Below are positions 1 to 62,955 of a DNA stretch of 62,955 nt, piece after piece. A program made the translations under genes and the position numbers. The DNA lies in contig NZ_JAJFAV010000025.1 of NCBI RefSeq assembly GCF_020711235.1, positions 1 through 62,955 on the forward strand, in the 5' to 3' direction. Within the stretch, counting starts at the first letter, position 1; each line of letters opens with the position of its first letter. The notes beneath the pieces are model-generated. The model was not told where the DNA came from, did no database searches, and saw nothing but the letters and a program-made list of their open reading frames with translations. Source of the stretch: Hymenobacter sp. 15J16-1T3B (GTDB lineage: Bacteria; Bacteroidota; Bacteroidia; Cytophagales; Hymenobacteraceae).

Positions 1-144
1 CGAGCCTCCTGCATCAAGCGGCGGGTAGGCTCGCCGGCGGCGTGGCCGGGTTGCCGCCGGATGGTCACGCACAAGCGGTTGTGGCAGCACTATAAGGTAG
101 CCGCCCGCATCGTGGAAGCTGCCAGCAAGGTCGCCACGAAATAA
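1..144 (+). CDS. C-terminal fragment of an unidentified protein (partial)
   Basis: One frame is open from the window edge to a TAA at 142-144 and would encode the last 47 residues of a protein, rich in Arg and Lys and ending in SKVATK. I do not recognise the family. The support is only the open frame, its position at the edge and its plausible bacterial composition, so it could be spurious. Confidence 0.3.
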   Translation, partial: RASCIKRRVGSPAAWPGCRRMVTHKRLWQHYKVAARIVEAASKVATK

Positions 145-334
145 GCGGCCGCTGATTCGGCGTTGCCTTGGCAGTCGGCAAGGCCAGCAGGTAAGTTGTC
201 TGTCATCCTTTGGCTAGCAGCGAAAGGGACTGGCCAAGCCGCTAATCACGCAGCCCTAACCCGCATTGGCTATATTTGGTAGGCAGGGCCAGTCGCTCAG
301 TTGCCGAGTCGCGCCCCCTATTTTACTGGCAGAA

Positions 335-3190
335 ATGGCTTTACCTCGCTTCTTGTGGTGCCTGGCACCCTTGCTGTTGTTGCTGCTGTCGGCTTGCAGC
401 GGGCCGTCGACACCGCGCGTCTACCGCGTCGGGTTTGCGCAGTGCAGCACCGCGGGCACCTGGCGGCAGGCCGTGTCGGCGGGCATGGAGCGGGAGCTGA
501 ACTTTCACCCCGAGCTGCAGCTGCGGGTGATGGACGCGCGCGACAACAGCCAGCGGCAGCAGCAGCAGATTCGGCAGCTGCTGCGCGAGGGCATCGATTT
601 GCTTATCGTCTCGCCCTACGAATCGGCCTCCCTGACCCCGGTTATCGAGGAGGTGTACCAGCGCGGCATCCCGGTGGTGCTGCTCGACCGGCGCATCAAC
701 TCCGACCACTACACCGCGTTTGTGGGCGGCGACAACCTCGACGTGGGGCGCACGGCTGCCCGGTACGCGGCGCGCCTGCTCCACGAGCGGGGCGGCGTCA
801 TCGAAATCCTGGGCGCGGCCCGCTCGCCAACGACGATAAACCGCCACAAAGGCTTCAGCCAGGCCCTGGCCGCGTTTCCCGCCATGCCCCTGGTGGCCCA
901 AATCGACGGCGACTGGAACCAAAAGGGCCTGCAACTCCCGCTGGCCAAGGCCCTGCAGGCCCACCCCGAGACGACGCTCATCTTCGCCCACAACGACCGG
1001 ATGGGCCAAGGCGCGGCCGAAGTGCTGCGGCGCCTGGGCCGCACCCGGCAAGTGCGCATCATCGGCGTCGACGGGCTCGAGCCGGTGCTGGTGCAGCAAG
1101 GCGAGCTGACGGCTTCGCTCTTGTTTCCGCCCGCGGGCGAAGACGCCATCCGCACGGCCGCCAGCATCCTGAACCACCAGCCCTTCAAGCGGGAAAACAT
1201 CCTGGGCACCATGGTCATCGACTCGACCAACGCGGCGACGATGCGGCACCAAGTGGGGCGCATGATGAGCCAGCAGCACGACATCGAGCGGCAGCAGCAG
1301 CTGTTGCAGCGCCTGCAGCACACCTACGCCGCGCAGCAAACGGCCCTCTACGGCTTGCTGGCGTCGCTGATCGGGGCCCTGGCCCTGGGCGCAGTGGCTT
1401 GGCGCTCGGCCCGCCACAACCGGCAAATCAACCGCCAGCTGGCTCTGCAGAACGCGGAAAACGACAACATCAACCGGGAGCTGGCCAGCCAGAACCAGGA
1501 GAATGACCGCATCAACCGGCAGCTGGTCAGCCAGAACGCGGAAAACGACCGGATCAACCGCCAGCTGCTGCTGCAAAACGAGGAAATCCGGGCCCAGCGC
1601 AACCAGCTCGAAGCCCTGGCCCAGCAGGCGCAGGCCGACACGGAAGCCAAGCTGCGCTTCTTCACCAACCTGTCGCACGAGCTGCGCACCCCGCTGACCC
1701 TCATTCTGGGGCCGGTGGAAGAGCTGCTCACCAGCGGCGCCGTGCTCAGCGAGGCACAGCGCCAGGACCTGGCGCTAGTGCGCCGCAACACCCAGCGGCT
1801 GCTGCAACTGGTGGCGCAACTGCTGGACTTCCGCAAAATGGAAGTGGGCAAAACGGCCGTGCGCGCCACGCAGGGGGATTTGGTGGGCTTCGTGCGCGAG
1901 ATTGTCGAGCTGTTCGAAAAGCCCGCCCAGCTGCGCGGCGTCGAGTTGCGGCTCGTCAGTCCCGAGCCGCAGCTCGTGGCTTGGTTCGACGGCAACATCC
2001 TGGACAAGGTGTTCTTCAACCTGCTCTCCAACGCCGTGAAATTCACCCCCGACCGCGGCACGATTACCATCAGCCTGCAGCCCGCCGAGGGCGGCCGGGC
2101 GGTGGCGGTGAGCATCGCCGACACCGGGCGCGGCATCTCGGAGCAGGACCGGGCGCACATTTTCGAGTGGTTTTACCAGGGCGAGCCGGCGGCCGGGGCC
2201 AAGGGCTCGGGCATCGGGCTGGCGCTGGCCCACGGGCTGGTGCGCCTTCACCAGGGCCAGCTCACGTTCAGCAGCCTGGCGGGCAAGGGCAGCACCTTCA
2301 CCGTGACGCTGCCGCGCGAACTGCCCGCCGAGCTGCTGGCCAGCCACGCCACCGAGGCAGCGCCCGGGCTCCACGAACCGGCGGACGCGCTGGTGGAGCT
2401 GCTGCCGGCCGCCGAAACGCCGGCCAGCGCCGACAGTGAAACGCTGGTGCTCGTCATCGAAGACAACCAGGAAGTCAACGACTTTCTGGTGCGTAAGCTG
2501 GGCGCGGATTTCCGGGTGCAGAGCGCCACCGACGGCCACACGGGCTTCCGGCTGGCCACCGAGCTGCTGCCCGACCTGGTGGTGTGCGACGTGATGATGC
2601 CGGGCCTGAGCGGGCTGCAGGTGGTGCAGCAGTTGCGCGCCGATTGGCGCACCTCGCACATCCCGGTCATCCTGCTCACGGCGCGCGGCGCGGCCGAGCA
2701 GCAGGTGGAAGGCGTGCAGGCCGGCGCCGACGTGTACCTGACCAAGCCCTTCAACCCCGCCTTTTTGCTCGAAAGCGTGCGCACCTTGCTGGCCAACCGC
2801 GCCCGGCAGCGCGAGCATTTCCGCCGGGAGTTCCGCCTGGATGAGCCCGCCCTGACGCCCGATGAGCAGTTCGTCGTGAACCTGACGGCCACCGTGGAGG
2901 CGCACCTGAACGACGCCAGCCTGGGCGTGGAGGACGTGGCCCGCCTGCTGGGCCTGACGCGCATGCAGCTCTACCGCAAGGTGAAAGCCCTGCTGGGCAC
3001 GGGCGTGACGGAGTTTATCCAAGGCCGGCGCCTGGTGAAGGCCGCGGAGCTGCTGCTCGACGAGTCCCGCTCCATCACCGACGTGGCCTACGAGCTGGGC
3101 TACTCCACGCCGTCGTATTTCTCCAGCAGCTTCCGGGCCCGCTACAACCTCTCGCCCTCTGAATACCGCTCCCAGCACACCGCCCAGTAA
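335..3190 (+). CDS. Hybrid two-component regulator: periplasmic binding domain, histidine kinase, receiver and AraC HTH in one protein
   Basis: About 951 residues when started at the ATG at 335. An upstream TTG at 266 is in frame, but the ATG gives a normal signal peptide ending in the lipobox-like LLSAC. Domains in order: type 1 periplasmic sugar-binding fold (residues about 30-310, with sections resembling LacI-type sensors), one membrane helix (about 335-352), a coiled coil made of four 14-residue repeats, HisKA with the phosphorylated His in LSHELRTP, HATPase with DTGRGIS and GSGIGLAL boxes, a receiver domain (acceptor Asp in VVCDVMMPG, Lys in LTKPF) and a C-terminal AraC-type HTH. Such proteins in Bacteroidetes sense a periplasmic sugar and activate carbohydrate-use genes directly. 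The next gene 3' is another AraC regulator, then secreted carbohydrate-active proteins. No susC/susD pair lies within the window, so the ligand is unknown. Confidence 0.93.
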   Translation: MALPRFLWCLAPLLLLLLSACSGPSTPRVYRVGFAQCSTAGTWRQAVSAGMERELNFHPELQLRVMDARDNSQRQQQQIRQLLREGIDLLIVSPYESASLTPVIEEVYQRGIPVVLLDRRINSDHYTAFVGGDNLDVGRTAARYAARLLHERGGVIEILGAARSPTTINRHKGFSQALAAFPAMPLVAQIDGDWNQKGLQLPLAKALQAHPETTLIFAHNDRMGQGAAEVLRRLGRTRQVRIIGVDGLEPVLVQQGELTASLLFPPAGEDAIRTAASILNHQPFKRENILGTMVIDSTNAATMRHQVGRMMSQQHDIERQQQLLQRLQHTYAAQQTALYGLLASLIGALALGAVAWRSARHNRQINRQLALQNAENDNINRELASQNQENDRINRQLVSQNAENDRINRQLLLQNEEIRAQRNQLEALAQQAQADTEAKLRFFTNLSHELRTPLTLILGPVEELLTSGAVLSEAQRQDLALVRRNTQRLLQLVAQLLDFRKMEVGKTAVRATQGDLVGFVREIVELFEKPAQLRGVELRLVSPEPQLVAWFDGNILDKVFFNLLSNAVKFTPDRGTITISLQPAEGGRAVAVSIADTGRGISEQDRAHIFEWFYQGEPAAGAKGSGIGLALAHGLVRLHQGQLTFSSLAGKGSTFTVTLPRELPAELLASHATEAAPGLHEPADALVELLPAAETPASADSETLVLVIEDNQEVNDFLVRKLGADFRVQSATDGHTGFRLATELLPDLVVCDVMMPGLSGLQVVQQLRADWRTSHIPVILLTARGAAEQQVEGVQAGADVYLTKPFNPAFLLESVRTLLANRARQREHFRREFRLDEPALTPDEQFVVNLTATVEAHLNDASLGVEDVARLLGLTRMQLYRKVKALLGTGVTEFIQGRRLVKAAELLLDESRSITDVAYELGYSTPSYFSSSFRARYNLSPSEYRSQHTAQ
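1427..1594 (+). repeat. Four in-frame 42-bp tandem repeats encoding a coiled coil
   Basis: Units begin at 1427, 1469, 1511 and 1553, exactly 42 bp apart. Each encodes a 14-residue unit of the form INRQLxxQNxENDx, which is two heptads. They sit between the transmembrane helix and the HisKA domain, the position of the signalling helix. The last unit diverges in its second half. Confidence 0.85.
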
Positions 3191-4069
3191 CGCCAGTACG
3201 CGGAGCCGCTTGGGGCAAAGCCCGACTAGGCGCAGCAGTGGTCCGTCACTGGGATGGGGTAGTAGCCACAAGCTCAAACCACGGTTACATCGGCCCGGCC
3301 CCGCGGCAAAAGTGGCGCGGGGCCGGGCTGTTTGTTGACCCAGTAAGAACCGTTCACGACCAGCCGCGGCCAGGCGCCGTAGCGCCCGGGTGTCGTGCCC
3401 CGACGGGCTGCTGTATAGGTTTTTGAAACAGCACAGGTGCAGCGCCGCGCCTGTCTTGCGCGGCGCGGGGCACGCTCCACGACGAGACCTGCACATACGT
3501 TTCTGCATCAGGCCTGAGTCCGCCAGAATAGGCGGGGCAACGGCTGCTCACGCCAGCTGGTGCGGCCGTAGCTGGCCCCGGCACGAGGACGGGCATCGGT
3601 AAGCGGGGGTGGGAAGCCGGGGTTGTGTGATTGGGGCGTACGTGCGCTAAAAGTTTTGTGACAGTCTTGTTCTAAAAACGAAAACGGGTGCTTGGATGCA
3701 CAAATGGTGTGGTTAGTAAACTACTGATTTGTAAAGCGCTACAAAATAAGTGGCGAATGAACGGCCTCTGTTGAAAATCAGAAAGAGGAATACCGGACCC
3801 GCTAAGACATTTGATAGGCTGGCACTTCGCCGATGCCACTCCAACACTTGGAAACCCCGGGCAGCAGCTAAGCCCGCCCGCGGTAACCCCAGCGACGTGG
3901 GCCGCAAGCAGGTAGCCGGGCTGGCTGCGCTACGCGGGCCCGAGTCACCAGTCAGGCCGACAGCATTCGGGCGCGGCAACCAGCTCCTGGAACGCCACCG
4001 CTGCCGGGTCGTGCTGGGCCCACCAACCCGAGCCCGCGCTTTCGTCTTCCATTTCCCACCCTTCCCTTG
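3191..4069. other. Intergenic region, no convincing gene
   Basis: It contains a strong terminator just after the hybrid regulator (3293-3337) and a second GC-rich stem near 3442-3470 (arms GCGCCGCGC and GCGCGGCGC). A relatively AT-rich stretch at about 3640-3770 could hold the promoter of the AraC gene. Short open frames here lack recognisable protein features. Confidence 0.5.
3293..3337 (+). terminator. Strong hairpin terminator after the hybrid regulator
   Basis: A 13-bp perfect GC stem (3293-3305 pairing with 3316-3328) with a 10-nt loop is followed by CTGTTTGTT. It lies about 100 bp after the stop codon of the hybrid regulator. Confidence 0.7.
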
Positions 4070-5035
4070 ATGATGTATTCCGCTCTCGAAGCTCCCCGGG
4101 TGGCCTCGCTGCCGCCGCTTCGCTTTGCTCCGCACACTCTACCTGCCGTGGAGCCGCCGCACGGCCAGCCCGCGGCCGAAGTAGTTGAACTGCACCGGCA
4201 CGCCGACTTCTTGCTGCGCTGGCAGGCGCTACCCAGCACCCGCCGCCCCCCGCTCTACCTGGTGTTTATGGTGACGGAAGGGGAGGGGCTGCACCGCATC
4301 GGCGGCGAAACCTTCTACGTGCGCGACCAGGCGCTCTGCTTTCTGGGCCCGGCGGCGCTGGCGACCTGGCAGCCGGGTCCGGCCGCCCGGCAGGGCTACT
4401 TCTGCGCGTTCACCGAGGCCTTTCTGCTGGCCGACCGCGAAGACAAAACCCTGCTGCGCAGCCTGCCTTTCTTCGCGGGCCCCAGCGCCGCCACGGCGCT
4501 GACCCTGCCCGCCGAGGCGGGGCGCTATTTTCTGGAGTTGTTCGAGCACATGGCCGACGATGCCCAAGCCGAGCCCGCCGAAGCGGCCCCCTTGCTGCGG
4601 GCGCAACTGAGCCTGTTGCTGCTGCGCGCGGCGTTCTTCTACCGCGAAGGCCTGCCGGCCGGCCCGCTGCACTCCGCCGGCCAGCGCCTGACGGCTGCTT
4701 TCCTGGCGCTGCTCGAGGAGGACCTGGCGCCGGCACGCGCGGGCGAGCCCGTCCGCCAGGGCAGCATCCGCGCCTACGCCCGCCGGCTGGGCGTGAGCCA
4801 GAACCACCTCAACGACGCGGTGCGCCGCCACACCGGCCGCTCGGCCGGCACCCTGGCCCACGACGCGCTGGCCCGCGCCGCCGCCGAGCTGCTGGCGCGC
4901 GACGGGCGGCCCGTGCACGCGCTGGCCCGCCTGCTCGGCTTCGCCAGCGCTACCTATTTCGCCCGCTTTTTCCGCCTCCGCACCGGGTACAGTCCCTCCC
5001 AGCAACGCCGTCACCTCAATCGAGAAACGGCGTGA
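4070..5035 (+). CDS. AraC family transcriptional regulator
   Basis: A 321-residue protein with an N-terminal cupin-like ligand-binding region (about residues 60-150, including FYVRDQALCFLGP) and a C-terminal AraC/XylS double HTH (about 225-318, with RRLGVSQNHLNDAVRRHTG and a second helix pair containing LLGFASATYFARFFR). Two consecutive ATGs (4070, 4073) follow an in-frame TTG at 4067; either ATG is plausible. It is monocistronic and followed by an intrinsic terminator at 5125. The target genes are not evident. This is a common type of AraC regulator in Bacteroidetes. Confidence 0.88.
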   Translation: MMYSALEAPRVASLPPLRFAPHTLPAVEPPHGQPAAEVVELHRHADFLLRWQALPSTRRPPLYLVFMVTEGEGLHRIGGETFYVRDQALCFLGPAALATWQPGPAARQGYFCAFTEAFLLADREDKTLLRSLPFFAGPSAATALTLPAEAGRYFLELFEHMADDAQAEPAEAAPLLRAQLSLLLLRAAFFYREGLPAGPLHSAGQRLTAAFLALLEEDLAPARAGEPVRQGSIRAYARRLGVSQNHLNDAVRRHTGRSAGTLAHDALARAAAELLARDGRPVHALARLLGFASATYFARFFRLRTGYSPSQQRRHLNRETA

Positions 5036-5816
5036 GAGCGGCTGACAGCCGCGGATCAGGGAGGATTCCGCTGTACCCGCTCAGTTGCTCGTCCCCATGT
5101 GGTTAGCGCCAGCATGATTAAACACCCCATTTCTGCAGCAGAGATGGGGCGTTTTTTTGAGCCGAAGGATAGAAGAACACGCACCGAAGACTAGCGGCCA
5201 GGCTTTTGCTAGGTTGGGATTCAAGCAGACGAATAATGCGCGGCCCGATGGCGAGTGAGGAAAAGGCGGAGGGCTTGCAAGCGGGTCTGGTGAGCCAGAA
5301 ACACCCCTTGCCTGGCCAGGCTGGTTGAATGCAGACGCAGAATACGTACACGGCTGGTTCCCAGGCAACTTCGGCGTGGAGCCTCTAGCTCAGCTTGTTG
5401 AGGGCCACGTGGTTTGCGTTTTGCAGGGAATGTGGCTGCCGGTTCGTGCGAAGTACGCTGTGCGGACGTTAGTGCTTCTTTGAATTATAAAATAATACGA
5501 ATAAAAAATTATAAATAATCAAGGTATTCCGTCGGTGTTTTGATATCTTATCCCGCTCACTGCGGCGGCTTGTAGATGCTTGGCTTGGCCCCACTAGGAA
5601 GCCGTTGCTACAACCCGCTGCTATCTGGTTGCCCTCCACCGCCTCCAGATGATGCATCTGCGTTCTGTGCGTCCGGAAAAACGCAGGAACCAGGCTTGCG
5701 ACGAGCAGAATACGCTTTGCCACCGATTTGCTGAATCGGAGGGTCGGTTCGTCAATGCCTTCTTGGGCTGCTGACGGCTTTGTGTTTGTGGAGTCTGACT
5801 TTTTACGGGAAACGCG
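5036..5816. other. Intergenic region with terminator and AT-rich promoter-like stretch
   Basis: It holds an intrinsic terminator at 5125-5158. A markedly AT-rich run at about 5475-5525, unusual for this GC-rich window, may be part of a control region for the sugar dehydrogenase gene. I see no supported gene; the open frames on either strand look like shadows. Confidence 0.45.
5125..5158 (+). terminator. Intrinsic terminator after the AraC gene
   Basis: The stem CCCCATTTCT / AGAGATGGGG (one G-T pair) with a 5-nt loop is followed by CG and seven T residues. Confidence 0.85.
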
Positions 5817-8800
5817 ATGAAACACACGTACTTGCTTTGCTTGTTACTGGGGTGTCTGCTGGCCGGGCGGGTGCCGCTGCGGGCCCAGGCGCCGCCCGCC
5901 GGGTTTGTTTCCACCACGGTATCCACCCAGTGGAACGAGGTGGTGGGCATGGCCTTCAATAACGCGGGCACGCAGATGTTTGTCTGGGAACGACCGGGCA
6001 AGGTGTGGGTGGTTGAAAACGGCCAGCGCCAGTTGCTGCTCGACATCAGCGAGGAGGTGGGCGGCTGGAACGACCACGGCCTGCTGGGCTTTGCCTTGCA
6101 CCCGCAGTTCGACTCCAACGGCTACTTCTACCTGCTGTATCTGGTAGACCGGCACCACCTGATGAACTACGGCACCGCTGCCTACAGCCCGACCACCAAC
6201 GACTACTTCAGTGCCACCATCGGCCGGCTCACGCGCTACACGGCCACGCGCACCACAGGCGGTTACACCGTCAATCCGGCCAGCCGCACCATTCTTATCG
6301 GCGCTACCAAAACCACCGGCATTCCGTCGACGGACCGCAGCCACGTTACCGGCTCGCTGGTGTTCGGCACCGACGGCACGCTGCTCATCTCCACCGGCGA
6401 CGGGGCCTACGGCGGCGACACGGATTTTGGCAGCTACGGGGCCACGTCCTACGCCCAGGCCCTGGCCGACGGCATCATCCTGCCCCGCGAAAACGTGGGG
6501 TCGTTTCGGGCGCAGATGGTCACCTGCCTCAGCGGCAAAATCCTGCGCATCGACCCCCTCAGCGGCGCCGGCCTGCCCAGCAACCCGTTCTACGACGCGG
6601 CCGCGCCCAGCTCGCCCAAGTCGCGCGTCTGGGCGCTGGGGCTGCGCAACCCCTTCCGCATGAGTCTGAAGCCCGGCACCGGCAGCACCGACCCGACGGC
6701 CGGCAACCCCGGCATCCTCTACATCGGCGACGTGGGCTACCGGACCTGGGAGGAAATCAGCGTGGTGAGCCGCAAGGGCCAGAACCTGGGCTGGCCGCTC
6801 TTCGAGGGCCTCACCGAGCACACCCCGTTCATGAACCACCCCACCGCCAACCAGGAGGCGCCCAACCCCCTCTACAATACCGGCGGCTGCAATCAGCAAT
6901 ACTTCAACTTTCAGGACCTGATCAAGCAGGCCACCCCGACGGGTACGGCCACGTTTAGCAACCCGTGCAAACGGGCCCGAACCATTCCGTCCTCCATTCC
7001 CACCTTCGTGCACACCCGGCCGCTGATCGACTGGGGCCACACCGAAGGGCCTTCGCGCACGGGCATCTTCAGCGGCAGCACGGCCGCCACGGTTAACATC
7101 GGCGCGGCGGGCTCCCCGGTTACGGGGCCGCAATTCGGGGGCAGCGCCTCGGTGGGCGGCTTTTTTTACCCGTTCAGCAACTTCCCGGGCTACCAGAATA
7201 CCTACTTTTTCGGGGACTACGTCAGCGGATGGATGCGCAACCTGACCGTGGACGGCGCCGACAACCCCACGGCGGTGCGGGACTTCGTCAACACCGGGGC
7301 CGTGGTGGTGGGCATGGCCGTGCACCCCACCGAGCAGGCCCTGTACTACGCCAACTTCCCCGATGAAATTCGGAAGATTACCTACAGCGCCACCAGCAAC
7401 CGGGCGCCGCTGGCCGTGGCTACGGCCGACAAGCGCTACGGCCCCGCCCCGCTGAGCGTGGCGTTTCGCGGCGACACTTCGTCGGATCCGGACGGGCAGA
7501 CCCTGAGCTACTTGTGGAACTTCGGCGACGGCAGCACCAGCACCCTGCAGAACCCCAGCCACGTCTTCTCGCCGGGCACCAGCGCGCCCACCAGCTACAC
7601 CATCACGCTCACCGTGACCGATCCGCAGGGCGCCACCGGGCAGGCCACGCTAGCCGTGTCGGTGAACAACACCCCGCCGCAGGTGACCATCACCAGCCCG
7701 GCCAACAACACGCTGTATCCGCTTACCGGCCCCACCACCTACAACCTGCGCGCCACCGTGACCGATGCCGAGCACAGCGCCAGCCAGCTGAGCTACGCCT
7801 GGCAAACCTTTCTGCACCACGAAAGCCACGAGCACCCCGAGCCCATCGACACGGCGCCCCAAACCACGACGACCATCGAGCCGCTGGGCTGCGGGGCCGA
7901 GACGTACTACTACCGCATCGAGCTGACGGTGACCGACGCCGGCGGCCTCTCGACCAAGCAGGAAGTGCGCCTGAACCCCGACTGCAGCACGGTGCCGGCC
8001 TACACGTTTTACCGGGCCGTGAACCTGAACGGCGGCGCGCTGACGCTGGACGGCAACGCCTGGGCCGGCTCGACGGCGCCCAACTACACCACCAACGGCA
8101 GCACCTGGAGCAACCAATCGGTGACGCTGATACCGGCCACCGACGCGACGCGCGCCTCCATGATCCGCGACATGGTGTACCGCGCCGGCAGCCTCACCGC
8201 CTCGTTTACGGCCGTGCCGGCGGGCTCGTACCAGGCCTACGTGTACGTGTGGGAGGACAACAACCCGGAAGTGTTCAGCCTGGCCGTGAACGGGCAAACC
8301 GTGCTCAGCAACTACAACAGCGGCCCGGCCGGCACCTGGGCCCGGCTCGGGCCGTACCCGGTTACGCTCAGCGCCACCGGCGCGGTGCAGTTCACCGCCA
8401 CCGGCGGCACGGCCAACTTCTCCGGCATGGAACTGTGGCAGCAGGGCGGCACGGCCCCAGCCAACCAGCCGCCGGTGCTGGCCGCCATCGGCAACCGAAG
8501 CGCCGTGGTGGGCCAGCCGCTCACCTTCACCGCCTCGGCCACCGACCCCGACGCCGGGCAGAGCCTGACGTACACCCTGACCGGCACGGTGCCCGCCGGG
8601 GCCAGCATCAACGCCAGCACCGGCGCCTTCAGCTGGACGCCCGCCGCTACGGGCAGCTTCCCGGTCACGGTGCGCGTGAGCGACAACGGCGCGCCCGTGC
8701 TGACCGATGAGGAAACCTTCACCGTGACCGTCACCTCGACGCCGCCCACCGGCAGCTACGTCTTCTACCGGGCGGTGAACCTGAACGGCTCGGCCATCAC

Positions 8801-9527
8801 GCTGGACGGCAACGCCTGGGCCGGCTCGACGGCACCCAACTACTCGTACGTGGGCACGCCGCTGAGCACGCCTTCGGTGACGCTGATACCCGCCACCGAC
8901 GCGACGCGGGCAGCCATGATCCGGTCGTTTGTGTACAACTACCCGGGCAGCGTGAGCGTGACGCTGACGGCCGTGCCCGCGGGCAATTACCAGGTGTACG
9001 CTTACGTGTTCGAGGACAACAACGCGGAGGTGTACTCGCTGCTGCTCAACGGGCAAACCGTGGTGAGCAACCGCAACAGCGGCCCGGCCGGCACCTGGGC
9101 CCGGCTCGGGCCCTGGCCGGTGGCCGTCGGCGGCGGGCAGGTGCAGCTGGCCAGCACCGGGGGCACGGCCAATATTTCGGGCATTGAACTCTGGCAGCAA
9201 AGCGCCGCCAACCGGGGCACCCAGCCGGCCGCCGGCACGACGGCCCGGGAAACGGGGCTGTCAGCCGAGGCCGGGCTACAGCTGTACCCCAATCCGTCCG
9301 CCGACGGGCGCTTCAGCTTGGTGCTGCCGCCGGCCTTTGCCGAGGACGTGCGCTACACCCTGGTGTCGGCCCTAGGCACCCAACTCGCCGCGGGCAAGCT
9401 TCCCCGCCGGCCGGCCGGCACCGTCGTGGCGCTGGACTTGGCGCCGCAGCTGCGCACGGCCGGCGTGTATTACCTGCGGCTGGAATGCGCTGGCCGGCCG
9501 CTGCACATCAAGTTGCTGCGCGAGTAG
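5817..9527 (+). CDS. Secreted PQQ-type glucose/sorbosone dehydrogenase with PKD and duplicated carbohydrate-binding-like modules, T9SS cargo
   Basis: A 1236-residue multidomain exoprotein. An N-terminal signal peptide (about 1-22) precedes a six-bladed propeller of the glucose/sorbosone dehydrogenase family (about 35-520), with the typical segments GLLGFALHPQFDSNGYFYLL and ALGLRNPFR. A PKD domain follows (about 534-616, YLWNFGDGS), then an Ig-like stretch, a module of about 145 residues beginning FYRAVNLNGG (about 728-875), a cadherin/Ig-like domain (about 880-970), a second copy of the same module (about 981-1126), and a C-terminal type IX sorting domain (about 1153-1236, starting LYPNPS). 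The protein should be exported by Sec, then by T9SS, and act at the cell surface on sugars or oligosaccharides. The true substrate is unknown. It precedes a GH28 enzyme on the same strand, separated by a strong hairpin. Confidence 0.9.
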   Translation: MKHTYLLCLLLGCLLAGRVPLRAQAPPAGFVSTTVSTQWNEVVGMAFNNAGTQMFVWERPGKVWVVENGQRQLLLDISEEVGGWNDHGLLGFALHPQFDSNGYFYLLYLVDRHHLMNYGTAAYSPTTNDYFSATIGRLTRYTATRTTGGYTVNPASRTILIGATKTTGIPSTDRSHVTGSLVFGTDGTLLISTGDGAYGGDTDFGSYGATSYAQALADGIILPRENVGSFRAQMVTCLSGKILRIDPLSGAGLPSNPFYDAAAPSSPKSRVWALGLRNPFRMSLKPGTGSTDPTAGNPGILYIGDVGYRTWEEISVVSRKGQNLGWPLFEGLTEHTPFMNHPTANQEAPNPLYNTGGCNQQYFNFQDLIKQATPTGTATFSNPCKRARTIPSSIPTFVHTRPLIDWGHTEGPSRTGIFSGSTAATVNIGAAGSPVTGPQFGGSASVGGFFYPFSNFPGYQNTYFFGDYVSGWMRNLTVDGADNPTAVRDFVNTGAVVVGMAVHPTEQALYYANFPDEIRKITYSATSNRAPLAVATADKRYGPAPLSVAFRGDTSSDPDGQTLSYLWNFGDGSTSTLQNPSHVFSPGTSAPTSYTITLTVTDPQGATGQATLAVSVNNTPPQVTITSPANNTLYPLTGPTTYNLRATVTDAEHSASQLSYAWQTFLHHESHEHPEPIDTAPQTTTTIEPLGCGAETYYYRIELTVTDAGGLSTKQEVRLNPDCSTVPAYTFYRAVNLNGGALTLDGNAWAGSTAPNYTTNGSTWSNQSVTLIPATDATRASMIRDMVYRAGSLTASFTAVPAGSYQAYVYVWEDNNPEVFSLAVNGQTVLSNYNSGPAGTWARLGPYPVTLSATGAVQFTATGGTANFSGMELWQQGGTAPANQPPVLAAIGNRSAVVGQPLTFTASATDPDAGQSLTYTLTGTVPAGASINASTGAFSWTPAATGSFPVTVRVSDNGAPVLTDEETFTVTVTSTPPTGSYVFYRAVNLNGSAITLDGNAWAGSTAPNYSYVGTPLSTPSVTLIPATDATRAAMIRSFVYNYPGSVSVTLTAVPAGNYQVYAYVFEDNNAEVYSLLLNGQTVVSNRNSGPAGTWARLGPWPVAVGGGQVQLASTGGTANISGIELWQQSAANRGTQPAAGTTARETGLSAEAGLQLYPNPSADGRFSLVLPPAFAEDVRYTLVSALGTQLAAGKLPRRPAGTVVALDLAPQLRTAGVYYLRLECAGRPLHIKLLRE
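8004..9195 (+). repeat. Intragenic duplication of a carbohydrate-binding-like module
   Basis: The segment 8004-8449 recurs at 8763-9195 within the same gene. Long stretches match closely, such as the region coding NAWAGSTAPNY and that coding NSGPAGTWARLGP. The two copies flank an Ig-like domain. The high DNA identity points to a recent internal duplication or to gene conversion. Confidence 0.8.
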
Positions 9528-9546
9528 CTATTCAGAATAGGAAGGA

Positions 9547-9592
9547 ACGGCCGCACCCGAGGAGTTTTGGGTAACTCCCTGGGTGCGGCCGT
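9547..9592. terminator. Long bidirectional-looking hairpin
   Basis: Arms of 12 bp (9547-9558 and 9581-9592) pair perfectly. An inner stem GGAGTT/AACTCC extends the structure. It lies 20 bp after the dehydrogenase stop and has no T tract. Confidence 0.65.
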
Positions 9593-9747
9593 ACGTGCAA
9601 CTGGAGCCGTTAGCTGGCAGCGCTGTTGGGGCCGGCGGCACCCGCGCCGTCCGCAGCGCGTTTGGTTTTCGCTTCTGGCAGGTCAGTACAGAACAGTCGC
9701 GCGCGGCGAAACTGCTTTTTTGCGCCGTCCACCCACCGACCTGCGCC

Positions 9748-11073
9748 ATGAAAGCACTGCTTGCCCTGTTCCCGCTGGCCCTCACGGCCTTTGCTCTGCC
9801 CTTCCGGCCCGACCTGCCGACCCCGACCGGCGCGGCTCCCAAAGACTACGTCATCACCAACTACGGGGCGGGCTCTGACAGCACCCAGCTCAGCACCGCC
9901 GCCATTCAGCGCGCCATCGACCAGGCCAGCGCCGGCGGCGGGGGCACGGTGGTGATTCCCAAGGGCGTGTTTCTCAGCGGGGCGTTGTTTTTCAAGCCCA
10001 ACACCCAGCTGCGCCTGCAGGCCGGCGCCAAGCTCAAGGGCTCCGACAACATTGCCCACTACCCGCTGATTCCGTCGCGCATGGAGGGGCAGAGCCTGGA
10101 TTACTACGCGGCGCTGGTCAACGCCTACAAGGTCAACAACTTCCGGGTGACGGGTCCGGGCACCATCGACGGCAACGGGCTGCGCTTTTGGAAAAACTTC
10201 TGGGCGCACCGCGACTCAATGAAGCAAGTCGGCAAGTCGTCGACCAACCTGGAAGTGCACCGCCCGCGCCTGCTCTTTATCTGGGGCTGCAAGGACGTCA
10301 CCATCAAGGACGTGAAGCTGCACAACGCGGGCTTCTGGACCACCCACCTCTACCAGTGCACCAACGTGCTCGTGGAGGGCTGCGACATTCGCTCCCCGTT
10401 TCGGCCGGTGAAGGCCCCGAGTACCGACGCGGTGGACATCGACGCGTGCCGGAAAGTGACCGTGCGCAACTGCTACATTTCCGTCAACGACGACGGCATC
10501 GTGATGAAGGGCGGCAAAGGGCCCACGGCCCAGAAACTGCCGGAAAACGGGCCCGTCGAGGACGTGCTGATTGAGGGCTGCACCTTCGGGGAAGTGCACG
10601 CGGCCGTCACCTGCGGCAGCGAGTGTATCCACGCCAACCGCATCACCGTGCGCAACTGCAAGGTGGACAACGACCGGCCGCTGCTGCTCTTCAAAATGCG
10701 CCCCGATACCTACCAGCTCTACGAAAACATCACCGTGGACAACGTCACCGGCAAGTGCGGCACCATCGTCACGCTCTCGCCCTGGACGCAGTTTTTCGAC
10801 ATGAAAGGCAGCACGGAAAAGCCTTTCGGCACCATTCGCAACGTCAGCGTTTCCAACGTGAAGGTGCAGTGCAAGCAGTTCGCGGTGCTCAACGGCAACC
10901 CCGCCGATAAGGTCTCGAACATCAGCTTCAACCACGTGGACGCCACGGCCCAGACGGCGGCCTTCGTGAACAAGTACCCGCAGGTGAAATTCAACGACGT
11001 CACCCTCAACGGCGCGCCGCTCACGGCCGCCCCGGCCGAAGGCGCGGCCGTAACGCCCCTGAAGCCGGACTAG
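9748..11073 (+). CDS. Glycoside hydrolase family 28 (polygalacturonase-like), secreted
   Basis: A 441-residue protein starting at the ATG at 9748, which gives a signal peptide (LLALFPLALTAFALP). The mature start DYVITNYGAGSD is typical of GH28 right-handed parallel beta-helix enzymes. Catalytic-region motifs are STDAVDID, NDDGIVMKGG and VHAAVTCGSE, matching the family's NTD, DD and GHG-containing blocks. The usual RIK/RLK block appears as LFKM, so one substrate-binding Arg may be missing. The likely role is hydrolysis of pectin-type glycosidic bonds in the periplasm or outside the cell. The exact linkage (polygalacturonan, rhamnogalacturonan) cannot be read from sequence. Confidence 0.88.
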   Translation: MKALLALFPLALTAFALPFRPDLPTPTGAAPKDYVITNYGAGSDSTQLSTAAIQRAIDQASAGGGGTVVIPKGVFLSGALFFKPNTQLRLQAGAKLKGSDNIAHYPLIPSRMEGQSLDYYAALVNAYKVNNFRVTGPGTIDGNGLRFWKNFWAHRDSMKQVGKSSTNLEVHRPRLLFIWGCKDVTIKDVKLHNAGFWTTHLYQCTNVLVEGCDIRSPFRPVKAPSTDAVDIDACRKVTVRNCYISVNDDGIVMKGGKGPTAQKLPENGPVEDVLIEGCTFGEVHAAVTCGSECIHANRITVRNCKVDNDRPLLLFKMRPDTYQLYENITVDNVTGKCGTIVTLSPWTQFFDMKGSTEKPFGTIRNVSVSNVKVQCKQFAVLNGNPADKVSNISFNHVDATAQTAAFVNKYPQVKFNDVTLNGAPLTAAPAEGAAVTPLKPD

Positions 11074-11075
11074 GG

Positions 11076-11127
11076 GCACCTCGCCCCCGGCCCCCTATCT
11101 GAAAAAGGAGAGGGGGCGCTTGGCGTC
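11076..11127 (+). repeat. Palindromic intergenic repeat, GGAGAGGGGG family (copy 1)
   Basis: A GC-rich element with a CCCCCT...GAAAAAGGAGAGGGGG core, starting right after the GH28 stop. It matches the copies at 12738 and 34713, and the inverted copy at 34874. Confidence 0.75.
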
Positions 11128-11187
11128 AGCACGCAAGAGTCCTCGACTGCGCTCGGAATGACGTTCCGGTAAACTGATTTGGTGCAC

Positions 11188-11240
11188 CTCAAACCAAAAG
11201 CGGCCCACCCGATTACCGGGTGGGCCGCTTTTGGTTTGAG
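11188..11240. terminator. Bidirectional terminator between GH28 and icd
   Basis: A perfect 23-bp stem (11188-11210 with 11218-11240) has a 7-nt loop. The A-rich and T-rich stretches in the arms fit termination on both strands for the convergent genes. Confidence 0.85.
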
Positions 11241-11250
11241 CGCCGGGGGC

Positions 11251-12483
11251 CTAGCGGCCGAGCTTGGCTTTCAGGTTGGTGTCCAGGGCTTCCAGGAACT
11301 CCTCGGTGTAGAGGTAGTCGCGACCGTGCTCCACTTTGTTGCCGTGGATGCAGACAGCCAGGTCCTTGGTCATCTTGCCGCTTTCCACGGTTTCGATGCA
11401 CACTTGCTCCAGGGCGTGGCAGAAGTCGATGAGCTCCTGGTTGCCGTCGAGCTTGCCGCGGAACTCCAGGCCGCGCGTCCAGGCGAAGATGGAGGCAATC
11501 GGGTTGGTGGAGGTGGGCTTACCTTTCTGATGGTCGCGGTAGTGGCGCGTCACGGTGCCGTGGGCGGCTTCGGCTTCCATGGTCTTGCCGTCGGGCGTCA
11601 CCAGCGTGGAGGTCATCAGGCCCAAGGAGCCGAAGCCCTGCGCCACGGTGTCGCTCTGCACGTCGCCGTCGTAGTTTTTGCAGGCCCACACGAAGTTGCC
11701 GTTCCACTTCAGCGCCGAGGCCACCATGTCGTCGATCAGGCGGTGCTCGTAGGTGATGCCGGCGGCCTTGAACTTCTCCTGGTAGTCCTGCTCGTAGATT
11801 TCCTGGAAGATGTCCTTGAAGCGGCCGTCGTACTTTTTCAGGATGGTGTTCTTGGTCGAGAGGTACAGGGGCCAGCCTTTCATCAGGGCCTGGTTGAAGC
11901 AGGCGTGCGCGAAGCCGCGGATGCTCTCGTCGGTGTTGTACATGGCCAGGGCCACGCCGTCGCCTTTGAAGTTGTACACCTCAAACGATTGCGCATCGCC
12001 GCCGTCCTCGGGCTGGAAGGTGATGGTGAGCTTGCCCTTGCCCTTGGTCACGAAGTCGGTGGCGCGGTACTGGTCGCCGAAGGCGTGGCGGCCGATGCAG
12101 ATGGGGGCGGTCCAGTTCGGCACCAGGCGCGGCACGTTCTGCGTCACGATAGGCTCGCGGAACACGGTGCCGTCGAGGATGTTGCGGATGGTGCCGTTCG
12201 GCGACTTCCACATCTGCTTCAGGCCAAACTCCTTCACGCGCTCCTCGTCGGGGGTGATGGTGGCGCACTTGATGCCCACGCCGTACTGCTTGATGGCGTT
12301 GGCCGCGTCGATGGTTACTTGGTCGTTGGTTTCATCGCGGTACTCGATGCCCAGGTCGTAGTACTTGATGTCCAGGTCCAGGTACGGGGTAATCAGCTTG
12401 TCTTTGATGAATTTCCAGATGATGCGCGTCATTTCGTCGCCATCCAGTTCCACTACGGGGTTTGCAACCTTGATTTTGGACAT
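11251..12483 (-). CDS. icd: NADP-dependent isocitrate dehydrogenase
   Basis: A 410-residue protein of the eukaryote-like homodimeric NADP-IDH subfamily, oxidising isocitrate to 2-oxoglutarate and CO2 in the TCA cycle. The start at 12483 gives [20 protein letters not shown], the standard N-terminus. Clear family segments are [17 protein letters not shown] (substrate-binding Ser/Asn/Arg region), [19 protein letters not shown] and [16 protein letters not shown]. The length is typical of the family. It is monocistronic and converges on GH28 through a strong bidirectional terminator. A longer upstream reading to 12603 lacks similarity. Confidence 0.97.
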
Positions 12484-12938
12484 GAGCTTTGAGCTGTGGC
12501 TGAGGTTCATCCCAACCGTTGAGTTTCGGTGAGCAGCGGCGCACGCGCCGTTTGCGGGGCTAAACTTAAGGCAGAATTGCCGCCCGACCGCGCCCGCGCG
12601 CACAATAGAAGCGCCAAGCCCTGATAGCCAACGTGCAAGCCGCGCGGCCGGATGTTAGGATAGGGTCTAGCCGGAAGCCTTAGAACGTCATGTTGAGCGA
12701 AGCCGAGACATCTCGCGTGTTTCATTGCGCCCAATGTGCGCCTCACCCCTGGCCCCCTCTCCGAAAAGAGAGGGGGAGCCGGACGAAGCGGTAGAGATGC
12801 TTCGACAAGCTCAGCAGGACGCCCTTATTATTGCGAGCGACTTTCCAGCTAACCGGCGAATCCGGCGCTGTCGGCACCAGTTGAGCGCCAAACGGCAATT
12901 TTGCGCCACCTTTGAGGTCCATTTCCTTAGCGTCACCC
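12484..12938. other. Divergent intergenic region carrying several repeat elements
   Basis: It separates icd (minus) from the helicase (plus) and must hold both promoters. It contains an AACGTCATGTTGAGCG-type repeat (about 12685-12728), a GGAGAGGGGG-family palindrome (12738-12785) and a GCGGTAGAG element (about 12788-12835). I see no gene. Confidence 0.6.
12738..12785 (+). repeat. Palindromic intergenic repeat, GGAGAGGGGG family (copy 2)
   Basis: The same GCGCCTCACCCC...GGCCCCCTCTCC-GAAAA-GAGAGGGGGAGCC layout as at 34713-34763. Confidence 0.75.
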
Positions 12939-14993
12939 GTGCAACACGCCACCGAACCCGAAGAACGAGCCTACCTGGAAGAGGTCAAGGAAAGCATCAC
13001 GCTGGCCATCCGCCGCGTCGACGACGCCGTGCGGCAGTTTTCCGACGAGCTGCGGCAGAAAAAGCAGTACCTGCACGAGCACCAGTCCAGCCTCGACGAC
13101 GCGGACATGGTGGCCGCCGAGCAGTCCATCAACCGCATGGCCTACACCGGCGAGGGCGCCGTGGCCCGCAAGCGCCGCCTGCTCAAGCTGCTGCAGTCCC
13201 CGTACTTCGGCCGCGTCGACTTTGGCGCCCGGGGGCAGGCGGCCGCGCCGGTTTACATCGGCGTGCACTCCTTCCTCGACGAGACGCAGCGCCGCAACCT
13301 GATTTACGACTGGCGCGCCCCGATTTCCTCCCTGTTCTACGACTTCGAGCTGGGCGAGGCCTCGTTCACGTCGCCTTCGGGCGAGGTGCCGGGCCGCATC
13401 GAGCTGAAGCGGCAGTACAAGATCCGGGACGGCAAAATGGAGTTTATGCTCGACAGCGGCGTGAACATCCACGACGACGTGCTGCAGCGCGAGCTGGCCA
13501 AGGCCGCCGACGACAAGATGAAGACCATCGTGGCCACGATTCAGCGCGACCAGAACGCGGTGATTCGCAACGAAACGGCGCCGGTGATGGTCATTCAGGG
13601 CGTGGCCGGCTCGGGCAAGACCTCCATTGCCCTGCACCGCATTGCGTTTCTGCTCTACCGCTTCCGCGACACCATCCGGGCCCAGGACATTCTGATCATT
13701 TCTCCCAACAAGGTCTTCGCCGACTACATTTCCAACGTGCTGCCCGAGCTGGGTGAGGAGCACATTCCGGAAACGGGCATGGAGGAACTGGCGGCCGATT
13801 TGCTGGGGCCCCAGCAGCCGTTTCAGACCTTTTTCGAGCAGGTGACGTCCCTGCTGGAAACCCACGACGCGGCCTTTATCGAGCGGATGCAGTTTAAGTC
13901 CTCGTTTGAGTTTCTGGCCCAGCTCAACCAGTACCTGCTCCACATCGAAAACAACTACTTCAGCGTGGCCGACCTGCGGGTGGGCCGCACCGTGGTGCCG
14001 GGCGTGTTTATTCAGCAGAAGTTCAAGGCTTACCACCGCGTGCCGCTGCTGAAGCGCTTCGGGCAGGTGGCCAACGACGTGCGGGCCTACGTGCGCGACA
14101 AAGCCGACCGCAAGCTCACCGGCGGCGAAAAAGCCGCCATCGGGGAGGGCATTCCGCGCATGTTCCGCTTCAACAACGTGCTGGACTTCTACCGCGACTT
14201 TTACCGCTGGGTTGGCCGGCCCGAGCTGCTCAAATTCGACCACGGGCGGCCCCTGGAGTACGCCGACGTGTTTGCCTTGATCTACCTGCGCATCCGGCTG
14301 GAAGGCCTCAGCGGCTACGAGCACGTGAAGCACCTGCTGGTGGACGAAATGCAGGACTACACCCCGGTGCAGTACGCGGTGCTCTCGCGCCTCTTCCACT
14401 GCCGCAAGACCATCCTGGGCGACGTGAGCCAGACGGTGAACCCGTACAGCTCCTCGTCGGCCGAAACCATTGAGCGCGTGTTTCCGCAGGCCGAGGTGGT
14501 CAAGCTCTACCGCAGCTACCGATCCACGCTGGAAATTACAGCCTTTGCCCAGCGCATCACCCCGAACCCGCACATCATCCCGCTGGAGCGGCACGGCGCG
14601 GCGCCGGCCATGCGGGGCTTCGGCAGCCGCGAGGAAGAGGTGGCGGCCGTGCGGCAGCTCGTGGCCGACTTTGCCGGCTCGGGCAACCATTCCCTCGGTA
14701 TCATCTGCAAAACCCTGCGGCAGGCTCGGCAGCTGCACCAGGCGCTGCAAGCCGACGACGTGCACCTGCTCACGGCCGACTCCACCTTGTTCAAGGAGGG
14801 CGCGGTCATCACCACGGCGCATTTGGCCAAGGGCCTGGAATTCGACGCGGTGGTGGTGCCCTTCGCGTCGGCCCGGAATTACCAGTCGGAAGTCGACCGG
14901 AGCATGCTCTACGTGGCCTGCACCCGCGCCATGCACCAGCTCACGCTGACGTACACGGGCGAGCTGACCGCGTTGTTGACGGCCGCCGGGTAG
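12939..14993 (+). CDS. HelD-like superfamily 1 helicase/ATPase
   Basis: About 684 residues when started at the GTG at 12939. An in-frame TTG at 12912 would add nine residues. The charged N-terminal coiled-coil region (about 1-110) is typical of HelD proteins, which recycle stalled RNA polymerase, or of UvrD-like DNA helicase IV. The Walker A motif is in GVAGSGKTSIALHR (about residue 225), the DEXQ-like motif II in LLVDEMQDYTP, and later helicase motifs include LGDVSQTVNPY and TTAHLAKGLEFDAVVVP. The long insert between motifs matches HelD architecture. The precise class of polymerase-recycling protein is inferred from family, not shown. It stands alone on the plus strand. Confidence 0.88.
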   Translation: MQHATEPEERAYLEEVKESITLAIRRVDDAVRQFSDELRQKKQYLHEHQSSLDDADMVAAEQSINRMAYTGEGAVARKRRLLKLLQSPYFGRVDFGARGQAAAPVYIGVHSFLDETQRRNLIYDWRAPISSLFYDFELGEASFTSPSGEVPGRIELKRQYKIRDGKMEFMLDSGVNIHDDVLQRELAKAADDKMKTIVATIQRDQNAVIRNETAPVMVIQGVAGSGKTSIALHRIAFLLYRFRDTIRAQDILIISPNKVFADYISNVLPELGEEHIPETGMEELAADLLGPQQPFQTFFEQVTSLLETHDAAFIERMQFKSSFEFLAQLNQYLLHIENNYFSVADLRVGRTVVPGVFIQQKFKAYHRVPLLKRFGQVANDVRAYVRDKADRKLTGGEKAAIGEGIPRMFRFNNVLDFYRDFYRWVGRPELLKFDHGRPLEYADVFALIYLRIRLEGLSGYEHVKHLLVDEMQDYTPVQYAVLSRLFHCRKTILGDVSQTVNPYSSSSAETIERVFPQAEVVKLYRSYRSTLEITAFAQRITPNPHIIPLERHGAAPAMRGFGSREEEVAAVRQLVADFAGSGNHSLGIICKTLRQARQLHQALQADDVHLLTADSTLFKEGAVITTAHLAKGLEFDAVVVPFASARNYQSEVDRSMLYVACTRAMHQLTLTYTGELTALLTAAG

Positions 14994-15176
14994 GGCCGGC
15001 GCGGGCCCCGGCAGTAGCCCGGGTGGCGGCGGGGCGGTCGGGGGCGCGGCAACCAAGGCGGCGGCGGGCGGCCGTGTAGCCAAGCTCGGCATTGGCCCGT
15101 ATGAGGAGTACCGGCCGGGCGGTGTTGCCTCGGCAGCCGCCGGCGGTAGTTCTTCGTACCACACCCTCCTTCGCTC

Positions 15177-15530
15177 ATGGCTACCACGCCCGATAACCCC
15201 CAGCCCACCCCGACCAACGAACCGCAGCGCGCCAACCCCCATAACAGCGGCGCCAACGATAACCCCGACGAGTTCAGCGAGTTTCGCAAGCCCAATGCCC
15301 CGCCCACCGAAAACTACGCCCAGGAAAGCCGGCAGGCCAACCCCGCCGAGCAGCCCGGCCACGTGGAGCAAAACCAGAACCCCGACGCCGTAGCCGCCGC
15401 CCAAAACGCCGATGACGACGAGCAGCGCGCCGCCTGGAAGTCTGACGACCCGCGCTACGGCAGCGGCCACCGCCCCGGCACCCAGCGCAGCCCCGCCGAC
15501 GGCGGCGCTGACGCGGACGCCGAGCAGTAG
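15177..15530 (+). CDS. Small hydrophilic, probably disordered protein of unknown function
   Basis: A 117-residue protein dominated by Asn, Pro, Asp, Glu, Gln and Ala, with no hydrophobic core, no signal peptide and no recognised domain. The ATG at 15177 is followed by good codon use, and the gene ends before a strong bidirectional terminator, supporting that it is real. Such Asn/Pro-rich short proteins are frequent in Hymenobacter-like genomes and may be stress-related. That is only a guess from composition. Confidence 0.65.
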   Translation: MATTPDNPQPTPTNEPQRANPHNSGANDNPDEFSEFRKPNAPPTENYAQESRQANPAEQPGHVEQNQNPDAVAAAQNADDDEQRAAWKSDDPRYGSGHRPGTQRSPADGGADADAEQ

Positions 15531-15602
15531 ACTCTCATAGCAGCGTTTTAGCACGTTGCCGATGCAGCCCGCCGCAGCCTGCGGCCCGGACTGAAAGCCA
15601 AA

Positions 15603-15635
15603 ACGGCCCGCCGACAGCAAGTCGGCGGGCCGTTG
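15603..15635. terminator. Bidirectional terminator between convergent genes
   Basis: A 14-bp perfect stem (15603-15616 with 15622-15635) has a 5-nt loop. It lies between the convergent genes ending at 15530 and 15659. Confidence 0.8.
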
Positions 15636-15658
15636 TGCATGGGCGGCAAGCGGCGGAA

Positions 15659-16252
15659 TCAGCGGGTCTTGAGGTGGCTGGTCACCTCCGGGCTCAGCGG
15701 CGACACGGCCGGGCCGAAGTAGTGGGTCAGGCGGCCGTCGGGCCCGACGAGGTACTTGGCGAAGTTCCAGTCGGGGGCCTGCTCGTTCCAGCCGTTGCGG
15801 CGGGCGTCGCTGAGCCACTGGTACACGGCGTTTTGCTGGGGCTGCTTCACCACCACGCTCTTCTTCATCAGCGGGAACGACACGCCGAAGTTGACTTGGC
15901 AAAACTGGTTGATGGCCTGGTCGTCGGCCTTTTCCTGCTCGGCAAAGTCGTTGGCCGGAAAGCCGAGCACTACGAGCTGGTCGGCGTACTGCTCCTGCAG
16001 CTGCTGCAGCTCCTCGTACTGCCCGGTGTAGCCGCAGTTCGAGGCCGTGTTCACCAGCAGGACCTGCTTGCCTTTCAGCTCGCGAAAGGGCAGGGGCTGG
16101 CCCGAGTTGAGCGTGCCGGCCAGGTCGTAGAACGAGGCCGGGGCCGCGGCGCCCTGCTTGTTTTCGAGCACCTTGCCGCGGCTGCTGGACTTGCTCAGGC
16201 GCATGATCAGGGGGTAGAGCAGCTTCAGGAGTTTTTGGCGGAACGTGGGCAT
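15659..16252 (-). CDS. Glutathione peroxidase-like thiol peroxidase
   Basis: A 197-residue protein started at the ATG at 16252. The peroxidatic Cys lies in NTASNCGYTGQYEELQ, and the other tetrad residues are visible: Gln in ANDFAEQE, and Trp and Asn in WNFAKYL. The usual resolving Cys of the FPCNQ block is replaced (FPAND), so reduction may use a different cysteine, such as the one in INQFCQVNFGV. An N-terminal hydrophobic stretch (about residues 5-18, KLLKLLYPLIM) might anchor the protein. The likely role is to reduce hydroperoxides with thioredoxin or glutathione-type donors. Confidence 0.88.
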   Translation of the reverse strand: MPTFRQKLLKLLYPLIMRLSKSSSRGKVLENKQGAAAPASFYDLAGTLNSGQPLPFRELKGKQVLLVNTASNCGYTGQYEELQQLQEQYADQLVVLGFPANDFAEQEKADDQAINQFCQVNFGVSFPLMKKSVVVKQPQQNAVYQWLSDARRNGWNEQAPDWNFAKYLVGPDGRLTHYFGPAVSPLSPEVTSHLKTR

Positions 16253-16318
16253 GGCAAAATCAGAAGGTGTGGAAAAACCCTGCAAGGTACTGCCACCGCG
16301 CGGTCCGGGTTGCCCGCG

Positions 16319-17440
16319 CTACTGGTCGCGCTTGGGCGTCTGAAAGCTGGCCGTGTCGCGGTAGTAGAAGCCGGCCAGCGTGGTCACGAAGGCGTACTTG
16401 CCGCAGGTGTTGACGGAGGTAATCTGGTTGGTGGCCAGCCCGTCATTGTCCAGCTCCTTGAGCACGAGGCTGTTGGCGCTGAGCGTCACGCGCCAGAGCT
16501 GGGCCTGAAACGTGGCGTAAAGCGCCGCGCCCACGTTGTGGAAGGTGAGCAGGCCCAGGTTGGTGCCGCTCAGGTTCAGCAGCGGCGCCCAGGTTTCACC
16601 CTGGTCGTCGGAGACAAACAGCGTGGAGTTGCCCACGGCAAACAGCCGGTTTTGCAGGGTAAACATCTGCGTGACGTAGGCGTTGGTGCCGGGCACCGGG
16701 CTGTAGCCGAAGGCCTTGACGCGCCCGGTGGTATCGACCCGGAAAAACTGCCCGCCCATCGACACGAAGAACTTGTGGTGGTAGGCCGCCGCGAAGTAGC
16801 CCGCCTGCACAAACCGGGCCCCGGCCGGCGCGGGCGTCAGGGTAAACAGGCGGGTGTTTTTCAGCTCCAGCGACTCGCCGGGGCGGAAGCCCGCAATGGG
16901 GCCCACCCGCAGCACGCTGCCCAGCTGCCAGTAGCTGTTGCCCTCGGTCGGGGCCAGCACGTAGCGCCCGTCGACGACGGGGTAGCCGGAATTGCCCTGG
17001 ATGGGCAGCGGAAAGGCCTTGTTGGTGTTCGGGTCGGTGGAATAAGTGGGGGCGTAGGTGAAGCGGCCGAAGTTGGAAATCGGCGAGGCCGTCAGGAATA
17101 TGCCGAGGCGGTTGGCGTCGTAGAGAATGGTGCCCACGGCGGGGGTGATGGTGGGCGCCACCAGGTAGCCGTAGGTGGGAATGCCCTGCAGGAAGGCGCC
17201 GTTGATGCCGCGGTTGAGCCCACGGGGCCTTACATACCACAGCGCCGTGTTGCTGGCCACCACCAGGGTCGAGTCGTCTTGGCGGGCGGAGGTGAGCAGG
17301 ATGCGGTTGTAGCTCGTCAGCGAGGAGTCCAGCGTCCAGGACCGGGCGCGGGCGGGCTCGGTCACGACCTTGATGCGTTCCTTGGTGCAGGCGCCGGCCA
17401 GCAGCGCGAGCAAAACCAATAGCCACGAAATGCGATGCAT
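16319..17440 (-). CDS. Probable beta-propeller lipoprotein with a BNR/Asp-box repeat, function unknown
   Basis: A 373-residue protein whose start at 17440 gives a lipoprotein signal, MHRISWLLVLLALLAGAC, with a Cys lipobox. A single clear Asp-box (SDDQGETWAPLL) indicates BNR-type propeller blades, and other repeated beta-rich segments support this. No enzymatic motif is seen. It is probably anchored in the outer membrane or surface-exposed. The neighbours (peroxidase and exonuclease) do not suggest a role. Confidence 0.75.
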   Translation of the reverse strand: MHRISWLLVLLALLAGACTKERIKVVTEPARARSWTLDSSLTSYNRILLTSARQDDSTLVVASNTALWYVRPRGLNRGINGAFLQGIPTYGYLVAPTITPAVGTILYDANRLGIFLTASPISNFGRFTYAPTYSTDPNTNKAFPLPIQGNSGYPVVDGRYVLAPTEGNSYWQLGSVLRVGPIAGFRPGESLELKNTRLFTLTPAPAGARFVQAGYFAAAYHHKFFVSMGGQFFRVDTTGRVKAFGYSPVPGTNAYVTQMFTLQNRLFAVGNSTLFVSDDQGETWAPLLNLSGTNLGLLTFHNVGAALYATFQAQLWRVTLSANSLVLKELDNDGLATNQITSVNTCGKYAFVTTLAGFYYRDTASFQTPKRDQ

Positions 17441-17582
17441 GCGAATCGGAGGTAAGGTGGTAAACGGATAGAAGCGGCCGCAATATCCACCCAAGCCGGC
17501 ATTTTTAGACCCCGGCCGGGCGGGGCGGCCGCGCGGCGCGTACCTTTAGCCGGCCTGCCGACCGACTACCCCAGCTCCCTGC

Positions 17583-18296
17583 GTGGACGACTACCTGCTC
17601 TTCCTAGACACCGAAACCACCGGCCTGCCGCGCCGCTGGGACCAGCCCTACGCCGCGGGCCCGTGGCCCCACGTGGCGCAGTTGGCCTGGCAGGTCTACA
17701 CCGGCGCGGGCGAGCTGGTGAAGGAGGAAAACCACTTCCTGCAGATTCCCGCGGGCTCGATGCCGGCGTCGGCGGTGGCCGTGCACGGCATCACGCCTGC
17801 GTTTCTGCGGCAGCACGGTCAGCCGCCCGGTCCGGTGCTGCAGCGCCTGCTGGCCGATTTGGCGCAATTTCAGCCGCGGGTCGTCGGCTACTTTCTGCAG
17901 CTCGATTTCCACGTCATCGGGGCCGCACTGCAGCGCGCTGGGCTGCCCAATCCACTGCCCGCGCTGCCGCAGTTTTGCACCATGAAAGTCAGCGGCCGAC
18001 CCGACGACGGCACCCACCGCCGGTACCGCCGCCTCTCCGAGCTGCACGAGCAGCTGCTGGGCCAACCCTTGCCCCGCCTGCACGACGCCCGCGAAGACGC
18101 CGCCGCCACTGCCCGCTGCTTTTTCGAGCTGCGGCGCCTCGGCCGCATTCCGCCCGCCGTCCTCAGTGGCCAGCCGCCGCTGCGCCCGCCCACCGGACGG
18201 CGGCCCGCCGTCCGGCTGCCCCGCTCGTTGCTGTTGGCGGGCGGCGCCTTGCTTCTTGTTCTGCTCTTACTTGCCCTGCTATGGATACTCGTTTAG
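17583..18296 (+). CDS. DnaQ-like 3'-5' exonuclease domain protein with a C-terminal membrane helix
   Basis: A 237-residue protein with a GTG start at 17583. The ExoI motif FLDTETTGLP (metal-binding Asp and Glu) is at residues about 7-16, ExoII is in VVGYFLQLDFHVIG, and a late His-x4-Asp is in LHDAREDAAATARCF, so it is a DEDDh-type exonuclease. The last 25 residues form a transmembrane helix, unusual for a soluble proofreading subunit and suggesting membrane attachment. Its end overlaps the next gene by 16 bp, so the two are probably translationally coupled. Confidence 0.88.
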   Translation: MDDYLLFLDTETTGLPRRWDQPYAAGPWPHVAQLAWQVYTGAGELVKEENHFLQIPAGSMPASAVAVHGITPAFLRQHGQPPGPVLQRLLADLAQFQPRVVGYFLQLDFHVIGAALQRAGLPNPLPALPQFCTMKVSGRPDDGTHRRYRRLSELHEQLLGQPLPRLHDAREDAAATARCFFELRRLGRIPPAVLSGQPPLRPPTGRRPAVRLPRSLLLAGGALLLVLLLLALLWILV

Positions 18297-20188
18297 CCTT
18301 CCTGCGCACCGTGGAGCCCTTTGCCTTCCTGCCCGACGAGGTGCTGGCCGGCGTGGTGGAGCTCCTGGAAGAAGTGAAATACCCCCAGGAAACCCTGCTC
18401 TACCAGCAAGACGTGTCCAAGCTACGCCACCTCGACATCGTGGTGGAAGGCGCTTACGACACGTTTTTCCTCGACAGCGAGCAGCGCCAGCGCCTGCCCG
18501 AGGTCTACGGCCCGGGCACCTGCTACGGGGGCATGTCCATCTTGCTCAACAAAAAGCGCAGCCTGCGCACGGTGGTGGCCCGCGCCGGCACCCGGGTGCT
18601 GCAGCTGCCGCGCCGCGACTTCCGGGCCCTGTGCTTGGCCTACGAGCCGTTTTTCCAGTACTTCACCCACCGCTTCGGCCAGCGCATGCTCGACGACGAG
18701 TACGCGCACTTCGTCAAGCCCGCCTCGCCGCCGGAGGAAAACTTCCTCGTCGCCGACCAGCTCTTCTCGCGCCGCATCGACTCCTTGGAAGTACGGCCCA
18801 TCGTGGCGGCGCCGGCCAGCACGCCCATTTTTCAGGCGGCCCGTCGCATGGGCACGGCCAAGGTCAGCTGCCTGTTTGTGACCGACGAAAGCGGCGACAA
18901 CCTCGTCGGCTACTGCACCGACATCACCCTGCGCGACGCGGTGGTGGCCAAGTGCCTCGACGCGACGCGGCCGGTGGGGGAGGTGGCGGCCACGCCGCTG
19001 GTGTCCATTGCCAGCTCGGCCTACGTGCACGAGGCCATCCTGCTCATGTTTCAAACCAAGACGCGCTACCTGCTGGTGGAGCGCGAGGGGCGCTACGTGG
19101 GCTTTCTGAGCCGCAACAAGCTGCTTTCGGACCTGGCCCAGTCGCCGTTTATGTTCATTCAGGCCGTGAAGCTGGCCCAGAGCACCCGCGAGCTGAAGCG
19201 CCGCTGGGACATGGTGCCCGACATGGTGAACCAGCTGCTGACCCGCGGCGTGCGGCCCGAAATCGTTAACCAGGTCATCAGCACCGTGGCCGATACCATT
19301 GCCCTCAAGGTCATCGAGCACGTGCTGGAGGCCCAGGGCCCTGCCCCGGCGCGCTTCGCCTTCATGGTGCTCGGCAGCGAAGGCCGGCAGGAGCAGACCC
19401 TGGTGACCGACCAAGACAACGCCATCATCTACGAGGACAAGGCCAACGAGCAGCGCGAGAAGGTAAGGGCCTACTTCCTGCGCTTCGCCGAGGCCGTGTC
19501 CGACGAGCTGAACCACATCGGGCTGCACTACTGCACGGGCGGCTTCATGGCCAAGAATCCGAAGTGGACGCACTCCCTCTCGCACTGGAAGCGCAACTAC
19601 CAGGCGTGGATCCGCGAGTCGGTGCCCGAGACGGTGATGCAGTTCGCCACCTTCTTCGATTGCCGCCACCTCTACGGCGACGCCTCGCTGGTGCAGGAGC
19701 TGCAGGCCTTCGTGCGCGACGAGCTGCAGGCCGGCAAGTCGGAGCGCTTCCTGTTTTTCATGGCCAAAAACGCCCTGCAGTACGAGCCCCCGCTGACCTT
19801 CTTCCGCGGCTTCCGCACCTTCGCCCAGGAAGGCCAGCAGGTGTTCGACCTGAAGAAAGCCATGACCCCGATCGTGGATTTGGTGCGCGTGTACGCCCTG
19901 CAGCGCCAGGTGCCGGGCACCAACACCGGCGAGCGGCTGGCCCGCCTGCGGGAACTGGGCGTGTTCAAGGAGCGCGAGTACGAAGAGCTATTGCAGGCCT
20001 ACTACTACCTGATGGGCATGCGCCTCAAAAAGCAGGCCCGCCAGCTCATCTCGGACCGCCGCGCCGCCACCAACTACCTCGACCCCAAGGCACTGACGCA
20101 GGTGGAGCAGGTGACGCTCAAGGAAATCTTCAAGGTCATCGGCGACTTCCAGGTGAAAATAAAGGTGGCCTTCACCAAGGCGCTGTGA
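18281..20188 (+). CDS. cNMP-binding / CBS / DUF294 nucleotidyltransferase-like protein
   Basis: A 635-residue protein started at the ATG at 18281, inside the end of the exonuclease gene. Domains: a cyclic-nucleotide-binding fold (about 10-130), a pair of CBS domains (about 165-285), a nucleotidyltransferase of the DUF294/GlnD-like type (about 340-460, with LGSEGRQEQTLVTDQDNA holding the GSE and DxD-type metal ligands), and a DUF294 C-terminal helical domain (about 490-630). The family is thought to transfer or bind nucleotides under control of cAMP and adenosine ligands; the target is unknown. The exonuclease-DUF294 pairing with a short overlap suggests a joint role in nucleotide metabolism or signalling. 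Confidence 0.92.
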   Translation: MDTRLAFLRTVEPFAFLPDEVLAGVVELLEEVKYPQETLLYQQDVSKLRHLDIVVEGAYDTFFLDSEQRQRLPEVYGPGTCYGGMSILLNKKRSLRTVVARAGTRVLQLPRRDFRALCLAYEPFFQYFTHRFGQRMLDDEYAHFVKPASPPEENFLVADQLFSRRIDSLEVRPIVAAPASTPIFQAARRMGTAKVSCLFVTDESGDNLVGYCTDITLRDAVVAKCLDATRPVGEVAATPLVSIASSAYVHEAILLMFQTKTRYLLVEREGRYVGFLSRNKLLSDLAQSPFMFIQAVKLAQSTRELKRRWDMVPDMVNQLLTRGVRPEIVNQVISTVADTIALKVIEHVLEAQGPAPARFAFMVLGSEGRQEQTLVTDQDNAIIYEDKANEQREKVRAYFLRFAEAVSDELNHIGLHYCTGGFMAKNPKWTHSLSHWKRNYQAWIRESVPETVMQFATFFDCRHLYGDASLVQELQAFVRDELQAGKSERFLFFMAKNALQYEPPLTFFRGFRTFAQEGQQVFDLKKAMTPIVDLVRVYALQRQVPGTNTGERLARLRELGVFKEREYEELLQAYYYLMGMRLKKQARQLISDRRAATNYLDPKALTQVEQVTLKEIFKVIGDFQVKIKVAFTKAL

Positions 20189-20313
20189 GGCGCTGGCGTC
20201 AGGGTGAAATATGCCATGCGGGCCCGGGGAAGCCAAGAAGCAGAATTGCTTGGACGAGAAGCACAAGGCTCTGCAGCCGCTTCCCAGCCAGCAAACCGGG
20301 AAGAGCTGTCGGG

Positions 20314-21638
20314 TTAGTTGGCCGCTTTCCTCCGTTCCTCAAATACATTTCCGTCGCTCACGTAGAGCTTAATCAGCGAATAAACGCCCCAGTTGTCCTT
20401 CAGGAATTCGACGTGCGCATTGTCATCCAGGACAAACCGATTGGGGGCAATCGGCGTGAGGCGAGTAATCAGATTGCCGGCGTCCTTATTCTTGCACAGC
20501 AGCTTGTTGTGGGCCACGTAAATCGTCAGCGGCCCGTACGTGCCGGTGTAGGGCTGTAGCAGGCGTAGCGGCGGGGGCGCTGTTGGCCGCTGCGCCGCCA
20601 GCTCATCCAGCAAGTAATCCAGCTGGCGTTTTTCTTGCTCACCGGCCGCCGTCTGGCGCTGTGCCTGCAAGGCCAGCTCCTGGGCTTTCGACAACGCCTG
20701 CTTGGCGGCCACTTTTACATCGGGCACGACCCCGGTGCCTTCCCGTCCGTGTGCGTGACCGGGTTCAGCGAGCGGGCAAACGGAATGGAAACGACGAAGC
20801 CCTGCCCCACCGATACGGGCTTGGTCGGGTGCGCGCCGCCCCCGGTGGCCTCGCCCACCACGACGGCGCGGTTGGCTGCCTGCATGGCGTACGCAAAGTC
20901 CTCGGCGCCGGAAAACGTCCCGCGGCTGGTCAGGATATAGAGGGGCATCGAGAGGGTAAGATGCCCCGCCTTGGCCGGGTCGGTGTAGAACACCGTGGTG
21001 TCGTTGGTCGACCGGTTAACCAAGTCGTTCATGTGCGTCTTTTCCTTGAAAAAGTAGCTTTCCAACAAATTCACCATGTCCGGGCTGCCGCCCATGTTGT
21101 CGCGCAAATCGATGACGAGGGCAGCCGTATTGGCCAGAAACTGCAGGCCCGCGCTGATGGTAGGTCGGGCGCCGGCCAGATCCGGCACGAAGCCCGTGAA
21201 GGGGAAGTAGCCGATATTGCCGGGCAGCACCTCGGCCTTCTTGAAGAGGTAGTTGTTGGCTATCCAGTACTTTTTGGCTTGGGCCATTTCTGCTGCGGTC
21301 GGCTGCGGGTTCAGCCGACTTTTTTGGGCCAGGGCCGGGTTGTACTCCACAAACAGGTGCGGGTCACGGTGAGCGGCCTGCAGGTCGGCCTGCAATTGCT
21401 TCACCAGCAGGGCCGGATTGGCGGTTAGCGCCGCGTAGGCGTGCTTGTCGGCCTGGGCTTGCACGTACGCGGCCATGCGGCGTGCTTCTTCTGGAAATAG
21501 GTAGTGCTGGTTCAGGCGCAGGGCCACCGAATCCACCAACTGGACGATATTCACCGGAGGAGTTGCCGTGCTTTGCGCCCGACAAAGCGCAGGAACAATA
21601 AAGGCCCATAGCAGAGCCAACAGGCGGAAATGTGTCAT
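20314..21638 (-). pseudogene. S41 family peptidase split by a single-base frameshift
   Basis: The 5' part (21638 down to about 20743) encodes a signal peptide (FRLLALLWAFIVPALCRAQ) and the S41/C-terminal-processing-peptidase core, with LVIDLRDNMGGSPDM and the nucleophile-region Ser in YILTSRGTFSGAEDFAY. At a G run on the coding strand (CCC at 20742-20744 on the plus strand) the frame is lost and stops at codon Met-TAA (20715). The missing segment continues in the -1 frame as EGTGVVPDVKVAAKQ, the standard end of the S41 core, then a 100-residue tail to 20314. Adding one G restores a protein of about 440 residues. It is therefore either a recent frameshift mutation or a homopolymer sequencing error. 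Two palindromic operators lie upstream. Confidence 0.85.
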
Positions 21639-22137
21639 ACTAGGATAACGCAAACTTGAGAGCTGCCTCCGAAGCAGCGCAGCATACGAATTATTTCGTA
21701 GTCGCAATCATACGAACTTATTCGTATATGTGGCCACTGTAGAATGAGTTGGCTGAGAAAAAAGGGTGGTTTTCCAGCGCTACCGAATTGGCAAACATGC
21801 CGGGAAGATGCTGCGCAGGTTCGCCTTAATTATTTCTTGATGACCACCGAGCCGTTAATAACCAGCATGTTGCGGCGCGGTAGTTTACCAAATTCATCAG
21901 CTTTTCGCCGTCGAGCTGTGCGCCGCACATAGCCGGCTACTGATTTTCTTGTTATTTTTCCCCTGGAGAGTTGCACAGCGCCCCGGCGGCGCTGCGCTGG
22001 CTGCTTCCTCGCGCCCCCTTCGTCCGAGCCCACCCCCGAAGGTTGTTACCGTCTCTTGTTCGGCTTTCAACCCCTTCGCCTTGCTGAGCAGCTGCGCCTT
22101 GCGCGCCGCCAGTACCGGCTTCGACTCCGACCTACTC
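21639..22137. other. Divergent intergenic region
   Basis: It holds the twin palindromes at 21685-21727 near the S41 peptidase. The remaining 400 bp up to the galactokinase-like gene contain no supported gene. A minus-strand stretch ending LVINGSVVIKK at about 21834-21870 looks like a C-terminal remnant, but too little remains to name it. Confidence 0.45.
21685..21727 (-). promoter_or_regulatory. Two tandem palindromic operators upstream of the S41 peptidase
   Basis: Two inverted repeats of the same form, TACGAA-N4-TTCGTA (21685-21700) and ATACGAA-N4-TTCGTAT (21710-21727), lie with centres 26 bp apart, ending 47 bp before the ATG at 21638. On the minus strand a TTG and a TATGCTGC (18 bp apart) overlap the palindromes, so a repressor bound here would cover the promoter. 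The shape resembles BlaI/MecI-type operators, but the regulator is not identified in the window. Confidence 0.65.
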
Positions 22138-23328
22138 ATGGGTGTTACCTCGTTGGCCGCCGACCTGGCGGCCGATTTTCAACTGCACTTCGGCGCTGCG
22201 CCCGTGGTGGTGCGCGCCCCGGCCCGCGTGACGTTGCTCGGCAAGCACCTGGAGCACTACGAGGGCTGGGTGCTGCCCGCCGCCCTCGACCGCGAAGCGG
22301 TAGTAGCCGTGGCCCTGAACCCGACCGGCCGCGCCCGTCTCTATTCCTACGACTCCGACGTGGTGGTGGAAGCCCCGCTGGCCGCCACCGGCCCGCCCGG
22401 TGCTAAGTCGTGGATGTACCGCCTGCTGGGCGTGGCCGCCGGCTTCCAGCAGCTGGGCTACGCCTTGCCGGGTTTCGACTGCATGTTTGGCGGCAACATT
22501 CCGGTGGGGGCGGGCCTCTCGCCGGCCGCCGCCGTAGCCTGCGGCCTGGCCTACGCCCTGAATCAGCTGCTCGACGCCCGCCTCGACGGCCTGGCCCTGG
22601 CCCGCCTGGCCCAGCGCGCCGAGTACGCCGAAGTGGAGCACCCCGCCGGCCTAGTCGACTACGTAGCGGCGCTGTGCGGACAGCCGGGCTACCTGCCCCG
22701 CCTCGACTGCCGCAGCCTGCAGGTGGAACTGCTGCCCTTCGACGCCGCACAGTACCGCTTCGTGCTCTGCGACGCGGGCATTTCGCGCAGCCGGGCCAGC
22801 GCCGGCTACGCCGTGCGCCACGACGAATGCGCCCGCGGCCTGGCCGTGCTGCGCCGCCACTACCCCGAGCTGCGCAGCCTGCGCGACGTGACGCCCATGC
22901 AGCTGCACCGCTACCGCCAGGAAATGGGGGAATCGGTGTACCGGCGCTGCGCCTTCGTGCTGGCCGAACACCAACGCGCGGAGCTGGCCGCCATGCACCT
23001 GCAGGCCGGCAACGTGCGGGCCCTGGGGCAGCAGATGTACGCCGCCCACGCCGGGCTGCGCAACGATTACGCCGTGAGTTGCCCCGAGCTGGACGAGCTG
23101 GTGCTCATTGCCCAGGACTTCGCCGGCACGCTAGGTGCCTGCATGCTCGGCGGCCTGAGCAGCTGCACCCTGAACCTGCTGCCCGCCGCCGCCGCCGACG
23201 CCTTCGTGCGCCACGTGGGCGGGGCCTACCAGCAGCGCCGCGAAGGAGCCTTGGTAACCTACCAGGCCGGCATCAGCCCCGGCGTGGTGCGGGTAGATGA
23301 AGCCGAGCTGGCCGCGGCAGAACGCTGA
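22138..23328 (+). CDS. Galactokinase-like GHMP kinase with altered sugar-site residues
   Basis: A 396-residue protein of galactokinase length. An open extension upstream to 21949 has no family similarity, so the ATG at 22138 is used. The N-terminal signature reads APARVTLLGKHLEHYEGW where galactokinases have APGRVNLIGEHTDYNGGF: the Glu of GEH is Lys and the Asp of TDY is Glu. Both positions contact galactose in characterised enzymes. The ATP-binding GHMP motif is GGNIPVGAGLSPAAAVA (GLSSSAA expected), and the catalytic Asp is retained in EHPAGLVDYVAALCG. The C-terminal glycine-rich motif appears as GACMLGGLSSCTLNLL. It may be a galactokinase with changed sugar preference or a related sugar kinase. 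Confidence 0.8.
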   Translation: MGVTSLAADLAADFQLHFGAAPVVVRAPARVTLLGKHLEHYEGWVLPAALDREAVVAVALNPTGRARLYSYDSDVVVEAPLAATGPPGAKSWMYRLLGVAAGFQQLGYALPGFDCMFGGNIPVGAGLSPAAAVACGLAYALNQLLDARLDGLALARLAQRAEYAEVEHPAGLVDYVAALCGQPGYLPRLDCRSLQVELLPFDAAQYRFVLCDAGISRSRASAGYAVRHDECARGLAVLRRHYPELRSLRDVTPMQLHRYRQEMGESVYRRCAFVLAEHQRAELAAMHLQAGNVRALGQQMYAAHAGLRNDYAVSCPELDELVLIAQDFAGTLGACMLGGLSSCTLNLLPAAAADAFVRHVGGAYQQRREGALVTYQAGISPGVVRVDEAELAAAER

Positions 23329-23460
23329 CCGAGGTTGGTTGCCGGCGGCCCCGGCGCCCGGCCTGGGTTTCCGGTTCGATACTGGAGCACGGGACGCAGG
23401 CATCCGGCGCCAGCAGCCGCTGCGCGTGGCCCGCGAAACCGTCGCTTGCCCCCTTCGGCC

Positions 23461-23877
23461 TCAGCCCCAGATCAGCACCACCGTGCCCGTGATGATGAGC
23501 CCCGCGCCCAGGCCCGCCTGCCAGCTCAGCCGCTCGCCCAGAAACACCACCGACAAGATGATGGCCAGGGCCACGCTCAGTTTGTCGACGGGGGCCACCT
23601 GCGTGACTCGGCCCAGCTGCAAGGCCCGGAAGTAGAAAATCCATGACAAGCCGGTGGCCAGACCCGAGAGGCCGAGGAACAGCAGGTTTTGGCGCGTGAG
23701 CGTGTGCACCTGCCCGAGGCCGCCGCGGAACAACACGATGCCCCAGGCCAGCACCAGCACCACCGCGGTGCGCACGGCCGTGGCCAGGTTGGAATCGACG
23801 CCCTTGATGCCGATTTTGGCCAGTACGGCGGTGAGGGCGGCGAAGAAAGCGGAGAGCAGGGCGTAGGTCCACCACAT
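23461..23877 (-). CDS. EamA family transporter, half-size
   Basis: A 138-residue, very hydrophobic protein with about five transmembrane helices and the EamA (DMT superfamily) features ALTAVLAKIGIKGVDSNLATAVRT and PVDKLSVALAIILSVVFLGERLS. Full-length EamA transporters have two such repeats, so this one-repeat version probably functions as a dimer. The substrate cannot be read. It is separated by 93 bp from the HD-domain gene upstream on the same strand. Confidence 0.88.
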   Translation of the reverse strand: MWWTYALLSAFFAALTAVLAKIGIKGVDSNLATAVRTAVVLVLAWGIVLFRGGLGQVHTLTRQNLLFLGLSGLATGLSWIFYFRALQLGRVTQVAPVDKLSVALAIILSVVFLGERLSWQAGLGAGLIITGTVVLIWG

Positions 23878-23970
23878 AGGTCAGGGCGCGAAAACGGGTA
23901 CGGCAGGTGTGTACGGCCGCCGCGCGCCGGATGGTACTCAGCGGCCGGAGCGCGGCGGCGGTGGGGCGGC

Positions 23971-24567
23971 TCAGGAGGCGGTCAGTTGCGCCAGTTGCGC
24001 CCGCACTTCGGCCAGACGGGCCTGCTTCGGGGCTTCGCGCCGGGCGGTGGCGGCCGGCGTCCAGTAGCGGTGGCCGGTTAGAAACTCTTCCTGCAGCCGC
24101 AGCCAGGCCGCCTCGTCGTAGTGCTGCCCGCGGGCGGCCAGCTCGGCGCGCAGGGTCTGGCTGATGGGCCAGTAGTCGGGGCGGCCGAGGTAGTCCAAGT
24201 CGGCGTCGCAGAGGATGCGGGCCAGTGGCTCCTCGCCCGGCGCCTGGGGCATCTGCGTGGCCATGATCAGGCAGCAGATCCGCTCGACGTGGGCCTCGGC
24301 GTAGCCGAAGCCGGGCAGCACCCGGCGGGCCAGCGCGCAGCCGGCTTCTTCGTGGCCTTTGTAGGTCGTCAGAAAGCCCGCGTCGTGGTAGTGGGCGGCG
24401 GTCCGCAGCAGGGCCAGCTGCTCGGCGTCGGCAATGCCTTCCGCGGCGGCCAGGGCGGCGGCGGCCGTGACCACGTCGAGGGTGTGGTGCCGGCCGTGGT
24501 AGCTGAGGTCGGCGGGCAGGTGGCAAAGGAGGTCGAGCACGTGGGTTTCGGCGCGCGGGCAATCCAT
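23971..24567 (-). CDS. HD-domain hydrolase
   Basis: A 198-residue protein with metal-binding HD-superfamily residues: His in YHGRHHTLDV, the HD pair in HYHDAGFL (about residues 58-60) and a late Asp in DADLDYLG. It is probably a phosphohydrolase acting on a nucleotide or similar phosphate ester. The substrate is unknown. It is divergent from the nucleotide-transporter-like gene, with 118 bp between starts. Confidence 0.85.
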   Translation of the reverse strand: MDCPRAETHVLDLLCHLPADLSYHGRHHTLDVVTAAAALAAAEGIADAEQLALLRTAAHYHDAGFLTTYKGHEEAGCALARRVLPGFGYAEAHVERICCLIMATQMPQAPGEEPLARILCDADLDYLGRPDYWPISQTLRAELAARGQHYDEAAWLRLQEEFLTGHRYWTPAATARREAPKQARLAEVRAQLAQLTAS

Positions 24568-24685
24568 CGGCGGGAGAGGGGGCTAAACGGGCGTAATTAC
24601 CGGAAAAATCCGCGCCGGGCCGCGCCAGCCGCTATCTTGCAGCTTTCATTGGGGACGTGAGCCCGCTTAGATTCAGCTACCCGGA

Positions 24686-27445
24686 ATGACACTACTTGCA
24701 CGCTGGCGCCAGTTGCTGGGCATTCGCGCCGAGGAAGGGCGCACGGTGGGCTTGTTCTTCCTGCACAACTTCCTGCTCGGCATCGGCACCATCTTGGTGT
24801 ACGTGTCGGCCAACGTTATCCTGCTCGAAAACAACCCCGAGCGCAACCTGCCGCTGGCTTACGTAGCCGCCGCGGCGGCCATGATTGGGGCCGGCAAGGT
24901 CTACGCCCACTTCGAGCACCACCTTGGGCTGCAGCGCGTGGCCGTGCGGGTGCTGCTGGCCACCCTGGCGCTAACCGGGGTGCTGGCCGCGCTGGTCGTC
25001 TGGGGCCACTCGGTGGCCGCCGCGGTGGCCATCATGACGGGCTACCGCGTCATCTACCTGCTCACCAACCTGGAATTTTGGGGCGTGTCGGCAGTGGTGT
25101 TCGACGTGCGCCAGGGCCGGCGGCTCTTCGGCGTCATCAGCTCCGGCGACATGCCTGCCAAGGCCCTGGGCGCGGTGCTGGCCATTCTCATTCACCACCA
25201 CTCCGAGCTGCTCTGGCTGCTGCTGACGGCCTTTGGCGCTTACCTGGGGGCCTTGCTGGTGCTGCAAGCCACCGGCCGCGGCCACGCTGTGGAAGTGCGC
25301 GAAGCCGCCCGCGCCGCCCGGCAGCAGGCCGTGGCGCCGGCCCTGCAGCGCTGGTTTGGTTCCAGCCGCCTCGTGCTGACGATGTGCCTGAGCATGCTGG
25401 CCATTGCAGCCGTCACCACCGGCATCGAGTACTCGTTTTTCGTCAACGTCAAGCACAAGTTCCACGACCAGGCCACGGTGATGCGCTACGTGGGTTCGGT
25501 GCTCGTCGTCACCTACCTGCTGGCCCTGGGCTTCAAGCTGCTGCTCTCGCGCGCCGCCACCGACCAGGTGGGCGTGCGCCGCATGCTGGTGGCCCTGCCC
25601 GGCGTGATGGCCGCGGGCATGCTGTTGGCCGGCTCGCTGTGGTACGTGCAGGCCGACGAAGAAACCCTGCTGCTCTACTTCTGCGGGCTGTTTCTGACCC
25701 TGGAAGTGCTGCGCCGCGCCCTGTTCGATCCGCTGTTCCTGACCTTGTTTCAGCCCCTCTCGCCGCCCGAGCGCCTGCAGGCCCACACCCTGGCCAAGGG
25801 CGTGTACGAGCCGCTGGGCCTGGGCCTGGCCGGGTTGCTGCTGCTGGTTCTGCACCTGCAGCCCGACCTCTCGGCCTGGGCGCCCTTCGCCTGGATGAGC
25901 CTGTTCGTGCTCGTGGCCTGGTACTTTCTGCACCGCACCCACGCGCACTACCTGGCCGAGCTGCAGCACGCGCTGAGCCGCCGCTTCTCCAGCAGCTCGG
26001 ACACGGCCAGCTCCCTGCGCTGGGCCGATACCGTCGACGCCGGCGGCAGCGCCTACCCCGATTTCGATCCGGCGGCGTTTGACTCCAGCAGCTTCGCGCC
26101 CGCCGAACCCGGGCAGCTCATCGAGGCCCTGCGCGACAAAGCCACCCGGCCCGCGGCCACGCAGGCCCTGCTACAGCGCGGCCCCGCCGCCGTGCCGGCC
26201 CTGGCCAGCGCCCTGGACAGCCCCGACGCCGACGACGCCCTGGTGCGCCGCGTGGCCCTGCTCTGCGGCCGCTTGCCTTTGCCCGGCAGCCGGCAGGCCC
26301 TGGTAGCTCTGGCCTGGCAGCCCAACCTGTTCCGCCGCGAAACAGCCCTGCGCGCCCTGCGCAGCTTCGCGCCCGACGCGGCCGACGCGCCGGTGTTCGA
26401 GGCCCTGGTGCAGGAGGAGCTGGAGCTGGCCCGGCACTTGCTCACCGGCCTGACGGAGCTGGACCCCGCCGCGCCGCTGGCCCGCAGCCTGGAGTACGAG
26501 CTGACGCGGGTGCAGCAGCGCCTGTTCGGCCTGCTCTTGCAGCTCTACCCGCCCCAACTCATTGCCGATGCCCAGCGCGGCGTGGCTCAGGCCGCCCGCG
26601 AGCGGCAGGCCAACGCCCTCGAAATCCTCGACAACCTCATTCCGCAGCCCGTTTACCAGGCCCTGCAGGCGCTGCTGGAAGTGGCGCCGGCCGCCGCGCG
26701 CCTGCGCACCTTCGAGCGGCTGCTCTCCTACGACGAGCCCCTGGCCGACGTGGTGCCCACCGTAGTGCGCCGCGGCGAAGCGGCCTTCACCGACTGGACC
26801 ATTGCCCAGGCCCTCGGCCAGTGGGAGCCCACCGCCGCCCTCGCCGACGCGGCCGCCCTGCTCGCCCGCCTCGGCAGCCCCAGCCCGCTGGTGCGCGAAG
26901 CCGCCGAGGCCCTGGCCCGGCGGCTGCAGCAGCAGGCGCCCGCGCTGTACCAGCAGCTGCAGGCCCACCAGCCCACCCTCGATTCCGTCCTCATGAGCCA
27001 TTCTGCCCCCGAATCCCGCATTTCCGCCGCCGAGCGGGTGGCCCTGCTGAAGCACACCGCCCTCTTCGCCGCCACCCCCGAAAACGTGCTCAGCAGCATC
27101 GTGCCCATCATGAAAGAAGTGAGCTTTCCGGCCGGGGAGCAGATTTTTGCCAAGGGCGACCTGGGCACCTCGCTGTTCATCGTGCACGAGGGCGAAGTCG
27201 GCATCTTCTCCGGCCCGCAGCAGCTGGCCACTTTCGGCCCCGGCGACTTTTTCGGCGAGCTGGCCCTGCTCGACGCCGAGCCCCGCTCCGCCTCGGCCGT
27301 CACCCAGGTCCCCGTCACTGCCTTCCGCCTCGACCAGGACGACTTCTACGATGTGATGGAGGAGCGCCCCGAAGTGCTGCGCAACATTTTGCGGGTGCTT
27401 TGCCAACGCCTGCGCCGCCAAAACGAGAAGTCGGTGGTGCGGTAG
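24686..27445 (+). CDS. ATP/ADP-translocase-like (Npt1/Npt2) membrane protein with HEAT repeats and a cNMP-binding domain
   Basis: A 919-residue protein. Residues about 15-430 form roughly twelve transmembrane helices resembling the Npt1/Npt2 nucleotide-transporter family of the MFS. Residues about 460-780 are Ala/Leu-rich helical repeats of the HEAT type. Residues about 790-919 are a cyclic-nucleotide-binding domain with FPAGEQIFAKGDLGTSLFIV and the phosphate-binding cassette FFGELALLDAEPRSASA. In free-living Bacteroidetes such fusions are unlikely to steal host ATP; a transport or sensing protein gated by cAMP is more likely. The gene converges on a cyclase gene (27743-28789), a plausible source of its ligand. 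Confidence 0.88.
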   Translation: MTLLARWRQLLGIRAEEGRTVGLFFLHNFLLGIGTILVYVSANVILLENNPERNLPLAYVAAAAAMIGAGKVYAHFEHHLGLQRVAVRVLLATLALTGVLAALVVWGHSVAAAVAIMTGYRVIYLLTNLEFWGVSAVVFDVRQGRRLFGVISSGDMPAKALGAVLAILIHHHSELLWLLLTAFGAYLGALLVLQATGRGHAVEVREAARAARQQAVAPALQRWFGSSRLVLTMCLSMLAIAAVTTGIEYSFFVNVKHKFHDQATVMRYVGSVLVVTYLLALGFKLLLSRAATDQVGVRRMLVALPGVMAAGMLLAGSLWYVQADEETLLLYFCGLFLTLEVLRRALFDPLFLTLFQPLSPPERLQAHTLAKGVYEPLGLGLAGLLLLVLHLQPDLSAWAPFAWMSLFVLVAWYFLHRTHAHYLAELQHALSRRFSSSSDTASSLRWADTVDAGGSAYPDFDPAAFDSSSFAPAEPGQLIEALRDKATRPAATQALLQRGPAAVPALASALDSPDADDALVRRVALLCGRLPLPGSRQALVALAWQPNLFRRETALRALRSFAPDAADAPVFEALVQEELELARHLLTGLTELDPAAPLARSLEYELTRVQQRLFGLLLQLYPPQLIADAQRGVAQAARERQANALEILDNLIPQPVYQALQALLEVAPAAARLRTFERLLSYDEPLADVVPTVVRRGEAAFTDWTIAQALGQWEPTAALADAAALLARLGSPSPLVREAAEALARRLQQQAPALYQQLQAHQPTLDSVLMSHSAPESRISAAERVALLKHTALFAATPENVLSSIVPIMKEVSFPAGEQIFAKGDLGTSLFIVHEGEVGIFSGPQQLATFGPGDFFGELALLDAEPRSASAVTQVPVTAFRLDQDDFYDVMEERPEVLRNILRVLCQRLRRQNEKSVVR

Positions 27446-27486
27446 GGGTTCGTTTAGCGTTGTTCGTCTTACCGGCTTCCCAGGTC

Positions 27487-27687
27487 GTCATCCTCATCTG
27501 GCGTACGCACAGGGAAGGACCTTCCTTAACCCCTGCACAAACTGAAAGCGCAGCCACCAGCGCCCAATCGCCCGGGCCGCGGTGGCTGCGCTTCAATGTT
27601 ATTGGTAACACGTCTGTACTTCGTAGGCAGTGGCGGTGCAGGGTTCGAGGAAGGTCCTGAGCTGTGCGTACGCCAGATGAGGATGAC
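27487..27687. repeat. Nested inverted-repeat element of about 200 bp
   Basis: Outer arms of 52 bp (27487-27538 and 27636-27687) match closely as inverted copies, with ends GTCATCCTCATCTGGCGTAC. Inside lies a separate perfect 13-bp stem (27546-27558 with 27581-27593). It occupies most of the space between two convergent genes and could act as a double terminator. Confidence 0.85.
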
Positions 27688-27742
27688 GTTCTTTTTGTTG
27701 GTCGGCCGCTCGAAAAACAACCCACAACCAAAACCACTCCTC

Positions 27743-28789
27743 CTACGCCACGACCTCGTAGAGCATTACCGGCTGGGCCTTGTTCTTCAGCGTCACTTCG
27801 TGCAAGGGGCGGCACTGGAAGGATTCCTTCACCAGCTCGTAGGTCGATTCGGTGATGATGACCTGCCCGGGCTGGGCCACCGACTGCAGGCGCTGGCTCA
27901 CGTTCACCGTGTCGCCGATGACGGTGTAATCCAGGCGCTTGAGCGAGGCCGAGCCGATGTTGCCGGACACCATTTCGCCGGTGTTCACGCCGATGCTCAC
28001 CTGCGGCTGGTACCGCTTGCCGTCGGGCAGGGTGTACTCGTTGGCCTGCACGGTGGCGCGCACGGCCAAGGCCGCGTCGATGGCGCGGTCGAGGTGAAAG
28101 TCGCCGCGGAACACGGCCATGACGGCGTCGCCCATGAACTTGTCGACGCGGCCGCCCTGGGCAATGATTTCCTTCACCATCTGGTCGAAGTAGGTGTTGA
28201 GCATGCCCACGATGTCGGCCGGGGGCAGCACTTCCGACAGCGAAGTGAAGCCGCAGATGTCGACGAAGAGCACGCTGGCCTGCACCGTTTCGCTTACCAT
28301 CAGCGTGTGCTCGAACTCGGGCCGGGCCATCACGTTGAGCACCGTCTCGTCCACGTACATCTTCAGGATGTTGTTTTCCTGGATGGCGCGCAGCGTTTCG
28401 CGCAGCTGCTGCACGTGCTGGGCGGTTTTCTCCATGGTGGTTTCCAGGTCGGTGAAGTCCACCGGCTTGGTCACGAAGTCGAAAGCCCCGCGGTTCATGG
28501 CCGTGCGGATGTTCTGCAGGTCGCCGTAGGCCGACACCATCACGGCCTTGACCACCGGGTTGGCCTCCTGCAGCTTCGAGAGCAGCGTGAGCCCGTCCAT
28601 CACCGGCATGTTGATGTCGGAGAGGATGATGTCGGTATCGGGGTGCTGGGCCAGCACCGACAGGGCTTCCTGCCCGTTGCTGGCAAAGACGAACTCGTAG
28701 ACGTTTTCGCGGATTTTGCGCCGAAACTTCTGCTTGATGAGCAGCTCCAGGTCCGCTTCGTCGTCGACGACGAGGATTTTAGTTTTCAT
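27743..28789 (-). CDS. Response regulator with class III adenylate/guanylate cyclase output domain
   Basis: A 348-residue protein started at the ATG at 28789. The receiver domain (about 1-125) has MKTKILVVDDEAD, the acceptor Asp in IILSDINMPV and Lys in FVTKPVDF. The linker leads to a class III cyclase domain (about 175-345) with both metal-binding Asp residues, in VLFVDICGFTSL and KFMGDAVMAVF, and the late DYTVIGDTVNVSQRLQ. It should make cAMP or cGMP on phosphorylation. It overlaps the upstream receiver-only gene by 11 bp and is the last gene of a four-gene kinase operon. Confidence 0.93.
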   Translation of the reverse strand: MKTKILVVDDEADLELLIKQKFRRKIRENVYEFVFASNGQEALSVLAQHPDTDIILSDINMPVMDGLTLLSKLQEANPVVKAVMVSAYGDLQNIRTAMNRGAFDFVTKPVDFTDLETTMEKTAQHVQQLRETLRAIQENNILKMYVDETVLNVMARPEFEHTLMVSETVQASVLFVDICGFTSLSEVLPPADIVGMLNTYFDQMVKEIIAQGGRVDKFMGDAVMAVFRGDFHLDRAIDAALAVRATVQANEYTLPDGKRYQPQVSIGVNTGEMVSGNIGSASLKRLDYTVIGDTVNVSQRLQSVAQPGQVIITESTYELVKESFQCRPLHEVTLKNKAQPVMLYEVVA

Positions 28790-29168
28790 GCGTTTCCATG
28801 GCGGCCAGCTTGGCCTTGAGAGCGACAAAGTCGACGGGCTTGGTCAGGAAATCGTCGGCGCCGAGGCGCAGGGCTTGGTCGTGGCTGTCCTGGTCGCCGT
28901 AGGCCGTAATCATCATCACCTGCGGGGGCGGCGGGGCGGGGTACTCCTCGCGGATGTGGCGCAGCAGCTCCAGGCCGCTCATGCCGGGCATGTTGATGTC
29001 GCTGAGAATCAGCACTACTTCGGAGGCGTGCGCGTGCAGGTAATCGAGGGCCTCTTCGCCGGAATACGCGAAGGAAAAGGAAAACTGCCCGTTGCGGATT
29101 TCGCGCCGGAAGCGCTGCTCGAAAAGCGTGCGCACGTCCATCTCGTCGTCGACTACTAGTATTTTCAT
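28779..29168 (-). CDS. Single-domain response regulator
   Basis: A 129-residue CheY-like receiver: acidic pair in MKILVVDDEMD, acceptor Asp in LILSDINMPGMSG, Thr/Ala in MMITAYGDQD and Lys in DFLTKPVDF. It has no output domain, so it probably passes phosphate within the operon. It lies 41 bp after the upstream kinase and overlaps the cyclase gene by 11 bp. Confidence 0.93.
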   Translation of the reverse strand: MKILVVDDEMDVRTLFEQRFRREIRNGQFSFSFAYSGEEALDYLHAHASEVVLILSDINMPGMSGLELLRHIREEYPAPPPPQVMMITAYGDQDSHDQALRLGADDFLTKPVDFVALKAKLAAMETHEN

Positions 29169-29209
29169 CGTAAGCAAAGCTAAGGGAAAGCCCAGGCCCG
29201 GCGGCGGCC

Positions 29210-31378
29210 TCAGGCCGGCAAGGTGATAATAAATTCGGTGCCCTGGTTGACTTCGGAGTCGACGTCGAGCGTGCCGCCGTGGCCCTTGGTGACGATGTCG
29301 TAGCTGAGCGAGAGGCCCAGGCCGGTGCCCTCGCCGGTGGGCTTGGTGGTGAAGAAGGGCTGGAAGATCTTCTGCCGCACCTCCTCGGGAATGCCCGTCC
29401 CGTTGTCGCGCACCCGGATTTTGACCGCGCCCGCGGCCAGCCGGGTTGATACGCCAACCGTGGGCTGGTAGCCCGGCTCGGTGCCCCGCTGCTGGCGCTG
29501 CTGCACGGCGTAGAAGGCGTTGTTGAGCAGGTTCAGCAACACCCGGCCCAGGTCGGCGGCGCTGGCCGGCACCAGCGGCAGGCCCAGGGCCAAGTCCGTA
29601 TCGAGCGTGGCATTGAAGGTCTTGTCCTTGGCGCGCAGACCGTGGTAGGCCAGGCGCAGGTATTCCTCGCAGAGCGCGTTGAGGTCCGTCGGGGCCCGTT
29701 CGCCCGAGCTCTGGCGGGAGTGCTCCAGCATGCCGCGCACAATGCCGGCCGCGCGCTGCCCGTGTTGGTGAATGCGGCCCAGGTTCTGCGCCAGGTCCTC
29801 GGCCAGGGCCTCCACTTCTTCGGCGTCGCCGGCGGCCTGGGCTTCTTTCAGCTCCTGCACCAGCTCCTGGCTTACATCGGCGAAGTTGTTGACGAAGTTG
29901 AGCGGGTTCTGGATTTCGTGGGCAATGCCGGCGGTCAGCTCGCCCAGGGAGGCCATCTTCTCGCTCTGGATCAGCTGGGCCTGGGTGGCGCGCAGCTCGG
30001 TGAGGGAGCGTTGCAGCGCGTCGGTGCGCTGCTGCACCTGGGTTTCGAGGGTTTCGTTCTGGCGCGCCAGCAGGGCCTGCTTTTCCTGCTCCTGCGCCAA
30101 GGTTTGGGCCGAGAGACGCTCCACTTCGCCAAGCTTGAGCTGCAGCAATCGGGCGTCGAGGGCAAACTCCCGGGCCAGGTACAGCGAGATGCCCAGCGCC
30201 GGGAAAAAGAACAGCAGCGACCCGGCAAAGGCGTTGGTAATGGCCGGCAGCTGCTGCGTCACGAAGACGGCCGAGAACAGGTAAAACAACAAGCAGAGCA
30301 GGCTCAGCGCAAAGCCGGCCCCAATCAGCCGGGCGCCGCGCCGGCGCCGGCGGGCGGCCTGCACCGTCAGCCGCAGCTGCTCGCCGCCGACCAGCACCAC
30401 AAACGCCACCAGGCCCGCCGTGCCCCACGCCGAGCCCCGGGCGTACTCGGCCGTGATAAACGGCACCAGCAGCAGCGTAGCCGCCCAAAGGCTTTTGTAC
30501 AACCAGCCGGGCCGGACTTCAAACAGGGCGTAGAGGGCGCGCAAGCCCCAGAGGCAGCCCGCGCACAAAAACACGTAGCTCAGGAAATACTCGCGCAGGG
30601 CGCCCCCGAGGTCCGGCGAAGTCAGGTTCAGGACGGGCAGGTAGCCGATGGCCAGCAGCAGGGCGTAGAGGGCGAAGTAGCGGTTGGCGGGCTGGGCCCG
30701 GTTGTAGCGGTAAAACGTGAGGTGCAGCAGCCCGAGCAGCAGAAACACCCCTCCTTGCACGGCGTAAATGGCCATGGACATGCTTTGGCCCACTTCCTGA
30801 AACCGGATACGCGGCTGCGGCAGCAGCGTCAGCTTCACGTTTAGCAGTCGGCTCTGGCTGATGTAGCGGGCCAGCGGCGCCGGCGGCTGCCAGGGCGCGA
30901 AGCGCACGGCCAGCAGCAACTCGCCCCGCTCGGCCACCGGCAAGTCCAGCGGGTCGGGCCTGAAGCCGCCGGGCCGCACCCGGGCTGGGTCGGCGCTGAG
31001 CGTGCCGTACTGGCCCAAGCGCCGGCCGTTGCAGTACACCTCGGCGGCGCCCAGCGCGCGGGCCATGACGCAGCCCAGGGCTTGGTAGCGCAGGCTGTCG
31101 GTCAGGCGCAGGCGCAGCCGAAACCAACCGATGCCGCCGAGGGCGCGGGTTGGCAGCGCCGCGCCCGGTCGGGCCACGCCGATGGTGTCCCAGGCGCGGT
31201 CGTCGAACTCCGGCCGGGCCCAGGCGGGGTTGTCGCCGGGGTGGTAGCGCCAGTCCTGCCGCAGCACTAGGCCGGCGGCCGGCAGGCGGCGCAGCGCCAG
31301 GGCCGCCGTATCGGGCACCTGCGCCGGGACCGGCCGTAGCCCGAACAAGAGGAAAAGCAGCGGGAGCAGGCGTCGCAT
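29210..31378 (-). CDS. Membrane sensor histidine kinase with 7TM-DISM-like sensor
   Basis: A 722-residue protein. A signal peptide ([17 protein letters not shown]) is followed by a periplasmic jelly-roll-like region (about 40-180, with [21 protein letters not shown] and [11 protein letters not shown]), seven transmembrane helices (about 195-400), a coiled coil (about 405-460), a HisKA-type dimer domain with the phosphorylated His in [16 protein letters not shown], and an HATPase domain with DNGTGIPEE and [14 protein letters not shown]. It is the second gene of the operon, 8 bp after the first kinase. Its C-terminal 205 bp are nearly identical to those of that kinase. Confidence 0.93.
29217..29421 (-). 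repeat. 205-bp near-perfect direct repeat shared with 31394-31598
   Basis: The two kinase genes share this segment with one mismatch (29389 G versus 31566 C). It encodes the HATPase C-terminus. The constant offset of 2177 bp also aligns other identical patches further 5', such as at 29641 and 29701. Confidence 0.92.
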
Positions 31379-31386
31379 AGGGCGGC

Positions 31387-32757
31387 CTAGCTGGGCAAGG
31401 TGATAATAAATTCGGTGCCCTGGTTGACTTCGGAGTCGACGTCGAGCGTGCCGCCGTGGCCCTTGGTGACGATGTCGTAGCTGAGCGAGAGGCCCAGGCC
31501 GGTGCCCTCGCCGGTGGGCTTGGTGGTGAAGAAGGGCTGGAAGATCTTCTGCCGCACCTCCTCGGCAATGCCCGTCCCGTTGTCGCGCACCCGGATTTCC
31601 ACGTCGCCGGCCGCGTTGCGGCGCGTCGTCACCCCCACGGTGGGCACGAAGCCGGCGCCGGCCGTTTCCTGGCGCTTTTGCACGGCGTAAAAGGCGTTGG
31701 TAAACAGGTTCAGCAGCACTCGGCCCAGGTCCTGCGACACGGCCTCGATCTTGCCCACCGACGGGTCGAAGAAGGTATTGATGGTGGCGTTGAAGGCCTT
31801 GTTTTTGGCGCGCAGGCCGTGGTAGGCCAGGCGCAGGTACTCGTCGGCGAGGGTGTTGACGTCGGTGGGCTGCCGCTCGCCCGAGCTCTGGCGGGAGTGC
31901 TCCAGCATGCCGCGCACAATGCTGGCGGCCCGCTGCCCGTGGTGGGTAATCTTCTCCAGGTTCTGCTTGAGGTCGGCCAGCAATTCGGCTTCCAGGTCCG
32001 GGTCGCGGTCGGGGCGCTGCTGCTCCTCCAGCAGCTCCTGCACCAGCTCGGCCGACACGTCCGAGAAATTGGTGACGAAGTTGAGCGGATTCTGGATTTC
32101 GTGGGCAATACCGGCGGTCAGCTCGCCCAGCGAGGCCATCTTCTCGCTTTGGATGAGCTGGTCCTGGGTGGTTTTCAGCTCGTCGAGGGCGTGCTGCAGC
32201 TCCTGGGCCTGCTGGGTGAGCGTGGCGGTGCGCTCGGCCACCATGCGTTCGAGCTGGGAGTTTTCGGCCTCGATGCGGCGCTTTTCCTGCACCTCTTTCT
32301 CGCGCTCCAGCCGCTCCCGCTCCAGGTGTTTTTTCTGGTTGCGGGCAATGAGCACGAAGGTCACGAGCCAGATGATGGTAAAGCCTTGCGAAGTGTCAAA
32401 CACCTCGTTGTAGCTCTTGAGCAGGCTTTTGCCGAAAAAAGCCACCAGCAATTCTATCAACGAATAGGCCACAAACGGCGCCAAAGCCAGCATCATGGTG
32501 CGGGCCGGGCGGTAGTCCTGGCAGCGCAGCAGCACGTAGAGCACCACCCCGAACACGAACAGCTGGTAGACCTCGTCGAGCAGGTTGGAGTCCCAGCCGT
32601 AGGAGAGGACCAGCAGGGCCACGCCCGGCGCCCAGATAAAGTCGAGCAGGCGGTTGAGCCTGGGCAGGCGGGTGGGCAGGTCCAGGAGCTGCCGCATCCA
32701 GCGCACGGCCAGCATGCTGAACGCAATGGGAATGATGAGGGAGGTGTTGACGTCCAT
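31387..32757 (-). CDS. Membrane sensor histidine kinase
   Basis: A 456-residue protein with four to five N-terminal transmembrane helices (about 5-145) and no obvious extracellular sensor, then a coiled coil rich in Glu and Arg (about 150-215), a HisKA-like domain with [16 protein letters not shown], and HATPase boxes DNGTGIAEE and [10 protein letters not shown]. It is the first gene of the kinase-kinase-receiver-cyclase operon. Its HATPase is almost identical to that of the next gene over its last 65 residues, so both kinases may signal to the same receivers. Confidence 0.93.
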
Positions 32758-32781
32758 ACGAGCCGGGCAGGGGCGGGGAAG

Positions 32782-33084
32782 TTAGTCGTTTTTCGGGGCG
32801 GGAGCGGGTTTTTTGCTGGTCAGCAGCTGCGGCAGCGGCACGGTAAAGACCAGCACCGGGTTGTTGGTGCGCGGCGCGGTCTTCGCCGCGGCATCGGCCG
32901 GTTTATCGTCCTTGCTGAGCAGGCGCATGGCGTAGCCCACCGCCGTGGGCAGCGTGACGCGGAGCGTCATGACCTGCTGCGGCGCCGGCGCGGCAGCCGG
33001 CTCGGCTCGGGTTTGCGCTTGGGCCGCCGTGGCCGTCAGCGCAAGCAAGGTAAGCACTAGGAACAGGCGGAAACTAACGGGCAT
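32782..33084 (-). CDS. Small exported protein of unknown function
   Basis: A 100-residue protein started at 33084 with a signal peptide (FRLFLVLTLLALTATAAQAQ). The mature part is Ala/Pro/Lys-rich with a central beta-like segment (MTLRVTLPTAVGYAM) and ends KKPAPAPKND. I recognise no domain. It lies 24 bp before the first kinase gene on the same strand and may be part of its operon. Confidence 0.7.
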   Translation of the reverse strand: MPVSFRLFLVLTLLALTATAAQAQTRAEPAAAPAPQQVMTLRVTLPTAVGYAMRLLSKDDKPADAAAKTAPRTNNPVLVFTVPLPQLLTSKKPAPAPKND

Positions 33085-33224
33085 CAACAAGCAATTGGCG
33101 GCCAAAGATGCGACTAGAAGCGTAGCGGCACCAAAGCCGAAGCCCGGTGCCGCCAAATTAGATTCGAAACAGGGGCCCGCCGTTGCCTGGCCGCCGGGCC
33201 GATTCCGGCAATTGCGCCTTCGGC

Positions 33225-34697
33225 TTACGCCTCCCACATGGCCACCGCGTTTTTGCTCGGCAGCGCCGTTTTGCCGGTCAGCCACAGGTCCACCTGCCGG
33301 GCGGCTTCGCGGCCTTCCGAAATGGCCCACACCACCAAAGACTGCCCACGGCGCATGTCGCCGGCCACGAACACCTTGTCGACCGTGGTGCGGTAGTTGT
33401 GCTCCGCGGCCAGCACGTGGCCACGCTCGTCCAGCCCCACACCCAGCTGCGCGAGCAGGCCGCCCGGCTCCGGGCCGGTGAAGCCCAGGGCCAGCAGCAC
33501 CCGCTGAGCCGGAATTTCGCGCTCCGAGCCCTCGATTTCCTGGTAGCCCAGGCGGCGGCCCAGCACGTCGGTTTCCCAGGTGATGTCCGACACCAACAGG
33601 GCACGTACCCGGCCTTCGGCGTCGCCCAGGAAGGCCTTGGTTTTGATGCCCCAGTAGCGCTGGCAGCCTTCCTCGTGCGAGGTGCTCGTGCGGAAAATGG
33701 CTGGTTCCAGCGGCCAAGGCGTGTGGGCGGGCCGCTCGGCGGTGGGTTCGTGCATCTGGGCAAACTGCGTGACCGAGCGCGCCCCTTGCCGGTTGGCCGT
33801 GCCTACGCAGTCGGAGCCCGTGTCGCCGCTGCCGATAACCACCACGTCTTCGCCCGTCACCAGCAGCTCTTCGCCCTCCAGGGGCAAGCCGGCCACGCGG
33901 CGGTTGTGCTGGGTGAGGTAGGGCATGGCGAAATGAACGCCGTGCAGCTCCCGGCCGGGCATGGGCAAATCCCGCGGGGCCAGGGCGCCGCCGGCCAGCA
34001 CCACCGCGTCGAAGTCGCGGAGCAGCGCGTCGGCGGGCAGGTCGCGGCCGATTTCCACGCCGCAGCGAAACTGCACGCCGTCGGCTTCGAGCAGCTCGAG
34101 GCGGCGGTCAATCACCCACTTTTCGAGCTTGAAGTCGGGCACGCCGTAGCGCAGCAAGCCGCCGGGCCGCTCGTCGCGCTCAAACACCGTGACGGAGTGC
34201 CCGGCTTTGGCCAGCTGGGCCGCCGCGGCTAGCCCCGCCGGCCCCGAGCCCACCACCGCCACCGTCTTGCCCGACTTGAGCACTGGGGCCGTGGGCCGCA
34301 CGTACCCCTTGGCGAAGGCCAGCTCGATGATGTGCTTCTCGATTTCCTCGATGGCCACCGGTGCCCGGTTGATGCTCAGCACGCAAGCCGCCTCGCAGGG
34401 CGCGGGGCAGATGCGGCCGGTGAATTCGGGGAAGTTGTTGGTGGAGGCCAGAATCTGGTAGGCCTGCTCCCAATCCTGCCGGTGCACGGCTTCGTTGAAC
34501 TCCGGGATGATGTTGCCCAGCGGGCAGCCCGCGTGGCAGAACGGGATGCCGCAGTTCATGCAACGGGCCGCCTGCGTGGTGAGTTGGGCTTCGTCGTACA
34601 TGCCCACAAACTCCTGGTTATGCCGCACGCGCTCCTGCGGCGCCGCCTTCGGGGGCAGCTGCCGCTCGTATTCCTTGAAACCGGTGATGTGTCCCAT
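33225..34697 (-). CDS. gltD: Glutamate synthase (NADPH) small subunit
   Basis: A 490-residue protein started at 34697 (MGHITGFKEYERQ, the standard beginning). N-terminal cysteines that bind two 4Fe-4S clusters lie in CMNCGIPFCHAGCPLGN and CPAPCEAACV. An FAD-binding motif, VVGSGPAGLAAA, is followed by RPGGLLRYGVPDFKL and an NADPH-binding VVIGSGDTGSDC. It passes electrons from NADPH to the large subunit. It lies downstream of gltB on the same strand, 236 bp away, with two inverted palindromic repeats in between. Confidence 0.96.
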   Translation of the reverse strand: MGHITGFKEYERQLPPKAAPQERVRHNQEFVGMYDEAQLTTQAARCMNCGIPFCHAGCPLGNIIPEFNEAVHRQDWEQAYQILASTNNFPEFTGRICPAPCEAACVLSINRAPVAIEEIEKHIIELAFAKGYVRPTAPVLKSGKTVAVVGSGPAGLAAAAQLAKAGHSVTVFERDERPGGLLRYGVPDFKLEKWVIDRRLELLEADGVQFRCGVEIGRDLPADALLRDFDAVVLAGGALAPRDLPMPGRELHGVHFAMPYLTQHNRRVAGLPLEGEELLVTGEDVVVIGSGDTGSDCVGTANRQGARSVTQFAQMHEPTAERPAHTPWPLEPAIFRTSTSHEEGCQRYWGIKTKAFLGDAEGRVRALLVSDITWETDVLGRRLGYQEIEGSEREIPAQRVLLALGFTGPEPGGLLAQLGVGLDERGHVLAAEHNYRTTVDKVFVAGDMRRGQSLVVWAISEGREAARQVDLWLTGKTALPSKNAVAMWEA

Positions 34698-34712
34698 ATG
34701 GTCGCCTCGTGT

Positions 34713-34923
34713 GCGCCTCGCCCCCCGGCCCCCTCTCCGAAAAAGGAGAGGGGGAGCCTGACGACTGCGGGCGGTTGGCTTTGATGCGTTGATAATTGTT
34801 TCTGGTTGGTTTGAATCCGCTCCTGCTGCCATCCTCTACTTTGCCTGCCGATACTACACGACGCCGTTGCTGACGCCAGGCTCCCCCTCTCCTTTTTCGA
34901 AGAGGGGGCCGGGGGTGAGGCGC
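34713..34923. repeat. Pair of inverted GGAGAGGGGG-family palindromes between gltB and gltD (REPIN-like)
   Basis: A copy at 34713-34763 and an inverted copy at 34874-34923 are almost identical over about 48 bp and flank 110 bp of ordinary sequence. Each copy is itself palindromic at its core (CCCCCTCTCC ... GGAGAGGGGG). The paired inverted arrangement is that of a REPIN. Confidence 0.85.
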
Positions 34924-34933
34924 CCGGCAGGCG

Positions 34934-37900
34934 CTACGTCCGAGCCGGCTCGAACCGCGCTGCCAGCAGCACCTTCTTGTACTCGGAGGGAAACACCTTC
35001 ACGAAGCGCCCGGCTTCTTCGGCCCAGTTGTCGAGCAGGAAGGCGGCCAGCCGGGAGCCGGTGAGCTGTTGGTGCTGGTGCAACAAGGCGCGTATCTGGT
35101 CCTCGTCGTCGGCGGCTAGCGGGTCCAGTTCCACCATTTCCCGGTTGCAGTTGGCGGGGAAGGAGCCGTCCGGATCGTACACCCAGGCAATGCCCCCGCT
35201 CATGCCGGCGGCGAAGTTGCGCCCCGTGCGGCCCAGGATGAGGGCGCGGCCGCCGGTCATGTACTCGCAGCCGTGGTCCCCCACGCCCTCCACCACCGCC
35301 GTGGCGCCGGAGTTGCGCACCGCAAACCGCTCCCCGGCCTGCCCGCGCACGAACAGCTCGCCGGAGGTGGCGCCGTACAGGGCCACGTTGCCGATGATGA
35401 TGTTCTGCTCGGGCACAAAGCGGGCTTCGGCGGCCGGGTAAATCACCAGCTGCGCCCCGCTCAGTCCCTTGCCGACGTAGTCATTGGCCTCGCCTTCGAG
35501 CTTGAATGCCAGGCCCTTCGCGCAAAACGCGCCAAAGCTCTGCCCGGCCGAGCCGCGGAAGGTAAAGTTGATGGTATCCGCGGGCAGGCCGGCGCCCTGG
35601 TAGCGCTTGGTCACCTCGTTGCTGAGCAAGGTGCCGATGGTGCGGTTGGTGTTGTGCACCGCGAAGGTGGCAAACACCGGCGTGCGCGCCTGCAGCGCCG
35701 GGCGGGCGTGCTTGACGAGCTGCCAGTCCAGGATTTGGCGCAGGCCGTGGTCTTGCTCCTCGCTCTGGTGCAGGGTGCCGCCCGAGGGGTTGGGCACGGG
35801 CTGCAGCAGGTCAGTCAGGTCCAGGGTGCGGGCTTTCCAGTGCGTGAGGTTGTCGCGCACCTTCAGAAACTGCGGCCGACCCACCATTTCACTGACCGTG
35901 CGGAAGCCCAGCCCGGCCATGATTTCGCGCAGCTCCTCCGCCAGGAAGCGGAACAGGTTCACGATGTGCTCGGGCTGTCCGGTGAACAGCTTGCGCAGTT
36001 CCGGGTCCTGCGTCGCCACGCCCACCGGGCAGGTGTTCAGGTGGCATTTGCGCATCAGGATGCAGCCGCCGGCAATGAGGGCGGCCGTGGCCACGCCCCA
36101 TTCTTCGGCGCCGAGCAACGCGGCCACGGCCAGGTCGCGGCCGGTTTTCACCTGCCCGTCGGCCTGCAGCACGACGCGGCTGCGCAGCTGGTTGCGCACC
36201 AAAGTCTGGTGGGCTTCGGCCAGGCCCAGCTCCCAGGGCAGCCCGGCGTGCTTGATGGAGGAAATGGGGGAGGCGCCGGTGCCGCCGTCGTAGCCCGCAA
36301 TGAGGATGACGTCGGCGTGGGCCTTGGCGACGCCCGCCGCAATGGTGCCCACCCCGGCCTTCGACACCAGCTTCACGCTGATGCGAGCCGCCCGGTTGGC
36401 GTTTTTCAGGTCGAAGATGAGCTGGGCCAGATCCTCGATGGAGTAGATGTCGTGGTGGGGCGGGGGCGAAATCAGCCCGACGCCGGGCGTGGCGTGGCGC
36501 ACCCGGGCAATCCACTCGTCCACCTTGTGGCCCGGCAATTGGCCTCCTTCGCCCGGCTTGGCGCCCTGGGCCATCTTGATTTGCAGCTCGTCGGCGTTGG
36601 TCAGGTACTGGGCCGTCACGCCGAAGCGGGCCGAAGCCACCTGCTTGATGGCCGAGCGCATGGAGTCGCCGTTCGGCAGCCGTTCGTAGCGCATCGGGTC
36701 CTCGCCGCCCTCGCCGGTGTTGCTCTTGCCCCCGATGCGGTTCATGGCAATGGCCAGGGTGCTGTGCGCCTCGTGCGAGATGGAGCCGAACGACATGGCC
36801 CCGGTGGCAAAACGCCGCATGATGGTTTCGGCCGGCTCTACCTCTTCCAGCGGAATGGCCGGGCGGTGCCGGGCGAAGTCCAGCAGCCCGCGCAGCGAAA
36901 ACAGCCGCTCCTGCTGCTCGTTCACCAGCCGGGCATAGCGCCGGTACACCGCGTAGTCGTTGGTGCGGGTGGCGTGCTGCAGCAGGTGCACGGTTTCGGG
37001 GTTGAACATGTGCGCCTCCCCGCGCCGCCGCCACTGGTACACCCCGCCCTCCGGCAGCAGCGGCTGCTCCTCCGCCGAAGACGATTTGAAGCCCTGAAAC
37101 TGCTTGTAGAGCGTTTCCCGGGCAATTTCATCCAGCCCCAGCCCGCCAATGCGCGTCACCGCCCCGGTGAAATACTGGTCGACTACCGCCTGGTTGATGC
37201 CCAGGATTTCGAACACCTGCGCGCCCTGGTACGACTGCAGGGTGCTGATGCCCATCTTCGAGAAAATCTTCAGCAGCCCGTCGCACACGGCCTTGATGTA
37301 GTTCTGCCGCAGCTTGTCGGCGTCCAGGCTGGTGCGCAGCTGCCCGCCCGCGTGCATGGTCTGCACCGTCGACAGCGCGAGGTAGGGGTTGATGGCCGAG
37401 GCCCCGAAGGCCAGCAAACAGGCAAAATGGTGCACTTCCCACACGTCGCCGGCCTCCACCACCAAGCCCACCGAAGCGCGCACGCCCAGCCGGATCAGGT
37501 GGTGGTGCACCGCCGACACGGCCAGCAGGGACGGAATCGGCGCGTGCTTGGAGTCCACGGCCCGGTCGGAGAGGATGAGCACCTCGAAGCCGTCCCGCAC
37601 CGCGTCCTCGGCGTAGCGGCACAGGCGCGCCAGCCCGTCGGCTAGGGCGCCGGGCTGCCCGTCGGCCTTGAAGTAGGTCTGCAGCGTCTTGGCGTTGAAC
37701 AGCCCTGTGTCGATGCTGCGCAGCTTTTCCAGCTCGTGGTTGGTCAGCACCGGCTGGCGCAGCGCCACGCAGTGGCAGTGCATCTTGTCTTCGTCGAGGA
37801 TGTTGCCGTTGTTGCCGATAAAGGTGGCCAGGCTCATCACCAGCCGCTCCCGGATCGGGTCGATGGGCGGGTTGGTCACCTGGGCGAAGAACTGCTTGAA

Positions 37901-39457
37901 GTAGCTGCTCAGGTGCTGCGGCTGATCCGACAATACCGCCAGCGGCACGTCCACGCCCATGGAGCCAATTGGCTCTTTGCCCTCCAAGGCCATCGGCGTG
38001 ATTATCGTATCGATGTCCTCGCGGGTGTAGCCAAACACCTGGTGGTACTTGAACACGGCGTCGGCCGCCAAGTCGGTGAATACCTGCCGGGGTTCGGGCA
38101 ACTCCTCCAGCCGGATCTGGTACTCGTCCAGCCACTGCCCGTAGGGCTGCTGCCGGGCCGCTTGGGCCTTCAGCTCCTCGTCCGTCACGATGTTGCCCGC
38201 CCGCGTGTCGATGAGCAGCATCTTGCCCGGCTGCAGGCGACCTTTCTTCGTGATGATGGCTTCGTCAATGGGCAGCACGCCGGTTTCGGAGGCCACCAGC
38301 ACCCGCCCGTCGTCGGTGAGGGTGTAGCGCAGCGGGCGCAGGCCGTTGCGGTCCAGCATGGCCCCGAGCAGGTGCCCGTCGGTGAAGAGCAGCGCCGCCG
38401 GGCCGTCCCAGGGCTCCATAAACGTGGCGTGGAACTCGTAGAAGGCCTTTTTCAGCGGGTCCATCTGCTCGTTGCCGTCCCAGGCCTCGGGCACCAGCAT
38501 CATCATCACGTGCGGCAAGGGCCGGCCCGAGTGCAAAAGCACCTCCACGATGTTATCCAGGCAGGCCGAGTCCGACTGCTGGCTGTCGATAACCGGCAGC
38601 AGCATGTCCATTTCCGCCCGCGTGAAGTAGGGCGACACGTAGGAGCGCACCCCGGCGTAAAACCAGTTCAGATTGCCCCGCAGGGTGTTGATTTCGCCGT
38701 TATGGGCCAAATGCCGGAAGGGCTGGGCCAGCTTCCAACTCGGCAGCGTGTTGGTGGAAAAGCGCGAATGCACCATCCCAAACGCCGACGTCACCCGCGC
38801 ATCCGACAAATCCGGGAAGTAGCCGCGCACCTGGTAAGTGGTCAGCTGCCCCTTGTACACGATGGTCTGGCTCGACAACGAGGCGAAATAGAAGTCTTCA
38901 CCCGCCGCCGGCACCGCCTCTGCCACCATCTTGGTGATGAAGCGCCGCAGCACGTACAGCTTCCGCTCGAAGTCTTCGGTCGTAGCCAAGCCCGGCGGGC
39001 GCAGCACGAACACCTGCTCGATGGCCGGCTCGGCCGCCAAGGCCGTCGGCCCAATGCCGGCCGGGTTCACAGGCACCGGGCGGTAGCCCAGGATGGGCAG
39101 GCCCAACTGCTTACCGGCCGCGTTGATGACTTGGCGACAGGCCGTTTGGGCGGCCACATCCTTGGGCAGAAACAGCATGCCCACGCCGTAGCCGCCGGGC
39201 TCGGGCAGGCGGATGCTCAGGGCGGTGCATTCTTCGAGGAAAAACCAGTGGGGGAGTTGCAGCAGCAGCCCGGCGCCGTCGCCGGAATCTGCGTCACAGC
39301 CGCAGGCGCCGCGGTGCTCCATGTTTTCCAACATGGTCAGCGCGTCGCTGATGATCTGGTGCGACTTCTGCCCGTTCAGGTACGCGATGAATCCCGTCCC
39401 ACAGGCGTCATGCTCGAACTCCGGGCGGTACAGGCCCAGGGAAGGAGTTGGCGTCAT
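34934..39457 (-). CDS. gltB: Glutamate synthase large subunit
   Basis: A 1507-residue protein, full length for the family. The N-terminal glutaminase nucleophile is Cys19, in EHDACGTGF, which should be exposed by removal of a short propeptide. Later landmarks are the central domain, the FMN-binding synthase barrel (with KPGEGGQLPGHKVDEWIA and GYDGGTGASPISS), a 3Fe-4S cluster Cys set in CILMRKCHLNTCPVG, and the C-terminal beta-helix domain rich in Gly (GVGDHGCEYMTGG). It converts 2-oxoglutarate and glutamine to two glutamates. It is divergent from the pyrimidine-breakdown cluster, fitting assimilation of released ammonia. Confidence 0.97.
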   Translation of the reverse strand: MTPTPSLGLYRPEFEHDACGTGFIAYLNGQKSHQIISDALTMLENMEHRGACGCDADSGDGAGLLLQLPHWFFLEECTALSIRLPEPGGYGVGMLFLPKDVAAQTACRQVINAAGKQLGLPILGYRPVPVNPAGIGPTALAAEPAIEQVFVLRPPGLATTEDFERKLYVLRRFITKMVAEAVPAAGEDFYFASLSSQTIVYKGQLTTYQVRGYFPDLSDARVTSAFGMVHSRFSTNTLPSWKLAQPFRHLAHNGEINTLRGNLNWFYAGVRSYVSPYFTRAEMDMLLPVIDSQQSDSACLDNIVEVLLHSGRPLPHVMMMLVPEAWDGNEQMDPLKKAFYEFHATFMEPWDGPAALLFTDGHLLGAMLDRNGLRPLRYTLTDDGRVLVASETGVLPIDEAIITKKGRLQPGKMLLIDTRAGNIVTDEELKAQAARQQPYGQWLDEYQIRLEELPEPRQVFTDLAADAVFKYHQVFGYTREDIDTIITPMALEGKEPIGSMGVDVPLAVLSDQPQHLSSYFKQFFAQVTNPPIDPIRERLVMSLATFIGNNGNILDEDKMHCHCVALRQPVLTNHELEKLRSIDTGLFNAKTLQTYFKADGQPGALADGLARLCRYAEDAVRDGFEVLILSDRAVDSKHAPIPSLLAVSAVHHHLIRLGVRASVGLVVEAGDVWEVHHFACLLAFGASAINPYLALSTVQTMHAGGQLRTSLDADKLRQNYIKAVCDGLLKIFSKMGISTLQSYQGAQVFEILGINQAVVDQYFTGAVTRIGGLGLDEIARETLYKQFQGFKSSSAEEQPLLPEGGVYQWRRRGEAHMFNPETVHLLQHATRTNDYAVYRRYARLVNEQQERLFSLRGLLDFARHRPAIPLEEVEPAETIMRRFATGAMSFGSISHEAHSTLAIAMNRIGGKSNTGEGGEDPMRYERLPNGDSMRSAIKQVASARFGVTAQYLTNADELQIKMAQGAKPGEGGQLPGHKVDEWIARVRHATPGVGLISPPPHHDIYSIEDLAQLIFDLKNANRAARISVKLVSKAGVGTIAAGVAKAHADVILIAGYDGGTGASPISSIKHAGLPWELGLAEAHQTLVRNQLRSRVVLQADGQVKTGRDLAVAALLGAEEWGVATAALIAGGCILMRKCHLNTCPVGVATQDPELRKLFTGQPEHIVNLFRFLAEELREIMAGLGFRTVSEMVGRPQFLKVRDNLTHWKARTLDLTDLLQPVPNPSGGTLHQSEEQDHGLRQILDWQLVKHARPALQARTPVFATFAVHNTNRTIGTLLSNEVTKRYQGAGLPADTINFTFRGSAGQSFGAFCAKGLAFKLEGEANDYVGKGLSGAQLVIYPAAEARFVPEQNIIIGNVALYGATSGELFVRGQAGERFAVRNSGATAVVEGVGDHGCEYMTGGRALILGRTGRNFAAGMSGGIAWVYDPDGSFPANCNREMVELDPLAADDEDQIRALLHQHQQLTGSRLAAFLLDNWAEEAGRFVKVFPSEYKKVLLAARFEPART

Positions 39458-39745
39458 TGGTAGCTAGTGCTAAGCGGGAATGCGGTAGGGAAGCAGCGGA
39501 GCGAATCAGTAAGGTAGGTAATAATCCGGTTCGGATGGCGAACAACTCCCGCAAAAAAATATTCGCCTGCCGCTGCACTAGAATCAGCCCGAAAACTGCG
39601 TTGTTGCTACTCGCAGGGCCTTCCGCAAACGATTGTTATGGCAAACTTGGCCGTTACTGACGGCTGTTTATTGCCAATCTTTCAATCCCGGACTTGCACA
39701 TATGCATCAAACCCATTACTTGCATCGGCTTAACAATTTGGTAAC

Positions 39746-41218
39746 ATGGAAGTCGAAGTTTTGAAGTACCCAGCGGTGCGCAACTACGTCGCTGGTCAGT
39801 TTGTCGAAGACGCCGGGGCGCGCACCCTGGATGTGTTCAGCCCGCTCACCGGCGCGGTGATTTCCACGGTGCCCTTGTCCGGTGCAGCCGCGTTGGACCA
39901 AGCCGTGCAGGCTGCCCAAGCCGCTTTCCCCGCCTGGTCGGCCATGCCCATCAAGGAGCGGGTGCAGATTTTCTACCGCTACAAAACGCTGCTGGAGCGC
40001 GACATGAAAGCCCTGGCCGAACTGGTGCGCGAGGAAAACGGCAAAACTTTCGACGAAGCCCGGGCCGAGGTCGAAAAGGCCGTCGAGCTGACCGAGTTTG
40101 CCTGCTCCATGCCCCAGCTGATTCAGGGCGAGTTTCTGGAAGTGAGCAAGGGCGTGGAAGCCCGCGTGGAGCGCAAGCCCTTGGGCGTGGTGGCCAGCAT
40201 TGCGCCCTTCAACTTCCCCAACATGGTCCCGCACTGGACCATTCCGAACGCCCTGGTGCTCGGCAACTGCATGATTCTGAAGCCCTCGGAAGTAGTGCCG
40301 CTCAGTGCCGGCAAGATTGCCGAGTTGCTTAAGGAAGCCGGCCTGCCCGACGGCGTGCTCAACATCGTGCACGGCGACCGGGAAATTGTGGAAGCCATCT
40401 GCGACCATCCCGGCATCGAGGCTGTGTCGTTCGTGGGCTCCACCAAGATTGCCAAAGTCGTTTACATCCGCGCCACTTCCAATCTGAAGCGCTGCGTGGC
40501 TTTGGGCGGAGCCAAAAACCACCTGATGGTGCTGCCCGACGCCCACCCCGACATGACGGCTTCCAATGTGGCCGCCTCCATGTCGGGCTGCGCGGGCCAG
40601 CGCTGCATGGCCGGCTCCACCATGGTAGGCGTCGGCGCCGTCGACCACATCGTGCAGAAGCTGGTGGACGAGGCCAAAAAAATCGTGCCCGGCCAGAACT
40701 TGGGCTCGGTTATCAGCAAGGAAGCCAAAGCGCGCATCGAAGAGCACATTACCGAGGCCGAAGCCGCTGGTGCCAAGGTGCTGCTCGACGGCCGCGGCGC
40801 CCAAGTGGCCGGCCACGAAGACGGCTACTACGTGGGCCCCACCGTCATCGACTACGTGACGCCCGACATGCGCATTGCCCAGGAAGAGGTGTTCGGCCCG
40901 GTGCTGGCCATCTTGCGCACCAACACGCTGGACGAGGCCCTGGCCATCGAAAACGCCAACCCCTACGGCAACGCGGCGGCCGTGTTCACGCAGAGCGGCA
41001 GCATGGCCCGCTACGTGATGGACCACGCCAACGCCGGCATGATTGGCGTCAACATTGGCGTGCCGGTGCCCCGGGAGCCGTTTTCCTTCGGTGGCTGGAA
41101 CGAGTCTAAGTTCGGCGCCTGCGACATCACCGGCAAAAGCTCCATTGAATTCTGGACCCAGCTCAAGAAAACCACGACCAAGTGGAACCCCGAGTCGCGG
41201 GTGAACTGGATGAGCTAG
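39746..41218 (+). CDS. mmsA: CoA-acylating (methyl)malonate-semialdehyde dehydrogenase
   Basis: A 490-residue aldehyde dehydrogenase superfamily protein. The catalytic Cys lies in GCAGQRCMAGSTM, and the N-terminal start and the segment IAPFNFPNMVPHWTIPNALVLG are typical of the MmsA/IolA group that needs CoA. In this cluster it would convert malonate semialdehyde, formed from beta-alanine, to acetyl-CoA and CO2 with NAD. It may also serve valine breakdown. The first gene of the cluster, 208 bp before the aminotransferase. Confidence 0.94.
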   Translation: MEVEVLKYPAVRNYVAGQFVEDAGARTLDVFSPLTGAVISTVPLSGAAALDQAVQAAQAAFPAWSAMPIKERVQIFYRYKTLLERDMKALAELVREENGKTFDEARAEVEKAVELTEFACSMPQLIQGEFLEVSKGVEARVERKPLGVVASIAPFNFPNMVPHWTIPNALVLGNCMILKPSEVVPLSAGKIAELLKEAGLPDGVLNIVHGDREIVEAICDHPGIEAVSFVGSTKIAKVVYIRATSNLKRCVALGGAKNHLMVLPDAHPDMTASNVAASMSGCAGQRCMAGSTMVGVGAVDHIVQKLVDEAKKIVPGQNLGSVISKEAKARIEEHITEAEAAGAKVLLDGRGAQVAGHEDGYYVGPTVIDYVTPDMRIAQEEVFGPVLAILRTNTLDEALAIENANPYGNAAAVFTQSGSMARYVMDHANAGMIGVNIGVPVPREPFSFGGWNESKFGACDITGKSSIEFWTQLKKTTTKWNPESRVNWMS

Positions 41219-41259
41219 GATCTGGCTGGCACCGCATGCTTGATCCGGCGGACGTTTGT

Positions 41260-41306
41260 CGAAGCCGCTCTACCGCACAATACAACGAAGCGGTAGAGCG
41301 GCTTCG
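41260..41306. repeat. Hairpin repeat between mmsA and the aminotransferase gene
   Basis: A perfect 16-bp stem, CGAAGCCGCTCTACCG (41260-41275) with 41291-41306, has a 15-nt loop. The right half, GCGGTAGAG...GACGCCCT...ATTATTG, resembles a sequence at 12788-12835, so it belongs to a repeat family. Confidence 0.7.
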
Positions 41307-41425
41307 GCTGACGCCCTGAATTATTGCCTAATAATCTTGATCGGCAATAATTATTCGCTGCCTTTTTGCCTATATTTAAAGGACGCAGAAATGCGCCCTG
41401 CTTCCCCTTTCTTTCCCACCCCACA

Positions 41426-42778
41426 ATGGAAACGTTTACCGAAACCGACAAGGAGCAAATCCTGCGGGATAACCTGGAGCATACCCTGTTTTCCTGGTCC
41501 AAACAGGCCGGATTGAACCCCATCAATGCGGAGCGCGCCGAGGGCGTGTATTTGTGGGACCGGGACGGCAAGCGCTACATCGATTTCTCGTCGCAGCTGA
41601 TGAACGTCAACATCGGCCACGGCAACCAGAAAGTGACCGAAGCGGTGGCCGCGCAGATGCGGGAGCTGAGCTACGTGTACCCCGGCATGATTACCAAGGC
41701 CCGCGGCGACCTGGGCAAGCGGCTGGCGGAAATCACCGCGCCGAACCTGACCAAGGCGTTTTTCACCCTGGGCGGGGCCGAGGCCATTGAAAACGCCATC
41801 AAGCTGGCCCGCATCTACACCGGCCGGCATAAGATCGTGTCGCTGTACCAGTCGTTTCACGGCGCTTCCTACGGGGCCATCAGCGTAGGCGGCGACCCGC
41901 GCAAGTTCGCCGTCGATTCGCAGGCTATGCCCGGCACGGTGCACGTCGAAAACCCCTACTTCTACCGCTGCCCCTGGTACAGCACCACGCCCGAAGAGTG
42001 CGCCGAGCGCGCCGCCGCGGCCATGGAGCGCATCATCGGCTACGAAAACCCCGGCAGCGTGGCAGCCATCATTCTGGAGGGCGAGTCGGGTACCTCGGGC
42101 TGCATCAAGTACCCGCCCGGCTACTGGAAATTGGTGCGCGAAATCTGTGATAAACACGGTATTCTGCTCATCGCCGACGAGGTCATGTCGGGCTTCGGGC
42201 GCACCGGCAAGTGGTTTGGCTCCGACCACCACGGCGTGAAAGTCGACCTGATGTGCATGGCCAAGGGCATCACCGCCGGCTACCTGCCCCTGGGCGCGGT
42301 GATGGTGGACGACAAAATCGCGCACTACTTCGACGAGCGCGCCCTGCCGCTGGGCCTCACGTACTCGGCCCACCCGGTGTCCTGCGCCGCCGCCGTGGCC
42401 GTGCTCGACATCTACGAGGAGGAAAACATGCTCGAAAACGTGCGGGAGCTGGGCCACTATCTCGACGCCCGCATCTGCGACCTGATGGCCGAGCACCCGA
42501 GCATCGGCGACTGGCGCAACACCGGCTTGTTCGGTTGCCTGGAGCTGGTGAAGAACCGCGACACCAAGGAACCGATGGCGCCCTGGAACGCCGCCCCCGA
42601 CCAAATGGCGGTGATGAACCAGGTAGCGGCCAAAATCCGCGAGCTGGGCATGTACACCTTCGTGCGCTGGAATTACATTTTCATTGCGCCCCCGCTCAAC
42701 ATCACCAAAGATGAGCTGGACGAAGGCCTCGCCATTATTTCGGAGGCCATCCGCATTGCCGACCAGCACGTGCATTAA
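41426..42778 (+). CDS. Class III aminotransferase, probable beta-alanine aminotransferase
   Basis: A 450-residue PLP enzyme of the class III (omega) group, starting at the ATG at 41426. The PLP Lys is in MAKGITAGYLPLGAV and the ring-nitrogen Asp in IADEVMSGFGRTGKW. Its place between mmsA and dihydropyrimidinase indicates it moves the amino group of beta-alanine (or 3-aminoisobutyrate) to pyruvate or 2-oxoglutarate. A TATATTTA -7-like element lies at 41371-41378, with no clear -33 partner. The specific substrate is inferred from context only. Confidence 0.9.
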   Translation: METFTETDKEQILRDNLEHTLFSWSKQAGLNPINAERAEGVYLWDRDGKRYIDFSSQLMNVNIGHGNQKVTEAVAAQMRELSYVYPGMITKARGDLGKRLAEITAPNLTKAFFTLGGAEAIENAIKLARIYTGRHKIVSLYQSFHGASYGAISVGGDPRKFAVDSQAMPGTVHVENPYFYRCPWYSTTPEECAERAAAAMERIIGYENPGSVAAIILEGESGTSGCIKYPPGYWKLVREICDKHGILLIADEVMSGFGRTGKWFGSDHHGVKVDLMCMAKGITAGYLPLGAVMVDDKIAHYFDERALPLGLTYSAHPVSCAAAVAVLDIYEEENMLENVRELGHYLDARICDLMAEHPSIGDWRNTGLFGCLELVKNRDTKEPMAPWNAAPDQMAVMNQVAAKIRELGMYTFVRWNYIFIAPPLNITKDELDEGLAIISEAIRIADQHVH

Positions 42779-42793
42779 CTGGTGGTGCAATTA

Positions 42794-42828
42794 GCTTTAA
42801 AAGCAGCCGGTAATAGCTGCTTTTAAGC
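42794..42828. terminator. Hairpin after the aminotransferase gene
   Basis: Arms TTAAAAGCAGC and GCTGCTTTTAA pair across an 8-nt loop 15 bp after the stop codon. Runs of A and T in the arms fit weak bidirectional termination. Confidence 0.6.
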
Positions 42829-42921
42829 GCATGCAAATTATTACAGAGGGTTTGTTCACCTCGCATTACGCGGGGTAGGGTGACTATTTTCTGAATAGTA
42901 ATAATTCTGCTGTTTGATAAA

Positions 42922-42951
42922 TTGAAATCAGCGAGGAAAAGCCTATATTTT
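42922..42951 (+). promoter_or_regulatory. Bacteroidetes-type promoter of the dihydropyrimidinase gene
   Basis: TTG at 42922-42924, 19 bp spacer, TATATTTT at 42944-42951. This matches the Bacteroidetes consensus TTTG-N19-TAnnTTTG, and the ATG follows 33 bp later. Confidence 0.65.
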
Positions 42952-42984
42952 CCCTCTGATTACGGTCTTTCTTTTTCCTGCTGA

Positions 42985-44361
42985 ATGGCGTCTTTGCTTC
43001 TTAAAAATGGCCGGGTAGTTACGGCCGATTCCGACAGCGTCTGCGACATCCTGATTGACGGCGAAACCATCGTTGCCATCGGGAAGAACCTGCCGGTGCA
43101 GGCCGACGAAGTCATCGACGCCACCGGCAAAATCGTGGTGCCCGGCGGCATCGACCCGCACGTGCACCTGGACATGCCCTTCATGGGCACCTTCAGCTCC
43201 GATACGCACGAGACGGGCACCCGCGCCGCCCTGCACGGCGGCACCACCACCGTCATCGACTTCGTGCTGCAGAAGCAAGGCCACTCCTTGCGCGAGGCGC
43301 TGACCGAGTGGCAGGGACGGGCCACCGGCACCGCAGTGGGCGACTACTCGTTCCACATGGCCGTGACGGATTTCAACCCGAGCACCAAGGAGGAAATCAA
43401 GGACATGGTGGCCGAGGGCATTACTTCCTTTAAAACCTTCATGGCCTATAAGGGCGCGCTCATGATTGACGACGCGCAGATGGTGGGCCTGATGCAGGAA
43501 GTGAAAAAGCACGGCGGGCTGGTGACGGCCCACGCCACCAACGGCGACATGATTGACACGCTCATTGCCCAGCACCGGGCCGCGGGCAAGCTCACGCCGC
43601 GCTACCACTACCTCTCGCAACCGGAGGTAACCGAAGCCGAAGCCTCGGGCCGCTTCGCCGACATTGCCAACTACACCGGCGTCAACGCCTACATCGTGCA
43701 CCTGACCTGCGAGGGCGCCCTGAACCAGGTGCGCCGCGCCACTGAGCGCAACCAGCGCGTGTTCGTGGAAACCTGCATTCAGTACCTGCTGCTCGACGCC
43801 TCGCTCTATGGCGACGATTTTGAAGGCGCCAAGTGGGTAATGTCGCCGCCGCTGCGGGAGAAAAAGGACCAGCAGACGCTCTGGGCCGGCATCAACCAGG
43901 GCCTGGTGCAGGTGGTGGGTACCGACCACTGCCCCTTTATGTGGGAGCAGAAAAAGATGGGTGCCGACGACTTTTCCAAGATTCCGAACGGTCACCCGGC
44001 CATCGAGCACCGCATGGAGCTGCTCTTCTCAGAAGGCGTAAATAAAGGCCGCATCTCGCTGCAAAAGTTCGTGGAGGTGTCGAGCACGAACGCAGCCAAA
44101 ATCTTCGGCATGTTTCCGCGCAAAGGCACCATTAGCATCGGTGCCGACGCGGATTTGGTGCTCATCGACCCCACGAAAAAGCACACGATTTCGGCCGAGA
44201 CCCACCACATGAACGTGGACTACTCCGGCTACGAAGGCTGGGAGCTGACCGGCAAAATCGAGACGGTGCTACTGCGCGGCAAGGTTGCCGTGGACGCGGG
44301 CGAGACGAAGGTAGGCCGCGGCTACGGGCAGTTTATCCGCAGAGGACCAGTTAATTACTAA
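42985..44361 (+). CDS. hydA: Dihydropyrimidinase
   Basis: A 458-residue amidohydrolase of full family length. It opens dihydrouracil or dihydrothymine to N-carbamoyl-beta-alanine or its methyl homologue. Metal ligands are visible: HVHLD (two His), the carbamylated Lys in SFKTFMAYKGAL, later His residues in TAHATNGD and in YIVHLTCEGA, and an Asp in GTDHCPF. The second step of the reductive uracil pathway, encoded next to the third-step enzyme. Confidence 0.95.
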   Translation: MASLLLKNGRVVTADSDSVCDILIDGETIVAIGKNLPVQADEVIDATGKIVVPGGIDPHVHLDMPFMGTFSSDTHETGTRAALHGGTTTVIDFVLQKQGHSLREALTEWQGRATGTAVGDYSFHMAVTDFNPSTKEEIKDMVAEGITSFKTFMAYKGALMIDDAQMVGLMQEVKKHGGLVTAHATNGDMIDTLIAQHRAAGKLTPRYHYLSQPEVTEAEASGRFADIANYTGVNAYIVHLTCEGALNQVRRATERNQRVFVETCIQYLLLDASLYGDDFEGAKWVMSPPLREKKDQQTLWAGINQGLVQVVGTDHCPFMWEQKKMGADDFSKIPNGHPAIEHRMELLFSEGVNKGRISLQKFVEVSSTNAAKIFGMFPRKGTISIGADADLVLIDPTKKHTISAETHHMNVDYSGYEGWELTGKIETVLLRGKVAVDAGETKVGRGYGQFIRRGPVNY

Positions 44362-44518
44362 CTTAAGACAGAGAAGGGGACAAGGTCATTCAGGAACGAT
44401 AACCCTGAAGGTCTTCTTTCATCTGGGGTTCGGCATAGCCAAAGGGCCTGCTTCACCCCTGACTGCTGCCTGAGCGCAGCTACATGTTGAATACCAAAGA
44501 CTTGTCCGTCTGTAATAA

Positions 44519-44543
44519 GACGAAGGAAGGACTTTCCTTCGTC
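44519..44543. repeat. Short perfect hairpin in the intergenic region
   Basis: GACGAAGGAA / TTCCTTCGTC with a 5-nt loop, followed by AGAATGACAG. It may be a degenerate member of the GTCATCCTGAGC repeat family; a terminator role is possible. Confidence 0.5.
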
Positions 44544-44617
44544 AGAATGACAGTTCTTGTTGGACTGTCACTTGAAGCCTTTGAACCCTTTCCCAACCAA
44601 ATAACCGCGTACCCACA

Positions 44618-45484
44618 ATGCCCAGAATGATTAAATCTGGCTTGATCCAGATGAGCTTGCCCATGACCGAGGGCGAAGGCACGATTGAGGAAATCAAGGA
44701 GGCCATGATGCAGAAGCATATTCCCCTGATCGAAGAAGCTGGTCGGCAGGGCGTGCAGATTCTGTGTCTGCAGGAAATCTTCAACACGCCCTATTTCTGC
44801 CCCGGCCAGGACAAAGCCTGGTACGCCTCGGCCGAATCGGTGCCCGGCCCCACGACCGAGCGCATGGCCGAGTACGCCAAGAAGTACAACATGGTGATGA
44901 TTGTGCCGATTTACGAGAAGGAGCAAGCCGGCTTCCTCTACAACACGGCCGCCGTCATCGACGCCGATGGAACCTACCTCGGCAAGTATCGCAAGAACCA
45001 CATTCCGCACACCTCGGGCTTCTGGGAGAAGTACTTCTTCAAGCCCGGTAACCTGGGCTACCCGGTGTTCCAGACCAAGTACGCCAAGGTGGGCGTGTAC
45101 ATCTGCTACGACCGGCACTTCCCCGATGGCGCCCGCGTGCTGGGCCTGAACGGGGCCGAAATCGTGTACAACCCCTCGGCCACGGTGGCCGGCCTCTCGC
45201 AGTACCTCTGGAAGCTGGAGCAACCCGCCCACGCGGCGGCCAACGGCTACTTCATGGGCTGCATCAACCGCGTCGGGGAAGAAAAGCCCTGGAACCTGGG
45301 CCGCTTCTACGGCACCAGCTACTTCGTGGACCCGCGCGGGCAGATCATTGCTGAGGCCGACGAATACAAGGACGAGCTGCTGGTGGCCGAATTCGACCTG
45401 GACATGATTGACGAGGTGCGCGCCACCTGGCAGTTCTTCCGCGACCGGCGCCCCGAAACCTACGAGAAACTGGTGGAGCTGTAA
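44618..45484 (+). CDS. Beta-ureidopropionase (N-carbamoyl-beta-alanine amidohydrolase), nitrilase superfamily
   Basis: A 288-residue carbon-nitrogen hydrolase. The catalytic triad is visible: Glu in CLQEIFNTPYF, Lys in YRKNHIPH and Cys in GVYICYDRHFPDG. The variant YRKNHIPHTSGFWEKYFFKPG is characteristic of beta-ureidopropionases. It releases ammonia, CO2 and beta-alanine, the third step of reductive pyrimidine breakdown. Confidence 0.94.
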   Translation: MPRMIKSGLIQMSLPMTEGEGTIEEIKEAMMQKHIPLIEEAGRQGVQILCLQEIFNTPYFCPGQDKAWYASAESVPGPTTERMAEYAKKYNMVMIVPIYEKEQAGFLYNTAAVIDADGTYLGKYRKNHIPHTSGFWEKYFFKPGNLGYPVFQTKYAKVGVYICYDRHFPDGARVLGLNGAEIVYNPSATVAGLSQYLWKLEQPAHAAANGYFMGCINRVGEEKPWNLGRFYGTSYFVDPRGQIIAEADEYKDELLVAEFDLDMIDEVRATWQFFRDRRPETYEKLVEL

Positions 45485-45514
45485 GCCGGCCGCCCCAGTA
45501 AATTCCAAGACGAA

Positions 45515-45814
45515 GTGTCAACCCGTCGAGCCGAAATAGTCAAGCAATACCAACGCGCGACTTACAGCTACGCATTGCCGTTCGGGCTGCTACTGCTCGG
45601 GTTCGTTGTCGAGGTCTTGTTGCCCCTGGCCCTGCTTGTCTGGGTGCCGCTCGGCGTTGCAGGCCTGTACTTCTCGAAGCGCGGCCTGACCCTGGCGGTC
45701 AGCAGCGGCGACCAGGAAAAGCAGGACGTGGGCTACGCGAATCTGCTGCTCGGAGCCATTGTCCTCGGGCTGGGGCTGCTTGGGTGGGCGCTGGCCTACG
45801 TCATGACGGCCTAG
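45515..45814 (+). CDS. Small membrane protein of unknown function in the pyrimidine cluster
   Basis: A 99-residue protein with a GTG start at 45515 and three predicted transmembrane helices (about 18-38, 39-55, 75-97), with a polar loop SSGDQEKQDVGY between the second and third. I recognise no family. It lies 30 bp after the ureidopropionase stop and 92 bp before preT on the same strand, so it is probably cotranscribed. Too small for a pyrimidine permease alone. Confidence 0.7.
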   Translation: MSTRRAEIVKQYQRATYSYALPFGLLLLGFVVEVLLPLALLVWVPLGVAGLYFSKRGLTLAVSSGDQEKQDVGYANLLLGAIVLGLGLLGWALAYVMTA

Positions 45815-45906
45815 ACCGGCCAAACCAGCTACTGCACGGCGCAGCCGGGTCACTCCGGCTGCGCTAGCCATGATTTTCTTCTCTCTGCAACCAACGCCAT
45901 ACCCCC

Positions 45907-47247
45907 ATGGCCGAGTACCCGACCCCCACGACCGAGCAGGAGTTTGCGGCGAATTTCGCCCAGATCAAGCCCCTGATGAGCAACACCGAGGCGCTGTACG
46001 AAAGCTCCCGCTGCCTGTTCTGCTTTGATGCGCCCTGTATCAAGGCCTGCCCCTCGGGCATCGACATTCCGCAGTTTATCCGGCAGATCAACACCGGCAA
46101 CGCCACCGGCGCGGCCAAGACCATCTACGAGGCCAACTACTTCGGCAACGCCTGCGGCAAGGTGTGCCCCACCGAGGTGCTCTGCGAGGGCGCCTGCGTG
46201 TACAACCTCAACGAACAGAAGCCCATCGAAATCGGGCGGCTGCAGAGCCATGCTACCCGTAAGGTGATTGACAGCGGGCACAAGCTGTTCGGTCCGGGCC
46301 CGGCCAACGGGCGCAAGGTGGCCGTTATCGGCGCCGGGCCCGCGGGCATTTCGGCGGCCTGCGAACTGCGCGCCCTGGGCTACGAGGTGGACGTGTTTGA
46401 GGCCCGTGAGCAGCCCTCGGGGCTGACGCTGTACGGCGTGGCGCCCTACAAAATCACCAACGCCGAGACGCTGGCCGAAATGGACTACTTGGAGCAGCAG
46501 TTTGGCTACCGGGTGCATTACAACCGGCGCATCAATTCCCGCGAGGAGCTGCAGGCGCTGGAAGAGGCCTACGACGCCATCTTCCTCGGCATCGGGCTGG
46601 GCGCGACCAATGCCCTGTTGCTGCCCGGCGAGGAGCGGCAGAACTGCGTGGGCGCGGTGGAGTTTATCGAGCAGCTGCGCATGGCCCACCAGCACGTGGC
46701 CGTGGGCAAGAAAGTCATCGTGCTCGGCGGCGGCAACACGGCCATGGATGCGGCGTCGGAATCTTCGCGCCTCGGGGCCGAAGACGTGATTCTGGCCTAC
46801 CGCCGCGGCAAAGACGAAATGGGCGCCTACGAATTCGAGTACGACCTGGCCAAGAGCGTGGGCGTGAAGGGGCTGTTCAACGTGGCGCCGGTAGAAATCG
46901 TGGGCAACGGCAAGGTGGAGGGCGTGAAGTTCATCCGCACGGCCACGCGCGACGGGCAGGTGCAGATTGTGCCCGGCTCGGAGTTCGTGGAGCCCTGCGA
47001 CATGGTCATCAAAGCCACGGGCCAAGCCAAGCAAACCGGCTTTTTGCACCTGATTCCGGGCCTGCAACTCGACGGCAAGGGCCGCATCGTGGCCGATGCC
47101 CGCACCGGGCAGACCTCGAATCCGAAGTATTTCGCCTCCGGCGACGCGCTGAACGGCGGGGCCGAGGTCGTCAACGCCGCCGCCGAAGCCAAGCAGACGG
47201 CGCGGGGCATGCACGCATTTTTAACCGAAAACGGTCTGTCATCCTGA
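45907..47247 (+). CDS. preT: Dihydropyrimidine dehydrogenase NAD(P)-binding subunit PreT
   Basis: A 446-residue protein related to the N-terminal half of mammalian dihydropyrimidine dehydrogenase and to GltD. Fe-S Cys lie in CLFCFDAPCIKACPSGID and CGKVCPTEVLCEGACV; the FAD motif is VIGAGPAGISAA and the second nucleotide motif VLGGGNTAMDAA. It supplies electrons to PreA. The stop codon (47245-47247) and last residues lie within a palindromic repeat (47237-47338), so the repeat has set the C-terminus. Confidence 0.95.
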   Translation: MAEYPTPTTEQEFAANFAQIKPLMSNTEALYESSRCLFCFDAPCIKACPSGIDIPQFIRQINTGNATGAAKTIYEANYFGNACGKVCPTEVLCEGACVYNLNEQKPIEIGRLQSHATRKVIDSGHKLFGPGPANGRKVAVIGAGPAGISAACELRALGYEVDVFEAREQPSGLTLYGVAPYKITNAETLAEMDYLEQQFGYRVHYNRRINSREELQALEEAYDAIFLGIGLGATNALLLPGEERQNCVGAVEFIEQLRMAHQHVAVGKKVIVLGGGNTAMDAASESSRLGAEDVILAYRRGKDEMGAYEFEYDLAKSVGVKGLFNVAPVEIVGNGKVEGVKFIRTATRDGQVQIVPGSEFVEPCDMVIKATGQAKQTGFLHLIPGLQLDGKGRIVADARTGQTSNPKYFASGDALNGGAEVVNAAAEAKQTARGMHAFLTENGLSS

Positions 47248-47338
47248 GTGCTGCGAAGGACCTCCTCACGCCCGAACGATGAGCTTAACAGCGGCTCGTT
47301 CAGCGGTAATAAGGCCCTTCGCGTTGCTCAGCATGACA
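47237..47338. repeat. GTCATCCTGAGC-family palindrome overlapping the preT stop
   Basis: An imperfect inverted repeat with ends TGTCATCCTGAG and CTCAGCATGACA and inner CGAAGGACCT / AAGGCCCTTCG. It matches the perfect 31-bp palindrome at 48798-48889. Confidence 0.8.
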
Positions 47339-47358
47339 GGACCACCTGATCCTGTACC

Positions 47359-48771
47359 ATGCCTGACCTTTCCATAAATTTTGCCGGCATCAAGTCGCCG
47401 AACCCGTTCTGGTTGGCGTCGGCGCCGCCCACTAACTCCGGCTACCAGGTAATGAAAGCCTTCGACGCGGGCTGGGGCGGGGCCGTGTGGAAGACCCTGG
47501 GCGTGCCCGTGGTGAACGTATCGAGCCGCTACGGCGGGGTGAACTACCGCGACAAACGCCTGGTGGGCTTCAACAACATCGAGCTGATTTCGGACCGCCC
47601 GCTGGCCGACAACCTGCGCGAAATCGAGGAAGTCAAGAAGTTCTTCCCGAACAACGCCGTCATTGCCTCGCTGATGGTGCAGAGCCGGCAGGAGTGGCAC
47701 GACATCGTGCGCGACGTGACCAACGCCGGCGCCGACGGCATCGAGCTGAACTTCGGCTGCCCGCACGGCATGTGCGAGCGGGGTATGGGCTCGGCCGTGG
47801 GCCAGGAGCCGGAGGTGCTCAAGACCATCGTGGAGTGGGTGATGGAAGTGGCCCGTATTCCGGTTATCGTCAAGCTCACGCCCAACATCTCGGACATCAC
47901 CGAGCCGGCCCGGGCGGCCCGCGCCGGCGGCGCCGACGCCATTTCGCTGATCAACACGATTCAGAGCATCGTGGGGGTAGATCTGGACAAATTCGCGCCG
48001 TACCCAATCGTGGATGGCAAGGGCACCAACGGCGGCTACTGCGGCCCGGCGGTGAAGCCCATTGCGCTGAACATGGTGAAGAACTGCGCCCAGGACCCGG
48101 ACGTACGCCTGCCCATTTCGGGCATCGGTGGTATTGAGAACTGGCGCGACGCGGTGGAGCACATTCTGCTCGGCGCCTCCTCGGTGCAGGTGTGCACGGC
48201 GGCCATGCACTTCGGCTTCGGCATCATCCGCGAAATGACGGCCGGGTTGGAGCAGTACATGACCGAAAAGGGCTTCAACACGATTTATGACTTCGTGGGC
48301 AAGGCCCTGCCGAACGTGAAGCACTGGGAAGACCTGAACCTGAAGTACCAGGTGAAGGCCCACATCAACGAGGACAAGTGCATCGGCTGCCAGCTGTGCT
48401 ACACGGCCTGCGAAGACGGCGCCCACCAGGCCATCGGACTGCAGGAGGGCACGCGCACGCCGGTCATCATCGAGGACAACTGCGTGGGCTGCAACCTTTG
48501 CTCCCTGGTGTGCCCGGTGGAGCAGTGCATCACGATGGAGCGCCGCGACGACGGCACCGAGCACCGCACCTGGAAGGAGCGCACCAAGGCCAACGACATT
48601 CCGGTGACCTTCAACGACGACCGGGCCGGCGGCTTGCACCACTGGGTGCCCGAGCCCGCCGCGGCCTTGGGCAAGGAGCGGCACAAGACCCTGCCCGGCA
48701 AAGCCCGCGCCCTAGGCAGCCCGCAGGAAGTCATTGCGCCCAAGGCCTCGGATGTGCTTAGCGCCTCCTGA
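47359..48771 (+). CDS. preA: NAD-dependent dihydropyrimidine dehydrogenase subunit PreA
   Basis: A 470-residue protein with the FMN-binding dihydroorotate-dehydrogenase-like barrel (about 5-310), including LNFGCPHGMCERGMG with the catalytic Cys, and LMVQSRQEWHDIV. A C-terminal ferredoxin domain has two 4Fe-4S motifs, CIGCQLCYTAC and CVGCNLCSLVCP. It reduces uracil and thymine to the dihydro forms with electrons from PreT. The last gene of the cluster and the first step of the pathway. Confidence 0.96.
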   Translation: MPDLSINFAGIKSPNPFWLASAPPTNSGYQVMKAFDAGWGGAVWKTLGVPVVNVSSRYGGVNYRDKRLVGFNNIELISDRPLADNLREIEEVKKFFPNNAVIASLMVQSRQEWHDIVRDVTNAGADGIELNFGCPHGMCERGMGSAVGQEPEVLKTIVEWVMEVARIPVIVKLTPNISDITEPARAARAGGADAISLINTIQSIVGVDLDKFAPYPIVDGKGTNGGYCGPAVKPIALNMVKNCAQDPDVRLPISGIGGIENWRDAVEHILLGASSVQVCTAAMHFGFGIIREMTAGLEQYMTEKGFNTIYDFVGKALPNVKHWEDLNLKYQVKAHINEDKCIGCQLCYTACEDGAHQAIGLQEGTRTPVIIEDNCVGCNLCSLVCPVEQCITMERRDDGTEHRTWKERTKANDIPVTFNDDRAGGLHHWVPEPAAALGKERHKTLPGKARALGSPQEVIAPKASDVLSAS

Positions 48772-48797
48772 AACTGATAACCAGGAGTAATACTAGA

Positions 48798-48889
48798 GCT
48801 GTCATCCTGAGCAACGCGAAGGACCTTATCCCGTCAGAACATTGTCGTTCAAGCGTGGTAAGGTCCTTCGCGTTGCTCAGGATGACAGC
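48798..48889. repeat. Perfect 31-bp palindrome, GTCATCCTGAGC family
   Basis: The arms at 48798-48828 and 48859-48889 are exact inverted copies beginning GCTGTCATCCTGAGCAACGC; the loop is 30 bp. It lies between the converging preA and the gliding-motility-type gene, so it may act as a bidirectional terminator. Confidence 0.9.
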
Positions 48890-48923
48890 CAACTGTCCGA
48901 CTAGCATTGGCTCTTTGGTTCGC

Positions 48924-50861
48924 TTACTTCAGCACCTCCAGCCAGCCCTTAAACTTGCGGCCGTTGGTATAGGTGACGAGGTAGTAGTAGGTGCCGGCCA
49001 CGCTGCCGCCGGGCCAGGTGAACGTGCGTTCCGACGAGCGGTACACCTCGTTGCCCCAGCGTGAGAAGATGCGCACCCCGGCGAAGCGCTGGTCGCAGAA
49101 ATCGGGCGGCAGGTTGGGCAGCGTGAAGGTATCATTCAACCCGTCGCCGTTGGGCGTGATGACGTTGGGCGGCAGGAAGGCCACGGAATCCGGGGCGGGC
49201 ACGAGCTGGAAGCGCACGGTGCGCTGCTGGGGCAGGGGCGTGCAGGTAGCCGTTTCCTGCAACTGGAACACCACCGTCAGCTCCGCTTTGCTGGCCGCGT
49301 CGCAGGTGGCCTGCCACTGGAAGGAGCCGTCGGCGCGGCCGGTGCCGTTGCGGGCGGCAAACTGCATGCCCATGGCGGGCAGGTCGAAGCCCTGGCCGGT
49401 GGCGGTGAGCGTCAGGCCGTTGTTGTCGGCGTCGGTGCCGAGCAGGGTAGCTATGTAGGCTTGCCCGGGCGAGAGCTGCACGAGCACCGGCGGTTCGGAG
49501 GCGTCGGCTGGGGCGGGCGGAAAGGAGGAGGTCAGCAGCGGGGCACGGTTTACGGCCGGGCGGGCGGTGAAGGCCAGGCGCACGGTGTCGCGCTTGGGCA
49601 AGGAGCAGCCGTTGTCGGCCACCACGAGGTCGAGCAAATATACCCGGCCCTGCGAGTCCATGCAATCGGGGAAGCAAAGCGTGGCGCGCAGCGTGTCGGG
49701 GGCGCCGGCCGTGCGCACGGCGCCGCTGGTGGCGGTGGTAAAAGTGGGGCCGGCCGCGCCGCTGGCCAGGGTATAGTTGACGGGCCGGGCCGTGAGGGTC
49801 AGCTGGGAAGCGGGGTCGGGGTCGGTGAAGACGAGCTGCACGCAGTGGTCGGTGCCGGGCGTGAGGCGCAGCGTGTCGCGGCCGGGCCGGTAGGCCCGCG
49901 GGCTGGCCGGGGTGTAGAGCTGCACCGTGGGCGCCGCGTTTTGCGGGCAGGCCAGCACCATGAGCTGAAAGTCGCGGCGCGTCTCGCCGATTTTGACGCC
50001 CCGGCGGTACTCCGCGCAGCGCACCCCGAACACGAACAGGCCCAGGCGGCTGGGGCGCACCGTCAGCCGGCCCGTGCGCGCGTCGATGCCCAGCGTGGGT
50101 GCGCCCGGTATCTGGTTCAGGGTGCTCAGGCCCGCGTTCCAGGTGATGGTGCTGTAGGGCGCCGGCTGGCTCAGCGTCAGCTCGGGCGCGGCGCTGGAGG
50201 TGTGGCCGTTGAGCGGCGTGACCATGTCGTAGGCCAGCGAGTCGCCGTCGGCGTCCTGCCCGCCGAAATCGTAGTAAAACAGCTCGCCCAGGCAGGCGTA
50301 GTCGCCCAGGGGCGGGAAGATGCGCGGGGTGGAATCGAGGAAGGGCTGTCCGCCCTGCACCACGGCCGGAAACTCCAGGTAGAACGTCTGGGCTGCCCCG
50401 CCGGGGTTCACGATGTTGCCGATGGCCAGGTTGCGGCAGCAGCGCTCCACCGCCGCGTAGTAGCCGGCGGGGCTGGTGTAGGTAGCCGCGTCGAGGATAA
50501 TATCCTTGCTGTACACCAGCTTGCGGGTGCTCAGCGAGCCGGCCGCGCAGGCGGGGTTGGTGTAGTTGACGAAGGTGTTACTGGTCAGCGGCAGCGTCAG
50601 CTGTTGCAGGCGGGTGTTGGTGGCTTTGCTGAAGATGCCGGCCAGCATCTGCTGGTCCAGGGCGCCGGCGTTGCCGTTGACGGCGTCGAAGTACAGGTTC
50701 AGCGTGAGCGTGTAGGTGCTGCCGCTTTTGCGGGTCAGCTCCAGTTCGCCGCCCACAATGTGCGTGGCGCGGGCCGGCAGCAGCACCCCCAGCTGCAGGC
50801 AGAGCAGCAGCCCCCACAGGCGGCCGGCGCGGACCAAGAACGAAGAGCAGAAACGAGGCAT
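48924..50861 (-). CDS. Gliding-motility-associated C-terminal domain protein (T9SS type B sorting)
   Basis: A 645-residue exported protein started at the ATG at 50861; an in-frame TTG two codons earlier is less likely. The signal peptide includes LWGLLLCLQLGVLLPARA and is followed by THIVGGELELTRKSGSTYTL, typical of these adhesin-like Bacteroidetes proteins. The body is a set of Ig-like beta domains, and the C-terminal 85 residues form the CHU_C domain (PPNVITPNGDGLNDTF), which directs type IX secretion. The likely role is a surface protein. A small lipoprotein and a di-heme peroxidase gene lie directly upstream on the same strand. Confidence 0.9.
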   Translation of the reverse strand: MPRFCSSFLVRAGRLWGLLLCLQLGVLLPARATHIVGGELELTRKSGSTYTLTLNLYFDAVNGNAGALDQQMLAGIFSKATNTRLQQLTLPLTSNTFVNYTNPACAAGSLSTRKLVYSKDIILDAATYTSPAGYYAAVERCCRNLAIGNIVNPGGAAQTFYLEFPAVVQGGQPFLDSTPRIFPPLGDYACLGELFYYDFGGQDADGDSLAYDMVTPLNGHTSSAAPELTLSQPAPYSTITWNAGLSTLNQIPGAPTLGIDARTGRLTVRPSRLGLFVFGVRCAEYRRGVKIGETRRDFQLMVLACPQNAAPTVQLYTPASPRAYRPGRDTLRLTPGTDHCVQLVFTDPDPASQLTLTARPVNYTLASGAAGPTFTTATSGAVRTAGAPDTLRATLCFPDCMDSQGRVYLLDLVVADNGCSLPKRDTVRLAFTARPAVNRAPLLTSSFPPAPADASEPPVLVQLSPGQAYIATLLGTDADNNGLTLTATGQGFDLPAMGMQFAARNGTGRADGSFQWQATCDAASKAELTVVFQLQETATCTPLPQQRTVRFQLVPAPDSVAFLPPNVITPNGDGLNDTFTLPNLPPDFCDQRFAGVRIFSRWGNEVYRSSERTFTWPGGSVAGTYYYLVTYTNGRKFKGWLEVLK

Positions 50862-51006
50862 AAGCAAAGCCAGGAAAAGCGGGTAAAACGAAGTAGCGGT
50901 TTGGCGATAAGGGCAGGGTTGGCGTGGGAAAAGAGGTCGGAAACGGGGCTGGGCGGCCCAAGCGCGGCGGCCGGAACCGGATTTCCGGCCGCCGCGCTAG
51001 CCGCGC

Positions 51007-51177
51007 TTAACTAGCGCCGCCCGTGCCGGTGCCCGAGGTGGTCGTGGTGCCGGTTTGGGTGCCGCAGCCGCCCTTGCCGCCTTTCGGGCTTACATCGGGC
51101 GTTTCGCAGCTGACAACGGAGAAGGCAAGGCCGGCCAGCAGCAGCAGGCCGGTGAGGCGAAGCGAAACAGTACGCAT
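51007..51177 (-). CDS. Short lipoprotein of unknown function
   Basis: A 56-residue protein started at 51177 with a lipobox, LAFSVVSC. The short mature part has a second Cys (GGKGGCGTQ) and a Gly/Thr/Ser-rich tail. It lies 83 bp after the peroxidase stop and before the CHU_C protein, so it may belong to their operon. No family recognised. Confidence 0.6.
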   Translation of the reverse strand: MRTVSLRLTGLLLLAGLAFSVVSCETPDVSPKGGKGGCGTQTGTTTTSGTGTGGAS

Positions 51178-51260
51178 AGGCCAATCGGAAAAAAAGTGAA
51201 ACAACGGCTGGAACAAGGCAGTATCCGAAGCGGCCAGCCGAGCCGGCCCCGGAGCAAAAG

Positions 51261-52454
51261 CTAGAGGCTGCCGCCCACGGGCAGGCCGCTGGGCACGCGC
51301 GCGGGCACGGTGCGGTCGAAGGAGCCGGCGCTAAGCGAGCCGAGAAAGGCCACGATGGCCTGCTGGTTGGTGACGCGGGTGGGCAGCAGCGGGTCGAGGC
51401 GGGCGTTGGGCACGTTGGGGTTCAGCGAGGCGCGCCCGCCGCGCGGCCCGGCGTCGTAGAAGCGCACCACCTCGGCCAGGGTGCTCATCGTGCCGTTGTG
51501 CATGTAGGGCGCGGTGGCGGCCACTTGGCGCAGGCTGGGCGTGCGGAAGGCGTAGGTGCCGTTCTGCCCGGCATCAGTCGCGCCCAGCTTGGCGTTGTCG
51601 GCCACGCCGAGCACGTGGGTCTGGTAATCGGAGAGCATGGGGCCGGTGTGGCACTTCGGGCAGCCGCTCTGCACGAAGGCCGTCAGGCCCTGCACCTGCT
51701 CGTCGGTAAGGGCAGCTTGCTCGCCGCGCAGGTAACGGTCATAGGGCGCGTCGGCGGTGGTCAGGCTGCGCTCGAAGCAGGCCAGGGCCCGGCCCAGGTT
51801 GGCGGCCGACACGGGCGCGACGCCCCCAAACACGGCCGCGAAGCGCTGCTGGTACTCCGGCACGCGGCGCAGCCGGGCCACCACCGAGTCGACGGCCGCC
51901 GCTTCCGAGTACTGACGGCCGCGCATCTCGGCCAAGGTGGCGATGGGCAGCAGGGTCTGCGCTTCCAACGATTGCGCCCGGCTGTCCCAGAACATGCTGG
52001 CCGTCGTCGGGTCGCAATGCCCGTCGGGGCCGATGCCATTGAAGGCCACGTTGAGCACGGTGGGGGCGTTGCGCTGGGCGAAGGGCAGGTCGTTGGGCTG
52101 ACGGAAGCGGCGCTGGCTGCCCTGGCCCTGCCCGTTCGGGCCAATGGAGAGGTCCAGCCCGTCGGCGTAGGCGCTGGCGGGGTGGTGGCAGCTAGCGCAA
52201 CTCACATCGCGCGGGCCGGAGAGGATGGGGTCCCAAAACAGCAGCCGCCCCAGCTCCACTTTGGCTGCCGACGAGGGGTTGTCGGCCGGCGCGGGAGCCG
52301 CTGTAGGCAGGGCGCTCAGGCCGTTGCTGGTAGCTTGACTCACGGTGTTGGGCGCGGGGCTGTCGGGCTGGCAGGCCACGACGGCGCCGAAGAGGCTGGT
52401 GGCAAGCAGACCAGCCAGGTGACGAACGGAAAAGCAAGTAAACCTCGGCGTCAT
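51261..52454 (-). CDS. Di-heme cytochrome c peroxidase (MauG/CcpA family) lipoprotein
   Basis: A 397-residue protein started at 52454. The signal peptide has a lipobox (FGAVVACQ). There are two heme c attachment motifs, CASCHHP (N-terminal) and CPKCHTG (C-terminal), as in di-heme peroxidases. Conserved segments PFAQRNAPTVLN and AFRTPSLRQVAATAPYMHNG match the family. It probably reduces H2O2 in the periplasm, or oxidises a protein or small substrate in MauG fashion. The partner is not clear. Confidence 0.92.
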   Translation of the reverse strand: MTPRFTCFSVRHLAGLLATSLFGAVVACQPDSPAPNTVSQATSNGLSALPTAAPAPADNPSSAAKVELGRLLFWDPILSGPRDVSCASCHHPASAYADGLDLSIGPNGQGQGSQRRFRQPNDLPFAQRNAPTVLNVAFNGIGPDGHCDPTTASMFWDSRAQSLEAQTLLPIATLAEMRGRQYSEAAAVDSVVARLRRVPEYQQRFAAVFGGVAPVSAANLGRALACFERSLTTADAPYDRYLRGEQAALTDEQVQGLTAFVQSGCPKCHTGPMLSDYQTHVLGVADNAKLGATDAGQNGTYAFRTPSLRQVAATAPYMHNGTMSTLAEVVRFYDAGPRGGRASLNPNVPNARLDPLLPTRVTNQQAIVAFLGSLSAGSFDRTVPARVPSGLPVGGSL

Positions 52455-52666
52455 AGCAGGCAGCACGGGCGGCGGGGCCGCGGAGACAAAGCACGCCCCG
52501 TCGGCGCGGCGGGGTCACGGCTCCAAAACAATAGCAAGGCGGGCGGGCCGCTAAACGCAATAGACGACCCGCCCGCGAATGCCGACGAATGGACCCGGTT
52601 CTGCGCTAACTAGCTCGGAGGGGAGGGCAAAAACGTTGCCTGCCAAGCGCCGCGCACCCACAAAAA

Positions 52667-52700
52667 AAGCCCGCCGCTGTCGGCCGACAGCGGCGGGCTT
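52667..52700 (-). terminator. Perfect palindrome with T tract, terminator of the TPR/UT-M23 operon
   Basis: A 34-bp perfect palindrome followed on the minus strand by a run of T ending in G. It lies about 200 bp downstream of the TPR gene and reads in the right direction for that operon. Confidence 0.85.
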
Positions 52701-52803
52701 AGGGGCTCATTACCAGCTTTATTTCGAAGAGGAGGCAGGTGGAGCCTCCCATACGAAACGGTAGTGCTATTTCGCGGGGCTTCGTGCTGATTGAGTTGAG
52801 TTT

Positions 52804-52846
52804 CGAAGCACGCGAGATGTCTCGACTTCGCTCGACATGACGTTCA
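52804..52846 (-). repeat. AACGTCAT..GAGCGAAGTCGAG repeat family member
   Basis: On the minus strand it reads AACGTCATGTCGAGCGAAGT followed by CGAGACATCTCGCGTG. It matches the repeat at about 12685-12728 and, partly, 11136-11170. Confidence 0.7.
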
Positions 52847-52852
52847 TTTTTT

Positions 52853-52900
52853 ACTCACCGCCTCACCGCCTCACCGCCTCACCGCCTCACCGCCTCACCG
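52853..52900. repeat. Octamer tandem array CCTCACCG
   Basis: Five exact copies of CCTCACCG (52861-52900) are preceded by a partial copy. They abut the stop codon of the TPR gene and are not in frame with it. Confidence 0.85.
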
Positions 52901-53512
52901 TCACTGCGTCCGTTTCAGGCCGGCGGTGGCGGTGGCGTCGCCGGGGCGGATAAGCAGGGCTTTGCCGTAGAGCAGGCGGGCTTCGGTTTTCTTGCCCAGG
53001 TTCAGGTAAGTCCAGGCCAGCGAGAGGGTGGCGTCGTAGTCGAAAGGGTAGAGGTTGACTACTTTTTCGAAGTAGCGGGCCGCGGCCTCGTAGCTTTTGC
53101 GGTTGAGGAAGATGACGCCCAGCCAGTAGTTGGCCTGGGTGTTTTGCGGGTCGATTTTGAGGATGGCCTGGTAGAGCTCCTGCATGCGGTCCACCTTGTT
53201 GAGTGCGTTGAGCGGCTTCACCAGACCCAGCTTGGGCTCGATGGCGTAGGGGCGCTGCTCCACGGCCTTTTGGTAGTAGGCCTCCGACACCGGGTAGTTT
53301 TTGGCCAGAAAGTACAGCCAGCCCAGCCGCAGGTTTTGCTCGTACGTGCCGGCGTAGCTCTTTTTCAAGGCCGCAATGGCGTCGGCGTATTCGCCCTTGG
53401 CTTCGGCGGCGTAGCTGCTGGCAAACGCAGCCTGCAAATCCTGGGCACGGGCGCCCAGGTGCACAACCAGGGCCAGCAGCAGCGTAGCGGTGAAGGGTTT
53501 TACCAGGTCCAT
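52901..53512 (-). CDS. Exported TPR protein
   Basis: A 203-residue protein started at 53512, with a signal peptide (FTATLLLALVVHLGARAQ) and about four tetratricopeptide repeats (for example GWLYFLAKNYPVSEAYYQKA and YWLGVIFLNRKSYEAAARYF). It should lie in the periplasm as a binding or scaffold protein. Its start overlaps the end of the beta-barrel gene by 13 bp, so the two are translationally coupled. Third gene of the UT-M23 operon. Confidence 0.85.
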   Translation of the reverse strand: MDLVKPFTATLLLALVVHLGARAQDLQAAFASSYAAEAKGEYADAIAALKKSYAGTYEQNLRLGWLYFLAKNYPVSEAYYQKAVEQRPYAIEPKLGLVKPLNALNKVDRMQELYQAILKIDPQNTQANYWLGVIFLNRKSYEAAARYFEKVVNLYPFDYDATLSLAWTYLNLGKKTEARLLYGKALLIRPGDATATAGLKRTQ

Positions 53513-54879
53513 GTGGCGGCAGCGGTCAGCGTATGTTGGGTGTAGAACGTAAGGGTCTGAATCTGGGTGCGAGCCTCGGCGCCGTAGTAGAGGCGGGCCT
53601 GCCAGTGGCCGCCGGGCAGCGGCACCAGCAGCCCCAGGCCCAGGCGGCGGCGCAGCGGGTCGAGCAGGTTGTACACGTAGGCGCCGTCCTGGTCGGCCAG
53701 CACGGGCACGCGGCCCCAGCCGGCGTAGCCCTCCGCCCAAAGGCGCGAGGCCAGGCGCCCGCCCGCGCCCACCAGCACGTGCGGGTAGGTGCGCCCGGCC
53801 GAATGCACGAAGGCCGCGCGCGTGAAGCCGTAGAGGCGCAAGGTGCCCAAGGGCAGCACCGTCAGCTGCAGCTCGGTCTGGGTGCGGCTGGTGTCGGTGA
53901 GGCGGCCGGCGTAGAGGCCGGCCTGCAGCTGCCAGGTGGGCCGCACGTAGCGCAGGGCCGCGTAGCCGAGGTGGCCGGGGTAGCGCGTCTCGTGGAAGCG
54001 GCTGCCCGTGAAGTGGTAGCCCAGGCGGCCCTGCAGCTGCAGCGGCAGCGGCACGGTGAGCAGGGCTTGGTAGTCGAACTGCCGCACCGACACCCAACTG
54101 GGCCGCCCCGGCTCGGGGCCCGGTAAGGGGCGTGGGTCGGGTGGGGGCAAGGCCACGCGCACCTGCTGGGCGTAGTGCGACACGGCCTGCCAGAGCGCCC
54201 AGCCCCCGCCCAGCTGGCTGCCCACGCCCAGGCGGGCGAAACTGGCGGCGCTGCGGTCGGCCGAGCTGGGCCACTGCCCGCCCAGCTCCACTTCGACGCG
54301 GGCCACGGCGCGCGGGCTCAGGTGCAGCGCCCGCCGCAGCGAGTCGGACACGGGCCGCGCCAGCTGGGCGGCGGTTTCGCGCTGGTTCAGGGCGAGCCAG
54401 CCGTAGGCCAGGCCCAGGCCGGTGAGCGGGTCGGCGGCGTTGGCCCGCCGGGCGCGTTCGTAGTGCCCGATGGCCTCGGCGGACCGGCCGCGCAGCGCCG
54501 CGGCGTAGCCCAGGCGCTGGCGCAGTCCCGGGTAGTCGAGGCCCAGCGCCAGGGCGCGGCGGCCCGCCGAATCCAGCGCCGCCCAGCGGCCCCGGGCCAG
54601 CAGCGCCGCCGTCAGGCTGTCGGCGTAGGCGTAGTCCGATAGGTCCTGGGGGCCGGTGCGCTGGGGCCGGCGCACCGAATCGGCGGCCGGCGCCGGCGCA
54701 GCGGGCTCTACCACCAGGCTGTCGGCCCCGGGGGCTTGAAGGGTATCGGGCGCGAGCGGCTCCACCACCAGGCTATCGGGCCGGGTGGGCGGCGTGGTTT
54801 GGGCCGCGGCGGGGCGCAGGCCGGGCCCGAGCAGCAAGCCGAGCCAGAGCAGGGGCAGGATCAGGCGACGGAGCGGCAT
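53500..54879 (-). CDS. Probable outer-membrane beta-barrel protein with N-terminal TPR-like segment, function unknown
   Basis: A 459-residue protein with a signal peptide (LILPLLWLGLLLGPGLRPAAAQ), a Pro/Asp/Val-rich stretch, a helical TPR-like part (about 80-175), and a C-terminal half of alternating hydrophobic/aromatic beta strands (for example FDYQALLTVPLPLQLQGRLG and WQARLYYGAEARTQI) ending in TW, as outer-membrane proteins often do. No named family. It overlaps the UT-M23 gene by 19 bp at its start and the TPR gene by 13 bp at its end. Confidence 0.72.
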   Translation of the reverse strand: MPLRRLILPLLWLGLLLGPGLRPAAAQTTPPTRPDSLVVEPLAPDTLQAPGADSLVVEPAAPAPAADSVRRPQRTGPQDLSDYAYADSLTAALLARGRWAALDSAGRRALALGLDYPGLRQRLGYAAALRGRSAEAIGHYERARRANAADPLTGLGLAYGWLALNQRETAAQLARPVSDSLRRALHLSPRAVARVEVELGGQWPSSADRSAASFARLGVGSQLGGGWALWQAVSHYAQQVRVALPPPDPRPLPGPEPGRPSWVSVRQFDYQALLTVPLPLQLQGRLGYHFTGSRFHETRYPGHLGYAALRYVRPTWQLQAGLYAGRLTDTSRTQTELQLTVLPLGTLRLYGFTRAAFVHSAGRTYPHVLVGAGGRLASRLWAEGYAGWGRVPVLADQDGAYVYNLLDPLRRRLGLGLLVPLPGGHWQARLYYGAEARTQIQTLTFYTQHTLTAAATWTW

Positions 54880-57053
54880 ACGAAGCGAAGGGGCGAAGAC
54901 TGATCGGGAAGCAGCACGCTGAAGCCGGCCAGGGTGCCCGCGGCCAGCTCGAGGTCAGCCTGTTGCAGCGGGCGCACGCGGCCGAAGTAGCGCAGTTCGG
55001 CGCGGCTGCTGAGCTGCAGGCGGCGCGGGTGGTAGGCGTCGTCGGCGCCGTGGTAGCGCAGGGCAAAAGTCGGCCGGATGAAGCGCACAAACGGCGCCAC
55101 CGCGTCCTGGGCCCACTTCAGCGCGGGGTTGCGCACCAGGGTCAGCGGGAAAGCGTCGAGCAGCTCGGCCTGGGGCTGGTAGCTGAGCAGCACGCGGTAG
55201 GCGGCGCGGTAAAACAGGTAGAGCCAGGCCGACTCCGGGCCGTAGTAGGCCGTGAAGTTGAAGGCCGCGGCAGTGCGCTCAAAGTAAGCCACGGCGCCCG
55301 AGTGGTGGCAGTACAGGTAGGTTTTGTTGTAGGCGTCGGTGAAAACTTCCCAGCGCTGGGCCGGCGCGGCGGCGTCGTTGGCATCGAGCACGTCGAGGCG
55401 GAAGCCGGGCGGCAGGTCGAAAGCTTGGTGGAGCAGCGGGCTGAGCGGTAGATTTTGCACGGTTTCGCCCTCGGCGGGCACCTGAAAGCTGCGCACCGCC
55501 GCGCCGCTGAGGTAGTAGGCCAGCGGGTAGGCCAGGGTACGCGAGCCGATGTAGGGCGTGGCCTGCACCTGGAAGTGCACGTGCGGCTCGGCCGAACGAC
55601 CCGAGTTGCCGCAGGTGCCGAGCAGGTCGCCGCGGCGCACCCGGTCGCCGGGCTGCAGACTGGTGCTATGGGGCCGCAGGTGCGAGACCTTGCTGAACAG
55701 GCCCGGCTGGTGCTCCAGCACCACGGTATTGCCCCAGTTCTGGCGTGTGTTTACCTGCCCCACGGGGTTGTCGTCGATGTGCGAGACGACCACCACCACC
55801 ACGCCGTCGGCCGGGGCCAGCACCGGCTTGTTGTAGCAGTAGTAGTCGGCCAGGTTGGCGCCGCTGCCGCGGTAGGTGCGCCCGTCTGCGTCGCGGATCA
55901 TGAAGTCCAGGGCCTGGGCCCATTCGCCCTGGTGCGTGGGCAGGCCGTCGTAGCCCTGCGTCACCTGCCACTCGCCCAGGAAGGGGAGGCTCAGGTGCAC
56001 GTACAGCTGACTTTGCAGCCGCTCCCGGTCGTTGGTGTAGGCGTAAAGGTTGCGCTCGGGCGAGTAGCGCTGAATGGGCGTGAGCGGCAGCCAGTGGCCG
56101 TGCTGGCGCAGCAGCAGCACGTAGAGAAACAGCTGCGACACCAGGCAAAACGGCAGCGAAAACGCCGGCAGCCCCAGCCGGGCCAGCAGCGCCGTCAGCC
56201 CCGCCACCAGCACCGCCGTGATGGGCACGCTCAGCAGCGCCCACAGGTAGGAAGCCGCCGAGGGAATGACGAACACCCCGCCCACCGCCACGGCCGCCAT
56301 AATGTAGTTGGCGCCGAGGTTGTAGTGGTTGATGCCGTCCTGGTACACGCCCGTGGCCATGCCGAAGGCGTAAGCCCCCAAAAACGCCACCACCGACAAG
56401 GAAAACGCAATGCGGGAATGCCACAGCAATCCGGCAGCCATGAGCAAGCCCACCAGCGGGCTGTCCTGAAAAAACACCGAACTCAGGGCCCGCAGGTAGG
56501 TGTCGGGCATGAGCGGCAGGTGCCAGCCGTTGAGCCAGTGAATGACGTGCAGCAGCGGCGCGCCGCCCACGGCGTACATTTCGTTGAGCCAGTAGATGCC
56601 CCGCTCGTTCAGGGCCAAGGCGTGAAACTGCTCGGCCGCGGGCGTGAGCAGCCAGATGACGCCCAAAAACGGCAAGGACAGCGGCGGGAGGCCTTTGTGC
56701 CCCAGCCAGCCGCCCAGGGCCACCGTCAGCAGCAGGGCAAACAGGGCCCCCACCAGCAACACCAGTCCGAAGGCCCAGCCCGGCTCGTAGAACGTACCCA
56801 GGGCCAGGCCCACCAGCAGGGCGTTGAAGCCGTAGCCGCCGGTGGCCAGCACTTCCCGATTAAAACCCATCAGCCAGCCCGCGCCCACCGCCAGCCCCGT
56901 TGCCGCCAGCCCGGCCGCGCCTGCGCCGGGATTGGCAAACGAGAGCAGCAGCAGCAGAGCCGCAAAGCCCCGGTGCTGGGAGAAGAAAACCAGGCTGTAG
57001 CTGCGCAACACGGCCAAAGCGAGGGTGCGCAGGGTCGTATTGGCTGGGAACAT
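54861..57053 (-). CDS. Urea-transporter-like membrane domain fused to an M23 metallopeptidase domain
   Basis: A 730-residue protein. Residues about 10-320 form ten or so transmembrane helices with the two-fold repeat of the urea transporter family: LPPLSLPF in the first half and LPAFSLPF in the second are its LPxxTxPF signatures with Ser for Thr; GFNALLVGLALGTFY is another family segment. Residues about 365-515 form a LytM/M23 peptidase with a complete set of candidate ligands: HQGEWAQALDF, HLRPHS and EPHVHFQ. The C-terminal 215 residues are beta-rich and of unknown fold. The M23 part presumably faces the periplasm and may cut peptidoglycan or a peptide. First gene of a tightly overlapping three-gene operon. 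Confidence 0.85.
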   Translation of the reverse strand: MFPANTTLRTLALAVLRSYSLVFFSQHRGFAALLLLLSFANPGAGAAGLAATGLAVGAGWLMGFNREVLATGGYGFNALLVGLALGTFYEPGWAFGLVLLVGALFALLLTVALGGWLGHKGLPPLSLPFLGVIWLLTPAAEQFHALALNERGIYWLNEMYAVGGAPLLHVIHWLNGWHLPLMPDTYLRALSSVFFQDSPLVGLLMAAGLLWHSRIAFSLSVVAFLGAYAFGMATGVYQDGINHYNLGANYIMAAVAVGGVFVIPSAASYLWALLSVPITAVLVAGLTALLARLGLPAFSLPFCLVSQLFLYVLLLRQHGHWLPLTPIQRYSPERNLYAYTNDRERLQSQLYVHLSLPFLGEWQVTQGYDGLPTHQGEWAQALDFMIRDADGRTYRGSGANLADYYCYNKPVLAPADGVVVVVVSHIDDNPVGQVNTRQNWGNTVVLEHQPGLFSKVSHLRPHSTSLQPGDRVRRGDLLGTCGNSGRSAEPHVHFQVQATPYIGSRTLAYPLAYYLSGAAVRSFQVPAEGETVQNLPLSPLLHQAFDLPPGFRLDVLDANDAAAPAQRWEVFTDAYNKTYLYCHHSGAVAYFERTAAAFNFTAYYGPESAWLYLFYRAAYRVLLSYQPQAELLDAFPLTLVRNPALKWAQDAVAPFVRFIRPTFALRYHGADDAYHPRRLQLSSRAELRYFGRVRPLQQADLELAAGTLAGFSVLLPDQSSPLRFVCRSVA

Positions 57054-57148
57054 TGGCGGGCCTCGCCGCCCAGCTTCCGCTCAAAAGGAGCGAGGAAGCC
57101 GAAGCGGCGCGAATGATGATTATAGGTGGAAAAGCAAATGTAGAACGG

Positions 57149-57182
57149 GCGGGGCTGCGCAGCGCGAGCGGAGCAGCCCCGC
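57149..57182. terminator. GC-rich hairpin between the PLP-decarboxylase gene and the UT-M23 gene
   Basis: A 10-bp perfect stem GCGGGGCTGC / GCAGCCCCGC with a 14-nt loop, 20 bp beyond the stop of the decarboxylase-like gene. It has no strong T tract. Confidence 0.55.
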
Positions 57183-57201
57183 GGGCGTCAGCACGACATC
57201 A

Positions 57202-58608
57202 TCAGGGCCTCGTCGTGGCCTGTGAAGGACGCCCGCCCGCAGTCGGCGAGGTGCCCGGGGCGGAAGGGCTCAGGTGAGTCGGCATTTCCTCCAGCTGCTG
57301 CAGGTAGTCCAGCGTTTCGGCCTGCCGAATGCGGTGGGGGCGGCCCTGCTCGTCGAGCAGCACCACGGCCGGGCGCAGGGTGATAAACTGCATCCACTGC
57401 GTCATGTTGTAGGCGCCCACTTTGTGCACCACCACTTGGTCACCGCGGCTGAGCAGGGGCAGGTTCACGCTTTCGCGCAGCACGTCGATGTTCATGCACA
57501 GCGGGCCGTAGAGCACCGTGTCCTCGGTGTGCTGCGAGAAGTCCCCGGCCGGGCTGATTTTGTGGTCGTACCAGAAGGAGGTGAAGAGCACGTTCACCCC
57601 GAAGTCGAGGATGGTGGCGCGGCGGCCGTCGGCGAGGCGCTTGGTGGCCAGCACCGTGCCCAGCAGGTAGCCCGCGTCGTCGACGAGCAGGCGGCCGGCT
57701 TCGAGCACGAGCAGCGGCAGCTCGTCTTGGCGGAAGCCGGCGCGCTGCAGGGTGTCGGCAATGACCTCGGCAAACTCGTCGATGCCCGGTGCGGTGTCGG
57801 TGCCGGGCAGGTAGGCGCCCTTCAGGGTATTGGTCGACGGGAAGCCGCCGCCCAGGTCGAGGTACTGAATCGGGGTGTTCAGCTGGGTGCGGCAGCTCCA
57901 GGCCAAGTCGGCCAACTTCTGCGCGGCCACGCCGTAGGGCTTGGTGCTCAGTAGGTAGGTGCCCAGGTGGCAGTGCAGCCCCACCAGTTCCAGCCGCCCC
58001 GAGCCCACGATGCGGCCAATGGCGTTCCAGGCCTGCCCGTTTTCCAGGTTGAAGCCGAACCGGTCCCACTGCGGGTACACGCCCGCGTCGAGGTTGACGC
58101 GCACGGCCACCCGCGGCCGGCGCGGCAGCGTGGCGGCCACGTCCAGCAGCTCGTACAGCTCGTCGAAGTGGTCGAGGTGAATCACCGAGTCCAGCGCGCA
58201 GGCCCGCTCCAGCTCGGCCCGCGACTTGCTCGGCCCGTTGAAGATGATCTGCGGCCCCGGCACCCCGTTGAGCAGGGCCTTTTCGTACTCGAAGCCCGAC
58301 ACCACCTCGGCCCAGGCGCCTTCCTGGTGAAACACTCGGCACACGGCGTTGAGGTAGTTGGTTTTGTACGACCACGCAAACTGCACCCGCGGGTAGCGCG
58401 TGCGAAAGGCCCGCACGGCCTGCTGATAATTGCGCCGCAGTTGCCGCTCGCTGAGCACGAACAGCGGGGAGCCGAACTCACCGAGCAAGTCCTTCACCGG
58501 CGCCCCGTCGATGTCGGGTACCGGCTGGGTTTCGGTGCGGGCGCCAAACTTGTTGAGCGGCCCGGCGCTGAGCTTTTTGATGAGCGGCCGTTCGTAGCGT
58601 TGTTTCAT
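57202..58608 (-). CDS. Fold type III PLP enzyme, decarboxylase/racemase-like
   Basis: A 468-residue protein of the alanine racemase / diaminopimelate-ornithine decarboxylase fold, started at the ATG at 58608. The PLP Lys is in FAWSYKTNYLNAVC, the phosphate-binding GGGF in LDLGGGFPSTN, and later EAGRLLVDDAGYLLGT and GPLCMNIDVL with the decarboxylase-type Cys/Asp pair. The end of the core, GAYNMTQWMQF, is close to biosynthetic decarboxylases. The C-terminal tail is low-complexity. The substrate is not known. It follows the ATP-grasp gene by 107 bp of repeat-containing sequence. Confidence 0.85.
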   Translation of the reverse strand: MKQRYERPLIKKLSAGPLNKFGARTETQPVPDIDGAPVKDLLGEFGSPLFVLSERQLRRNYQQAVRAFRTRYPRVQFAWSYKTNYLNAVCRVFHQEGAWAEVVSGFEYEKALLNGVPGPQIIFNGPSKSRAELERACALDSVIHLDHFDELYELLDVAATLPRRPRVAVRVNLDAGVYPQWDRFGFNLENGQAWNAIGRIVGSGRLELVGLHCHLGTYLLSTKPYGVAAQKLADLAWSCRTQLNTPIQYLDLGGGFPSTNTLKGAYLPGTDTAPGIDEFAEVIADTLQRAGFRQDELPLLVLEAGRLLVDDAGYLLGTVLATKRLADGRRATILDFGVNVLFTSFWYDHKISPAGDFSQHTEDTVLYGPLCMNIDVLRESVNLPLLSRGDQVVVHKVGAYNMTQWMQFITLRPAVVLLDEQGRPHRIRQAETLDYLQQLEEMPTHLSPSAPGTSPTAGGRPSQATTRP

Positions 58609-58620
58609 GGGTGGGAATAT

Positions 58621-58719
58621 GTAGCGCGAACTTTCAGTTTGCGTAGCGCGGAACGATGGGGAAGCGGCGGGGTTCGACCAGAAAGCAGCGGGAATACGCG
58701 AACCAAAAGTTCGCGCTAC
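58621..58719. repeat. Inverted repeat inserted between the ATP-grasp and decarboxylase genes
   Basis: Arms GTAGCGCGAACTTTCAGTTT at 58621 and its inverted copy ending at 58719 (25 bp each, a few mismatches). The stop codon of the ATP-grasp gene lies inside the right arm. Confidence 0.8.
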
Positions 58720-59777
58720 AGCTCGCCGAAAGCAGAAATCTGGTGAAACTCGTGGTTGTCGGTAATCAGGTCCCAGGCGTAGCGGATAAACATGCGGCCC
58801 ACGGCGTACTCCGTCCACGGATAAACCGGCAAGCCCAGGGCCAAGCGCACCAGCGCGGCGGGTTGGTTTTGGCCCGCCGCCACCGTCAGGTAAATCCAGG
58901 CCGGAAAGCGCGGGTTGATTTCCAGGACGAACAGCCGCCCGTCGGCCGCACGCATCAGTTCCAGCTCGCAGCCGCCGCGCCAACCGGTGCGCTCCACGAA
59001 GCGGCGCGCCAGCTGCAGCAGCGTCTCGTCTTCCAGGGTGATGCCGGCCCAGGCCTTGCCCTTGTCGGTGATGTAGAGCTTGCGCATGGGCACCGCGCTC
59101 AGGGTGCGGCCGGTGCCGTCGCCCAGGGCCGCCACGTTGATTTCGTGGCCCTGCACAAATTCTTGGGCAATAACCGGCAGCCCCCACTTGGCGCTGATCT
59201 GGTGAAAGGCCTTGCGCGCTTGCTCCAGGGTGTGGGCCACCGTCGCGTCGTAAAACTTGCCCTTGACCACCAGCGGGTAGCCCAGCTGCTCGGCCGCCTG
59301 GGCCAGCTCGTCGGCGCGGTGCAGGAGGTGCTGCTGGGGCACCAGCAGGCCGTGCGCTTCCCCGAAGGCGCGCAGGTTGAGCTTGTCGCGGGCTTCGAGC
59401 TGCTCCAGCGTGGGCAGAAAGGTGCGGATGCCCAGCGCCGCCAGCCGCGGGGCCAGGCGCACGAAATTGGGCAGCTCCGCGTCGAAGTTCGGGATGATAA
59501 CGTCCAGGCCCTCCCGCTCGTGAATCTCGCCGAGGCGCTCCAGCAGCACCTGCGTGCCGGCCGAAGGGTAGGGTAGCTGGTAGGTCTTGTCGACCACGTC
59601 GTGCATGTAAATGCCCGGCTCCAGCGCCTCGTAGCTCAGCCCGATGATGCGCACCGTAAAGTCCGGGCTTTCGCGCAGGGCGCGGATGACCGCCACGCCC
59701 GGGCCGGGGCTGTCGATGGCGTTCAGGCCCGTCACGCCGATGACGTAGCGCGGGCGGTGGTCGGCAGCGGGGCTCAT
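58716..59777 (-). CDS. ATP-grasp ligase-like protein
   Basis: A 353-residue protein with the ATP-grasp fold of carbamoyl-phosphate-synthase or D-Ala-D-Ala-ligase type: pre-domain YVIGVTGLNAIDSPG, ATP-binding PLVVKGKFYDATV, and the metal-binding block ELELMRAADGRLFVLEINPRFP. It should form an amide or peptide bond using ATP. It starts directly after the PqqD-like gene's stop with no gap (TAA then ATG), so translation is coupled. Substrates are unknown. Confidence 0.9.
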   Translation of the reverse strand: MSPAADHRPRYVIGVTGLNAIDSPGPGVAVIRALRESPDFTVRIIGLSYEALEPGIYMHDVVDKTYQLPYPSAGTQVLLERLGEIHEREGLDVIIPNFDAELPNFVRLAPRLAALGIRTFLPTLEQLEARDKLNLRAFGEAHGLLVPQQHLLHRADELAQAAEQLGYPLVVKGKFYDATVAHTLEQARKAFHQISAKWGLPVIAQEFVQGHEINVAALGDGTGRTLSAVPMRKLYITDKGKAWAGITLEDETLLQLARRFVERTGWRGGCELELMRAADGRLFVLEINPRFPAWIYLTVAAGQNQPAALVRLALGLPVYPWTEYAVGRMFIRYAWDLITDNHEFHQISAFGEL

Positions 59778-60017
59778 TTAGTCGAGCAGTTGATGGTCGC
59801 GCAGCTGGGCCACGAGGTCGTCCCAGTCCTTTTCCAGCTGGTTGGGTTCCACGTCGTAGCGGTTGAGCAGCAGGGTTTTGATATCGGCCGGGCTGCGGTC
59901 CTGCTTGAGCAGCTGCAGGATTTCGGTGGCCAGGGCATTGGCCGTAAACGAGTCGCCGGTAGCCGGGTTGAAAATGAACCCGGTTTCGCTGGTGGCAATA
60001 TTCTTCTTGAGTTTCAT
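59778..60017 (-). CDS. PqqD-like RRE-type peptide-binding protein
   Basis: A 79-residue protein started at 60017, matching the PqqD/RRE family: MKLKKNIATSETGFIFNP, DSFTANALATEILQLL and the winged-helix-like end EKDWDDLVAQLRDHQLL. PqqD-like domains bind precursor peptides and bring them to modifying enzymes. Here it is encoded right before an ATP-grasp protein. First gene of the cassette; a direct-repeat operator and TATGTTT -7 element lie upstream. Confidence 0.85.
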   Translation of the reverse strand: MKLKKNIATSETGFIFNPATGDSFTANALATEILQLLKQDRSPADIKTLLLNRYDVEPNQLEKDWDDLVAQLRDHQLLD

Positions 60018-60350
60018 AGCAAGGGCGGCCGGAGCCGCCAATCGGAAAAAGACGTCGCCGCGCGGGCGTCATCCAGACCCTAAACATACGACAGGCCGCC
60101 CACCGCGGCGGTTCGCCAATCGACCAGCCCGGCAAATGTGCCGACCATTTTGCCTTGCCGAACGGGCGTGGGCGGGCACGAGCCGCGGCCCGCGCCCACC
60201 TCGCTCAGGTAGCTCCCAATGACCGCGGCCCAGTCGTTACCCGCAAAACCCAAGCCGCGTGACACTCACTCACCGCCACTGTGCGGAGGCGCAAACGCCG
60301 GGACAAAGGCGGCCATCGGGATGCGTAAGGGTGGGTCGGCTAGCGGGTAG
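60018..60350. other. Intergenic region between the PqqD-like gene and the glycosyltransferase gene
   Basis: It holds the promoter and direct-repeat site of the PqqD-like cassette (60081-60147). An open minus-strand frame of 61 codons (60080-60265) spans this promoter but shows no precursor-peptide or coding features. Nothing else recognised. Confidence 0.5.
60081..60147 (-). promoter_or_regulatory. Direct-repeat operator and -7 element of the PqqD-like cassette
   Basis: On the minus strand: TGGTC (60147-60143), 16 bp, TGGTC (60126-60122), 33 bp, then TATGTTTA (60088-60081), 63 bp before the ATG. The half-sites are 21 bp apart, two helical turns. The centre CACATT is also shared with the glycosyltransferase site. 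No -33 TTTG is visible, so an activator is likely needed. Confidence 0.65.
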
Positions 60351-61511
60351 TTAGGCGGCGAGATAGTGCAAAATATCGGTGAGCAGCCGCCCTTGCTGGG
60401 CCGCCGAAAAGTAGCGGCTCAGCTGCGGGTACGGGGCCGACGCCCGGCGCCCGGCTTGCAGCACGGCGCGCACCTGCACGGCGCCAAACGCCACGTCGCG
60501 GGCCGGGAAAAGGTGCTGCAGGCCGGGAAAGTCGGGAGCGGCGGCGCCCTCGGCCGCTACCACCGGGCAGCCCGCGGCCAGAGCCGCCAGCAGCAGCGGG
60601 TCGTAGTCGTCGGTGGGGGCGGGGGAGAGCAGCGCGTCGAGGGCGGGGAAGAGCAGGCCGTCGGCGGCCGGCGCATGAAACGGGCGCAGGTATACCACCT
60701 GCGAAAGGCCCAGCGCCCGGGCGTGCTGGCGCAGCTGCTGCCAGCGCGCGGCGTCGGGCGGGGTGTGCGGGTGCCCCACGATAACCAGTTCGGCGGGCAG
60801 TTGCAGTTCGGTGCGCAGGCGGTAGAGCACTTCCAAGGCAAAGTGCCCGGTGTAGCCGTCGTCGGCCACGCCTAGCAGCGGGGCCGCGGTGGGCAGGTCG
60901 AGCAGGCGGCGGGCCTGAGCAGGCGCGGCGGCCGTCACGCCGGGGGCGGCGCCCGGCAGCCCCGGCGGCACCACCCACAGCTGCCGGGCGTCGAGGCCGG
61001 TGCGCGTTTCCACGGCGCGGGCCGTGCCGGGCAGCGGGGCCAGCCAAGCGTCGAGCGGGCGGCGGCTCAGGCGGGCCCACCACGCGGCCGGCGCCGCCGC
61101 GGCCAAGGGTTCGTGCTGGTGAAACACCAGGCGCAAGCGGCCGCGCAGCAGCAGCTTGGCGGCGCTGGCCACCGGCAAGTCTAGGGCCCGGACGACCAGC
61201 AACGTGCCGATGCGCTGCCGGCGCAGCCAGCGGGCCAGCAGCCAGGCCGCGCGCGGTACACGGCCCAGGCCAAGCGGGCCCGACAACGGCGGCACCGGCA
61301 GCCGAGCGGCGGCGTGGGGGCCCAGGGGTGAAGCGGCTGCCGCCACCAGCAGCACGGATTGCGCCGCGGTGCGCAGCGTGGCGCACAGCCGCAGCAGTTG
61401 CTCTTCGGCCGGGCCCACCGCGGGGGCCAGGCTCAGCACGGCCAAGGGCGCAGCCAGGGTGGCCGGCGCGCCGGGGTGCACAAGAACGGACGGAGAAACA
61501 AAGGCAGACAT
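60351..61511 (-). CDS. Glycosyltransferase (GT4/GT1-like)
   Basis: A 386-residue protein started at 61511. It has the two Rossmann-like halves of GT-B enzymes; the C-terminal half carries LVIVGHPHTPPDA, VVYLRPFHAPAADGLLFPALDALLSPAPTDDYDPLLLAALAAGCPVVAAEG in segments, which include the acceptor/donor-binding region. The usual GT4 EX7E motif is modified (one acidic position retained as Asp). Very Ala/Pro-rich. It probably transfers a sugar to a cell-surface or secondary product. Its promoter shares the direct-repeat operator of the PqqD cassette. Confidence 0.82.
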   Translation of the reverse strand: MSAFVSPSVLVHPGAPATLAAPLAVLSLAPAVGPAEEQLLRLCATLRTAAQSVLLVAAAASPLGPHAAARLPVPPLSGPLGLGRVPRAAWLLARWLRRQRIGTLLVVRALDLPVASAAKLLLRGRLRLVFHQHEPLAAAAPAAWWARLSRRPLDAWLAPLPGTARAVETRTGLDARQLWVVPPGLPGAAPGVTAAAPAQARRLLDLPTAAPLLGVADDGYTGHFALEVLYRLRTELQLPAELVIVGHPHTPPDAARWQQLRQHARALGLSQVVYLRPFHAPAADGLLFPALDALLSPAPTDDYDPLLLAALAAGCPVVAAEGAAAPDFPGLQHLFPARDVAFGAVQVRAVLQAGRRASAPYPQLSRYFSAAQQGRLLTDILHYLAA

Positions 61512-61541
61512 AGCCGGGGCGCGGTCGTCAGGACCACGGCT

Positions 61542-61606
61542 CAAACATAGCCGGGCCCCGGCCGCGGCTTTTGCGCATTGGACCAGCCGCCCGAATGTAT
61601 CGACCA
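61542..61606 (-). promoter_or_regulatory. Direct-repeat operator and -7 element of the glycosyltransferase gene
   Basis: On the minus strand: TGGTC (61606-61602), 16 bp, TGGTC (61585-61581), 31 bp, then TATGTTTG (61549-61542), a perfect TAnnTTTG -7 box, 30 bp before the ATG. The 26-bp motif has 20 matches to the PqqD site. No -33 box at the expected place. Confidence 0.68.
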
Positions 61607-61849
61607 ACGCGGCGCGGCGTCGGCGGCCCGGCCGTTCGGGCGCCGGCCGAGCCGGTGGCGCCAACCAGCCAGAAAAACCCGCCGTTCGTCTAGGTTCAGG
61701 CGCCATTGGGCGAATGGGCAAGCGCGGCGGCTGTTAGTTGCGTTGTTTTACCGCAGGTTTCTGCTCCGCCACTCCCGCGGCCCGCTTCTGCTAGCTCGCT
61801 GAGCCCGGGGCAGTTTCACAAGGAAAACTTTATTGTGTTGGGGAAAAGG

Positions 61850-61875
61850 CCGCCTTGGCTCAGGGCGGTTTTTTT
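61850..61875 (+). terminator. Intrinsic terminator-like hairpin upstream of the lytS-like gene
   Basis: CCGCC (61850-61854), 9-nt loop, GGCGG (61864-61868), then seven T residues. No protein gene precedes it on the plus strand, so it may end a leader or small RNA. Confidence 0.6.
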
Positions 61876-62128
61876 ATTGCCCTCGTTTTTGGGTATTCCC
61901 GCCTTGTCAGCCGCTTCGGCACTCAGGATGGCCGCGCCTCGGCCGGCCAAAACCCGGCGCTGGTCGGCAAACTTGGGGCGCTGGTGGAGCCGGACGGGCC
62001 GAATGCCCGCCCGTCCGTAGTTTTGACCGTAGAGGATAGCAAGCCGCCAACCGGCAGCTGGTGCGCGCTGCCGGGCGGCCGGCACCCCGCCTTGGCCGGT
62101 ACTGCCCCGCCTCCGCCGACTCCCCGCA

Positions 62129-62955
62129 ATGCGCCTTAATTCCTCCCTGCTCCGCTACGCCTCCACCGTGCTGCTGCACGCCCTGATCTGGGGCCTGATC
62201 GGCTTGCTGCTGGCCTCGCCGCCGCCCGGGCAGCCCAGCCCACTGCCCACCGCCTTTTGGCTGCTGCAGGGCGCGGTGCTGCTGGCGCTGATGGGCGTCT
62301 TCTACGCCAACGCCCTCTGGGCCGTGCCGCGCCTGCTTTACCGCCGCCGGGTGTGGCTGTACCTGCCGCTGCTGGCCCTGGCCGTGCTGGGCGTGCTGCT
62401 GCTGCACCAGCGCCTGGAAGTGGCCCTGAACGTGCCCGAGCTGTTGGCCCAGGCCCGCGAAAACGCCCTGAACGTGAGTGCCTGGTGCGGCCCGCGCCCG
62501 CACGTGCAGCTCGGGCCGCAAGACGAGCCCGACCTGCTCAACCCGGACATGGTGCTCATCACCCTGCTCACGCTGGCCATCAGCACCGGCACCACGGTGG
62601 TGCAGCGCGCCCAGCACGAGGCCCAGGTGCGGCGCGAGCTGGAGCAGGAAAAGCTGGCCACCGAGCTGAGCTTGCTCAAGGCCCAGATCAACCCGCACTT
62701 CTTCTTTAATACGCTCAACAACATCTACGCCCTCACGCTCATCGACGGGGAGCAGGCACGCGCCGCCCTGCACCGCCTCTCGCGCATGATGCGCTACGTG
62801 CTCTACGAGACGCCCGCCGGCACCACCTTGCTCAGCCACGAGCTGACGTTTGCCCAGGACTACATCGAGCTGATGCACCTGCGCCTGACCGACAAGGTGC
62901 GCGTGACCTTCGACGCGCCCGCTCAGGTGCAGGAAGTGCAGATTGCGCCCATGCT
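62129..62955 (+). CDS. LytS/YehU-type sensor histidine kinase (partial, runs off the window)
   Basis: At least 275 residues from the ATG at 62129 to the window end. Four transmembrane helices (about 10-30, 42-62, 76-93, 140-158) are followed by the LytS-family histidine kinase domain: AQINPHFFFNTLNNIYAL with the phosphorylated His, then LSRMMRYVLYE and DYIELMHLRL. The HATPase domain lies beyond the edge. In Bacteroidetes such kinases are normally followed by a LytTR-type response regulator gene, expected just outside this window. Confidence 0.9.
   Translation, partial: MRLNSSLLRYASTVLLHALIWGLIGLLLASPPPGQPSPLPTAFWLLQGAVLLALMGVFYANALWAVPRLLYRRRVWLYLPLLALAVLGVLLLHQRLEVALNVPELLAQARENALNVSAWCGPRPHVQLGPQDEPDLLNPDMVLITLLTLAISTGTTVVQRAQHEAQVRRELEQEKLATELSLLKAQINPHFFFNTLNNIYALTLIDGEQARAALHRLSRMMRYVLYETPAGTTLLSHELTFAQDYIELMHLRLTDKVRVTFDAPAQVQEVQIAPM

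Follow-up and report, generated by a model that had tools for sequence, protein, structure and literature searches.

The window analysed here is the whole of contig C17 of Hymenobacter sp. 15J16-1T3B (62 955 bases) and ends within a gene for a LytS-type sensor histidine kinase (Table 1). The opening of another contig of the same genome, C3, is exactly the last 155 nucleotides of the window, and reading across this overlap gives a full kinase of 370 amino acids, followed immediately by a regulator of 254 residues with a receiver and a LytTR domain (PF00072 and PF04397; L090:438–1202), the start of which overlaps the kinase stop (438 versus 441). The pair thus has the features by which a LytTR two-component system is recognized, namely a PF06580 kinase, a receiver–LytTR partner and adjacent genes. 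The initial annotation, made from the window alone, had predicted such a regulator downstream and had named the lack of a LytTR gene next to the kinase as grounds for giving up its reading; this objection is now answered. It had also placed a LytS-type kinase gene about 520 bp from the glycosyltransferase (GT) site, and the gene identified by PF06580 does begin 523 bp beyond it. On the opposite strand lie the GT gene and a cassette that opens with a PqqD-like gene and continues with genes for an ATP-grasp ligase, a PLP-dependent decarboxylase and a urea transporter fused to an M23 peptidase (UT-M23). A structured RNA at the locus was considered and discounted, the one Rfam match (mir-6794, E 0.22) being below threshold.

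Table 1. Genes and candidate regulatory features of the window. L010, L011 and L228 are the corresponding loci of H. edaphi, H. gummosus and a further relative from the same genus.
Feature	Position	Strand	Sequence, evidence or remarks
Urea transporter fused to M23 peptidase, gene	54861..57053	(-)	PF03253, PF01551
PLP-dependent decarboxylase gene (Orn/DAP/Arg group)	57205..58608	(-)	PF02784, PF00278; TIGR01048 below cut-off
ATP-grasp ligase gene	58716..59777	(-)	PF15632, PF02655
PqqD-like gene, 79 aa, first of the cassette	59778..60017	(-)	PF05402, E 7.1e-13
-7 box, PqqD cassette promoter	60081..60088	(-)	TATGTTTA; 33 bp downstream of operator; without -33 box
Predicted LytTR-type operator, PqqD cassette	60122..60147	(-)	TGGTCGGCACATTTGCCGGGCTGGTC; TGGTC-N16-TGGTC, 21 bp period; recognizable, with 33 bp spacing, in L010, L011 and L228
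GT gene, 386 aa	60351..61511	(-)	PF13439, E 1.7e-9
-7 box, GT promoter	61542..61549	(-)	TATGTTTG; 31 bp downstream of operator
Predicted LytTR-type operator, GT gene	61581..61606	(-)	TGGTCGATACATTCGGGCGGCTGGTC; 31 bp spacing in L010, L011 and L228; alignment with L010 and L011
Probable further operator	61686..61711	(+)	TCGTCTAGGTTCAGGCGCCATTGGGC, with TTGTTTTA 31 bp on; back to back with the GT site, 105 bp
Putative autoregulatory operator, kinase–regulator operon	61961..61986	(+)	TGGTC-N16-TGGTG; kept in L010, L011 and L228
-7 box, kinase promoter	62018..62025	(+)	TAGTTTTG; 31 bp from operator; poorer TAGCTTGC in L010 and L228
LytS-type sensor histidine kinase gene	62129..62955	(+)	PF06580, E 6.3e-24, 84.5 bits against a cut-off of 25.2; cut by contig end
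Tentative operator before the CCP_MauG gene (51261–52466)	52563..52588	(-)	Score 20.5; 14.9 with a matrix free of window-genus sites

The PqqD cassette and the GT gene are both preceded by the layout TGGTC-N16-TGGTC-N31/33-TATGTTTR. The two minus-strand sites and their −7 boxes are present exactly as first described, and direct comparison of the 26 bp sites returns the reported agreement at 20 of 26 positions, ACATT among them. The promoter consensus is TAnnTTTG at −7 and TTTG at −33; the −33 zones of the two promoters (AACCGCCGCG and GCAAAAGCCG) show no TTTG, in keeping with the earlier statement that both lack this box. The PqqD and GT reading frames start at 60017 and 61511, so that both −7 boxes stand at an ordinary promoter distance. 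Two direct half-sites on a period of 21–22 bp are characteristic of a LytTR operator and are what the sites contain; with respect to letters, the LytTR half-site consensus is [TA][AC][CA]GTTN[AG][TG], of which the half-site CTGGTCGAT matches, by eye, about four of the eight informative positions, a partial fit.

A third site, missed by the initial annotation, lies in the promoter of the kinase itself, so that by sequence an operator is present in the system's own promoter (61961–62025, −7 box included), as in autoregulated LytTR systems. The probable further operator that backs onto the GT site is similar in L010 and L228, and L011 has a counterpart of different sequence at the equivalent place.

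The bare repeat is by itself little evidence, since the genome contains 41 instances of TGGTC-N16-TGGTC and 108 of its reversed pattern; the chance of 0.04 obtained from dinucleotide shuffles of the window consequently overstates its rarity, and the bare motif was rejected as evidence. A composite pattern, in which TANNTTTR follows 29–35 bp on and the second half-site may end in S, has four matches in 6.33 Mb, three of them at the window locus, and none in the reversed control; the fourth (C1:193542–193606) overlaps a 331-residue open reading frame on the opposite strand (L227). Specificity is lacking in the repeat alone and is gained when the −7 box at its proper distance is included. A search with the half-site TGGTCGRYACATT, allowing one mismatch, found 15 places, two of them in the window; eight of the other 13 were inspected and had no −7 box at about 30–34 bp. 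One half-site place, C7:71447, adjoins a LytTR gene and has a −7 box only at 111 bp.

In H. edaphi (L010), H. gummosus (L011) and L228 the kinase–regulator pair is contiguous and shares one contig with the cassette, to which it is divergent, with kinase and regulator identities of 91% and 94%, 90% and 91%, and 91% and 95%, respectively. All three sites (GT, PqqD and kinase) can be recognized in the four genomes, and the distance from operator to box is 31 bp for GT and 33 bp for PqqD in all four, and 31, 32, 31 and 31 bp for the kinase in the window, L010, L011 and L228. The letters have moved: the first half-site of PqqD is TTGTC in L010 and TCGTC in L011 and L228, the second is TAGTC in L228, and the kinase sites of L010 and L228 start with CGGTC and are followed by the box TAGCTTGC. 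Failure of the half-sites to be conserved in related genomes was another ground on which the initial annotation would have given up its reading; they are recognizable in these relatives, although exact TGGTC is not always kept. In the alignment of the window with L010 and L011 the sequence flanking the sites diverges, and L228 encodes a PqqD protein identical to that of the window and yet has a different operator. Within the narrow genus a regulator at least 63% identical is found in four of eight genomes; in one of these, G004 (L203), a 63%-identical regulator lies away from the cassette and its kinase promoter has a weak site (17.8).

These observations bear on whether the shared repeats might have arisen by chance, from GC-rich sequence or from codon-derived TGGTC words. 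The abundance of the bare repeat and of its reversal speaks for such an origin, but four composite matches against none reversed, the retention of sites and spacing in relatives while flanks diverge, and the return of the same geometry with other letters in some distant lineages leave this explanation, which the conservation tests contradict, with next to no probability.

Across the Hymenobacteraceae, the regulator was found at E ≤ 1e-82 in 103 of 200 genomes. From the regulator matches listed, 60 loci were picked, mostly the best-scoring with some second copies, each with about 8.5 kb of upstream sequence; 20 adjoin a PqqD cassette (linked) and 40 have no cassette within this reach of about 8.5 kb (unlinked). 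The loci are mutually related and counts over them are not independent events. With a matrix built from the two original sites only, the 99th percentile of shuffles is exceeded by 47 of the 60 kinase promoters of these other Hymenobacteraceae (17 of the 20 linked and 30 of the 40 unlinked), compared with 11 of 289 control windows drawn from other parts of these loci. An iterated matrix started from nine seed sites places a site in 54 of the 60, at a score that shuffles reach in 0.3% of cases, and finds no convincing operator in the remaining six; it was trained on the promoters that it scores, and the two-site matrix is thus the fairer test. When window-genus sites are left out, a matrix of 53 sites, the places of which were originally located with the seeded matrix, puts the three sites of the window at the top (43.7, 42.2 and 39.1; next 22.9) and gives nothing of 12 or above on the reversed window.

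At a score of at least 13, matches in the 20 linked loci number 16 at a gap of 16 and at most three at gaps of 13–15 and 17–19, two of the 16 (L181 and L194) sitting elsewhere than the sites picked by the iterated matrix; the effect is weaker in the 40 unlinked loci, with 21 matches at gap 16 and 15 at gap 13. When the regions upstream of 34 kinases are scored for periodicity blind to sequence, the peak falls at 21 bp (7.24 versus 6.04 in shuffles); at this period 14 loci have at least eight of nine matches, and other periods reach six at most. In 11 of the 60 kinase promoters a 21 bp repeat stands 36–38 bp before TAnnTTTR, other periods giving no more than two.

The operators may have further targets. 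Of the 20 linked loci from other genomes, 14 carry CCP_MauG and CHU_C genes between kinase and PqqD, in the place of GT, and 11 of these 14 have a second, opposed operator (score at least 15) before the divergent operon, at sites outside the training set; the reversed control has 11 matches at that level in 576 kb. The window has its own CCP gene about 10 kb off, and the tentative site before it is not significant by score alone, the reversed control giving 10 matches of at least 15 in 576 kb. Eight of the 40 unlinked loci have opposed operators, the divergent gene there encoding what appears by eye, from its translation, to be a large outer-membrane-receptor-like protein. Helical phasing of opposed operators looked suggestive and was dropped, one pair (153 bp) being out of step and simulation giving p of about 0.10.

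Linkage of GT to the cassette was found only in the close relatives of the window and in two further loci, L146 and L151, where a GT-like gene (36–41% identical) immediately precedes PqqD in the same orientation. The operator stands before this gene in L151 and, in L146, before a 141-residue open reading frame ahead of it; this arrangement is the best support for the link, and such sequence comparison speaks for joint control of GT and the cassette. The initial annotation went further and tied the two into one pathway. GT and cassette might instead share a regulator without sharing a pathway, GT having been captured in a few lineages, a view that is compatible with the explanation preferred below. 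A GT-like gene occurs in two of the 80 best cassette loci (tblastn) and two of the 20 linked loci, plus L228, as capture would predict; its position behind the operator and immediately before PqqD in L146 and L151 speaks for a closer connection, and we rate capture as a serious possibility of somewhat less than even probability.

The reading of the direct repeats as LytTR operators, put forward in the initial annotation, has gained support from the adjoining regulator, the operator in the kinase promoter and the conservation of the sites. We consider it highly likely that they are operators of the adjacent LytS/LytTR system, which would form a self-activating switch acting on the PqqD cassette and, within this clade, on GT. 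The membrane kinase would pass phosphate to the LytTR regulator encoded directly after it; a dimer of the phosphorylated regulator would bind the two half-sites, approximately CTGGTCGRY and CTGGTCGATT, which lie 21 bp or two helical turns apart, and would recruit RNA polymerase in a class-II-like manner to promoters in which a TAnnTTTR −7 box is not accompanied by a −33 box. Through the operator in the kinase promoter the system would switch itself on by positive feedback, and with itself the PqqD/ATP-grasp/PLP-decarboxylase/UT-M23 cassette and, in the clade, GT. Phosphorylated dimers on half-sites, class-II-like recruitment and positive feedback are established LytTR biology; for this locus, binding, activation, the signal and the shared pathway are what we infer.

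The main reader of the sites might also be a paralogous LytTR regulator, or several in cross-talk. The genome has 25 LytTR matches, so that a paralogue could bind them, and related pairs unlinked to a cassette carry nearly the same operator. Moreover, 24 of the 27 regulators beside non-Hymenobacter cassettes match the paralogue on contig C38 best, better than they match the window-genome regulator; at C39:65517–65581, some 1.5 kb ahead of the LytTR gene on C39, the second half TTGGTCGATT is intact and stands with TAGGTTTG, the first half being absent, and the counterpart in genome G002 (G002:C6:66504) is near its own such regulator. On the other hand, in the window genome and three close relatives a full operator is present in the promoter of the neighbouring pair itself, and the window locus accounts for three of the genome's four composite matches. 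Reading by a paralogue is for these reasons improbable; very probably the paired tag is read by the sensor–regulator pair encoded beside it.

Control by repression, in which the regulator would hold the promoters down until a signal releases them, appears more improbable still. The sites are upstream of the would-be −33 position in promoters that have no −33 box, and their position parallels that of LytTR-activated promoters in PMC6193735. The sign of control is not fixed by any computed result, and it is on these positional grounds that activation by the adjacent LytS/LytTR system is preferred.

Judged from its domains and sites, the locus is a LytS/LytTR two-component system with presumed operators, a type of system that is already known. 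AgrA of Staphylococcus aureus has a kinase partner and autoregulation; at its P2 and P3 promoters the repeat is centred near −60 and is combined with a −35 box with a long spacer, and both half-site and signal system are different. These AgrA sites are among the closest known systems (PMC4227749). The LytTR systems described in PMC6193735 are autoregulated and have 9 bp repeats, mostly 12 bp apart, the letters of which are poorly conserved and the spacing highly; the Hymenobacter sites follow this pattern. HdrRM, BrsRM and LRS resemble the present system, according to the same paper, in having half-sites of 21 bp period upstream of their own and their target promoters, with letters that vary and with length, spacing and place conserved; they differ in combining a regulator with a membrane inhibitor, whereas here a histidine kinase is paired with a receiver–LytTR regulator, in their half-site letters, and in the TAnnTTTR promoter without a −33 box found here. 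The order that defines LRS, a soluble LytTR regulator and then a membrane inhibitor, is absent, the kinase being upstream and a receiver domain present.

Closer in phylum are the 'LRS-like' operons of Bacteroides thetaiotaomicron and B. ovatus (Table 3 of PMC6193735), in whose own promoters a TATCTTTG −7 box is likewise preceded by direct repeats. Their repeats are of 11 bp with a 22 bp period and stand 11 bp before a TGTA/TGTG box, the regulator is membrane-bound, and no kinase is described there. The start of the second repeat lies about 45 bp from the −7 box there and 36–38 bp here, so that the Hymenobacter operators are nearer to the promoter.

As far as the searched literature shows, three things are new: the operator, its association with the PqqD cassette, and the recurring geometry with other half-sites. 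Within that literature, which excludes most papers in subscription journals, nothing joined LytTR with Hymenobacter or with TAnnTTTG, LytTR and PqqD were co-mentioned only for other bacteria, and no description of a PqqD/ATP-grasp/PLP cassette was found. The predicted operators provide a testable on-switch, with exact coordinates, for a cassette that recurs in Bacteroidota, and manipulating the expression of the regulator should help to expose the product of the cassette and its signal.

That recurrence is seen in the best 80 ATP-grasp loci among the matches listed, many of them short: all 80 contain ATP-grasp, 78 PqqD, 78 the PLP enzyme, 68 UT-M23 and 47 an outer-membrane protein (OMP) gene, and a LytTR regulator lies within the fetched flank in 34. 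The period spectrum of 27 non-Hymenobacter PqqD upstream regions with a regulator peaks at 21 (12 of 27); that of the regions upstream of 20 distant kinases has no 21 bp peak. A period of 30 bp seen upstream of PqqD at loci that have no regulator (17 of 44) was set aside as apparently arising, by eye, from the upstream coding gene.

A stricter test required a repeat matching at seven of nine positions with the second copy starting 36–38 bp before TAnnTTTR. At period 21 it is satisfied by 13 of 71 distant PqqD promoters, 41 of which have any such box, while 23 other periods give a mean of 0.26 and a maximum of one; some of the 13 are near relatives (L058, L059 and L066), L036 and L041 have other letters, and the distant loci come nearly all from metagenome-assembled genomes. 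The same test is passed by three of 21 distant kinase promoters and by two of 73 ATP-grasp promoters (other periods having a mean of 0.74 and up to four), and by none of the remaining promoters (PLP enzyme 0 of 71, UT-M23 0 of 61, OMP gene 0 of 40). Half-sites at distant loci resemble TTTCACTGA in Bacteroidales and, with CAnnTTTG-like boxes, TTCGTATCT in some Flavobacteriia. The regulator tree keeps the groups apart without ordering them.

A broader proposal, to which we give roughly even chances, is that the cassette is under LytTR control across Bacteroidota through a frozen geometry, a 21 bp repeat placed 36–38 bp before TAnnTTTR with no need for a −33 box, within which the letters have turned over (TGGTCGRTT in Hymenobacter, TTTCACTGA in Bacteroidales and TTCGTATCT in Flavobacteriia) as regulator and letters co-evolved; the cassette would then represent a phylum-wide, signal-induced pathway that has gone undescribed. 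Were this so, the conserved unit would be the frame of the operator and not its sequence. For LytTR-type operators at TAnnTTTR promoters the data suggest a positional rule, by which the −7 box follows the second half-site at about 37 bp; it holds in some lineages with other letters, so that a search by geometry might find regulons missed by a sequence motif.

The putative operator of the glycosyltransferase gene stands back to back, at a distance of 105 bp, with an operator-like promoter at 61686 of the window, and the same arrangement is found in the window genome, in Hymenobacter edaphi, in H. gummosus and in a further relative from the genus (L228). A hairpin with a T run follows about 100 bp past this promoter and is conserved in H. 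edaphi and H. gummosus. In H. gummosus, a short open reading frame of roughly 120 codons, which by eye has the look of a sorting-tail protein, lies between promoter and hairpin. In the window, no such frame is present: the promoter and the terminator are all that is left, so that a short RNA may be made from this element.

Candidate operators also oppose each other at kinase–regulator pairs away from the cassette. Eight loci (L150, L178, L179, L183, L185, L189, L191 and L193) carry related pairs that do not adjoin it; in each, a large outer-membrane-receptor-like gene, preceded by an opposed putative operator, diverges from the pair. In the regions upstream of the kinase at the 60 Hymenobacteraceae loci, the opposed operators of divergent promoters are separated by 65, 75, 97, 106–108 or 153 bp, or by 86 bp in locus L171 if the stronger of its sites is used. 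These distances are mostly stepped near one helical turn, a regularity that is only suggestive because simulation gives p of about 0.10.

Features discussed in this section, with their positions and supporting matches
Feature	Position	Strand	Basis or remark
Operator-like promoter, then hairpin and T run	window 61686-61880	+	operator matrix scoring, comparison with relatives
YHYH-domain protein gene	L225:552-1784 (from G000:C37)	-	PF14240, E 9.3e-49
Operator-like site with TAGCTTCG box, immediately before the YHYH-domain gene	G000:C37:322827-322891	-	
Strong putative operator before lipoprotein gene	L229:1376-1401 and L230:1881-1906		genomes G002, G003
Urea transporter fused to M23 peptidase	window 54861-57053	-	PF03253 + PF01551

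The YHYH-domain gene may belong to the regulon as a remote member, judging from the site before it; the sorting-tail match of its product fell below the cut-off. The lipoprotein-gene operators of G002 and G003 score 37.7 and 38.6, with the box CAACTTTG, and the lipoprotein looks, by eye, like a relative of intradiol dioxygenases. The same pattern searches found no lipoprotein-gene operator of this type in the window genome.

Within the cassette, a match to the urea transporter–M23 fusion is present in 68 of 80 Bacteroidota loci (the best 80 ATP-grasp loci among the matches listed). In many Chitinophagaceae-type loci that have no regulator within reach, among them L026, L027, L047 and L067, an acetyltransferase-like coding sequence, assigned by eye, ends directly upstream of PqqD.
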